From assembly GCA_002687015.1 (NCBI GenBank), contig NYZB01000086.1, forward strand, positions 1 through 39,488: a stretch of 39,488 nucleotides of DNA, written 5' to 3'. The translations under genes and the position numbers were made by a program. The notes under the pieces were generated by a model. That model was given only the letters and a program-made list of their open reading frames with translations. It was not told where the DNA came from and did no database searches. The stretch comes from Deltaproteobacteria bacterium (GTDB lineage Bacteria; Myxococcota_A; UBA9160; UBA6930). Shown here piece after piece: positions 1 to 39,488 of the stretch (the first letter of the stretch is position 1; every line of letters starts with the position of its first letter).

Positions 1-99
1 GGGCGGGTGCATGCGGTGGCGTGGCCGCATACCTGGCTGCTCCAGGAGGGGTGGCGCGCAGGTGGGGGGCTGCTCGATCCAGCGGAGTGCCCGGGCTGA
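1..99 (+). CDS. possible C-terminal end of a CDS entering from upstream (GRVHAVAWPHTWLLQEGWRAGGGLLDPAECPG*)
   Basis: Frame 1 is open from base 1 to TGA at 97-99; too short to assign. Confidence 0.25.
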   Translation, partial: GRVHAVAWPHTWLLQEGWRAGGGLLDPAECPG

Positions 100-331
100 C
101 CAGGGGAGCTGCGTCTGGCGACCTCGCAGGCCCGGAGCCATGGGGTCCTACCGTCGGCGCTCTTGACACCCAACGACCCCTGCCCTCACCAACCTTCCGG
201 CAACCACACCGTTCGCGCGGCTCTTCGCCCATGCAGCCGTCGGTCAACGGACACCGAGGGCTCCCCGATCACCCGGACGCATGTGAGAATCCGCCTCGGC
301 GCCGCGGCTCTCGTCTCTGCGGCGCAGGCTT

Positions 332-1108
332 CTAGCGGCCCTTCCAGTTGGGGGCGCGTTTCTCCGCGAAGGCCTTGGGGCCCTCGATGAAGTCCTCGCT
401 CTTGATCATGGCGTGGAGCTGGTCGAAGCGCTGGGCCATCGCCTCCTGGACGCCGGCGTGGTCGAGGCCGCCCAGGCTGGCCTGCTTGCTGGCGCGCACC
501 GAGAGGGGGGCGCACTCGAGGATCATCCCGGCCCAGCGGCGGGCGCCGGCCAGGGCTTCGCCTTCGGGCACGACCTCGTTGACGAAGCCGAGCTGCTGGC
601 CCTCGGCCGCAGCGACCCGGCGGCCGGTCAGGATCATGCCCATCGCCTGCTTGAGCGGGATCTGTCGGGGCAGCCGGTGCACGCCGCCGGCCAGCGCCGC
701 CAGGCCGACCCGCGGCTCGGGCAACGCGAACACCGCGTTCTCCGCCGCGACGATCATGTCGCAGGCCAGCGCGATCTCGAAGCCCCCGCCCATCGAGACG
801 CCGTTGACCGCCGCGATCACCGGCTTGACCAGGTCGTAGCGGGCGGTCAGCCCGGCGAAGCCCGACTCGGGTTGCCCGCTCATGTCGCCGCCGCTGGCCT
901 GGTGCTTCAGGTCGTTGCCCGCGCAGAAGGCCTTGTCGCCGGCTCCCGTGATGATCGCGACCCACTGGTCCGGGTCGCTCGCGAAGTCGTCGAAGACCTC
1001 CGAGAGCTCCCGGTTGGCCAGAGGGTGGAGGGAGTTCATCCGCTCCGGCCGGTTGATGGTCACGATGGTGAGGTGTCCGTCCTTCTCGACCGCGCTGAAC
1101 TCGCCCAT
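332..1108 (-). CDS. enoyl-CoA hydratase/isomerase family protein
   Basis: 258 aa; crotonase-like ITGAGDKAFCAGNDLK and AAVNGVSMGGGFEIALACDMIVAAENAVFALPE motifs. Confidence 0.93.
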   Translation of the reverse strand: MGEFSAVEKDGHLTIVTINRPERMNSLHPLANRELSEVFDDFASDPDQWVAIITGAGDKAFCAGNDLKHQASGGDMSGQPESGFAGLTARYDLVKPVIAAVNGVSMGGGFEIALACDMIVAAENAVFALPEPRVGLAALAGGVHRLPRQIPLKQAMGMILTGRRVAAAEGQQLGFVNEVVPEGEALAGARRWAGMILECAPLSVRASKQASLGGLDHAGVQEAMAQRFDQLHAMIKSEDFIEGPKAFAEKRAPNWKGR

Positions 1109-1159
1109 GTTTCCTCCTGTGGCCGCCTACCTTACCGCAGGCGGTGATACCCTCGCCCC

Positions 1160-2077
1160 ATGATCCCCTTCGAAGAAGTCACCGGTGGCCTGCAGTTCCC
1201 CGAAGGTCCGATCGCCTGCGCCGACGGCAGTGTGATCCTGGTCGAGATCAAGCGCGGCACGCTCACCCGCGTGCAGCCCGACGGCCGCCAGGAGATCGTC
1301 GCCGAGACCGGCGGTGGCCCGAACGGCGCGGCCATTGGCCCCGACGGTGCCTGCTACGTCTGCAACAACGGCGGCTTCGTCTGGCACGAGGTCGGCGGGC
1401 TCCTGATACCCGGCGACCAGCCGCCGGACTACAGCGGGGGTCGCATCGAGCGCGTCGACCTGGCCACCGGCGAGGTCCGCGTGCTCTACACCGGGTGCGA
1501 CGGCCACCCGCTGCGGGGCCCGAACGACATCGTCTTCGATTCCCAGGGCGGCTTCTGGTTCACCGACCTGGGCAAGGCCCGCGAGCGGGAGCGCGACCGC
1601 ACGGGCATCTTCTACGCGCTCCCCGACGGCTCGGCGATCCGCGAGATGGCCTTCCCGGTGGACGGCGGCCCCAATGGCATCGGGCTCTCCCCCGAGGAGG
1701 ATCGCGTCTACGTGGCCGAGACCTTCACGGGCCGCGTCACCTACTGGGAGCTCGACGGGCCGGGCAGCATCGTGCCGAATCCCCTGGCGCCCCACGGAGG
1801 CCACCTGCTCGCGGGCCTCCCCGACGGGCAGATGCTCGACTCCCTGGCCGTCGACGGTGAGGGCAACGTGTGTGTCGCCACGCTCGTGAACGGCGGCATC
1901 ACGGTGTTCTCTCCCCGTGGCGAGCACCGTCACCTGGCGACGGACGACATGATGACCACCAATATCTGCTTTGGTGGTCCCGACCTGCGCACGGCCTGGA
2001 TCACCCTCTCGTCATCGGGGCGCCTGGTGAAGACGACCTGGGAGACGAAGGGTCTTCCGCTCGCCTACGGCACCTAG
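1160..2077 (+). CDS. SMP-30/gluconolactonase/LRE family protein
   Basis: 305 aa; FPEGPIACADGSV, GPNDIVFDSQGGFWFTDLGK and PNGIGLSPEEDRVYVAET propeller motifs. Confidence 0.9.
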   Translation: MIPFEEVTGGLQFPEGPIACADGSVILVEIKRGTLTRVQPDGRQEIVAETGGGPNGAAIGPDGACYVCNNGGFVWHEVGGLLIPGDQPPDYSGGRIERVDLATGEVRVLYTGCDGHPLRGPNDIVFDSQGGFWFTDLGKARERERDRTGIFYALPDGSAIREMAFPVDGGPNGIGLSPEEDRVYVAETFTGRVTYWELDGPGSIVPNPLAPHGGHLLAGLPDGQMLDSLAVDGEGNVCVATLVNGGITVFSPRGEHRHLATDDMMTTNICFGGPDLRTAWITLSSSGRLVKTTWETKGLPLAYGT

Positions 2078-2082
2078 CTCAC

Positions 2083-3531
2083 TCAGACGAGCCCGAGGGA
2101 GGCGTCGATCGCCAGTGGCTTCTCGACCGCACCGCCGAGCAGCCGCGCGTTCTCGATCTTGCGGGCCTCGGCCAGGGCCATCGCCGCTTCGTGGATCGGC
2201 GCGTGACGCGCCATCAGGGTCAGGACGTCCTTGCGTCCGAGGGCCAGCACCCAGCACTTCCGGCGCGTGATGCAGGAGCACACGGCCACGTCGCCCAGCA
2301 GGATCGACATCTCGCCGAAGACGTGTCCCGCGTGCAGGTTCGCCAGGAGCTTCTGCTCGTCGCCGTCGCGGTTCAACGCCTCGGCCTCGCCGGCCAGCAG
2401 CACGTAGAGTGCCGGTGAGGTCTCGCCCTGGGGGATCAACACGCTCTCGGCCTCGACCTCCAGGAAGCGGAAGCCACGGGCGAGGGCGCGTCGCTCCTGG
2501 GTCGGCAGGGCCGAGAAGAAGCGGCTGGTGCAAACCAGGCGCTCGATCAGGCGGTCGCGGAAGAAGACCAACAGCTGGCTCAGGACGGCCGAATCGCGCT
2601 CGAGCAGGTCACACATCACGCCGCGGTCGATCGCGAGGAGGGTTGTGTCCACGAGCGCCTCGATTCGTGCGTTGCGCGGCTGGTTGGCGAGCAGTGCGGT
2701 CTCGCCGAAGAACTCGCCCTCTTTGATGACGGCCATGCGCTTGGGTTGGCCGTCCTCCGCCCGGGCGATCGGAACCACCGCTCCCTCGGTGACGACGTAG
2801 AGCGCGTCCCCCAGGTCACCCTCGTCGAAGAGCATCTCGCCCTCCGCGAGGGACACCAGCTCGACGCCATCGATCAGCTGCCGCAATGCGGTCTCGTCCA
2901 ACGAGGAGAACAGGGGCACGGCGGGCAGCGAGGCCTCGACCTGCGCCCGCGAGTAGACCGCGTGGGGATCGACCTCGAGCTCCGGCGGTAGCTCGCTGTC
3001 TTCACTCGCCAGCCATCCGCTGTGGTTCCAGTCGAGCGGGATCTCGGCAAAGCCGCCGCTGTCCTCGTCCAGCTCGAGGGCTTCGGGGGCGTGGCTGGGA
3101 ACCACCTCCGTCAGCACGATCTCCTCGAGGGGCTGGCCGCGTTCGAGGCCGCTTCCGCTCGCCGGCTCTTCTGGCCGCTGTGTCGTGTGCCCACGGCTCG
3201 CATAGAGCTCGGCCAGGCGCTCCTGGATGCTCGTGTGCGAAGGCTGGAGCTCGAGCACCATCTTGCAGGCCGCGATCGCCTTCAGCAGGAAGCCGCCCTC
3301 GGCCCAGCGATCCGCGGCGCGCTCGAGCGCTGCCGTCTGCTCCTCGGGCTGTCCCTCACGCCGGTGCACGTCCGCGGCGCGCTGGGGCCACAGGCCCTCC
3401 TCGGGTTCCAGCGCCTCGAGCTTGGCGTAGGCGGCGAGTGCGTCCTCGGTGCGGCCCTTTCGCAGGGCCTCCGTGGCCTTGTCCTTGAGCTTGCGGACCT
3501 TCGCCCTGGTGCGAGCTGCGGTGGAGACCAT
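2083..3531 (-). CDS. TPR-containing protein with two cyclic nucleotide-binding (CRP-like) domains
   Basis: 482 aa; N-terminal TPR-like helices, then LFSSLDETALRQL...EGEMLFDEGDLGDALYVVTEG...GEFFGETALL and FFSALPTQERRAL...ESVLIPQGETSPALYVLLAGEAE...GHVFGEMSILLG. Confidence 0.88.
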   Translation of the reverse strand: MVSTAARTRAKVRKLKDKATEALRKGRTEDALAAYAKLEALEPEEGLWPQRAADVHRREGQPEEQTAALERAADRWAEGGFLLKAIAACKMVLELQPSHTSIQERLAELYASRGHTTQRPEEPASGSGLERGQPLEEIVLTEVVPSHAPEALELDEDSGGFAEIPLDWNHSGWLASEDSELPPELEVDPHAVYSRAQVEASLPAVPLFSSLDETALRQLIDGVELVSLAEGEMLFDEGDLGDALYVVTEGAVVPIARAEDGQPKRMAVIKEGEFFGETALLANQPRNARIEALVDTTLLAIDRGVMCDLLERDSAVLSQLLVFFRDRLIERLVCTSRFFSALPTQERRALARGFRFLEVEAESVLIPQGETSPALYVLLAGEAEALNRDGDEQKLLANLHAGHVFGEMSILLGDVAVCSCITRRKCWVLALGRKDVLTLMARHAPIHEAAMALAEARKIENARLLGGAVEKPLAIDASLGLV

Positions 3532-3580
3532 CCCCCCTTATCGAGCATTCTCCGTCCGGCATTGACCCCTTCCGCCAAGA

Positions 3581-5488
3581 TTGGCGATCCAGGGGATGGG
3601 GCGTTCCGCCGATCAGCCCGCCGTGGAATCCCTTCGCGTCCAGACCCTTGCGAGCCCGCAGTGCGCTGCTGGCCTCGCCGAGGCCCTCCCGGCCCCTCTT
3701 GCCCCCCGCCCGCTGCCCGAGCTGGTGGCCTTCGAGACCGCTCCGGGCCAGGCGACCCTCCTCGTCCTGGACGATCTCCTCCTGCCCCAGGCGAGCCCGG
3801 CCTGGCTGCGCGCCCTGCCGCGCTGGGTCGTGGTCGTGGCCGCGTCGCAGGCCGCGGCCGAGCGGGCCGACGCAGCGGACCGCCTCTTCCTGCGGCTGCC
3901 CGAGGACGCCGACGACGCGCTGCGCCGCGCCCTGCTGCGCGCAGCGATGCTGCACGCCGTGGGCCTGGCCTCCGCCGAGCAGCTGCGCTGCGAGCGGGAG
4001 CTGGCGGATCGCGACCTCTTCGAGCTCAGCGAGGTGGGCGCCGCCCTGATGCAGTCGCAGGAGCCCGAGGTGCTGTTGGCGAGGATCCTGACCGAGGCAC
4101 GTCGCGTGACGGCCAGTGATGCGGGCAGTCTCTACCTGGTCGACGAGGATCAGCTCCGCTTCCGCCTGGTCCAGAACGACTCCCTCGACCTCCTGGAGCC
4201 GCCGGGCGGCAGCCTCGCCATCGATCCCACGAGCTTCGCGGGCTACGCCGCCACGACCCGCGAGACCCTTCAGATCCAGGACGCGTACCGCCTTCCAGCC
4301 AACGCCCCGTACCGCTTCGATCGTCGCTTCGACGAGGCGAACGGCTACCGCACGGGTGCGGTCCTGGCGGTGCCGATGTGCACGCCCAAGGGCGAGACCA
4401 TCGGCGTCCTGCAGCTCCTCAATCCCGCGGCGGGTTCCTACAAGCGGCGTGACCAGCAGATCGTGCGCGCGCTGGGGGGGCAGGCCGCGGTCTCGATCGA
4501 GAACCAGCGCCTGCGCGCCGATATCGAGCGACTCTTCGAGGGCTTCATCCGTGCGGCCGTGACGGCGCTCGATCAACGGGATCCCGGCACCTCCGGTCAC
4601 TCGGAACGGGTCGCGGCGGTCACCTGCGCCCTGGCCGAGCGGGCCGACGGCAGCTCCAGCCGCCCCTTCGATCGCGTGCGCTTCAGTCGCGACGAGCTCC
4701 GCGAGCTGCGCTACGCCGCACTGCTCCACGACTTCGGCAAGGTCTTCGTCTCGGAGGGGGTGCTGGGCAAGGATCGCAAGCTGCCCCGGGATCGGGAGGC
4801 GAGCCTGCTGGGCCGCTTCCAGCGAGGCCACGAGGTGCTGGAGGCGCGCTTCCACGCCGAGCGCGCACGCTACCTGAGCGAGTGCGGCTCCGCCGGCTTC
4901 CAGGCCTTCGAGAAGCGCCTGCGTTCCGGGATCGACGCCGAGCGCAATCGGCTGCGCCGCTTCGAGGCTGCCGTGCGCCGGGCCAACGAGCCCCGCGTGC
5001 TGCCCGCCGAGATGAGTGCCGATCTGGCCGAGATGGCCGGGCAGGTGCTGGTCGGCGCGGACGACGACGAGTTCGCGCTGCTCGAGGCCCGGGACCTCGA
5101 CTACCTGGCGGTGCCCCAGGGCAGCCTGAGCCCCGAGGAGCGCCGGGCCATCCAATCCCACGTCGTCTACACCCATCGCTTCCTCGAGCAGATCCCCTGG
5201 ACCCGCGATCTGGCTCGCGTGGACGCGATCGTCTGGGCCCATCACGAGAAGCTGGATGGCTCGGGCTATCCGCGCCGTCTCGGCGGCGAGGCGATTCCGA
5301 TCCAGACGCGCATGCTGACGATCGCCGACATCTTCGACGCGTTGACCGCGGCCGATCGCCCCTACAAGAAGGCGCTGCCCGTCGAGAAGGCCCTCGAGAT
5401 CCTGCGCAGCGAGACCGCGCAGGGTCGGGTCGACGCGGATCTCATGGAGCTCTTCCTGGCCAGCCGGGTCTGGCAGCTCGGGGATTGA
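3581..5488 (+). CDS. GAF domain plus HD-GYP domain phosphohydrolase
   Basis: 635 aa; GAF region (LARILTEARRVTASDAGSLYLVDEDQLRF...GVLQLLNP), HD motif LLHDFGKV, GYP motif HHEKLDGSGYPRRLGGEAIP. Start codon uncertain. Confidence 0.9.
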   Translation: MAIQGMGRSADQPAVESLRVQTLASPQCAAGLAEALPAPLAPRPLPELVAFETAPGQATLLVLDDLLLPQASPAWLRALPRWVVVVAASQAAAERADAADRLFLRLPEDADDALRRALLRAAMLHAVGLASAEQLRCERELADRDLFELSEVGAALMQSQEPEVLLARILTEARRVTASDAGSLYLVDEDQLRFRLVQNDSLDLLEPPGGSLAIDPTSFAGYAATTRETLQIQDAYRLPANAPYRFDRRFDEANGYRTGAVLAVPMCTPKGETIGVLQLLNPAAGSYKRRDQQIVRALGGQAAVSIENQRLRADIERLFEGFIRAAVTALDQRDPGTSGHSERVAAVTCALAERADGSSSRPFDRVRFSRDELRELRYAALLHDFGKVFVSEGVLGKDRKLPRDREASLLGRFQRGHEVLEARFHAERARYLSECGSAGFQAFEKRLRSGIDAERNRLRRFEAAVRRANEPRVLPAEMSADLAEMAGQVLVGADDDEFALLEARDLDYLAVPQGSLSPEERRAIQSHVVYTHRFLEQIPWTRDLARVDAIVWAHHEKLDGSGYPRRLGGEAIPIQTRMLTIADIFDALTAADRPYKKALPVEKALEILRSETAQGRVDADLMELFLASRVWQLGD

Positions 5489-5562
5489 GGGGGGCGTTGC
5501 CCTTTCCTTTCGGTGGGATCCGGCGCAGCATCGGGTACGGGGGATGAATCAGGAGAGCCCCG

Positions 5563-6945
5563 ATGTCGCAGGACATCGCATCGGCCGTCCGCGAGCGCCT
5601 CTGCGGCCTCTACCGCGGTCGCAAGCTCATCCTGGTCGGCGCGGGCCCCGTGGAGGGCCTGGTACCCCTGGCGAGTCAGCTCGACGAGCTCGGGGCCGAG
5701 TCCTTCCTGCTGACGAGCATCCGCGGCGCGCGGGTGCCCGGTCGGTGGCCCCACCACGCCCTCGACATCCAGGCCACCGGTGTGGTCGACGAGTTCCGCC
5801 TCTTCGAGGCGGCGCTGCGCGATCTGCCCGAGGAGGCCCGGAGGGCTCTCGACGCCTTCGATCCAGAGGGGGAGGCTCGCTTCGTCTCCCTGATCTCTCT
5901 CTCGCCGGTCGAAGAGGTCGCGGGCCGCAGACCCTACGGCGGGCGGATCCTCTCCGCATTCGATCTCGAAGACAAGGTCCAGGTGGATCCCTGGTTCCGA
6001 GGCGCCGGCGTGACGACGGCACCCGCCGAGGTCGCGGCCGTGGGCGCGCTCGGCGAAGCCCACGAGCGCCTCGACCGGGGCCACGGCACCGTGATCGCAG
6101 GCGACGCGCGGGAAGGGCTGCACGGTGGCGCCGAGCGCGTGCACTGGGCGCACAGCGAGGAGGCGCTCCCTTCCGTCGAGAGGGCGCTCGCACCGTACTG
6201 TGATCGCGCGCGGGTGATGCCCTTCCTGGAGGGCGTGCCCTGCAGCATCCACGGGGTCGTCTTCCGGACCCGGGTGCTCACCTTGCGGCCGGTCGAGATG
6301 ATCGTGCTGCGCGCGCCGGGTTCGACGGGCTTCCGCTACTCGGGCTTCGGGACCTTCTTCGATCCAGAGCCGCGCGATCGCGAGGCGATGCGCGACATCG
6401 CCTGGCGCATGGGCACCCACCTGCGGGCGCGCCTGCGTTTCCTCGGCCCCTTCACGATCGACGGGGTCCTCAGCGAGGAGGGCTTCCGGCCCACGGAGCT
6501 GAACCCGCGCTTCGGTGCGGCGCTCGGTCTGATGGCCGCCTCGGCGCCCGAGCTGTTGCTGGGCCCGCTGGCCCTCGCGGCCACCGAGGGGGAGGAGCTC
6601 GACGATCTCGTCGACGACCTGGAGAAGGTGCTCCTCGACGCGATCGACTCGCACCGCTCCGGCCGCGGCTCGTCGAAGATCAGCCATCCCATCGAAGAGC
6701 TGACCCGGCATCCCCTGGTCGAGGAGAACGGGGCGTTCCGCGCCGCCGGCGAGGGCGAGACGCCGGACGGCCATCTCCTGCTCGGACCGGCCAGCTTCGG
6801 CGGCTTCCTCCGCTACCTGCCCGACCCCGACCGCGTCCCGGCGGGCGAACCGCTGGCTCCCCGCGTGGCCCGTGCCTTCGCCTGGGCCGACCGACACCTC
6901 GACACCCGCATCGGCCCCCTCCAGGCCCCCACCCGCGTCCGCTGA
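5563..6945 (+). CDS. ATP-grasp-like protein of unknown substrate
   Basis: 460 aa; MPFLEGVPCSIHGVVF and LRFLGPFTIDGVLSEEGFRPTELNPRFGAALGLM resemble the ATP-grasp catalytic core. Confidence 0.65.
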   Translation: MSQDIASAVRERLCGLYRGRKLILVGAGPVEGLVPLASQLDELGAESFLLTSIRGARVPGRWPHHALDIQATGVVDEFRLFEAALRDLPEEARRALDAFDPEGEARFVSLISLSPVEEVAGRRPYGGRILSAFDLEDKVQVDPWFRGAGVTTAPAEVAAVGALGEAHERLDRGHGTVIAGDAREGLHGGAERVHWAHSEEALPSVERALAPYCDRARVMPFLEGVPCSIHGVVFRTRVLTLRPVEMIVLRAPGSTGFRYSGFGTFFDPEPRDREAMRDIAWRMGTHLRARLRFLGPFTIDGVLSEEGFRPTELNPRFGAALGLMAASAPELLLGPLALAATEGEELDDLVDDLEKVLLDAIDSHRSGRGSSKISHPIEELTRHPLVEENGAFRAAGEGETPDGHLLLGPASFGGFLRYLPDPDRVPAGEPLAPRVARAFAWADRHLDTRIGPLQAPTRVR

Positions 6946-6951
6946 AGCGCC

Positions 6952-6976
6952 GACCGAGGGGTCAGGCCCCTCGGTC
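6952..6976. terminator. bidirectional hairpin terminator between convergent genes
   Basis: GACCGAGGGG-TCAGG-CCCCTCGGTC: perfect 10-bp stem, 5-nt loop. Lies between convergent CDSs and reaches the stop codon of the minus-strand gene. No U-tract. Confidence 0.65.
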
Positions 6977-7649
6977 AGCGATCGCGACGGCGTCGGTCGT
7001 CGAACTCGGCGAACTTGGTGTCGGGGACGGAGACGAAGGTTCCGGTGGCTTCGGCGACGACCTCGTCGTCCACCCGGAGCTCGCCGCTCATGGCGAGGCG
7101 CCGGCCCGATTGGGAGTCGAGGCGCGCCTCGACGGTCAGGTCCCGGTGCAGCGGCGTGGGCCGGCGATAGCGGATCGTCAGCTCGCCGGTCATGCCCGGG
7201 CCCCCGGAGAAGATCGTCGCCATGCCGAGCGCCTCGTCGAGGACGGCGGCGACGAAGCCGCCGTGGGCGAGGCCGGGCCCGCCTTCGTAGGCGCTGCCGA
7301 AGCGGCCCTCGCCTCGCGCGACCCGGGCCTCGGCGTCGGGCCACAGGCGAAAGGGCGGCGCGATCGGGTTGGCGCGGCCGGTGACCGGCCCGCGGTCCAT
7401 GAAGTCGCCCATGCCCGAGACGTGGGGGCTCTCCGGGCGCTCCCGCGTGCGTTCGGCCAACACCCCGGTCAGGGCGCGGGCGTGAGCAGCGGCCGCCCGC
7501 AGGTGCTCGGCGTCGGCATCGGTGGATTGCAGCACCTCGAGCACGCCGCGCAGCGCTTCGCCCAACTCGCGGCGGGCCAGGGTGTGGTCGGATTCGGCCG
7601 CGTCGCCGGCCCAGGGGTCCAGGGGGTCATCGGGAGAGTCGGGATTCAT
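6975..7649 (-). CDS. PaaI/YbgC-type hotdog thioesterase
   Basis: Start at MNPDSPDDP (7649); GPGLAHGGFVAAVLDEALGMATIFSGGPGMTGELTIRYRRPTPLHRDL is a hotdog thioesterase signature. Confidence 0.82.
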   Translation of the reverse strand: MNPDSPDDPLDPWAGDAAESDHTLARRELGEALRGVLEVLQSTDADAEHLRAAAAHARALTGVLAERTRERPESPHVSGMGDFMDRGPVTGRANPIAPPFRLWPDAEARVARGEGRFGSAYEGGPGLAHGGFVAAVLDEALGMATIFSGGPGMTGELTIRYRRPTPLHRDLTVEARLDSQSGRRLAMSGELRVDDEVVAEATGTFVSVPDTKFAEFDDRRRRDR

Positions 7650-7749
7650 GTCGGCTGCGGAGGGTATCGCAGGCAGGGCGCGCTTCTCGTGCCAGGCCGG
7701 CGGCGGAGATACCATCCGGATCCCCCCCCACCCCGCCCCCGGAGGTCCC

Positions 7750-9153
7750 ATGAGCATCGACTCCCTGCCTGCCCAGCCTCACACCAATCCCGCGGGTATT
7801 CCCGCCCAGGTCGCTCGCATGCGCCGTAGCTTCGACGCAGGTCGTACGCGTCCCCTCGAGTGGCGCACGGAGCAGCTCCGCGCCCTCGAAGCCATGTGCA
7901 GCGAAGAGGCCGACGACTTCATCGAGGCCCTGCGCGCGGACTTCGGCAAGCCGCCGATCGAGGCGCTCGCCGCCGACGTCGCCCAGGGCAAGCAGGAGGC
8001 CGCCGCCGCGCGCAAGAAGCTCGGGAAGTGGACCCGGCCCGAGCGCGTCGGCGCCATCCCGGGGATCGGCCGCTCCTACGTCCACCGGGAGCCGCTCGGG
8101 GTGGTGCTGATCATCTCGCCGTGGAACTACCCGGTCGGCCTGCTTCTCTCACCCCTGGCCGGCGCGATCGCGGCCGGCAACACCGCCGTCCTGAAGCCCT
8201 CCGAGGTCACGCCTCACGTCTCCGCCGCTCTGGCGCGGCACGTGGCCCGCTACCTCGATCCCGAGGCGATCACCCTGGTCGAAGGTGGGGTCGAGGAGAC
8301 CAGCGCCCTCCTCGCCGAGCGCTTCGATCACATCTTCTACACGGGCGGCGGCACGGTCGGCCGCATCGTCATGGAGGCGGCCGCGAAGAACCTGACCCCC
8401 GTCACCCTGGAGCTCGGCGGCAAGAGCCCCTGTCTGGTCGATCGAGAGGTGGACCTGAAGACCACCGCGCGCCGGATCGCATGGGGCAAGTTCTTGAACG
8501 CCGGCCAGACCTGCATCGCTCCGGACTACGTGCTCGTGCACCGCGACCGGGAGGAGGAGCTGGTCCGCGAGCTCGAGGCGGCCGCGCGGGACTTCTACGG
8601 CGCGGATCCGAAGCGCAGCGCCGACTACGCGCGAATCGTCGACCGTCGCCATCACGAGCGGTTGTCGAAGCTCCTGGGCGACGGCGAGGTCGCTTTCGGT
8701 GGGGAGACCGATCCCGAGACGAACTACCTCGCGCCGACGGTGCTGCGGCACGTCTCGCCCGAATCGCCCGTCATGCAGCAGGAGATCTTCGGGCCGATCC
8801 TGCCGGTGCTCCCGGTCGCCGATCTCGCCGAAGCCATCGACTTCGTGAACGAGCGCGACAAGCCGCTGGCCCTCTACGTCTTCAGCGAAGACGAGGCCGC
8901 ACAGGACCGCGTCCTCGCCGAGACCAGCTCCGGCGGCGCCTGTGTGAACGGCACCGTCATGCACATCATGGATGCGAGGGTCCCCTTCGGTGGGGTCGGC
9001 CCGAGCGGCATGGGCGCCTACCACGGGCGCCACAGCTTCGAGACCTTCAGCCATCGGAAGGCCGTGCTGCGGCGCGGCTTTCGCTTCGACCCGAAGATGC
9101 TGTACCCGCCCTACAGCGAGAGGAAGCGCCGGATCCTGCAACGCTTCCTGTAG
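7750..9153 (+). CDS. aldehyde dehydrogenase (class 3-like)
   Basis: GGAGG precedes ATG at 7750; WNYPVGLLLSPLAGAIAAGNTAVLKPSE, VTLELGGKSPCLVD, NAGQTCIAPDYV, PFGGVGPSGMGAYHG. Confidence 0.95.
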   Translation: MSIDSLPAQPHTNPAGIPAQVARMRRSFDAGRTRPLEWRTEQLRALEAMCSEEADDFIEALRADFGKPPIEALAADVAQGKQEAAAARKKLGKWTRPERVGAIPGIGRSYVHREPLGVVLIISPWNYPVGLLLSPLAGAIAAGNTAVLKPSEVTPHVSAALARHVARYLDPEAITLVEGGVEETSALLAERFDHIFYTGGGTVGRIVMEAAAKNLTPVTLELGGKSPCLVDREVDLKTTARRIAWGKFLNAGQTCIAPDYVLVHRDREEELVRELEAAARDFYGADPKRSADYARIVDRRHHERLSKLLGDGEVAFGGETDPETNYLAPTVLRHVSPESPVMQQEIFGPILPVLPVADLAEAIDFVNERDKPLALYVFSEDEAAQDRVLAETSSGGACVNGTVMHIMDARVPFGGVGPSGMGAYHGRHSFETFSHRKAVLRRGFRFDPKMLYPPYSERKRRILQRFL

Positions 9154-9158
9154 CCGGG

Positions 9159-9179
9159 GCCACCCCGTTTCGAGGTGGC
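9159..9179. terminator. possible hairpin terminator after aldehyde dehydrogenase
   Basis: GCCACCCCG-TTT-CGAGGTGGC, one mismatch in a 9-bp stem; no U-tract. Confidence 0.35.
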
Positions 9180-9254
9180 TCGACGGGCGGGCTGAAGTCC
9201 CGCGGGAGTTCGACCGAAGGGTCATCGCGAACCCCGCAGCAGGAACCCGCCTTC

Positions 9255-10187
9255 GTGAGGACATCGGACTGGACCCGGCGCGCCTTCCTCCGGGCGGGAG
9301 CCACGACCCTGGGTGGGCTGGCGGCCGGCTGTGCGACCCCTGGCGGGCCCGCCCATGGCGGTGGCATCGACGCGCACGCCCACGTCTGGTCCGGTCCGGA
9401 TGCCCGCTACCCCTTCGTGCCGGATGTGGCGGCCAAGCCGATGAACCCAGCCGCCTTCCCGCCCGAGATCCTGCTGGCCCACGGGTCGCAGAACGGGCTG
9501 CGGCGCGCCGTACTCGTGCAGCCAGCCTGCTACGGGTTCGACTGCCGCTTCATCGCCGACTCCATCGAGCGTTTCCCGGGCCGCCTGGCCGGCGTCGGCC
9601 TCGTCGATTGGCGACACGAGCCCAGGGAGGGACTCGATCGCATGGCCGCCCTCGGGCTGCGAGGGGTTCGGATCAAGGCGCTCCGCGCGGGCCATCAGCG
9701 CTGGCCAGAGGACGAGAGGATGTACGCGCTCTGGCGGCGCGCCGCCGACCTCGGTGTGGCGGTCTGCATCCTGCCCGAGCCCTCCGCCTTCGATGCGATC
9801 TCGAAGCTCTGCACCCGCCACCCGCAGACGATCGTGGTGGTGGACCACATCGGCTGGCTGGGCGCCCACGAGCGCCCCCGCGACTCGCAGGTCGACGGGT
9901 TCCTGCGGCTGGCCGAACACCGCAACCTCTACGTCAAGATCTCGCGCCTGCACCACTTCGACATGGCGAAGCCGCCCTACCTCGAAGCGGTGCCGCTGGT
10001 CCGGCGGGTCGTTGGAGCCTTCGGACCGGAGCGAGTCATGTGGGGCAGCGACGCTCCCGGCCAGGTGCGGAACGGGCACAGCATGGCCGCCTCCCTGGAC
10101 GTGATCCGCCGGCACGCCTCATTCCGCCCCGAGGAGCAGGACTGGCTGCTGGGGCGCACGGCCGAGCGCCTCTTCTTCTCTGCCTAG
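9255..10187 (+). CDS. amidohydrolase family protein (TIM-barrel, amidohydrolase-2 like) with Tat-like signal
   Basis: GTG start; TRRAFLRAGATTLGGLAAGC; GIDAHAHVW, VVVDHIGW, VMWGSDAPG. Confidence 0.85.
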   Translation: MRTSDWTRRAFLRAGATTLGGLAAGCATPGGPAHGGGIDAHAHVWSGPDARYPFVPDVAAKPMNPAAFPPEILLAHGSQNGLRRAVLVQPACYGFDCRFIADSIERFPGRLAGVGLVDWRHEPREGLDRMAALGLRGVRIKALRAGHQRWPEDERMYALWRRAADLGVAVCILPEPSAFDAISKLCTRHPQTIVVVDHIGWLGAHERPRDSQVDGFLRLAEHRNLYVKISRLHHFDMAKPPYLEAVPLVRRVVGAFGPERVMWGSDAPGQVRNGHSMAASLDVIRRHASFRPEEQDWLLGRTAERLFFSA

Positions 10188-10245
10188 CCCAGGCCCTGCA
10201 CGGGCTTCGAGCGGCAGCGGCCTCCGCAGTCGGGATATCCTGGCG

Positions 10246-11043
10246 ATGGAGGTGCCGCCCTTGAGCTACGAGACCCTGGAGACCGAACGCGAGGGCGCGA
10301 TCCTGCGCGTCTGGCTGAATCGTCCCGAGCGTCGCAATGCGGTGTCGCCGCTGCTGCTCCGCGAGCTCGGTGATCTCTTCAACTCCCTCGAGACCGACTT
10401 CGACACTCGCCTGGTGGTGCTCGGCGGTCGCGGGAAGTCCTTCTGCGCCGGGGCCGACCGCAAGCCCGATCCGGCGGCGCGCGAAGCCGAAGCCGCGACC
10501 AGCGACCGGGGACGCCGCTGGATCGGCCAGCTCGGGCGCCGCGCCTGCCGGGCGATCCAGGATTGCGAGGCGCTGACCCTCGCCCAGGTGCACGGCCACG
10601 CGATCGGCGGCGGCGCCTGCCTGGCCCTCTCCTGCGACTTCCGGATCGCGGCCGAAGATGCGGTCTTCCTCGTCCCCGAGGTCGACCTGGCGATTCCCCT
10701 CTCCTGGGGTGCCGTGCCGCTGCTCATCCAGGAGGTGGGCGCCGCGCGAGCGCGGGAGATCCTGCTGCGCTGTCCCTCCCTGGACGGCAAGGAGGCGGAA
10801 GGCCTGAACCTGGTCCACAAGGCGGTGCCCGCGGACGCCCTGGCCGGGGAGGTACAGGCCTGGGCCGAGGACCTGCTGACCCGGCCCGAGCTCGCGGTCC
10901 ACATGACCAAGACCCAGCTGCGCGGCTACGCCCGTCTCTCCTCCCTGGGCGATGCGACTGAGGCCGATGGCGACCTGATCACGGTCGCCCAGCGCAGCGA
11001 GACCTTCCGGGAGCGCTTCGCCATGCCGCCGAAGGAGCGCTAG
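10246..11043 (+). CDS. enoyl-CoA hydratase/isomerase family protein
   Basis: 265 aa; LNRPERRNAVSPLLLREL, VLGGRGKSFCAGADRK, VHGHAIGGGACLALSCDFRIAAEDAVFLVPEVDL. Confidence 0.93.
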   Translation: MEVPPLSYETLETEREGAILRVWLNRPERRNAVSPLLLRELGDLFNSLETDFDTRLVVLGGRGKSFCAGADRKPDPAAREAEAATSDRGRRWIGQLGRRACRAIQDCEALTLAQVHGHAIGGGACLALSCDFRIAAEDAVFLVPEVDLAIPLSWGAVPLLIQEVGAARAREILLRCPSLDGKEAEGLNLVHKAVPADALAGEVQAWAEDLLTRPELAVHMTKTQLRGYARLSSLGDATEADGDLITVAQRSETFRERFAMPPKER

Positions 11044-11099
11044 AGGAGGGCGATCCCAGCGTCTATCCTCGCTGCCCTTCCCACCTCGGAGAGCTCCCC

Positions 11100-12686
11100 T
11101 TGAGTGACGCCCGCGACTTCCGACCCTCCTCCCTGGGCACGATTCCCCGGCTTGTCCAGGACTCGTCCCGGCGTTTCGCCGGGCGCGTCGCGTTCGAGGA
11201 CCAGGGTCGCGTCGTGCGCTTCGATGAGCTGGGCGCGCTGGCGCTCCAGGCCTCCCGCGCCTTCATCGCCGCGGGGCTTCAGCCCGGTGACCGAGTCGGG
11301 GTCTGGGGCCCCAACTCCCTCGAATGGGTGATCGCGGCGGTGGGTCTGCAGTCGGCTGGCGGGGTGCTGGTGCCCTTGAACACCCGCTTCAAGGGCTCGG
11401 AGGCCGGCTACAACCTGCGCAAGAGCGGCGCCCGCCTGCTCGTCACGGTCGAGGAGTTCGTGGGTGCGCGCTTCGTCGACCTGCTCGCCGATCAGGAGCT
11501 GCCGGCGCTCGAGGGCATCGTCACGTGGGAGGGAAGCCACGCGAAGGCTGAGAGCTGGAAGGGCTTCCTGGCCGCGGGCGAGAGCATCTCCGAAGACGCC
11601 GCCCGCGAGCGCCTCCTGGCCGTGCAGCCGGGGGACCTGGCGGACGTCATGTTCACGTCGGGGACCACGGGAAACCCGAAGGGCGTGATGACGGGCCACG
11701 AGCAGAACCTGCGAGCCTTCGAGTCCTGGAGCGAGGTGGTCGGGCTCCGGGCCGAAGACCGCTACCTGATCGTGAACCCCTTCTTCCACGCCATGGGCTA
11801 CAAGGCCGGTTGGCTCGCCTGCATCATGCGCGGCGCGGCCTGTCTTCCGCACCGGGTGATGGACGTCTCCGAGGTCTTGCAGAGGGTGGGCGAGGAGAGG
11901 GTGAGCGTGCTTCCCGGCGTGCCCTCGCTCTATCAATCCTTCCTGATGGACCCCGCGCACCGGGACTTCGACCTCTCGAACCTGCGCCTGGCCGTCACCG
12001 GTGCGGCCCCCGTCTCGGTGGAGCTGGTTCGCCGCATTCGTGAAGAGCTGGGCTTCGAGACGGTGATCACCGGCTATGGCCTCACCGAGGCGACGGGCAT
12101 CGCCACCATGTGTCGCGACGGCGACGCCCCCGAGATCATCGCCAACAGCTCGGGCCGGGCGATACCCGACGTCGAGGTGCTCTGTGTCGACGACGAGGGC
12201 AAGGAAGTGCCCCGCGGCGAGCCGGGCGAGGTGGTGGTGCGCGGCTACAACGTGATGCGCGGCTACTACGACGACGAGGACGAGACGCGGAAGACGATCG
12301 ACGACGCGGGCTGGCTGCACACGGGCGACATCGGCGTGATGGACGAGAACGGCTACCTCGACATCACCGATCGCAAGAAGGACATGTTCATCATGGGCGG
12401 CTTCAACTGCTACCCGGCCGAGATCGAGGGGCTGCTCTTCGAGCACCCCGAGGTGGCCCAGGTGGCCGTCATCGGGATTCCCGACGAGCGCATGGGTGAA
12501 GTCGGCGCGGCCTTCGTGGTGCCCGAGCCGGGGGCCCGCCCCGAGCCCGACGCCTTGCACGCCTGGTGCCGCGAGCACATGGCCAACTACAAGGTGCCCC
12601 GCCGGATCGAGGTGATCGGTGAGCTGCCGATGAATGCGATGGGCAAGGTGCAGAAATTCCGGCTGCGAGAACGGGTGGGGTGCTGA
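11100..12686 (+). CDS. AMP-dependent acyl-CoA synthetase, FadD3-like
   Basis: 528 aa; MFTSGTTGNPKGVMTGH, YGLTEATG, GWLHTGDIGVMDENGYLDITDRKKDMFIMGGFNCYPAEIE. TTG start. Confidence 0.93.
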   Translation: MSDARDFRPSSLGTIPRLVQDSSRRFAGRVAFEDQGRVVRFDELGALALQASRAFIAAGLQPGDRVGVWGPNSLEWVIAAVGLQSAGGVLVPLNTRFKGSEAGYNLRKSGARLLVTVEEFVGARFVDLLADQELPALEGIVTWEGSHAKAESWKGFLAAGESISEDAARERLLAVQPGDLADVMFTSGTTGNPKGVMTGHEQNLRAFESWSEVVGLRAEDRYLIVNPFFHAMGYKAGWLACIMRGAACLPHRVMDVSEVLQRVGEERVSVLPGVPSLYQSFLMDPAHRDFDLSNLRLAVTGAAPVSVELVRRIREELGFETVITGYGLTEATGIATMCRDGDAPEIIANSSGRAIPDVEVLCVDDEGKEVPRGEPGEVVVRGYNVMRGYYDDEDETRKTIDDAGWLHTGDIGVMDENGYLDITDRKKDMFIMGGFNCYPAEIEGLLFEHPEVAQVAVIGIPDERMGEVGAAFVVPEPGARPEPDALHAWCREHMANYKVPRRIEVIGELPMNAMGKVQKFRLRERVGC

Positions 12687-12834
12687 GCCCCGCCCTCGCT
12701 CGCTCTCATCCTCTTCGTCCTGATCCTGGTCCTGCCGCCAAACGCGCCCTCTGCGCCCGGCCGGCACACCTTTGCGGCCTTCGCGGCGATCGCCGAGCAT
12801 CACTCCGCCGCGAAGCCCCACGAGAGGAGACGCA

Positions 12835-13710
12835 ATGCCGATCGACAGCTCGGTGGTGGGCCAGGAGCTGCCCTCCTCGGTAGAGGACTTGTCCGTGCGC
12901 CGGGTGCTCGCCTATGCGGCGGGCCTGGCGGATACCTCGCCCGCGGTCTTCGACGATCTCGCCGGGGATCTCGCGGCGCCGCCCCCATTCTGCGTCTCCC
13001 TGGAGTGGCCCGTGGTCAGCCATCCGGAGATCCGCGAGCGCCTGGGTGCGGCGCCGGACGAGCTGCTGCGCGGGGTGCACGCGAGCCAGGACTCGGTCTT
13101 CCACCGCGCGATGCGCCCCGGGATGCGTCTCACCACGCGCGGAACGATGGTGGGAATGCGCCAGACCCGGGCCGGTACGCTGGCGACGACGCGTCTCGAT
13201 ACGGAGGCCGAGGACGGGCCCGTCGTGAGCTCCTGGCAGATGACGATGTACCGCGGCGTGGAGCTCGAGGGCGGCGATCGCGAGCTCGAGAGCGGGCCCG
13301 CGCTGCCCGAGCCCGCGTCATCCCCCGCGCCGGAGTATTCCCGGATCCGGATCGCCCGCGAGCTGCCCCATGTCTACACCGAGTGTGCGCAGATCTGGAA
13401 CCCGATCCACACGGAGCGCGCCGTCGCCCGGGCTGCGGGGCTGCCCGACATCATCCTTCACGGCACGGCGACCTGGGCGCTGGCTGGCCGCGAGATCGTC
13501 GCCCGCCACGCCGCTGGGGACCCGACGCGTCTCCGCCGCCTGCGCGGCAGCTTTCGCGCCATGGTCATCCCGGGCAGCGAGATCGAGGTCGAGCACTCCG
13601 CCAGCGACGCGCCGGGTGGCCAGACCATCGTGAGCTTCAGGGTCCGGAACGCCGAGGGCGAGGAGGCGGTGGCCGACGGCTGGGCGGTGATCTCGCGCGA
13701 GGGCGGCTGA
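12835..13710 (+). CDS. MaoC-like double-hotdog dehydratase
   Basis: Start at MPIDSSVVGQ; ECAQIWNPIHTERAVARAAGLPDIILHGTATWALAGREIV matches the hydratase-2/MaoC motif. Confidence 0.83.
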   Translation: MPIDSSVVGQELPSSVEDLSVRRVLAYAAGLADTSPAVFDDLAGDLAAPPPFCVSLEWPVVSHPEIRERLGAAPDELLRGVHASQDSVFHRAMRPGMRLTTRGTMVGMRQTRAGTLATTRLDTEAEDGPVVSSWQMTMYRGVELEGGDRELESGPALPEPASSPAPEYSRIRIARELPHVYTECAQIWNPIHTERAVARAAGLPDIILHGTATWALAGREIVARHAAGDPTRLRRLRGSFRAMVIPGSEIEVEHSASDAPGGQTIVSFRVRNAEGEEAVADGWAVISREGG

Positions 13711-13753
13711 GATCGGGCCAGACCCGGCCGCAGAGGGGTCGAGGCGCCGTCGT

Positions 13754-13785
13754 CCCTTCTCGAAGGGCCGCGCACGCAGCGCGGC
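13754..13785. terminator. tandem hairpins between convergent genes
   Basis: CCCTT-CTCG-AAGGG followed by GCCGCGC-ACGCA-GCGCGGC (perfect 7-bp stem), between the convergent CDSs ending at 13710 and 13799. Confidence 0.5.
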
Positions 13786-13798
13786 TCGGAGGCAGCTG

Positions 13799-14854
13799 CT
13801 ACCCGGGCAATCCCTCGAGCAGATCGGCGATGTCGGGCATGCAGGCCGGCCAGAGATCGGGGTCCGAGAGGGCCGGGTCGCTGCCGTCCTCCAGATCCTC
13901 GATCCTCTCGGGCTCCTCGCTCACCAACTCGGCAAAGGCCACCAGACCGACGATCGGGCGATGCTCATCGGGAACCCGGCCCGGGACGTGGTGATGTCCC
14001 ACGGTCCAGCGCAGGAGCTCCGGCAGCTCGCGGGCCTCGGCGAAGCACGTGCCCAGGAGCGGATGGAGCTCGTCGATCAGCTTCTTGATCAGGAGCTCGG
14101 TGGGCCGTCCGCCCCGGGTCTTGCGGCGCAGGGCGCTCAGGTTCCGGTACGCGACGACCTTGCCCACGTCGTGGAAGAGCCCCGCCATGTAGGCGTCCCC
14201 CGCGCCGCACAGGTCCGTGGTGCGCGCCAGGGAAGCGGCCGTCTCGGCCACCTCGTGGGAGTGGCTCTGGAGGGATCGGGTCTCCCGGTCATAGCCGGGG
14301 ACCCGGTAGACACCCTCTCCCAGGGCGGCGGCGACCGCCAGGGAGCGCACCATTTCGAAACCGAGCATCGAGACGCAGTGGTCGAGGCTCTGGATCCGCC
14401 CCGCGCCCATGGTCGGAGCGTTCGCGTAGCGCAGGATCTGTGCGGCGAGCGCCTGGTCGCGGCGGATCAGGTCCGCGACGTCGTCGTTGTCGAGATCGCT
14501 GGATTCCCCCAGCGAGAGCAGGCTGCCGGCCACCTCGGGAAGCACGGGGATGTCGAGCTTGCCTGCCGCGATGCTGGTGGCGAGGCCCTCCAGGCATCGG
14601 CGATCGGTGGGATTCACCGCGAGCCCCCTCAGGCCCTCGAGCCGAGCTTCGGCGAACTCGGCGATCTCTTCGTCGGCTGCAGGCGGTACCGGGTGATAGA
14701 TGCCCTCGCGCAGGGCGCGCTCGGGCGCCGCCCTCTGCCCGGATGCGGGGGCCACGCTCCTCTCCTCCGGAGCCGCCGGTGTGCGGCGCGGGGAGGCCCG
14801 GCGGGTAGGACGTGCAGGCCTCGGGCGGCCGAACAATCTGGACAGGATCCCCAC
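13799..14854 (-). CDS. HDOD domain protein
   Basis: 351 aa; LPVLPEVAGSLLSLGESSDLDNDDVADLIRRDQALAAQILRYANAPTMGAGRIQSLDHCVSMLGFEMVRSLAVA, AGLFHDVGKVV. Confidence 0.88.
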   Translation of the reverse strand: MGILSRLFGRPRPARPTRRASPRRTPAAPEERSVAPASGQRAAPERALREGIYHPVPPAADEEIAEFAEARLEGLRGLAVNPTDRRCLEGLATSIAAGKLDIPVLPEVAGSLLSLGESSDLDNDDVADLIRRDQALAAQILRYANAPTMGAGRIQSLDHCVSMLGFEMVRSLAVAAALGEGVYRVPGYDRETRSLQSHSHEVAETAASLARTTDLCGAGDAYMAGLFHDVGKVVAYRNLSALRRKTRGGRPTELLIKKLIDELHPLLGTCFAEARELPELLRWTVGHHHVPGRVPDEHRPIVGLVAFAELVSEEPERIEDLEDGSDPALSDPDLWPACMPDIADLLEGLPG

Positions 14855-14998
14855 GGCATGCGGTGTCGTCGGGGTTCGTCCGTCGCTTGAGCACTTCTGC
14901 CCCGCCGGCGTGCTGGCCCCGGTGCTCGGCCCGACACCCGCAAGGGCAAAGCCCCGAGCCTCTCTGGATGGCTTTCCCCAGGGCGACCTTACGAGATC

Positions 14999-17900
14999 TC
15001 AATTGGAGGGCCCGGCTTCTCCCTCCTCGGGGCGGGACGAGTCGGCGCCAGCCGGAAGGCCCCTGCCGTGGACGAGGGAAAAGAGAATCGGAATGACGAC
15101 GAGCGTCACCAGGGTGGCCGAGAGCACTCCACCGACCATCGGTGCCGCGATGCGGCGCATGGTCTCGGAGCCCGTTCCGGCGCCCCACATGATGGGGAGC
15201 AGCCCGATCACGTCGGAGGCGACGGTCATCAAGAGCGGCCTGGCCCGATGGGTGGCGCCCTCGACGATCGCGTCCCATAGATCCTTGCGGGTCCGGAGTC
15301 GTCCCTCGGCGAGCACCCGATCGCGAGCCTGATTCAGGAAGAGGAGCATGATCACGCCGGTCTCGGCCGTGAGCCCGGCAAGGGCGAGGAAGCCCGCTGC
15401 GACCGCGACGCTGCGGTCGTAGTCGAGGAGCCAGAGAAGGAGGACGCCGCCGATCAGTGCGAAGGGGATGCAGGCGATGACCATCAGCGTGTCGCTCACC
15501 CGCCGGAAGTTGAGATAGAGGAGCAGGAAGATGATGCCGAGCGTGATCGGGACGATCAGCAGCAGCCGCGTCGTCGCCCGCTCGATGTACTCGTACTGGC
15601 CGCTCCAGGAGAGCGTGTAGCCCGTGGGGATCGTCACTTCGTCCGCGAGCGCGCGCTTCGCCGCGGCTACGTAGCTGCCCACGTCGACGCCATCGAGGTC
15701 GATGTAGACCCAGGCGTTGGGTCGAGCGTTCTCGGTCTTGATGGACGGTGGCCCCTTGCGAAACTGGAAGCGCGCGAGCTGGCCGAGCGGCACCTGGGCG
15801 CCGCCTGGAATCGGGATGAGGACCCGTTTCAGGGAGGCGATGTCGTGCCGGAGCTCCCGGCTGTAGCGGATGTTGACCGGGTATCGCTCGAGGCCCTCGA
15901 TGGTCTGGCTCACGTTCATCCCGCCGATCGCGGTCTGGATCACGTCCTGAACGTCGCCGATGGTGAGCCCGTAGCGCGCAATCTGCCTGCGGTCGATGTC
16001 GAAGTCGAGGTAGTTCCCTCCGACGACCCGCTCGGCGTAGACGCTCTGGGTCCCCGGCAGCTCCCGAAGCGTCGCCTCGATCCCCTCTCCGATTCGCTGG
16101 AGCATGGCGAGGTCCGGTCCCGCGATCTTGATCCCGACCGGTGTCTTGATTCCCGTCGAGAGCATGTCGATCCGGGTCTTGATCGGCATGGTCCAGGCGT
16201 TGGTGAGGCCCGGGAAGCGGATCGCCGAATCGAGCTCGGTCACGAGCTTCTGGGTCGTCATCCCCTCACGCCACTCGGAAGGGGGACGAAGGGTGATGGT
16301 CGTCTCGATCATCGAGAGCGGTGCGGGATCCGTAGCCGTCTCGGCGCGGCCCACCTTTCCGAAGACCCGCTCCACCTCGGGGAAGCCCGCGATGATGCGG
16401 TCGGTCTGCTGCAGCAGATCCTTGGCCTTCGAGACCGAGACGCCAGGGAGCGTCGTCGGCATGTAGAGGAGGTCGCCCTCGAAGAGCGGCGGCATGAACT
16501 CGCATCCGAGCTGACGGGCCGGGGGGACGCTCGCCAGGAGCACGAGCAAGGCCGCGGCGAGGACGGCCCAGCGGTGGCGAAGCGCGCCGCGGATCAAGGG
16601 GCGGTAGAGCCAGAGAATCGCGCGGTTCAGGGGGTTTCGGCCCTCCGAGAGGATTCGCCCCCGAACCAGCCAGACCATGAGTGCGGGGACGACGGTGATC
16701 GAGAGAAGCGCGGCCCCGGCCATGGCGTAGGTCTTGGTGAAGGCCAGCGGCTTGAAGAGGCGTCCCTCCTGGGCCTCGAGCGTGAAGATGGGCAGGAAGG
16801 AGACCGTGATGATCAGCAGCGAGAAGAAGAGCGCAGGTCCCACCTCGGTGGCGGCGTCGACGAGGATCTCGAGCCTCGGCTTGTGGTCGCGGTCCCTCTC
16901 CAGGTGCTTGTGCGCGTTCTCCACCATGACGATGCCGGCATCGATCATCGTGCCGATGGCGATGGCGATTCCGCCGAGCGACATGATGTTCGCGTTGATG
17001 CCCTGGTAGTACATGACGATGAACGAGAAGAGGATTCCCAGGGGCAGCAGCAGGATCGCGACGAGCGCGCTTCGGAGGTGGACCAGGAAGACGAAGCAGA
17101 TCAGCGCGACGATGGCTCCCTGCTGCATGAGCTTCTCCTGGAGGTTGTCGACGGCGCGTTCGATGAGGGGAGAGCGGTCGTAGACGGGCACGATCTCGAC
17201 GCCCTCCGGAAGCGTCTCGGCCAGCTCGGCCAGGCGCTCTCGAACGCCCCGGATGGTCTCGAGGGCGTTCTCGCCGAAACGCATGATGACGATGCCGGCG
17301 GCCGCCTCACCCTCGCCGTCCAGGTCCGTGAGGCCCCGGCGTAGCTCCGGCCCGAGCGAGACCGTGCCGATGTTCCGGAGCAGGATGGGCGTCCCGTGCT
17401 CGTCGGCACCTACGGCGATCTCCTCCAGATCCTGCACCTCCTTCACGTAGCCCCGCCCGCGAATCATGAACTCGGACTCCGCCATCTCCACGAGGCGCCC
17501 GCCGACGTCGCTGTTGCTTCGCTCCACGGCGTAGCGGACCTGGCGCAACGCGACGCCGTAGGCGGCGAGCTTGTTCGGGTCGAGCTCGACCTGGTACTGA
17601 CGCACGTAGCCGCCGACACTCGCCACTTCGGCGACGCCCGGTACGGTCTGGAGCTCGTAGCGGAGCTGCCAATCCTGGATCGAGCGGAGCTCGGAGAGAT
17701 CGTGCTTCCCCGTCCGGTCGACGAGGGCGTACTCGTAGACCCATCCGACGCCCGTGGCGTCGGGCCCCAGCGTTGGCGTCACGCCCTTCGGAAGCCGACC
17801 CGAGACGAAGTTCAGGGCCTCGAGCACGCGGCTTCTGGCCCAATAGAGGTCCGTGCCGTCCTCGAAGATGACGTACACGAAGGAGAGTCCGAAGAAGGAG

Positions 17901-18154
17901 TAGCCGCGCACCACCTCCGCGTACGGCACCGCGAGCATGGCCGTCGACAGGGGATAGGTGACCTGGTCCTCGACGACCTGCGGCGCCTGCCCGGGGTACT
18001 CCGTCAGGAGGATGACCTGCACGTCCGAGAGGTCCGGGATGGCATCGAGGGGCGTATTCAGGACGGCATAGGCACCCCACGCCACCAGCGCGCTGACGCC
18101 GAGCGCGACGAAGAAGGGGTTTCGCGCAGAGGCCTCGACGATTCTCCTCAGCAT
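14999..18154 (-). CDS. cusA: heavy-metal efflux RND transporter, CusA/CzcA family
   Basis: ~1050 aa; NTPLDAIPDLSDVQVILLTEYPGQAPQVVEDQVTYPLSTAML, GGIAIAIGTMIDAGIVMVENAHKHLE. Start taken at MLRRIVEASARNPFF; the in-frame ORF extends to 18187. Confidence 0.93.
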   Translation of the reverse strand: MLRRIVEASARNPFFVALGVSALVAWGAYAVLNTPLDAIPDLSDVQVILLTEYPGQAPQVVEDQVTYPLSTAMLAVPYAEVVRGYSFFGLSFVYVIFEDGTDLYWARSRVLEALNFVSGRLPKGVTPTLGPDATGVGWVYEYALVDRTGKHDLSELRSIQDWQLRYELQTVPGVAEVASVGGYVRQYQVELDPNKLAAYGVALRQVRYAVERSNSDVGGRLVEMAESEFMIRGRGYVKEVQDLEEIAVGADEHGTPILLRNIGTVSLGPELRRGLTDLDGEGEAAAGIVIMRFGENALETIRGVRERLAELAETLPEGVEIVPVYDRSPLIERAVDNLQEKLMQQGAIVALICFVFLVHLRSALVAILLLPLGILFSFIVMYYQGINANIMSLGGIAIAIGTMIDAGIVMVENAHKHLERDRDHKPRLEILVDAATEVGPALFFSLLIITVSFLPIFTLEAQEGRLFKPLAFTKTYAMAGAALLSITVVPALMVWLVRGRILSEGRNPLNRAILWLYRPLIRGALRHRWAVLAAALLVLLASVPPARQLGCEFMPPLFEGDLLYMPTTLPGVSVSKAKDLLQQTDRIIAGFPEVERVFGKVGRAETATDPAPLSMIETTITLRPPSEWREGMTTQKLVTELDSAIRFPGLTNAWTMPIKTRIDMLSTGIKTPVGIKIAGPDLAMLQRIGEGIEATLRELPGTQSVYAERVVGGNYLDFDIDRRQIARYGLTIGDVQDVIQTAIGGMNVSQTIEGLERYPVNIRYSRELRHDIASLKRVLIPIPGGAQVPLGQLARFQFRKGPPSIKTENARPNAWVYIDLDGVDVGSYVAAAKRALADEVTIPTGYTLSWSGQYEYIERATTRLLLIVPITLGIIFLLLYLNFRRVSDTLMVIACIPFALIGGVLLLWLLDYDRSVAVAAGFLALAGLTAETGVIMLLFLNQARDRVLAEGRLRTRKDLWDAIVEGATHRARPLLMTVASDVIGLLPIMWGAGTGSETMRRIAAPMVGGVLSATLVTLVVIPILFSLVHGRGLPAGADSSRPEEGEAGPSN

Positions 18155-18158
18155 CGCG

Positions 18159-19526
18159 TCACTCCCCACCCTGGTCCTGGCGACCACCCTGGTGCGCCGA
18201 GGGGTCCATCGGGGCCATATCGGGCGGGGATTGGCCGCCCTCGTCGGGCTCTTCCGCCGCGAGCAGCTTTCGGACGGTTTCCTGCAGGTTGCTCTCGCTG
18301 TCGATCAGGAACTGGCTCGAGACGACGATCTCCTCTCCTTCGGAGAGGCCGTCGGTGATTTCGAGCCAGCCTTCACCCGAGTCGAGGCCCAGTGAGACCG
18401 GGCGTGGCGAGAAACGGCCTTCCCCGAGGGCGACGAAGACGAGGCTTCTCCTACCGGATCGAATCACGGCTTCGGAGGGAATCGCGACGACCGATTCCCT
18501 CGGAGCACCCTGGATGATGATGTTCCCGAACATCTCGGGTCGCAGCTCGCCATCCGGGTTCGGAAGCTCGAGCCGGACTTCCGCCGTGCGTGTCTTCGGA
18601 TCGAGGAAGGGCGAGATGTAGGTGAGGGGGCCCGAGTATTCCCTGCCGGGCAGGTAGGAGAGCTCCACGCTGCCTTGCTGTCCCAGCTCGAGCCAGGGGA
18701 GCTCGTACTCGTAGACGTCCGCCGTCACCCAGACCCGGGACAGGTCGGCGATGGTGTAGAGGTTCTGGTTGGGTCCGACCTCCATGCCGGAGCGAACGCC
18801 CAGCGCCGTGACGACCCCGCTCGTCGGCGCATGCAGGGTCAGCGTCTTCCGGATCTCGCCCGTTGCGAGGAGCCGGTCGATGTCCCGCTCCGAGATGTCC
18901 CAGAGCTCGAGTCGGCGTCGCGTGGCCTCGTAGAGGGAAGCTCCGCCGCCTCGCACGTCCGCGAAGGGGCTCTCTCCCGTGGTGTCCCGGTAGCGAGCCG
19001 CGACGAGGAGCTCCTCCTGGGTCGCGACGAGCTCCGGCGAGTAGACCTCGAGGAGCGGCTGGCCGCGTCGGACCGCCTGGCCGACGAAGTCGACGTTCAG
19101 CCTCTCGACCCAGCCTTGCACCTTCGTGTGGACGTGCTCGACGCGTCGCTCGTCGTAGGCGATGCGGCCCACGGCTCGAATCGAGCGGCTCAGGTCGCGG
19201 CGGACGACCCGCTCCGTCCGAACGCCAATGTTCTGGATGGTCTGCGAGTCGATCTCGACCGCGCCCTCCGTCGGCGCACCGCTCGAGCCCGGACAGACCG
19301 GCACCAGGTCCATCCCCATCGGGGACTTGCCGGGCTCCTCACGGACATAGGTCGGGTCCATCGGAGCCTTCCAGTAGAGCGGTTCGGCACCGCTGCAGGG
19401 GCCCTCGGCGGCCGCGGACGGCGGAGCAGGGGAAGGAGTGTGCCCTTCGAGCAGACCCCGGCCCCACCAGCCGGCGGCCACGGAGAAGACAATCGCAAGA
19501 ACGAGTAGGAGGAGCTTCTTCATCAT
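18159..19526 (-). CDS. cusB: RND efflux periplasmic adaptor, CusB-like, with N-terminal heavy-metal-binding segment
   Basis: MMKKLLLLVLAIVFSVAAGWWG signal; PLYWKAPMDPTYVREEPGKSPMGMDLVPVCPG segment, then barrel-sandwich adaptor. The upstream extension of the ORF to 19865 is spurious. Confidence 0.92.
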   Translation of the reverse strand: MMKKLLLLVLAIVFSVAAGWWGRGLLEGHTPSPAPPSAAAEGPCSGAEPLYWKAPMDPTYVREEPGKSPMGMDLVPVCPGSSGAPTEGAVEIDSQTIQNIGVRTERVVRRDLSRSIRAVGRIAYDERRVEHVHTKVQGWVERLNVDFVGQAVRRGQPLLEVYSPELVATQEELLVAARYRDTTGESPFADVRGGGASLYEATRRRLELWDISERDIDRLLATGEIRKTLTLHAPTSGVVTALGVRSGMEVGPNQNLYTIADLSRVWVTADVYEYELPWLELGQQGSVELSYLPGREYSGPLTYISPFLDPKTRTAEVRLELPNPDGELRPEMFGNIIIQGAPRESVVAIPSEAVIRSGRRSLVFVALGEGRFSPRPVSLGLDSGEGWLEITDGLSEGEEIVVSSQFLIDSESNLQETVRKLLAAEEPDEGGQSPPDMAPMDPSAHQGGRQDQGGE

Positions 19527-20908
19527 CGCAAGGTCTCCCCGGCAGCGGCCTCGAGGGCGGCGTAGGCCTGTCGTCGGTCGGCTTCCGCGCGAACCGCTCG
19601 CAGCTCGGCGTTCAGGAGCCGCACCTGGCTGTCGAGCAGACCCAGGAACTCGACTCGGCCGACCTGGTAGCCGGAGCGACTGGACTCCAAGGACTGCCGG
19701 GCCTGAGGCACCAGACCCGTCCGAAGCAGCGTCGTCTCGGAGTCCGCACGGGTGAGCTCGGCGTGTGCAGAGCGAAGGGTCCCGAGGACCGAAGCTCGAG
19801 CGTCCCGATAGCGAGCCTCCGAACGGCGGAGCAGGGCCCGCCTCTCGGCGGCCCGGGCCTTCCACTTCGAGCGGTTCAGGGGCAGTCGAAGCGTGACCGA
19901 GGCAGCGAGGAAGTCATCGCCATCCACGGTGTCACCGGCAACGCGTCGTCGGACGCGGTAGCCGACGCCCAGATCGAAGTCCGGGTAGCCCTCGAGCTCC
20001 GCGACGCGAACCGCGTGTCGGGCCTGCTCGACCTCGGACTCGAGCACGAGCAGCCGGGCGTTCTTCGCCTCCAGGCCACTCGCCAGCGCTCGGAGGTCGG
20101 GGACCCTCGAGGCGTCCGAGAGAGCGTCGGTTCGAGGAAAACGGATGGCGATGGAGAGGTCCAGGAGACTCGAGAGCCTTGCTGAGGCTCGCTCGATCGC
20201 CGCTTCGCGCCCGAGCTTCTCGTCCAGGAGCGCAGTGAGCTCGACCTGGGCCCGAAGCACGTCCTGTTGGAGCCCTTGCCCCACCCGGTACTTGACCTCG
20301 GCGACCCGAACGAGCTGGCGCAGGAGCTCGATGTTGCTCTCCGTGATCTGCAGCGCCCGCTGCGAGAAGCCGAGCTCGGCCCATGCGGCTTCCACCTGGG
20401 AGGCCACGGCGAGCTCCCGGTCCATGACGGCGAAGGAGGCCGCCTCGGCGCCCGCCCGGGCCACGGCCTCGCGGTTCGAGAGAAGGCCGGGAAAGGGCAG
20501 GCGTTGATTCAGCCCCAGCTGATGCCCCGACAGGGGCGTGGACTCGAAGTCGAGGTCGCCGATCGGGATGTTGCTCGCCTCGTAGCGGAGCCTCGGGTCG
20601 TCGAGGGCTCCCGCCGGCAGGATCCGGCTGCTCGCGGCGTCGCGCGCGGCCAGGTCGGCGGCAATGGCAGGGTTCTCGGCAGCAGCGCGCTCGAGGCACC
20701 AGGCAAGCGGAAGCGGCGAGGGAAGAGGCTCCGCTTCCCCGAGCGAGGCGAGGAGGGTCGGATCCCCCATCGCGCCCCGTGTCTCGCTGCCGTGCGCCTG
20801 GATGCAGGTCGCCGCGAGGGTGATGAACACCCACGCGAGTGCTGCCGCGGCCCGTCCGGTCACGGCGAAGTCCGTTGACCGGCCGGGTTTTCGGGACTCG
20901 ATGGCCAT
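19523..20908 (-). CDS. TolC-family outer membrane efflux protein (CusC/CzcC-like)
   Basis: PLPLAWCLERAAAENPAIAADLAARDAA, LGLNQRLPFPGLLSNREAVARA, SGYQVGRVEFLGLLDSQVRLLNAELRAVRAEADRRQAYAALEAAAG. Start taken at MAIESRKPGR. Confidence 0.9.
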   Translation of the reverse strand: MAIESRKPGRSTDFAVTGRAAAALAWVFITLAATCIQAHGSETRGAMGDPTLLASLGEAEPLPSPLPLAWCLERAAAENPAIAADLAARDAASSRILPAGALDDPRLRYEASNIPIGDLDFESTPLSGHQLGLNQRLPFPGLLSNREAVARAGAEAASFAVMDRELAVASQVEAAWAELGFSQRALQITESNIELLRQLVRVAEVKYRVGQGLQQDVLRAQVELTALLDEKLGREAAIERASARLSSLLDLSIAIRFPRTDALSDASRVPDLRALASGLEAKNARLLVLESEVEQARHAVRVAELEGYPDFDLGVGYRVRRRVAGDTVDGDDFLAASVTLRLPLNRSKWKARAAERRALLRRSEARYRDARASVLGTLRSAHAELTRADSETTLLRTGLVPQARQSLESSRSGYQVGRVEFLGLLDSQVRLLNAELRAVRAEADRRQAYAALEAAAGETLR

Positions 20909-21043
20909 GTTTCCTCTCCTGAAGTGACGCACCCATCGCGACCGCTTCGCGCGGCCGCACGCAGAGAGAGCGCCGACGGCGAGGGGCGCTCCCGCGAACC
21001 CCGGAGACCTGCCCTTCGTGGCCGAGTCTCGGGGTGCGGTCTC

Positions 21044-21442
21044 TCAGAGAAGGAGCGTCGAGTTCAGGACGAGGATGTCAGGAGATGGGAGGCTCGCGTG
21101 GCGCCTCCAGAGCTCCGGCGGCAGGCGCCTGGCACCGGAGATCGAGAACGAGGCGGCGGCCGTGGGCGCTACTGGGACCAGGGAGGTGGCGGAGCCCTTC
21201 TTGGCATCGCTCTTGGCCGCGGCGAGCTGAGCCCCGTCGCAATCGCACGAGTGATCGCCGGGCTGCGGCGCTTCCGGGGCTTCCTGCTCGCTCTGGTGGC
21301 AAGAACCTGGCCCGCTCGGGTGCGGCTCTGCTGTCGCCAGCGCCACCGCCGGCACGGCGTCCAGGCAGGCGTGGGCGCAGAGCGGCGCCCTGAGCCCGAA
21401 GAGGGCCGCGAACGCGACGATGAGCCAGGCCTGCCACTTCAT
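21044..21442 (-). CDS. small exported Cys/His-containing protein leading the metal-efflux operon
   Basis: MKWQAWLIVAFAALFGLRAPLCAHACLDA signal-like N-terminus, CHQSEQEAPEAPQPGDHSCDCDGAQL motif, C-terminus SPDILVLNSTLLL; first gene before the OMF/adaptor/RND genes. Confidence 0.6.
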   Translation of the reverse strand: MKWQAWLIVAFAALFGLRAPLCAHACLDAVPAVALATAEPHPSGPGSCHQSEQEAPEAPQPGDHSCDCDGAQLAAAKSDAKKGSATSLVPVAPTAAASFSISGARRLPPELWRRHASLPSPDILVLNSTLLL

Positions 21443-21495
21443 GGGTCGTCTGCGAGCTCTCACAGATCCCCATCGGCCGGCCGACGAGTCGACCT

Positions 21496-21514
21496 GATAC
21501 CCTTGGGGGGTATC
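21496..21514. promoter_or_regulatory. CsoR/RcnR-like operator candidate
   Basis: GATACCC-TTGGG-GGGTATC: perfect 7-bp inverted repeat, 5-bp spacer, 53 bp upstream of the start codon at 21442. Confidence 0.6.
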
Positions 21515-21579
21515 GGTAATATGATCCCTCCGGGCCGGGGAGGCAAGGGCGGCCACCGCCCTGCGGTATCCTGCGGCGC

Positions 21580-22044
21580 ATGGACAGGGACCCGCGCAGG
21601 ATCGGTCCGTTGGGGTGGCTCGGCCTCGTCTTCGTGCTCGCCTGCGGCGGAGACGGGCCCACGGCCATGTTCCCGGGTGGCCCCCTCACCAGCGGCGAGT
21701 GGATCGAGGAGACCGAGGTCGATTGGTCCTTCGCCAGCGAGATCGAGGAGATCGAGCTCCAGAGCGGTGGAAGCTCGCGCACGACCTGGATCGCCGTGAT
21801 CGGCGAGCAGGCCTTCGTGCCCTGCAGCCTCGAGTTCCCTCCCTTCAAGACCTGGCACGAGGACGCTCTCACGGATCCGAGCGCCGTCGTGCGGGTCGGG
21901 GGCAAGCGCTACCGGCGCACCCTCCAGAAGGTCGAAGACGCGCAGCTCCAGGCGGAGCTCGAGGCCCTGGTCGAAGAGAAGTACGGAGGCTCGCCCGGCG
22001 ACGGCGGCGTCTGGTTCTTCCTGCTCGCGTCACCGGCGGGCTAG
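21580..22044 (+). CDS. hypothetical lipoprotein, possibly DUF2255/split-barrel-like
   Basis: Lipobox-like LVFVLACGG; TTWIAVIGEQAFVPCSLEFPPFKTWHEDALTDPSAVVRVGGKRYRRTLQ. Confidence 0.6.
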   Translation: MDRDPRRIGPLGWLGLVFVLACGGDGPTAMFPGGPLTSGEWIEETEVDWSFASEIEEIELQSGGSSRTTWIAVIGEQAFVPCSLEFPPFKTWHEDALTDPSAVVRVGGKRYRRTLQKVEDAQLQAELEALVEEKYGGSPGDGGVWFFLLASPAG

Positions 22045-22047
22045 CCC

Positions 22048-22224
22048 TTGAGCCGGATCTTCGGGGAGCTTCGCCAGAACGCCTACGTCGTCCCCGACAT
22101 CGCGGCTGGCCCCGGAGCTGCGACCGAGCTGTCCGAAGTGAGTGGAGGCAAGGGGCTCTTCTTCGGGCGGATCCCGAAGGCGGCGGCAAGCTGGTACGGC
22201 TCGAACCCGATCCGGCGACGATGA
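22048..22224 (+). pseudogene. short VOC/glyoxalase-like N-terminal fragment
   Basis: TTG-initiated ORF: LSRIFGELRQNAYVVPDIAAG...; RQNAYVVPDI resembles the N-terminal VOC strand, but the ORF stops after 58 codons. Its TGA overlaps the next ATG (ATGA). Confidence 0.3.
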
Positions 22225-23168
22225 CCATGGCCGGAAGCAAGCCGCCGGTCGACTACATCCGCCGCACCGAGGAGCAATACAGCGCCCTGGGCTACCCCGT
22301 CTATCGGTGGGTGGAGAGCGAGACGCCGCCGCCCTGGGCTCCGGTCCGCAAGCCGCTCTCCGAGAGCCGCCTCGGCCTCGTCGCGTCGGGGGGCATCTAC
22401 GTCGCCGGCCAGGTCGCCTTCCACTTCAAGGACGACTTCAGCTACCGGGTGATCGATACCTCGACGCCCGCGAGCGAGCTGCGGGCGACCCACTTCGCCT
22501 ACGACCTGACGGATGCGCGCAGCGACCCGAACGTGGTCTTCCCCACGGCCACCCTGCGCGGGTTGGTGGCCGAGGGCAAGCTCGGTGCGCTCTCCGAGCG
22601 CGCCTACACCTTCATGGGCGGGATCTACTCCTCGCGGAAGGTTCGGGACGTCCTGGCGCCGGCCCTGGCGGACCGGCTCGTCCAGGACGAGGTCGATCTG
22701 GCGCTGCTGGTGCCCGTCTGACCCGTCTGCCATCAGTCCGTGGGACTGATCGCAAGGGAGATCGAAGGCCGGGGGATTCCGACCCTCTCGATGACCAGCG
22801 CCCTCTCGATCACGCGCTCGGTGAACCCCCCGCGCGCGGCCTTCCTCGACTACCCGCTTGGCCACACCACGGGCAAGCCCCACGAGCCCGCCCTGCAACG
22901 CAGCCTGCTCCTCGATGCACTGACCGCCTTCGAGACCCTGGAGGAGCCCGGAGCCGTGCTGGAACTGCCCTACACGTGGGAAGAAGGCGATGCGTGGAAG
23001 GACCACGTGATGCGTCCGGATCCGTCGGCCGGGAGTGGAGAGGCGGCCGACGACCGGACGGCCCGCCACGACACGCCGCAGTACCAGACCGAGCGGGACC
23101 GGGAGTTGGCTCAGGAGGCGCTTGCCTCCGGGGGTTGCGAGACCTGCGTGTTCCTGTCCGACCCTTGA
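22221..23168 (+). CDS. glycine/sarcosine/betaine reductase selenoprotein B (GrdB)-related selenoprotein; UGA at 22719..22721 read as Sec (residue 167)
   Basis: Same-frame continuity across TGA: ...ADRLVQDEVDLALLVPV-[TGA]-PVCHQSVGLIAREIEGRGIPTLSMTSALSITRSVNPPRAAFLDYPLGHTTGKPHEPAL...GGCETCVFLSDP*. Makes a U-P-V-C (UxxC) motif; hairpin immediately downstream. Confidence 0.87.
22732..22750 (+). promoter_or_regulatory. bacterial SECIS-like hairpin
   Basis: ATCAGTCC-GTG-GGACTGAT: perfect 8-bp stem starting 10 nt after the UGA; apical loop begins 18 nt after the UGA with a G at loop position 1. Confidence 0.75.
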
Positions 23169-23429
23169 GCCCGACCCGTCCAACGGCCCTCCCGTCATCG
23201 GGTCCGCGACGACTGGCTCTTCCACCTCCGCGAGGATCCGACGGAGCAGGAGGACCTGGCCGCGAGAGAGCCCGAACGGGTGGCCGCCCTGAAGCGGCTC
23301 CTGGCCGAGCACAATGCGGAGCAGGCGCCCAGTGCCTGGCCCGGGCGAACCGAGTCGCCCGTCAACATCGACAAGACCCTGCTCGACGCCGATGCTCCGG
23401 ACAACGAGTACATCGACTTCCCGAACTGA
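23169..23429 (+). pseudogene. C-terminal remnant of a sulfatase
   Basis: Frame reads ...VRDDWLFHLREDPTEQEDLAAREPERVAALKRLLAEHNAEQAPSAWPGRTESPVNIDKTLLDADAPDNEYIDFPN*, a sulfatase C-terminal style, with no catalytic domain upstream and no obvious start. Confidence 0.6.
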
Positions 23430-23447
23430 GGACGTGCGGAGGCCGCC

Positions 23448-24497
23448 ATGCAAGAGGACCAGAACAAGAGCGTCGCCAGTCGGCGGAGCTTCCTGCAGGG
23501 CATGGCGATGCTGGGCGTGGGCGGGGCGACGCTCCTGCGCTCAGGGGATGCCCGGGCGGCGGTCTTCGCCGCCCGAGCGGTGGTCGGCACGAATCCGCCG
23601 CTGCCGGAGCTGGGCAAGCGCACCCTCGGCCGAACGGGATTCGAGGGAAGTCGCCTGGTCTTCGGCTGTGGTGCGGCGCTCTCACAGAGGCCCAACGACG
23701 AACTCCTCGAAGCCGCCTTCGAGGCCGGCGTGAACGTCTTCGACGTGGGAACCAGGCACTACTACCACGACGCCGAGAAGAACCTGGCCCCCTTCCTGAA
23801 ACGGCACCGCGACGAGGTCTTCCTGATCTCCAAGGCCTTCGTCCCCCTCGAGTTGGAGCCGGGGCAGCAGGTCTCCGCGAGCGAGCTCAAGGCCGCGGCG
23901 CAGGGCTGGCTCGCCATGATGGACGAGAGCCTCGCCGAGCTCCAGGTGGACCACCTGGACGCCTACTACCTGATGGCCTCGAACAACACCGCGGTCGTCG
24001 GCAGCGACGAGATGCAGGAGGCCTTCCAGAAGGCGAAACAGGCCGGCAAGGTCCGTCACCTGGGCCTCAGCACCCACCAGGACGCCGAGCAGGTGCTCGA
24101 GGCCGCCATCGCAAAGGGCGGCTTCGATCTGGCGCAGATCGCGATCACTCCGGCCGGCTGGTACGACTGGGGGGACAAGTCGATCCTGAAGGGCACGCCA
24201 CCGATGACCGAGCTGCAGCCCCTCCTGGCTCGCGCCCGGGAGGCGGGCATCGGCCTGATCGGAATGAAGGCGGGCCGCTACCTGGCCGGTCGCAAGTTCC
24301 TGGGCTGGGGCAACCCCGGAGCCTTCGACGAGTACTACGACGCCAAGCTGCTGGGTGCGAAGCTCTCGGCCTTCCAGCGCAGCTACGCCTACGTGCTCGA
24401 GCACGGCCTCGACGCCGTCAACGCGGACAGCCAGAGCCTTCCCCACCTGCACGAGAACCTGATTGCGGCGGCAACCTCGGCGGAGTACCTCGCCTAG
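23448..24497 (+). CDS. aldo/keto reductase with Tat-like signal
   Basis: SRRSFLQGMAMLGVGGATLL; LGKRTLGRTGFEGSRLVFGCGA, AFEAGVNVFDVGTRHYYHDAEKNLAPFLKRHRDEVFLISK. GGAGG before ATG. Confidence 0.87.
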   Translation: MQEDQNKSVASRRSFLQGMAMLGVGGATLLRSGDARAAVFAARAVVGTNPPLPELGKRTLGRTGFEGSRLVFGCGAALSQRPNDELLEAAFEAGVNVFDVGTRHYYHDAEKNLAPFLKRHRDEVFLISKAFVPLELEPGQQVSASELKAAAQGWLAMMDESLAELQVDHLDAYYLMASNNTAVVGSDEMQEAFQKAKQAGKVRHLGLSTHQDAEQVLEAAIAKGGFDLAQIAITPAGWYDWGDKSILKGTPPMTELQPLLARAREAGIGLIGMKAGRYLAGRKFLGWGNPGAFDEYYDAKLLGAKLSAFQRSYAYVLEHGLDAVNADSQSLPHLHENLIAAATSAEYLA

Positions 24498-24514
24498 ACG
24501 GGTTCGATGGGAGC

Positions 24515-25156
24515 TCAACGCAGCGAGAGGACCATCCTCTTCTCCATGGGGATGCCCTCCTTCTCGTTCAGCTCCGGGCAGCGCGTCTCCGCCATGCACG
24601 TGAATCCCATGCGTTCGTAGAAGCCCACCGCGGGGTTGTCGGAGAGCACGTCCAGATGCAGGGTCCGGTACCCCTGCTCGCGTGCCCCATCGATCGCGTG
24701 CTGTAGCAGCTGGCGGCCCACTCCCCTCCCGCGCGCCTCCGGCCTGTTGGCGAGCGCCAGCACGTAGTAGGCGTCTGCGGCCATTCGCGGGAGCTGGAAG
24801 TCGTTCTTGTAGGAGGCACGGCCGGCGTGCCTGGCCTGATCCACGGTGGCTTCGCCCCGTTGGAGCAGGCCCGCCATGACCTGGGCGCCGACCCGGCCCG
24901 TCTCGTAGAAGGCCCCGCTTCCGTAGCCGACCTCGATGCCGAGCACGCGCCCTTCGGCCCGGACCACCGAGGTCTGGTCGTGCGGGCACAAGGAGCCCGG
25001 GGTTCCCCACGAGGCCCGGACGAAGTGATCGAAGAAGGGCCGCGAACGAGCGAACAGGTAGTCGTAGACGGCGGGTGCGGTCGAGTGGACCAGGTCGGGA
25101 ATCTCGGCGGCGTCCTCCGGTCGGCCGGGTGTGATCTCGGCTTCCGTGGTCGGCAT
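24515..25156 (-). CDS. GNAT family N-acetyltransferase
   Basis: Start at MPTTEAEITPGRPEDAAEI; YYVLALANRPEARGRGVGRQLLQHAIDGAREQGYRTLHLDVLSDNPAVGFYERMGF. Confidence 0.9.
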   Translation of the reverse strand: MPTTEAEITPGRPEDAAEIPDLVHSTAPAVYDYLFARSRPFFDHFVRASWGTPGSLCPHDQTSVVRAEGRVLGIEVGYGSGAFYETGRVGAQVMAGLLQRGEATVDQARHAGRASYKNDFQLPRMAADAYYVLALANRPEARGRGVGRQLLQHAIDGAREQGYRTLHLDVLSDNPAVGFYERMGFTCMAETRCPELNEKEGIPMEKRMVLSLR

Positions 25157-25198
25157 GCTGGGCTCCGGTGCGGGCGTGGTGGTGGCTATGCTGCGCCC

Positions 25199-26632
25199 AT
25201 GATGCTGCACCTCGGGGGTCGCCCGCTCGGCTTCATCGCCCTTCTCCTCTTCTCCCTCCTTCTGCTCTCGGCTTGCGGCCCCACCGAGCGCGTGCGAGAG
25301 CCCGCCCACGGTCTGATCCTGATCGTTCTCGACACGGTGCGCGCCGATCGATTGGGCGCCTACGGGCACTCCGTCGATACCTCGCCCGAACTCGACCGCC
25401 TGGCGGAGGAGGGTGTGCTCTTCGAGCACGCGGTGAGCCATGCCTCCTGGACCCTGCCGGCGGCGATTGGTCTCTTCACCGGCCACTACCCTTCGGCTCG
25501 AACCTACCGCGACGGCCGCCTGCAGGTCTCTGCCGTCGAGGGATTGCGCGCCCGCGGCTACCGCACGGCGGCCTTCACCGAGGGCGCCTTCTTCTCGGCC
25601 CACTTCGGCTTCGACCGCGGCTTCGATCTCTACAGCGAAGAGGAGGGAGCGACGCGTCTACTCGTTCGCAAGGAGGTCCGGGAGGGAACCGCCCCCGGCG
25701 AGGGGGAGGGCGGGATCGAACGCACCTTCGCCCAGGCATCCGAGTGGCTGGCAGAGAATGGCGAACATCCCTTCTTCCTCCTGCTGCACACCTACGAGGC
25801 GCACACCCCGTATCGCCGACGCGACTTCGCGTCCGGGTCGCCTCCGGGCTTCGGGGAGACCTTCGAGCAGGAGGACGTGGTCCGACTGAGGGGCCGGAGC
25901 CTCGTCCCCGACGAGGCGGGGATCGACTACGTGCGCGCTCTCTACGACGGTGGCATTCGCGCGGCCGACGCCCATGTGGGTCAGCTGCGCCGGAGGCTCG
26001 CGGAGCTGGGTCTCGCCGACCGCACGGTCCTCGCCGTGACCGCCGATCACGGCGAGGATCTCGGCGAGCGCCAGGTGCACGCCCTCGGGCAGCACGGCCA
26101 CACACTCCACCGGCCGCTCACCCACATACCCCTGATCGTCTTCGATCCGCGCCAGCCCTGGACCGGCCGCAAGGTGGAGGCCCAGGTGCGCCTGATCGAC
26201 GTGATGCCCACCCTGCTCGAGCTGGCGGGAACGGAGCCTCTCGAAGGGACCACGGGACGCAGTCTCGTTGCGCTGATGGAGCGCAGCGAGCGCGAGAGCC
26301 GCCTGGCCTTTGGCGAGGTCAGCCACAGGGAGACCGGGAGGAACCTCCAGAGCGCCATTTCGGACGGGGAGTACAAGCTCATCGTGCGTCCCCGGGCCAC
26401 GCCAGCCCGGAGGCTGGGGGGCGGGCCGCGCCGGGAGATGTACCGCATCTCGGTGGACCCGGAGGAGCGAAACGACCTCTCGGGCAGCGACCGGGCAAAC
26501 CTCGCGCGCCTGGCCGCCGAGCTCAGGCGCCACCAGAAGGCCATCCAGGTGGAGGGTGCCGTGGCCACGGGGGGTGGAGACATGCCCGCAGAGCTGAGGG
26601 AACGGCTCGAGGCCCTGGGTTACGTCGAGTGA
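25199..26632 (+). CDS. sulfatase-like (alkaline phosphatase superfamily) lipoprotein
   Basis: LLLLSACG lipobox; LILIVLDTVRADRLGAYGHSVDTSPELDRLAEEGVLFEHAVSHASWTLPAAIGLFTGHYP; TADHGEDLGE; LIDVMPTLLELAG. Confidence 0.88.
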   Translation: MMLHLGGRPLGFIALLLFSLLLLSACGPTERVREPAHGLILIVLDTVRADRLGAYGHSVDTSPELDRLAEEGVLFEHAVSHASWTLPAAIGLFTGHYPSARTYRDGRLQVSAVEGLRARGYRTAAFTEGAFFSAHFGFDRGFDLYSEEEGATRLLVRKEVREGTAPGEGEGGIERTFAQASEWLAENGEHPFFLLLHTYEAHTPYRRRDFASGSPPGFGETFEQEDVVRLRGRSLVPDEAGIDYVRALYDGGIRAADAHVGQLRRRLAELGLADRTVLAVTADHGEDLGERQVHALGQHGHTLHRPLTHIPLIVFDPRQPWTGRKVEAQVRLIDVMPTLLELAGTEPLEGTTGRSLVALMERSERESRLAFGEVSHRETGRNLQSAISDGEYKLIVRPRATPARRLGGGPRREMYRISVDPEERNDLSGSDRANLARLAAELRRHQKAIQVEGAVATGGGDMPAELRERLEALGYVE

Positions 26633-26642
26633 CCCGGTCTCT

Positions 26643-28304
26643 TCAGGGCCGGGGCTGACGGCGCAGCTGCTGCAGCTCAGTGAGCTGCCGCTTCAGATGG
26701 CCGTCGAGGGGGCCACCGTAGTCGATGGCGCGTTCGAAGTAGAGCGCGGCCCGATCCAGCTCGCCGAGCGCCAGGTAGCCCATCGCGATCCCCCGAAGCT
26801 CGGCCTGGTTGGGCGCCGCGATGGCCTCGAGGCCCTGGATCGAGTCGCGAAGGATCGCGCCGAGCGCCTTCTGGAAGCCCGGATCGGAGATGTAGGGCTG
26901 GAACACGGGGTTCGCGGTGATCGCGTCGAACTTCCGGAAGCCCCGCTCGTGGAGCTTCTCGAGGGCCCGCACCACCCCGTCGCGATCGCCGTGGGCGGCG
27001 GCCGTGCGCGCCTTCTGCAGCTGCGCGGGGACGCCGTCGGGAGAGTGCCGAACCGAGTCCATGGTCAGTGTGGCTTCCGAGCGCCAGACCCCGGCCCGCG
27101 CCGGAAGCCGTGCAGCGAAGCCGACGAGCAGGGCGACCCCCAGTGCGAGGGCGCCGAGGGAGACCCCGCGTCGCCGACTGGCCGGGAGTCGGTGGATCGC
27201 ATCCCCGCCGGCGACGAGGACGAGGCCGATCAGGGCCGGGAGAGGGAAGTAGAGGTAGCGGTCGGCCATCACGTAGTTGAAGGGAAAGAACTGGGCGATC
27301 GGTAGCCAGGCGGTGACGAGCCAGGCCCAGTAGATCGCCTCGTCCCGCTTGCGGACCAGGCTCAGGACGGCGCGGATCCCGAAGGCCGCGATTCCGATCG
27401 ACCCGGCCAGCCACCACGGATCCAACCAGCCGAGGGCCCGCGGCGTGTCCTGGAAGGCGGAGACTCCCAGGGAGGTGAGGCCCATCGCGACGTAGCGTGC
27501 CGCGATCGCCGGAATGGTCCGCGCCGCGACCAGCGGGTCCGGATGCAAGGGCAGCGCGGCCTCGCCGACGCGCTGGAAGGCGGCGAACTGCGGTGCCAGG
27601 TAGAAGAGGAAGAACCCGATCCAGCCCGCGATCCAGATCCACTCGCGGCGGGTCCCGCTCCGGACGATCAGGACGGTCACGGCCGCCGGGAGCGCGAAGA
27701 TGGCGAGCGCCTTCGTGAGCAGGGCGAGGGCGAAGCAGAGAAGGGCCAGGAGCGGGCGCTCGCGCTGCAGGATCAGGGCGCCGACCGCGAACACGAGCGC
27801 GCCCGTGGTCTTCAGCTGGGACATCCAGGCCACGGCTTCGACGTTGGCGGGGTGGACCAGGAAGAGAAGTCCACCGAAGAGCGAGGCCAGGGCCGAGAGC
27901 CCCCAGTGCCGGAACAAGGCGACCAACAGCACCGAGCCGAGGGCGTGGACCACGATCTGCACGACGTGGTACCCGAAGACGGCGGACCCGAAGGCCTGCC
28001 ACTCGAGCGCGTGCAAGAGCATGTGGATGGGCGCCCAGTTCGCGACGTTGGCGGAGAGCTCGCTCCACGGGTTCACGAGCTGCGCCAGGGTCTCCAGGTC
28101 GAGCTCGTGGATCTGCAGATTCCCGAGGATGTAGGGGTGATCGTCGGCGACGAATTCGCCCTGGAGCGCGGGGAAGTAGAGCGTCAGCAGCAGGCCGATG
28201 GCCCCTGCAAAGAGCACGGCGTAGGCACCGGCGCCCGACAGGGCGGCCGCGACCTGCGACTCGATGTCGCCCAGAGCCTCTCGCCGGCCATCCGACACGC
28301 GCAC
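26643..28304 (-). CDS. polytopic membrane protein with C-terminal TPR-like repeats (TMTC/PMT-like)
   Basis: FVADDHPYILGN, WAPIHMLLHALEWQAFG, HPANVEAVAWMSQLKTTGAL, multiple TM helices, FFPFNYVMADRYLYFPLPALIGL. Confidence 0.8.
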   Translation of the reverse strand: MRVSDGRREALGDIESQVAAALSGAGAYAVLFAGAIGLLLTLYFPALQGEFVADDHPYILGNLQIHELDLETLAQLVNPWSELSANVANWAPIHMLLHALEWQAFGSAVFGYHVVQIVVHALGSVLLVALFRHWGLSALASLFGGLLFLVHPANVEAVAWMSQLKTTGALVFAVGALILQRERPLLALLCFALALLTKALAIFALPAAVTVLIVRSGTRREWIWIAGWIGFFLFYLAPQFAAFQRVGEAALPLHPDPLVAARTIPAIAARYVAMGLTSLGVSAFQDTPRALGWLDPWWLAGSIGIAAFGIRAVLSLVRKRDEAIYWAWLVTAWLPIAQFFPFNYVMADRYLYFPLPALIGLVLVAGGDAIHRLPASRRRGVSLGALALGVALLVGFAARLPARAGVWRSEATLTMDSVRHSPDGVPAQLQKARTAAAHGDRDGVVRALEKLHERGFRKFDAITANPVFQPYISDPGFQKALGAILRDSIQGLEAIAAPNQAELRGIAMGYLALGELDRAALYFERAIDYGGPLDGHLKRQLTELQQLRRQPRP

Positions 28305-28416
28305 AGGCTAGGAGCCCCGGCAGCCGAAGACCATCCCGCCTCGCGAATGCGGGGGGTGGCTCATTCTGGCAGCTCCGCTCGACCTGGCTGGGCTAGGCTC
28401 CGACGGGGCTCGCTTC

Positions 28417-29667
28417 ATGATCGACTTCGATCCCTACTCCCATCGCTTCCAGGACGACCCCTATCCCGTCTACAGACGGCTTCGCGACGAGGCGCCGGTC
28501 CATTGGTGTGCCCGGGCGAGGGTCTTCTCCGTCACGCGTCACGAAGACCTGCGCCAGGTCTTCAAGGACCCGGAACGCTTCTCGTCGGAGACGCGCAGGC
28601 TGAACCGGTTCGGGCGTTCCCAGACGACCGCCGCCCAGCGGGTACGCATCCTGTGGAGGGTGCTCACGCAGATGCGCCAGAACCCGCTCAAGATGCGCGA
28701 TTCGCGAATGCTGATCATGGAAGATCCGCCCGTCCACGGTCAGATGCGGAGCCTCGTGAACCGGGGCTTCACCCGTCGACGCATCGCCCAGTGGGAGGGC
28801 CGGATCCGCGAGCTGGTCGACGAGTGCATGGAGCGCATACGCCAGCAGGAGAGCTTCGACCTCGTGACCGAGCTGGCCATCCCCCTGCCGGTGACGGTCA
28901 TCTCCGAGCTGCTCGGTGTCTCCGCCGAAGACCGCCACCTCTTCAAGCGATGGAGCGACAACCTGATCGAGGGGGCCACGGGCTCGGCCATCGAGAACCC
29001 CATCGAGTCGGGGATCCTCGATACCCTGGCCGAGCTCACCCGGTACATGAAGCCGGTCATCCGGGCGCGTCGAGAGAAGCCCAGGGAGGATCTGATCAGC
29101 GTGCTCGTCGACGAAACCGCGGACGATGCGGGCCTCGACGAGTTCGAGATCGTGATGTTCATCCTGCTGCTGCTGGTCGCCGGGAACGAGACTACCACCA
29201 ACCTCCTCGGGAATTGCGTCGACGCGCTGCTCGATCCCCCCGCCGAGCTCGAGAAGGTGGTCGCCGATCCCTCCCTGGTCCCCGCGCTCGTCGAGGAGAC
29301 GCTGCGCTTCGACGCGCCCGTCCAGCAGCTGCGGCGAGTGGTGCGTGGGGATACGGAGCTGGCCGGCGTGAAGCTGCCGGCGGGGAGCGAGCTGCTGCTC
29401 TTCATCGGTTCGGCGAATCGGGACGAGCGCATCTTCGAGGATCCCGACCGCTTCGACGTGGGCCGCGATACGCGTGGGCACCTGGGCTTCGGCCTCGGAA
29501 ACCACTTCTGCCTGGGCTCCAATCTCGCACGTCTGGAGGCGAAGGCCGCGCTGGAGGCCCTGGTGCCGGAGCTGCCGAAGCTCGCGCGGCTGCGCAGCGA
29601 GCGCGACTTCATCGATTCCTTCACCATCCGCGGACGGGCACGCCTCGAGCTGCGAAGAGCGGCCTGA
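28417..29667 (+). CDS. cytochrome P450
   Basis: LLVAGNETTTNLLG I-helix, EETLRFDAPVQQLRRV ExxR, FGLGNHFCLGSNLARLEAK heme loop. Confidence 0.96.
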   Translation: MIDFDPYSHRFQDDPYPVYRRLRDEAPVHWCARARVFSVTRHEDLRQVFKDPERFSSETRRLNRFGRSQTTAAQRVRILWRVLTQMRQNPLKMRDSRMLIMEDPPVHGQMRSLVNRGFTRRRIAQWEGRIRELVDECMERIRQQESFDLVTELAIPLPVTVISELLGVSAEDRHLFKRWSDNLIEGATGSAIENPIESGILDTLAELTRYMKPVIRARREKPREDLISVLVDETADDAGLDEFEIVMFILLLLVAGNETTTNLLGNCVDALLDPPAELEKVVADPSLVPALVEETLRFDAPVQQLRRVVRGDTELAGVKLPAGSELLLFIGSANRDERIFEDPDRFDVGRDTRGHLGFGLGNHFCLGSNLARLEAKAALEALVPELPKLARLRSERDFIDSFTIRGRARLELRRAA

Positions 29668-29738
29668 GCCCCGCCAGCTCGAGCGCGCCGTGCGAGCCAT
29701 GGAGCTGCACGGAGAGCCCCCGTCGGGTCGGGTCCGGG

Positions 29739-30266
29739 TCAGCCCCGTCTCGCCTCCCAGGCCTCTCGCTCGATCCGGTAGCGGTTGCGCCGAAGCGCGG
29801 GCACCCAGTCCAGGAAGCGGAAGCCGTTGCGTTCGAGCACACGGATCGATGCGGGGTTGGCGGGCTGCGCGAAGGCATCGACGACGGGCAGGCGGTGCTC
29901 TGCAAAGGCCAGGTGCAGGGCGGCCGCGGTGATCTCCGAGGCGAGACCGCGACCCCAGTCGTCCCGGCGGATGAAGTAGCCGACCTCCGGCCCCCACCCG
30001 GGATCGATCGGATCCTGGTTCAGGCCGCCCCAGCCGACGCCCCGATCGTCCTCTCTCGACGTTGCGGTCCAGGGCGCGTAGCCATCGAGGGCGCCCCGGG
30101 CCTGGTAGGCCAGGAAGCGCTCCTCCGCGGCCTGGCGATCCGGCGCGCACCAGGTGTAACGCATGGTCTCGCGGTCGCCCTGGATCTCGAACAGGGGCTC
30201 GAGATCCTCGGGCTGCCACGGGCGCAGCAGCAGCTGACGGGTCGTGACGGTCGGGGGACGGGTCAT
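29739..30266 (-). CDS. GNAT family N-acetyltransferase (RimJ/RimL type)
   Basis: Start at MTRPPTVTTRQLLLRPWQPEDLEPLFEI; GYFIRRDDWGRGLASEITAAALHLAF; NPASIRVLERNGFRFL. Confidence 0.9.
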   Translation of the reverse strand: MTRPPTVTTRQLLLRPWQPEDLEPLFEIQGDRETMRYTWCAPDRQAAEERFLAYQARGALDGYAPWTATSREDDRGVGWGGLNQDPIDPGWGPEVGYFIRRDDWGRGLASEITAAALHLAFAEHRLPVVDAFAQPANPASIRVLERNGFRFLDWVPALRRNRYRIEREAWEARRG

Positions 30267-30322
30267 GGCAGGCCCTCGGAGCGAGACTATCGCAAGCCGG
30301 GCCAGCGCCTGGCGCGGTGGGC

Positions 30323-30964
30323 CTAGCGCTTGGGCAACGCCTTCACCGCATCGATCAGCTCTTCCCGCGTGACGATGCCGCGCTCGACGAGGGTCGCGAC
30401 CACTCCTCGCACCAGCATGCGGCGCGATCCCCCGTTGGGCGGAGCCTTGGCTCCCTTGCCCTTCGGCAGCTCGACGGCCGAGCCGATCGCCGGCTTCACC
30501 TCGCCGACCACGAGGGGGCCGTGCTCCCCGCGGCGGAGGGCCTCGAGGGCTGCGCTCACCTGGTTCGGGCCCGCCAGGACCGGACGCACGATCACGCCCG
30601 TGCTGAAGCTCATGTCGTCGAGGGCTGCGACGTCCGAGGGGTCGCTCATCCCCACGTAGAGGGTCGTCACGGTGCCAAGGCGGTCCTGCCGGAGCGGCAC
30701 GCAGTGGTACTTCTCCGCCAGCACGGTCGGCAGGACGTCGGCCAGGGCGGGATCGAGCGGCTTCCCCTCCAGGTTGACCCACGGCACCTTCAGGCGACCG
30801 GACATCCATCGGACCAGATCGATCTCCGAGACGAAGCCCAGCTTCTGGAGGTTCTCGGCCAGGGTGCCGCCGAAGTTGGCCCGCTCGGCGTGGGCGGCCT
30901 GGATCTGCAGACGATCGACGAGCCCATCGGCCATCAGTCCCTGGGCGATCTCGTCGTCTCGCAT
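30323..30964 (-). CDS. stand-alone MshEN (T2SSE N-terminal) domain-like protein
   Basis: GGTLAENLQKLGFVSEIDLVRWMSGRLKVPWVNLEGKPLDPALADVLPTVLAEKYHCVPLRQDRLGTVTTLYVGMSDPSDVAALDDMSFSTGVIVRPVLAGPNQVSAAL; no GspE ATPase domain. Alternative start 31066. Confidence 0.72.
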   Translation of the reverse strand: MRDDEIAQGLMADGLVDRLQIQAAHAERANFGGTLAENLQKLGFVSEIDLVRWMSGRLKVPWVNLEGKPLDPALADVLPTVLAEKYHCVPLRQDRLGTVTTLYVGMSDPSDVAALDDMSFSTGVIVRPVLAGPNQVSAALEALRRGEHGPLVVGEVKPAIGSAVELPKGKGAKAPPNGGSRRMLVRGVVATLVERGIVTREELIDAVKALPKR

Positions 30965-31047
30965 CTCGTTCCCCGGACGGTGTTGGGGACCATCGGCATG
31001 GCCCGGGCCATGCTTGACCAGGCCGCCCCTGGACCCGTCGGCAGATC

Positions 31048-31064
31048 GTTCAAGCTCCTTGAAC
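31048..31064. promoter_or_regulatory. palindromic operator candidate for the divergent TetR regulator
   Basis: GTTCAAG-CTC-CTTGAAC: perfect 7-bp inverted repeat in the intergenic region upstream of tetR. Confidence 0.55.
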
Positions 31065-31099
31065 ATGATAAAGTGAGTTGAATTCGTTATATCCGCGAC

Positions 31100-31783
31100 A
31101 TGGACCTGGTGACCGAGCAGAAGCTCGAGCGGCGCGAGCGGATCATCCGCGAGGCCCGGGAGCTGATCGCCGAACGGGGCTACCAGAATGTCACGGTCCG
31201 GGAGCTCGCCGAGCGCTGTCGGGTCTCCGTGCCCACGCTCTACAACCTCTTCGGCGGCAAGGGCGAGCTGCTCCAGGCGGCGGTCGAGTCCCAGCTGCAC
31301 GACGTGCTGGCGACCTTCGAGCCTTCCGAGAGCGGGCAGGGTGGCCTTCCCCTGGTCGATCTGGTCGAACGCTGCGCCCAGGAGATGGCCCGCCTCTCCG
31401 ACTACCACCGCTCCCTGCTGCGGGCCTTCGCGGGCGCAGGCGAGACGGGCCAGCTTCAGGAGACCCTGGCCGGTCGATTGGCGGCTGCTCTGGCCAGCGA
31501 GCTCCGCGCCATGCAGAAGCAACGCCAGCTCGAGCCCTGGGTCTCCGCGGACACCCTGGCCGGTCAGCTCACGGCGGCCTGCATCAGCTCCTCGGTGATC
31601 TGGGCCCACGGTGGCCTCGGGGATGCCGGCCTGCGCGCGTCGATGGTCTATGCGGCTTGTCTCCTGCTGCTCGGTCCGGCGCGTGGTGCCGCCCGAAAGG
31701 CGCTCCGCGAGCGGGCCGAGGCGGCCCAGGCGGCTCTCGAGGATGAAGTCGCCTCGCGTAGCGCAGACCGCGCGCTCGGCTGA
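31100..31783 (+). CDS. TetR/AcrR family transcriptional regulator
   Basis: RERIIREARELIAERGYQNVTVRELAERCRVSVPTLYNLFGGKGELLQAAVE HTH signature. Confidence 0.93.
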   Translation: MDLVTEQKLERRERIIREARELIAERGYQNVTVRELAERCRVSVPTLYNLFGGKGELLQAAVESQLHDVLATFEPSESGQGGLPLVDLVERCAQEMARLSDYHRSLLRAFAGAGETGQLQETLAGRLAAALASELRAMQKQRQLEPWVSADTLAGQLTAACISSSVIWAHGGLGDAGLRASMVYAACLLLLGPARGAARKALRERAEAAQAALEDEVASRSADRALG

Positions 31784-31824
31784 AACGCGGGCAGGCAGCG
31801 CGCCCAGCTCCTACCCTCCCCTCG

Positions 31825-32757
31825 ATGGGGGCTGCTCTTCCGGTCGAAGCCGTCGGCCTGCACAAGCGCTTCGGCCAGCGCACGGCCGTCGAGGATCTCT
31901 CTCTCCGCGTCGAAGAGGGCAAGGTCTACGGCTTCCTGGGCCCGAACGGCGCCGGAAAGACCACCACGATTCGCATGCTGCTCGGCCTGATCACGCCGAG
32001 CCAGGGATCGGTCCGGATCTTCGGCCGCGACATCCGCAAGGACTTCAAGCGGGCCGTCTCGCAGGTGGGGGCGATGGTCGAGGGCCCGGCCTTCTATCCC
32101 TTCCTCTCGGCGCGCAAGAACCTGCGTCTCTTCGGCCGCCTGTCCGGCGGCATCGCGGAGGGGCGCATCGACGAGGTGCTCGCGCAGGTCGGCCTCAGCG
32201 CCCGGGCCGAGCAGAAGGTCGCCGGCTTCTCCCACGGGATGAAGCAGCGTCTGGGCATCGGCCTGGCCCTGCTGGAAGAGCCGCGTCTGCTGGTGCTGGA
32301 CGAGCCCACCAACGGGCTGGACCCCCAGGGCACGCGACAGATCCGCGAGATGGTGCGGGCGATCCGGGACGATGGACGCACGACGGTCTTCCTGTCGAGT
32401 CACCTGCTCGGTGAGATGGAGCGGATCTGCGACCGGGTGGCGATCCTGTCCCGCGGACGGATGCTCCGCGAGGGCTCTCTCGACGAGCTCCTCGGCAGCG
32501 ATGCGGGCGTGATCCAGCTGGAGGTCGACCTCGAGCGGGATGCCGTGGCCCTCGATCTGCTCGCGGCGCGTTTCGGGGCCACACCCCGCCTGGTGCGCCG
32601 TGGTCATCTCGAGCTCGAGGCGGAGGGCATCGGCCCTGCCGAGGTCAACCGCGCACTCCACTCCGAGGGCATCGCGGTGCACGGTCTGGGGGCCAGGCGC
32701 CGTACTCTCGAACAGGTCTTCGTCGCGCTCACGGGGGACGCCTCGGACATCCAATGA
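31825..32757 (+). CDS. ABC transporter ATP-binding protein
   Basis: FLGPNGAGKTTTIRMLLGL Walker A, FSHGMKQRLGIGLALLEEPRLLVLDEPTNGLDPQG. Confidence 0.95.
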   Translation: MGAALPVEAVGLHKRFGQRTAVEDLSLRVEEGKVYGFLGPNGAGKTTTIRMLLGLITPSQGSVRIFGRDIRKDFKRAVSQVGAMVEGPAFYPFLSARKNLRLFGRLSGGIAEGRIDEVLAQVGLSARAEQKVAGFSHGMKQRLGIGLALLEEPRLLVLDEPTNGLDPQGTRQIREMVRAIRDDGRTTVFLSSHLLGEMERICDRVAILSRGRMLREGSLDELLGSDAGVIQLEVDLERDAVALDLLAARFGATPRLVRRGHLELEAEGIGPAEVNRALHSEGIAVHGLGARRRTLEQVFVALTGDASDIQ

Positions 32758-33629
32758 CCGACCCTCTCGATTTCGGTCGCACCGTGGCGCGGCTCGTGCG
32801 GGCCGACGTCACCAAGCTGAGCCACTACTGGGTGGTGCTGATCGGCTTCTGCGCGATCTTCGTCCTCGCTGTCCCCGGCACCATGCTCTTCCACTGGGCA
32901 GAGCAGGCCGCCAACGTAGCCTCGAACTCGGGCTACGACTTCGCGCTCTCCGTGGTCAACCGGCTGGTCGATGCCGCCACGCCGATCGTCTACGTGCTGA
33001 TCTGCATCCTCTTCGCGATCGACGTGTCGAACTCGACGCTCAAGTGCATCCTGACCCGCCCCGTCACGCGCATGGAGCTGCTCTGCTCGAAGTACGTCAC
33101 CGCCCTCGGGATGGTGCTCCTGATGGTGACGATGCTCTGGGTGGTGGCTCTCGGGGCCGGTGCCTTCTACCACGGGCTGGGCGACCTCACGGAGAACGAC
33201 TACGTCATCTTCGAGGGCAGCTACGTGCTGGGCCAGTTCGCGATCGGGACCGGCTTCGTCCTGCTCTGCCTGTCTGCGGTCGCCGCTCTCGGGGTCACGG
33301 TCTCGACCTTCTCGAGCACGATGGGTGGTGCCATCATCATCGGGATGATCCTGTTCTTCTTCTTCGACATGGCCAGTGTGATTCCGGCGAGCCTGGGCTT
33401 CACGCTCTCACTGGGCGGAGAGCCGCTCCACGTCCCCCTCAGCACCCTCGGCTTCACGAACCAGCTACTGGTTCCCCTCGACCTCCTGGGTGACCTGCCC
33501 ACCGGCATTCCGATTCGCACCTGGTGGACGCCGGAGATCCTGCGCATGGTGGTCACGTGTACGACCTACTTCTGGATCTTCTTCGCGATCTCCGCAGTCG
33601 GCATTCGCAGAAGGGACTTCACCCTGTGA
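32754..33629 (+). CDS. ABC-2 type transporter permease
   Basis: Multiple hydrophobic helices; DVSNSTLKCILTRPVTRMELLCSKYVTALGMVLLMVTMLWV; ATGA overlap with the ATPase gene. Confidence 0.85.
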   Translation: MTDPLDFGRTVARLVRADVTKLSHYWVVLIGFCAIFVLAVPGTMLFHWAEQAANVASNSGYDFALSVVNRLVDAATPIVYVLICILFAIDVSNSTLKCILTRPVTRMELLCSKYVTALGMVLLMVTMLWVVALGAGAFYHGLGDLTENDYVIFEGSYVLGQFAIGTGFVLLCLSAVAALGVTVSTFSSTMGGAIIIGMILFFFFDMASVIPASLGFTLSLGGEPLHVPLSTLGFTNQLLVPLDLLGDLPTGIPIRTWWTPEILRMVVTCTTYFWIFFAISAVGIRRRDFTL

Positions 33630-35281
33630 GCGCCTGCTCTCGACGGCTGACGCTGCTGCTGCTCGCCGTGGCGACCGCCGCGGCGAGCCAGGAGGCCGGG
33701 CCCTTCCAGCGGACCAAGTTCGAGTTCCCCGGCACGATCCAGGACCAGCTGCTCGCCGATGTCGACGGGGACGGGCGTCTCGACGTGCTGATCATCCACG
33801 GCGCCGCCGGCAATCTGGATGACCATCGGCTCGCGATCTGTCGGCAGGACGACTCCAAGGGTTTCTTGCCCTGCGTGTTCGAGGACCTTCCGGATACGGC
33901 TCGCGCTCTCGACGTGGGGCCCCTCGACACCGCTCCCGGGGCCGAGCTGGTGCTGCTCACGGACGAGGGGATCCTGGTCTCGTCCTGGCAGGGCTCCGGA
34001 TTCGGGCCCCCCGCCGCGCTCGAGGCCGCGGCCACGATCTTCGCCGGTACGGATCAGGACGTACCCCGGCCGATCGATCTCCTCTTCGACCTCGACGGCG
34101 GAGGCGGGCGCGAGCTCGTCCTTCCGACCCTGGAGGGGCCCACCCTCGTGCGGGCTGGCGAAGCACCGCAGGTCCTCGCGAGCCCGGCCGAGGTCTCCTA
34201 CAGCGCCGGCTCGCGAAACGGCGACATCAACTCCTTCCTGCGCCGTCACTACCAGCGCCGGATCACCGCCCAGCACCTGACCCCCGACGTCTTCGTGGAG
34301 GACTACGACGGCGATGGGCGCAAGGACGTGATCACCATGCTCGACAACGTCCTGCGGGTCTTCCTGCAGGACGAGGAGGGCGGGCTCCCGACGACGCCGA
34401 GCCTCATCGAGGAGCGCAGCACGATCGGAGACGACGAGCTCCGCTCCGAGTTCACGGGGGAGGCCACCACCTTCGCCCAGCTCGATGGGGACGAGCGAGC
34501 CGATCTGATCGTCATGAAGTGGGGCAGCTCGGAGAAGCGCACGCGCATGGATCGGGCGATCTTCTATTCGAGGGAAGACGGCGGCTTCTCCGATCGGCCC
34601 GACCAGGTCGTGCGCTCCGAGAGCGTCTTCCCGGATTTCGACATCCTGGACCTGAATGGCGACGGACGCCGCGACCTGGTGATCCCCTTCTTCCACGTCG
34701 CGCCGGCCCAGGCCGTGCGGGTGATGACCCAGAATGCGATCAAGATCCAGTTCCGGCTCTTCTTGATGCGTCCGGACGGGCGCTACGCGCAGGGGGAGGG
34801 CAAGGCCTTCGTGCGGGTCGATCGCCGGGTGGTTCTCGACTACCACCTCGACATCCTAAGGCTGATCTTCGGCAACGAGGCGGCGCCGACGGGTCGGATC
34901 GCTCCGCTGCTGGACTTCGGGGCCGACTTCAACGGCGACGGCTACGCCGACCTGGCGGCCGACGACGGCTCCGATCGGCTGCGGATCTACTGGGGCAACG
35001 AGCAGGTTCGCTACGGAAACTCACCCGATCTGGTCCTGCCCTTCGAGAGCACCCTCTCCTACGACCTGATCGACGCCGACGGCGACGGGCGGACCGACCT
35101 CTTCGGCTATCACGGCACCCGTCCCGTGCGCGAGGAGATCGGCGGGCGCCACCACGCCGTGAAGCGCAAGCGCAGGGAACGCGAACGGGCCCGGCGCGCC
35201 GAAGCACGCCGAGCCCGCGAGGAAGGCGAGGAGAAGGCGCCCGAAGAGCGCGTCCGCCTCGAGATCCTGATGAGTCGCTAG
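33626..35281 (+). CDS. exported FG-GAP/VCBS repeat protein
   Basis: GTG start overlapping the permease stop (GTGA); signal peptide; DVDGDGRLDVL, DYDGDGRKDVI, QLDGDERADLI, DLNGDGRRDLV, DFNGDGYADLA, DADGDGRTDLF. Confidence 0.87.
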   Translation: MSACSRRLTLLLLAVATAAASQEAGPFQRTKFEFPGTIQDQLLADVDGDGRLDVLIIHGAAGNLDDHRLAICRQDDSKGFLPCVFEDLPDTARALDVGPLDTAPGAELVLLTDEGILVSSWQGSGFGPPAALEAAATIFAGTDQDVPRPIDLLFDLDGGGGRELVLPTLEGPTLVRAGEAPQVLASPAEVSYSAGSRNGDINSFLRRHYQRRITAQHLTPDVFVEDYDGDGRKDVITMLDNVLRVFLQDEEGGLPTTPSLIEERSTIGDDELRSEFTGEATTFAQLDGDERADLIVMKWGSSEKRTRMDRAIFYSREDGGFSDRPDQVVRSESVFPDFDILDLNGDGRRDLVIPFFHVAPAQAVRVMTQNAIKIQFRLFLMRPDGRYAQGEGKAFVRVDRRVVLDYHLDILRLIFGNEAAPTGRIAPLLDFGADFNGDGYADLAADDGSDRLRIYWGNEQVRYGNSPDLVLPFESTLSYDLIDADGDGRTDLFGYHGTRPVREEIGGRHHAVKRKRRERERARRAEARRAREEGEEKAPEERVRLEILMSR

Positions 35282-35583
35282 AAGCGTCGGCCGCCGCCGC
35301 CGCCCCCACCACCGCCGCCACCGCCGCCGCCACCGCGACGATCCTGGGCCTCGTTCACGCGAAGCGGGCGGCCGCCCAGGTCAGTGCCGTCCAGGGCCTG
35401 CATGGCCTTGTCGGCATCTTCGCCGTTCTCGAACTCGACGAAGCCGAACCCGCGGGAGCGGCCGGTCTCACGGTCGGTGATGACGCGAGCCGACAACACA
35501 CTGCCGTGGGTGGCAAAGATGTCGCGCAGTTCGTCGTCGTTGGTGCGGAAGGGCAGGTTGCCCACGTAGAGCTTCTTGCTCAT
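35278..35583 (-). CDS. RNA-recognition-motif (RRM) RNA-binding protein with Gly-rich tail
   Basis: MSKKLYVGNLPFRTNDDELRDIFATHGSVLSARVITDRETGRSRGFGFVEF...; RNP1/RNP2 present; tail RRGGGGGGGGGGGGGGGRRF. Confidence 0.95.
   Translation of the reverse strand: MSKKLYVGNLPFRTNDDELRDIFATHGSVLSARVITDRETGRSRGFGFVEFENGEDADKAMQALDGTDLGGRPLRVNEAQDRRGGGGGGGGGGGGGGGRRF
35287..35335. repeat. imperfect CCG/CCA trinucleotide tract encoding poly-Gly on the minus strand
   Basis: gtcggccgccgccgccgcccccaccaccgccgccaccgccgccgccaccgcg read directly. Confidence 0.8.
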
Positions 35584-35912
35584 AGGGTCTCCGGTCTGTT
35601 TCAGGTTCCGTGGTTGGTGATTCCGGCCAGGGCTCTCGCAGCGACCGGAATCGGAGGCTCGAATCGAGGGCAACCGTGGACCTGGGAAACCCGGGGGCCT
35701 GGGATCGCTTCGAAGGGAGTCCTCTGACGCCAGATACGCTAGGCCCTGCCCCGGGGAGTGCAACTCCGCCCCGGCCCGGTTCTCGGTAATCGCGGTTCTG
35801 CCGGATTGCCGGCTGGGATCGACGGCGTTGCCAGGAGTGGGCGTGCCTTGGCACACCCCCCTCCCCCGGTGGCTGTGACCTCTCCGGGCGGGCCTGTCGT
35901 ACTCTCCCCTCG

Positions 35913-37127
35913 GTGGCCCGACCGTTCATCCCTCGTCGCCTGGAAGAGCTGACGCCGGAGTGGCTGGCGGGCCTGCTGGGGGGTGGGTCTCCGCCACCTG
36001 ATGTGTCCGGGCTCCACTGGGACCGCATCGGCGAGGGTGTGGGCATGATGGGTCAGGTAGCCCGGCTCCACCTGGCGCCGGCCGGGGTCGACGGAAGGAA
36101 GACGGCGGTCGCCAAGCTGCCCGCGGCCCACCGGGGCAACCGCGGCCAGGCCGAGCTGCTGGGCCTCTACGAGCGGGAGATCCTCTTCTACCGGGAGCTG
36201 GCCGGGCGAGTCGGCTACCGGACACCGGAGCTGTTGGGCGCGGCCCTCCGGCCCGGGCCCAAGCCCGACCCCGACGCGGGGGAGCAGCTCGGCCGTCTGC
36301 CCGACTGGCTGATCCGCATCCTCACCCGTCTCGGCCTGTTCCTCGCCGGCCGGCTCGGTCGGCCTTCGGTGCTGGTGCTCGAGGACCTTGCGCCCGCCGT
36401 TCCGGCCGACCAGCTGGGTGGGCTCGATGACGGGCGCCTCGAGCAGGTGGTGCGCGCCGTGGCCCGCGCCCACGCGGCTTCCTGGAATGCCCCGGCGCTC
36501 CAGGAGCTCAGCTGGCTCCCCGCCGTCGACTCGGCTCCCGCCCTGCTCGGCGCGATGTACCGGCTGGCCCGGCGCCCGCTGATTCGCGCCCTGGGCCCGC
36601 AGGTCCCTGCGGAGATCCTCGAGCTGGCCGACGCGGCCAACGCCCGGGTGGCCGCCCTGACCCGCGCGTTGGCCGGGCCACCGTGGACCCTCCTGCACGG
36701 AGATCTGCGCGTCGACAACCTGTTCCTGGCGGGGCCCGCGCCGGAGGACGTGATCTTCACCGATTGGCAGGTCCCCGCGCGGGGTCGCGGCGTCTACGAC
36801 CTGGCCTACTTCCTGTGCGGAATCCTCGAGCCGACGGTCACGGCTCGCGAGGAAGACCGCTGGGTGGACCTCTATCACCGCGAGCTGCAGGACGCCGGGG
36901 TGCGAGACTACGATCGCTCCGTCTGTCACACAGACTACCTGCGGGCCATGCTGCAGATGCTCCCCCGCGTGCTCACGGCCAGTGCCTCGGTCGACTTCAC
37001 GAACGCCCGAGGCGCGGCCCTGCAGGAACGCTGGCTCGAGCGTCTCATCGGGCGGGCGCGAGCGCGGGCGAGCCAGGAGTGGCAGATCGTCCTCGGGGCG
37101 CTGCCCGACCTTCCGGCCGCGACGTGA
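35913..37127 (+). CDS. phosphotransferase (APH/choline-kinase/EcKinase-like) family protein
   Basis: 404 aa, GTG start; LVLEDLAPAVPADQLGGL, WTLLHGDLRVDNLFLAG, VIFTDWQVPARGRGVYDLAYFL. Confidence 0.88.
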   Translation: MARPFIPRRLEELTPEWLAGLLGGGSPPPDVSGLHWDRIGEGVGMMGQVARLHLAPAGVDGRKTAVAKLPAAHRGNRGQAELLGLYEREILFYRELAGRVGYRTPELLGAALRPGPKPDPDAGEQLGRLPDWLIRILTRLGLFLAGRLGRPSVLVLEDLAPAVPADQLGGLDDGRLEQVVRAVARAHAASWNAPALQELSWLPAVDSAPALLGAMYRLARRPLIRALGPQVPAEILELADAANARVAALTRALAGPPWTLLHGDLRVDNLFLAGPAPEDVIFTDWQVPARGRGVYDLAYFLCGILEPTVTAREEDRWVDLYHRELQDAGVRDYDRSVCHTDYLRAMLQMLPRVLTASASVDFTNARGAALQERWLERLIGRARARASQEWQIVLGALPDLPAAT

Positions 37128-37191
37128 GCGGAGGCGGGCGGCTCCTCGAGGGCACGCGACAGCTCCTGGCCACTCCGGTGCAGGGTGGGCT

Positions 37192-37623
37192 CTAGTCGCG
37201 CGGGAGCAAGCGCAGGTAGGGATCTCCGCTCCCGGCGCGATCGCTCTTGATGAATGTGCGCTCTTGCCAGCCGTACTTGGCCAGGAAGGCCTCGTCGACG
37301 CGTTGGCGCTCCGCGATGTCGGTGATCGGCACGGCGCGCAACCGGTACTCAGCGCCCGCCGCGCGCAGCCGGCAGCTGGGGTTCCGCTGCAGGTTGGCCC
37401 ACCAGCGGCTGTTGCCGGTGCGGATCACGCCGGTGCCGTCGTCCACCACGAGCCAGATCCGGATCGAGCGCTCGGAGCCGTCTGGGTCCTCGGTCACGAT
37501 GAAGACCGACCAGGGTTGGCCCGCCTCCGTCCAGTCGACGGGCTCCGTCGCCGGGGGTACGGCTCCGCCGGCGCAGGCGAAGAGCAGGGCTGCGATCGCA
37601 GCCGCGAGGGTCCGGTGCGACAT
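37192..37623 (-). CDS. hypothetical lipoprotein, DUF2255/split-barrel-like
   Basis: LLFACAGG lipobox-like; SIRIWLVVDDGTGVIRTGNSRWWANLQRNPSCRLRAAGAEYRLRAVPI. Confidence 0.65.
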   Translation of the reverse strand: MSHRTLAAAIAALLFACAGGAVPPATEPVDWTEAGQPWSVFIVTEDPDGSERSIRIWLVVDDGTGVIRTGNSRWWANLQRNPSCRLRAAGAEYRLRAVPITDIAERQRVDEAFLAKYGWQERTFIKSDRAGSGDPYLRLLPRD

Positions 37624-37657
37624 CGCGCAGAGGGTAGCTCCGGTGGTCCGAAGACAG

Positions 37658-37673
37658 TTCCACTAACATGGAA
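37658..37673. promoter_or_regulatory. inverted repeat just upstream of arsR
   Basis: TTCCA-CTAACA-TGGAA, ending 2 bp before the ATG at 37676. Confidence 0.35.
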
Positions 37674-37675
37674 AC

Positions 37676-37960
37676 ATGGAAACCGACGACGTCGTACGCG
37701 TGCTGGCCGCCCTCGCCCAGGAGACGCGCCTCGAGGCCTTCCGCCTGCTGGTCCAGGCCGGACCCGAGGGGCTGCCCGCCGGAGAGATCGCCGAGCAGCT
37801 CGACGTGCCGGCCCCGACCCTCTCCTTTCATCTGAAGGCCCTGGCCCAGGGCGACCTGGTTCACGTCCAACGGGACGGACGCTCTCTCTTCTACGCTCCC
37901 AACTTCGCGACTTTGAACGAGGTTCTTGCGTTCCTGACGAAGAACTGCTGCGGGGGTTGA
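37676..37960 (+). CDS. arsR: ArsR/SmtB family regulator with C-terminal CC pair
   Basis: LAALAQETRLEAFRLLVQAGPEGLPAGEIAEQLDVPAPTLSFHLKALAQGDLVHVQRDGRSLFYAPNF...FLTKNCCGG. Confidence 0.93.
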   Translation: METDDVVRVLAALAQETRLEAFRLLVQAGPEGLPAGEIAEQLDVPAPTLSFHLKALAQGDLVHVQRDGRSLFYAPNFATLNEVLAFLTKNCCGG

Positions 37961-37969
37961 CCTGGACTT

Positions 37970-37993
37970 ATAATTCTATATATTTGGAATTAT
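37970..37993. promoter_or_regulatory. AT-rich operator/promoter candidate between arsR and the VOC gene
   Basis: ATAATTC-N10-GAATTAT perfect 7-bp arms in an A+T island within a GC-rich window. Confidence 0.5.
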
Positions 37994-38012
37994 CAAATCA
38001 AGGAGATCCCCG

Positions 38013-38471
38013 ATGCGACTTCAGCTCGCTCTCAACGTGAAGGACCTCGACGCGGCCATCGACTTCTACGGGAAGATGTTCGGAGCCGAGGTGCACAAGC
38101 GGAAGCCCGGCTACGCGAACTTCGCCATCGACGAGCCCCCCCTGAAGCTGGTGCTCTTCGAGTCCTCCGACGCGCCGGATCGGATCAATCACCTCGGCGT
38201 CGAGGTCTTCGCCGACGAGCAGGTCGGCCAGGCCACCGATCGCCTGAAGGCCGCCGGCCTGGAGACCAGCGTCGAAGACGAGGCCACCTGCTGCTACGCC
38301 AAGCAGAACAAGGTCTGGGCCACCGAGCCCGACGGTCTGCGCTGGGAGTGGTACAAGGTCGTCGAAGACAGCGAGACCTTCTTCGCCGATTCCGCCGCCA
38401 AGGCCGATTCCGAGCCCGCCCGGGGGGCCGCCTCCGAGAGCGGGGGCGCCGGGTCGCTCGGCTGCTGCTGA
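38013..38471 (+). CDS. ArsI/CadI family VOC metalloenzyme
   Basis: LQLALNVKDLDAAIDFYGKMFGAEVHKRKPGYANFAIDEPPLKLVL, NHLGVEV, ATCCYAKQNKVWATEPDGLRWEWY; AAGGAG ahead of ATG. Confidence 0.88.
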   Translation: MRLQLALNVKDLDAAIDFYGKMFGAEVHKRKPGYANFAIDEPPLKLVLFESSDAPDRINHLGVEVFADEQVGQATDRLKAAGLETSVEDEATCCYAKQNKVWATEPDGLRWEWYKVVEDSETFFADSAAKADSEPARGAASESGGAGSLGCC

Positions 38472-38588
38472 CCCCCGCGCCTGCGAGCTCCGCTGGGGTC
38501 CGCAGGGCCCGGGAGCCCGGCCGCCGGGGCGCTCTTCCGCCATCTCGGTTCGCGGTACCCTCCCCAGGCCCCGCCTCGGGAGAACCGC

Positions 38589-39437
38589 TTGCCTTCCACG
38601 AGCCCTTCCATCGAGACCCTCGCCTTCGGCTACGGCCTGATCGAGGGCCCGCGCGTCGACGACGAGGACCGTCTCTACTTCAGCGATGTCCACAGGGGCG
38701 GTGTCTACCGGCGCTCACCGGAGGGATCGATCGAGACGGTCGTCCCCAAGCGCCGCGGCGTCGGGGGCATCGCGCTCCATGCGGAGGGTGGCATCGTCTG
38801 CTCGGGGCGGAACATCTGCCACGTTCGCGACGGAGTGACCCGCGTACTCTTCGAGCTCGAAGACGTCCCCGGCTTCAACGACCTCTTCGCCGATGCGCAG
38901 GGCAGGGTGATCACGGGCTCCATGCGGTCGAACCCCTTCGACCTCGCCGCACCCCGCGTGACGGGCGAGTGCTACCGCATCGAGGCCGAGGGCAAGGGGG
39001 CCCCCCTCTACGACGACGTGAGCCTGAGCAATGGCATCGGCTTCTCTCCCGACGGCCGGATCCTCTACCACAGCGACACGGCTCCGAATCGCGTGATCGC
39101 CCACGATGTCGACGAAGAGGGTCGCTGCTCGGGGCGGCGGGTCTTTGCGAGCACGCCGCGCGGCATGCCCGATGGTCTCGCCGTCGACGAGGCGGGCTGC
39201 GTCTGGGTGGCGGCCTATGGCGGCGGCTGTGCGACCCGCTTCTCGCCCGATGGCCGCGTCGACCTGCACGTCGAGGTCCCGGCGCGGGAGGTCGCGAGCC
39301 TCTGCTTCGGGGGGCCCGACCGGCGGGACCTCATCATCGTGACGGCAGACAACACCGACGACGAATCACGCGCAGGTACGATCTTCAGGACGCGGGTCGA
39401 GACGCCGGGCCTTCCCGCACCCTTGGCGCGCATCTAG
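38589..39437 (+). CDS. SMP-30/gluconolactonase family protein
   Basis: 282 aa, TTG start; FGYGLIEGPRVDDEDRLYFSDVHRGGVYR, LSNGIGFSPDGRILYHSDTAPNRVIAHD, PDGLAVDEAGCVWVAAYGG. Confidence 0.88.
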   Translation: MPSTSPSIETLAFGYGLIEGPRVDDEDRLYFSDVHRGGVYRRSPEGSIETVVPKRRGVGGIALHAEGGIVCSGRNICHVRDGVTRVLFELEDVPGFNDLFADAQGRVITGSMRSNPFDLAAPRVTGECYRIEAEGKGAPLYDDVSLSNGIGFSPDGRILYHSDTAPNRVIAHDVDEEGRCSGRRVFASTPRGMPDGLAVDEAGCVWVAAYGGGCATRFSPDGRVDLHVEVPAREVASLCFGGPDRRDLIIVTADNTDDESRAGTIFRTRVETPGLPAPLARI

Positions 39438-39488
39438 CCCGTCGGGAGTCCCCCCCGGCTCTGCCGGGGAGGCGCTCAAAGTTTGACA

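Follow-up and report, generated by a model that had tools for sequence, protein, structure and literature searches.

A predicted stand-alone selenoprotein of the PrdB-like superfamily with a C-terminal CxxC extension in a deltaproteobacterial genome

In the 39,488-nucleotide stretch of DNA analysed here (the window), the ORF list contains two ORFs, 21615..22721 and 22740..23168, which are in the same frame and join at the TGA at 22719-22721. The first-pass annotation had proposed that the two encode one protein read across this TGA, and that the second ORF has no credible start of its own. Both proposals held: the homologs read through the codon in every case, and the GTG at 22740-22742 makes up the whole apical loop (three bases) of a hairpin. 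Sequence comparison confirmed the reading of 22221-23168 as a single gene of 315 codons, predicted to encode a selenoprotein, and not as two ORFs. Its features are the following.

22221..23168, plus strand: selenoprotein gene of the PF07355/PrdB-like superfamily, 315 codons with Sec as codon 167 (Pfam GRDB match of 35 bits)
22719..22721, plus strand: in-frame TGA, predicted Sec167 (the U of UPVC), TGA in 110 of 110 loci and aligned with the Sec of PrdB
22728..22730, plus strand: Cys170, the presumed resolving Cys of the UxxC motif, conserved in at least 90% of 58 diverse rows of the alignment
22732..22750, plus strand: putative bacterial SECIS hairpin, AUCAGUCC-GUG-GGACUGAU, with 97% pairing, compensatory changes and constraint on the stem codons
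22980..23165, plus strand: C-terminal extension, residues 254-315, with a conserved CxxC at its end (the match to the PrdB model stops at residue 253)
23136..23147, plus strand: CxxC of the tail, Cys306-Cys309

The start listed for the first ORF, 21615, appears to be a poor reading of the upstream region, because the homologs align from residue 9 onward. They start no more than 10 residues after the ATG at 22221, with 21615-22220 lying outside the conserved protein, and the start of the latter is probably at or near this ATG. The ATG is overlapped by the TGA of a short ORF (22051-22224) that has no Pfam match and the start of which presumably resembles a glyoxalase/VOC protein before the sequence diverges. 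The gene's own terminator is the TGA at 23166-23168. Directly 3' of it lies an ORF (23169-23429), also lacking a Pfam match, which we take to resemble a sulfatase C-terminus (DWLFHLREDPTEQEDLAAREPERV...) and which is possibly a gene remnant. The window also encodes P450, acyl-CoA ligase, enoyl-CoA hydratase and aldehyde dehydrogenase genes, a content that suggests an aerobic catabolic lifestyle. An RND-type efflux set, consisting of an AcrB/D/F-family pump and an outer membrane efflux protein, is found at 14999-20932 on the minus strand, and at 37676-38471 on the plus strand an ArsR-type regulator precedes a glyoxalase-family protein with a terminal CC, a pair that is possibly arsenic-related.

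The TGA was present at exactly the aligned codon in all 110 loci examined, a set that combines the relatives from a genome-contig scan with family-level genomes and that includes the window itself and some duplicates. The 80 nearest relatives kept from the scan (56-72% identity) span Gammaproteobacteria, Myxococcota, Acidobacteria, Chloroflexi, Acidimicrobiia, Binatota, Entotheonella and others; marine and soil MAGs are among them, the marine bins including TMED88, ALOHA and similar. The source organism is probably related to the Myxococcota: a genome of its family (G012) has this gene in a form identical to that of MAG UBA6930, labelled Deltaproteobacteria, and members of the order grouped with Myxococcota bins in the tree. 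No relative was detected in the viral contigs searched. The superfamily is carried by 55 of 284 genomes of the phylum, and all matches spanning the site contain the TGA; the two TGA-less matches in these genomes either end before the site or begin past it. The first-pass annotation had pointed to residue 167 as the position at which homologs should have U or C. Besides the 110 TGA codons, Cys was found there in three homologs (L184, L185 and L188), and the Sec of the window protein aligned with the Sec of the Enterococcus and Acetoanaerobium PrdB proteins and with the Cys of both Paraclostridium PrdB and the Cys-type relatives from Haematobacter and Roseomonas. Homologs truly ending at VPV followed by a stop, which it had named as evidence to the contrary, were not seen; every homolog continues through the UGA. 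One of the search patterns had Cys at this position and would be expected to pick up any close homolog reading PVCPVCHQ, yet the 80 relatives kept include none. Protein identity was 66% over residues 9-166 and 64% over residues 168-253, and nucleotide changes were third-position-biased both before and after the UGA.

The stem of the putative SECIS element lies 13-20/24-31 nt from the UGA, and its apical loop is GUG (22740-22742). Codons forming the stem were strongly preferred over the background of the same genes (CAT, 76% vs 36%; CAG, 90% vs 65%; TCC, 90% vs 18%; GGA, 92% vs 15%; CTG, 88% vs 40%; p down to 6e-50), whereas the loop codon, GTN, showed no departure from background, the synonymous constraint being confined to the stem codons. 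CAA occurred exclusively with TTG, and CAG almost exclusively with CTG, which is a compensatory pair (8/8, p=1e-9). Furthermore, pairing at the six core positions, scored over 123 distinct sequences that represent all subfamilies, was seen in 97% of cells, compared with 86% when rows were shuffled (0 of 2000 shuffles reached 97%) and at most 67% in slid registers; pairs 17-27 and 18-26 were made by several Watson-Crick types, as expected of compensatory change. A comparative test was needed here, as the single-sequence folding z-score of a 60-nt stretch (-0.05) was uninformative. The hairpin that had been placed after the UGA from the single sequence is thus borne out by codon constraint, pairing and compensatory changes.

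Genes for selA, selB and selD were detected above cut-offs in the source genome (4.88 Mb, 279 contigs, 82% complete), and with the conserved TGA and the hairpin they argue for the selenoprotein reading. For the remaining member of the sel set, the tRNA-Sec gene (selC), nothing scored above cut-off in this 82%-complete assembly. Its absence is most simply an assembly gap, because the other 13 carriers among the 14 genomes tested all have tRNA-Sec (68-74 bits), four single-chromosome assemblies included. Across the 284 phylum genomes, selA was present in 54 of 55 carriers and in 125 of 229 non-carriers (Fisher p=1.5e-11, a significance inflated by kinship). We conclude that sequence evidence could hardly give stronger support to Sec decoding of the UGA at 22719.

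Two further GRDB-like genes of the source genome have an in-frame TGA and a hairpin in the identical register, although of different sequence. One (G000:C160:2378-3124; L022/L126) reads LLVPS-U-PVCHQ and lies about 3 kb from selD (C160:6095-7006); the other (G000:C9:3383-3994; L023/L133) reads LLTPV-U-PLCPR. Longer paralogs (L124, L133, L134 and L135; about 370-420 aa) have an additional C-terminal region, which matched no Pfam family in the two that were scanned, L124 and L133. Two genomes of the same class (G156 and G166) have six to seven superfamily matches each, nearly all with an in-frame TGA; this is a selenoprotein family expansion.

The protein matched Pfam PF07355 (GRDB) with 35 bits against a gathering cut-off of 22. 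Its best NCBIfam model was that of PrdB (TIGR04483), with 159 bits against an equivalog cut-off of 300; the close relatives tested scored 158-171 bits, and a true PrdB of Enterococcus scores 400. The GrdB-type models gave 51-53 bits, all under their cut-offs (52 vs 602). The initial description of the protein as GrdB-related is therefore correct at the level of the superfamily, but among characterised proteins its closest relative is PrdB, not GrdB (159 bits for PrdB vs 52 for GrdB). The PF07355 matches stop at model position 345 of 347, just ahead of the Sec codon, as if the model had been built from proteins truncated at the UGA. The window protein is homologous to PrdB of Enterococcus raffinosus and Acetoanaerobium noterae over residues 35-253, with a UGA-encoded Sec at the matching position of a UxxC motif, but it reads UPVCHQ where PrdB reads UGTCHR, and carries two parts that PrdB lacks, a PVDYIxRTRxxYxxLGY segment at the N-terminus and 62 C-terminal residues ending in CxxC. 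It shares the superfamily match above the Pfam cut-off and the UxxC with GrdB, GrdF and GrdH (PF07355, TIGR01917/01918), but is about 120 residues shorter than GrdB and is not encoded in a grd operon. Two Cys-type proteins annotated as "glycine/sarcosine/betaine reductase selenoprotein B family protein" (L184 and L185) have the same N-terminal extension and active-site position, and their genes likewise lack Grd or Prd genes alongside; unlike the window protein, they have Cys for Sec, lack the CxxC tail, and are about 36% identical to it. They branch with another Sec subfamily in the tree. L184 is on a Haematobacter plasmid, with a class III aminotransferase and cobalamin genes next to it, and L185 on a Roseomonas plasmid next to selO.

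The first-pass annotation saw no Grd partner near the gene, and the wider search agreed with this. PF09338, which covers PrdA and the GrdE-type subunits, was not detected in the source genome (82% complete), in the 284 phylum genomes or in two single-chromosome Gammaproteobacteria carriers; the 14 standard control genomes likewise lacked a PF09338 signal, but an Enterococcus record, added as a positive control, was detected. Two Entotheonella chromosomes have PF09338 genes, which lie away from the tail-less relative. The window gene is not adjacent to prdA, prdC or prdD, and its neighbours are unrelated. All-versus-all clustering of the flanking ORFs of 80 loci yielded common catabolic families and local synteny only, and of seven window neighbours tested, none was found near the relatives. 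An assignment of function from the operon was dropped, since the flanking genes are not conserved. These results show that the window protein is a stand-alone PF07355/PrdB-like member and does not belong, as a subunit, to any recognisable cluster for glycine, sarcosine, betaine or D-proline reductase.

The only Sec or Cys residues of the window protein are U167, C170, C306 and C309; both the UxxC motif (UPVC) and the second, C-terminal CxxC noted from the single sequence are present. U167 was invariant in 58 diverse rows of the alignment, as were D95, D102, P108, P165, P168, L176, E182, R205, G214 and Q226, and the C-terminal extension has its own conserved residues (W259, D277, R279, R282, PQYQ and D293). 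By reading of the alignment, 76 of the 80 nearest relatives have the tail CxxC; a regular-expression search found 74, and two more (L032 and L099) carry the motif slightly farther from the end. The CxxC-tailed sequences form nearly one group in the tree, and the four tail-less relatives (L085, L088, L098 and L077) are from Entotheonella, Desulfosarcina and another MAG. The members of one subfamily (L109, L110, L111 and L158) read UPLDHQ, with Asp in place of the resolving Cys, and retain Sec and the hairpin; therefore, the dithiol logic of UxxC is not universal in the superfamily. AlphaFold2 predicted an alpha/beta core with high confidence (pLDDT 93.9), which extends to most of the tail, and placed U167 after a strand (160-164) at the N-terminus of a helix (168-183). 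Foldseek with the predicted model retrieved no solved structure at E below 0.001, and neither the family profile nor PrdB matched a PDB entry by sequence.

We consider it likely that the window protein is a stand-alone Sec redox enzyme in which the tail CxxC, fed by thioredoxin, re-reduces the Sec167-Cys170 pair. A redox role of this pair is suggested by the homology and the invariance, which point to Sec167 as the nucleophile. Sec167 would attack a small electrophilic or oxidised substrate, Cys170 would resolve the adduct by forming a Se-S bond, and the tail CxxC (306/309) would relay electrons to this bond from a dithiol donor, either thioredoxin or one like it. A single polypeptide would thus do the job of PrdB without partner proteins or an amino-acid-activating pyruvoyl subunit. 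The relay is a proposal made because the protein has no Sec or Cys other than these four residues; the four relatives without the tail weaken it, as does the UPLD subfamily, in which Sec is retained but the resolving Cys is not. As to the reaction, our first guess, by analogy with GrdB and PrdB chemistry, would be the reductive cleavage of a C-X bond alpha to a carbonyl, and our second the reduction of an oxidant, peroxide or disulfide. It is conceivable, although we regard it as doubtful, that the whole Sec-only stand-alone branch, found in bacteria that look aerobic, is a class of self-contained selenoreductases not described before, in which the CxxC relay replaces the partners, acting in C-X cleavage of non-amino-acid substrates, with parallel Sec paralogs (the UPLD, UPDCC, UPNCT, UPMCN and UPLCP types) serving other substrates.

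The UGA might instead be a true stop, arising from a truncated pseudogene, two genes or a sequencing error, as the standard genetic code and the splitting of the gene by ORF callers would have it. The chance of this is negligible, given an identical TGA in 110 of 110 loci from independent assemblies, protein conservation that goes on past the codon, the SECIS constraint and covariation, the GTG of the second ORF in the hairpin loop, and the co-occurring Sec machinery; the two-gene and pseudogene readings were ruled out on the TGA, the codon constraint and the covariation. An alternative genetic code was also rejected, because TGA is the terminal stop of the gene itself and of 57 of the 109 loci with a readable one. 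It is very improbable, too, that the protein is a genuine PrdB (D-proline reductase) or GrdB subunit with partner genes elsewhere in the genome. TIGR04483 is its best NCBIfam match, the two Sec residues are aligned, and marine relatives are labelled PrdB in PMC1088965 and PMC2398784; however, the sub-cut-off scores and the failure to find partner genes in the source genome, the 284 phylum genomes and the two Gammaproteobacteria carriers, on which true PrdB or GrdB membership was rejected, tell against it, as do the location outside any prd cluster and the N-terminal segment and 62-residue tail that PrdB does not have.

A closer competitor, possible although less probable than the Sec redox enzyme outlined above, is an antioxidant or thiol-disulfide selenoprotein (a peroxidase or disulfide reductase) in which the same Sec167-Cys170 and tail chemistry acts on an oxidant. 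UxxC with a CxxC tail resembles the logic of thiol oxidoreductases, the carriers look aerobic (the P450 in the window; marine and soil MAGs), and up to 7 superfamily matches per genome suggest several substrates. On the other hand, the Pfam scan detected no domain of the thioredoxin, peroxiredoxin or glutaredoxin type, and the fold search retrieved no thiol oxidoreductase. Those superfamily members whose function is known cleave C-N bonds reductively, and for C-F cleavage a Grd-type system has been put forward (PMC10838667).

Abundant PrdB-labelled pfam07355 selenoproteins have been on record from seawater since 2005, with 42 genes counted in the Sargasso Sea (PMC1088965) and 235 Sec forms in the GOS data (PMC2398784); reviews of 2022 and 2026 list them as "D-proline reductase" (PMC9312934, PMC13188914). 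In their accessible portions, the first two papers establish no function for those outside proline reductase clusters and give family counts under the proline reductase name. Compared by description only, these proteins share with the window gene pfam07355, UxxC and ocean abundance, and the window gene has marine relatives; the marine "PrdB" selenoproteins likely belong to its subfamily. The suggestion that the protein may be undescribed thus stands in part: the kind has been known from the sea since 2005, but a keyword search of the open-access literature, as far as its accessible text goes, returned no description of a stand-alone, CxxC-tailed, apparently Sec-only subfamily, and in this the apparent novelty lies.

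In genomes and metagenomes such proteins are annotated as subunits of proline or glycine reductase, or are cut in two at the UGA. Being encoded by one gene and ending in a CxxC tail, the enzyme lends itself directly to testing in vitro. If the proteins are stand-alone enzymes, much of the reported marine "PrdB" may be uninformative on proline reduction, and bacteria with no sign of amino-acid fermentation would be maintaining a costly, Sec-only enzyme family.
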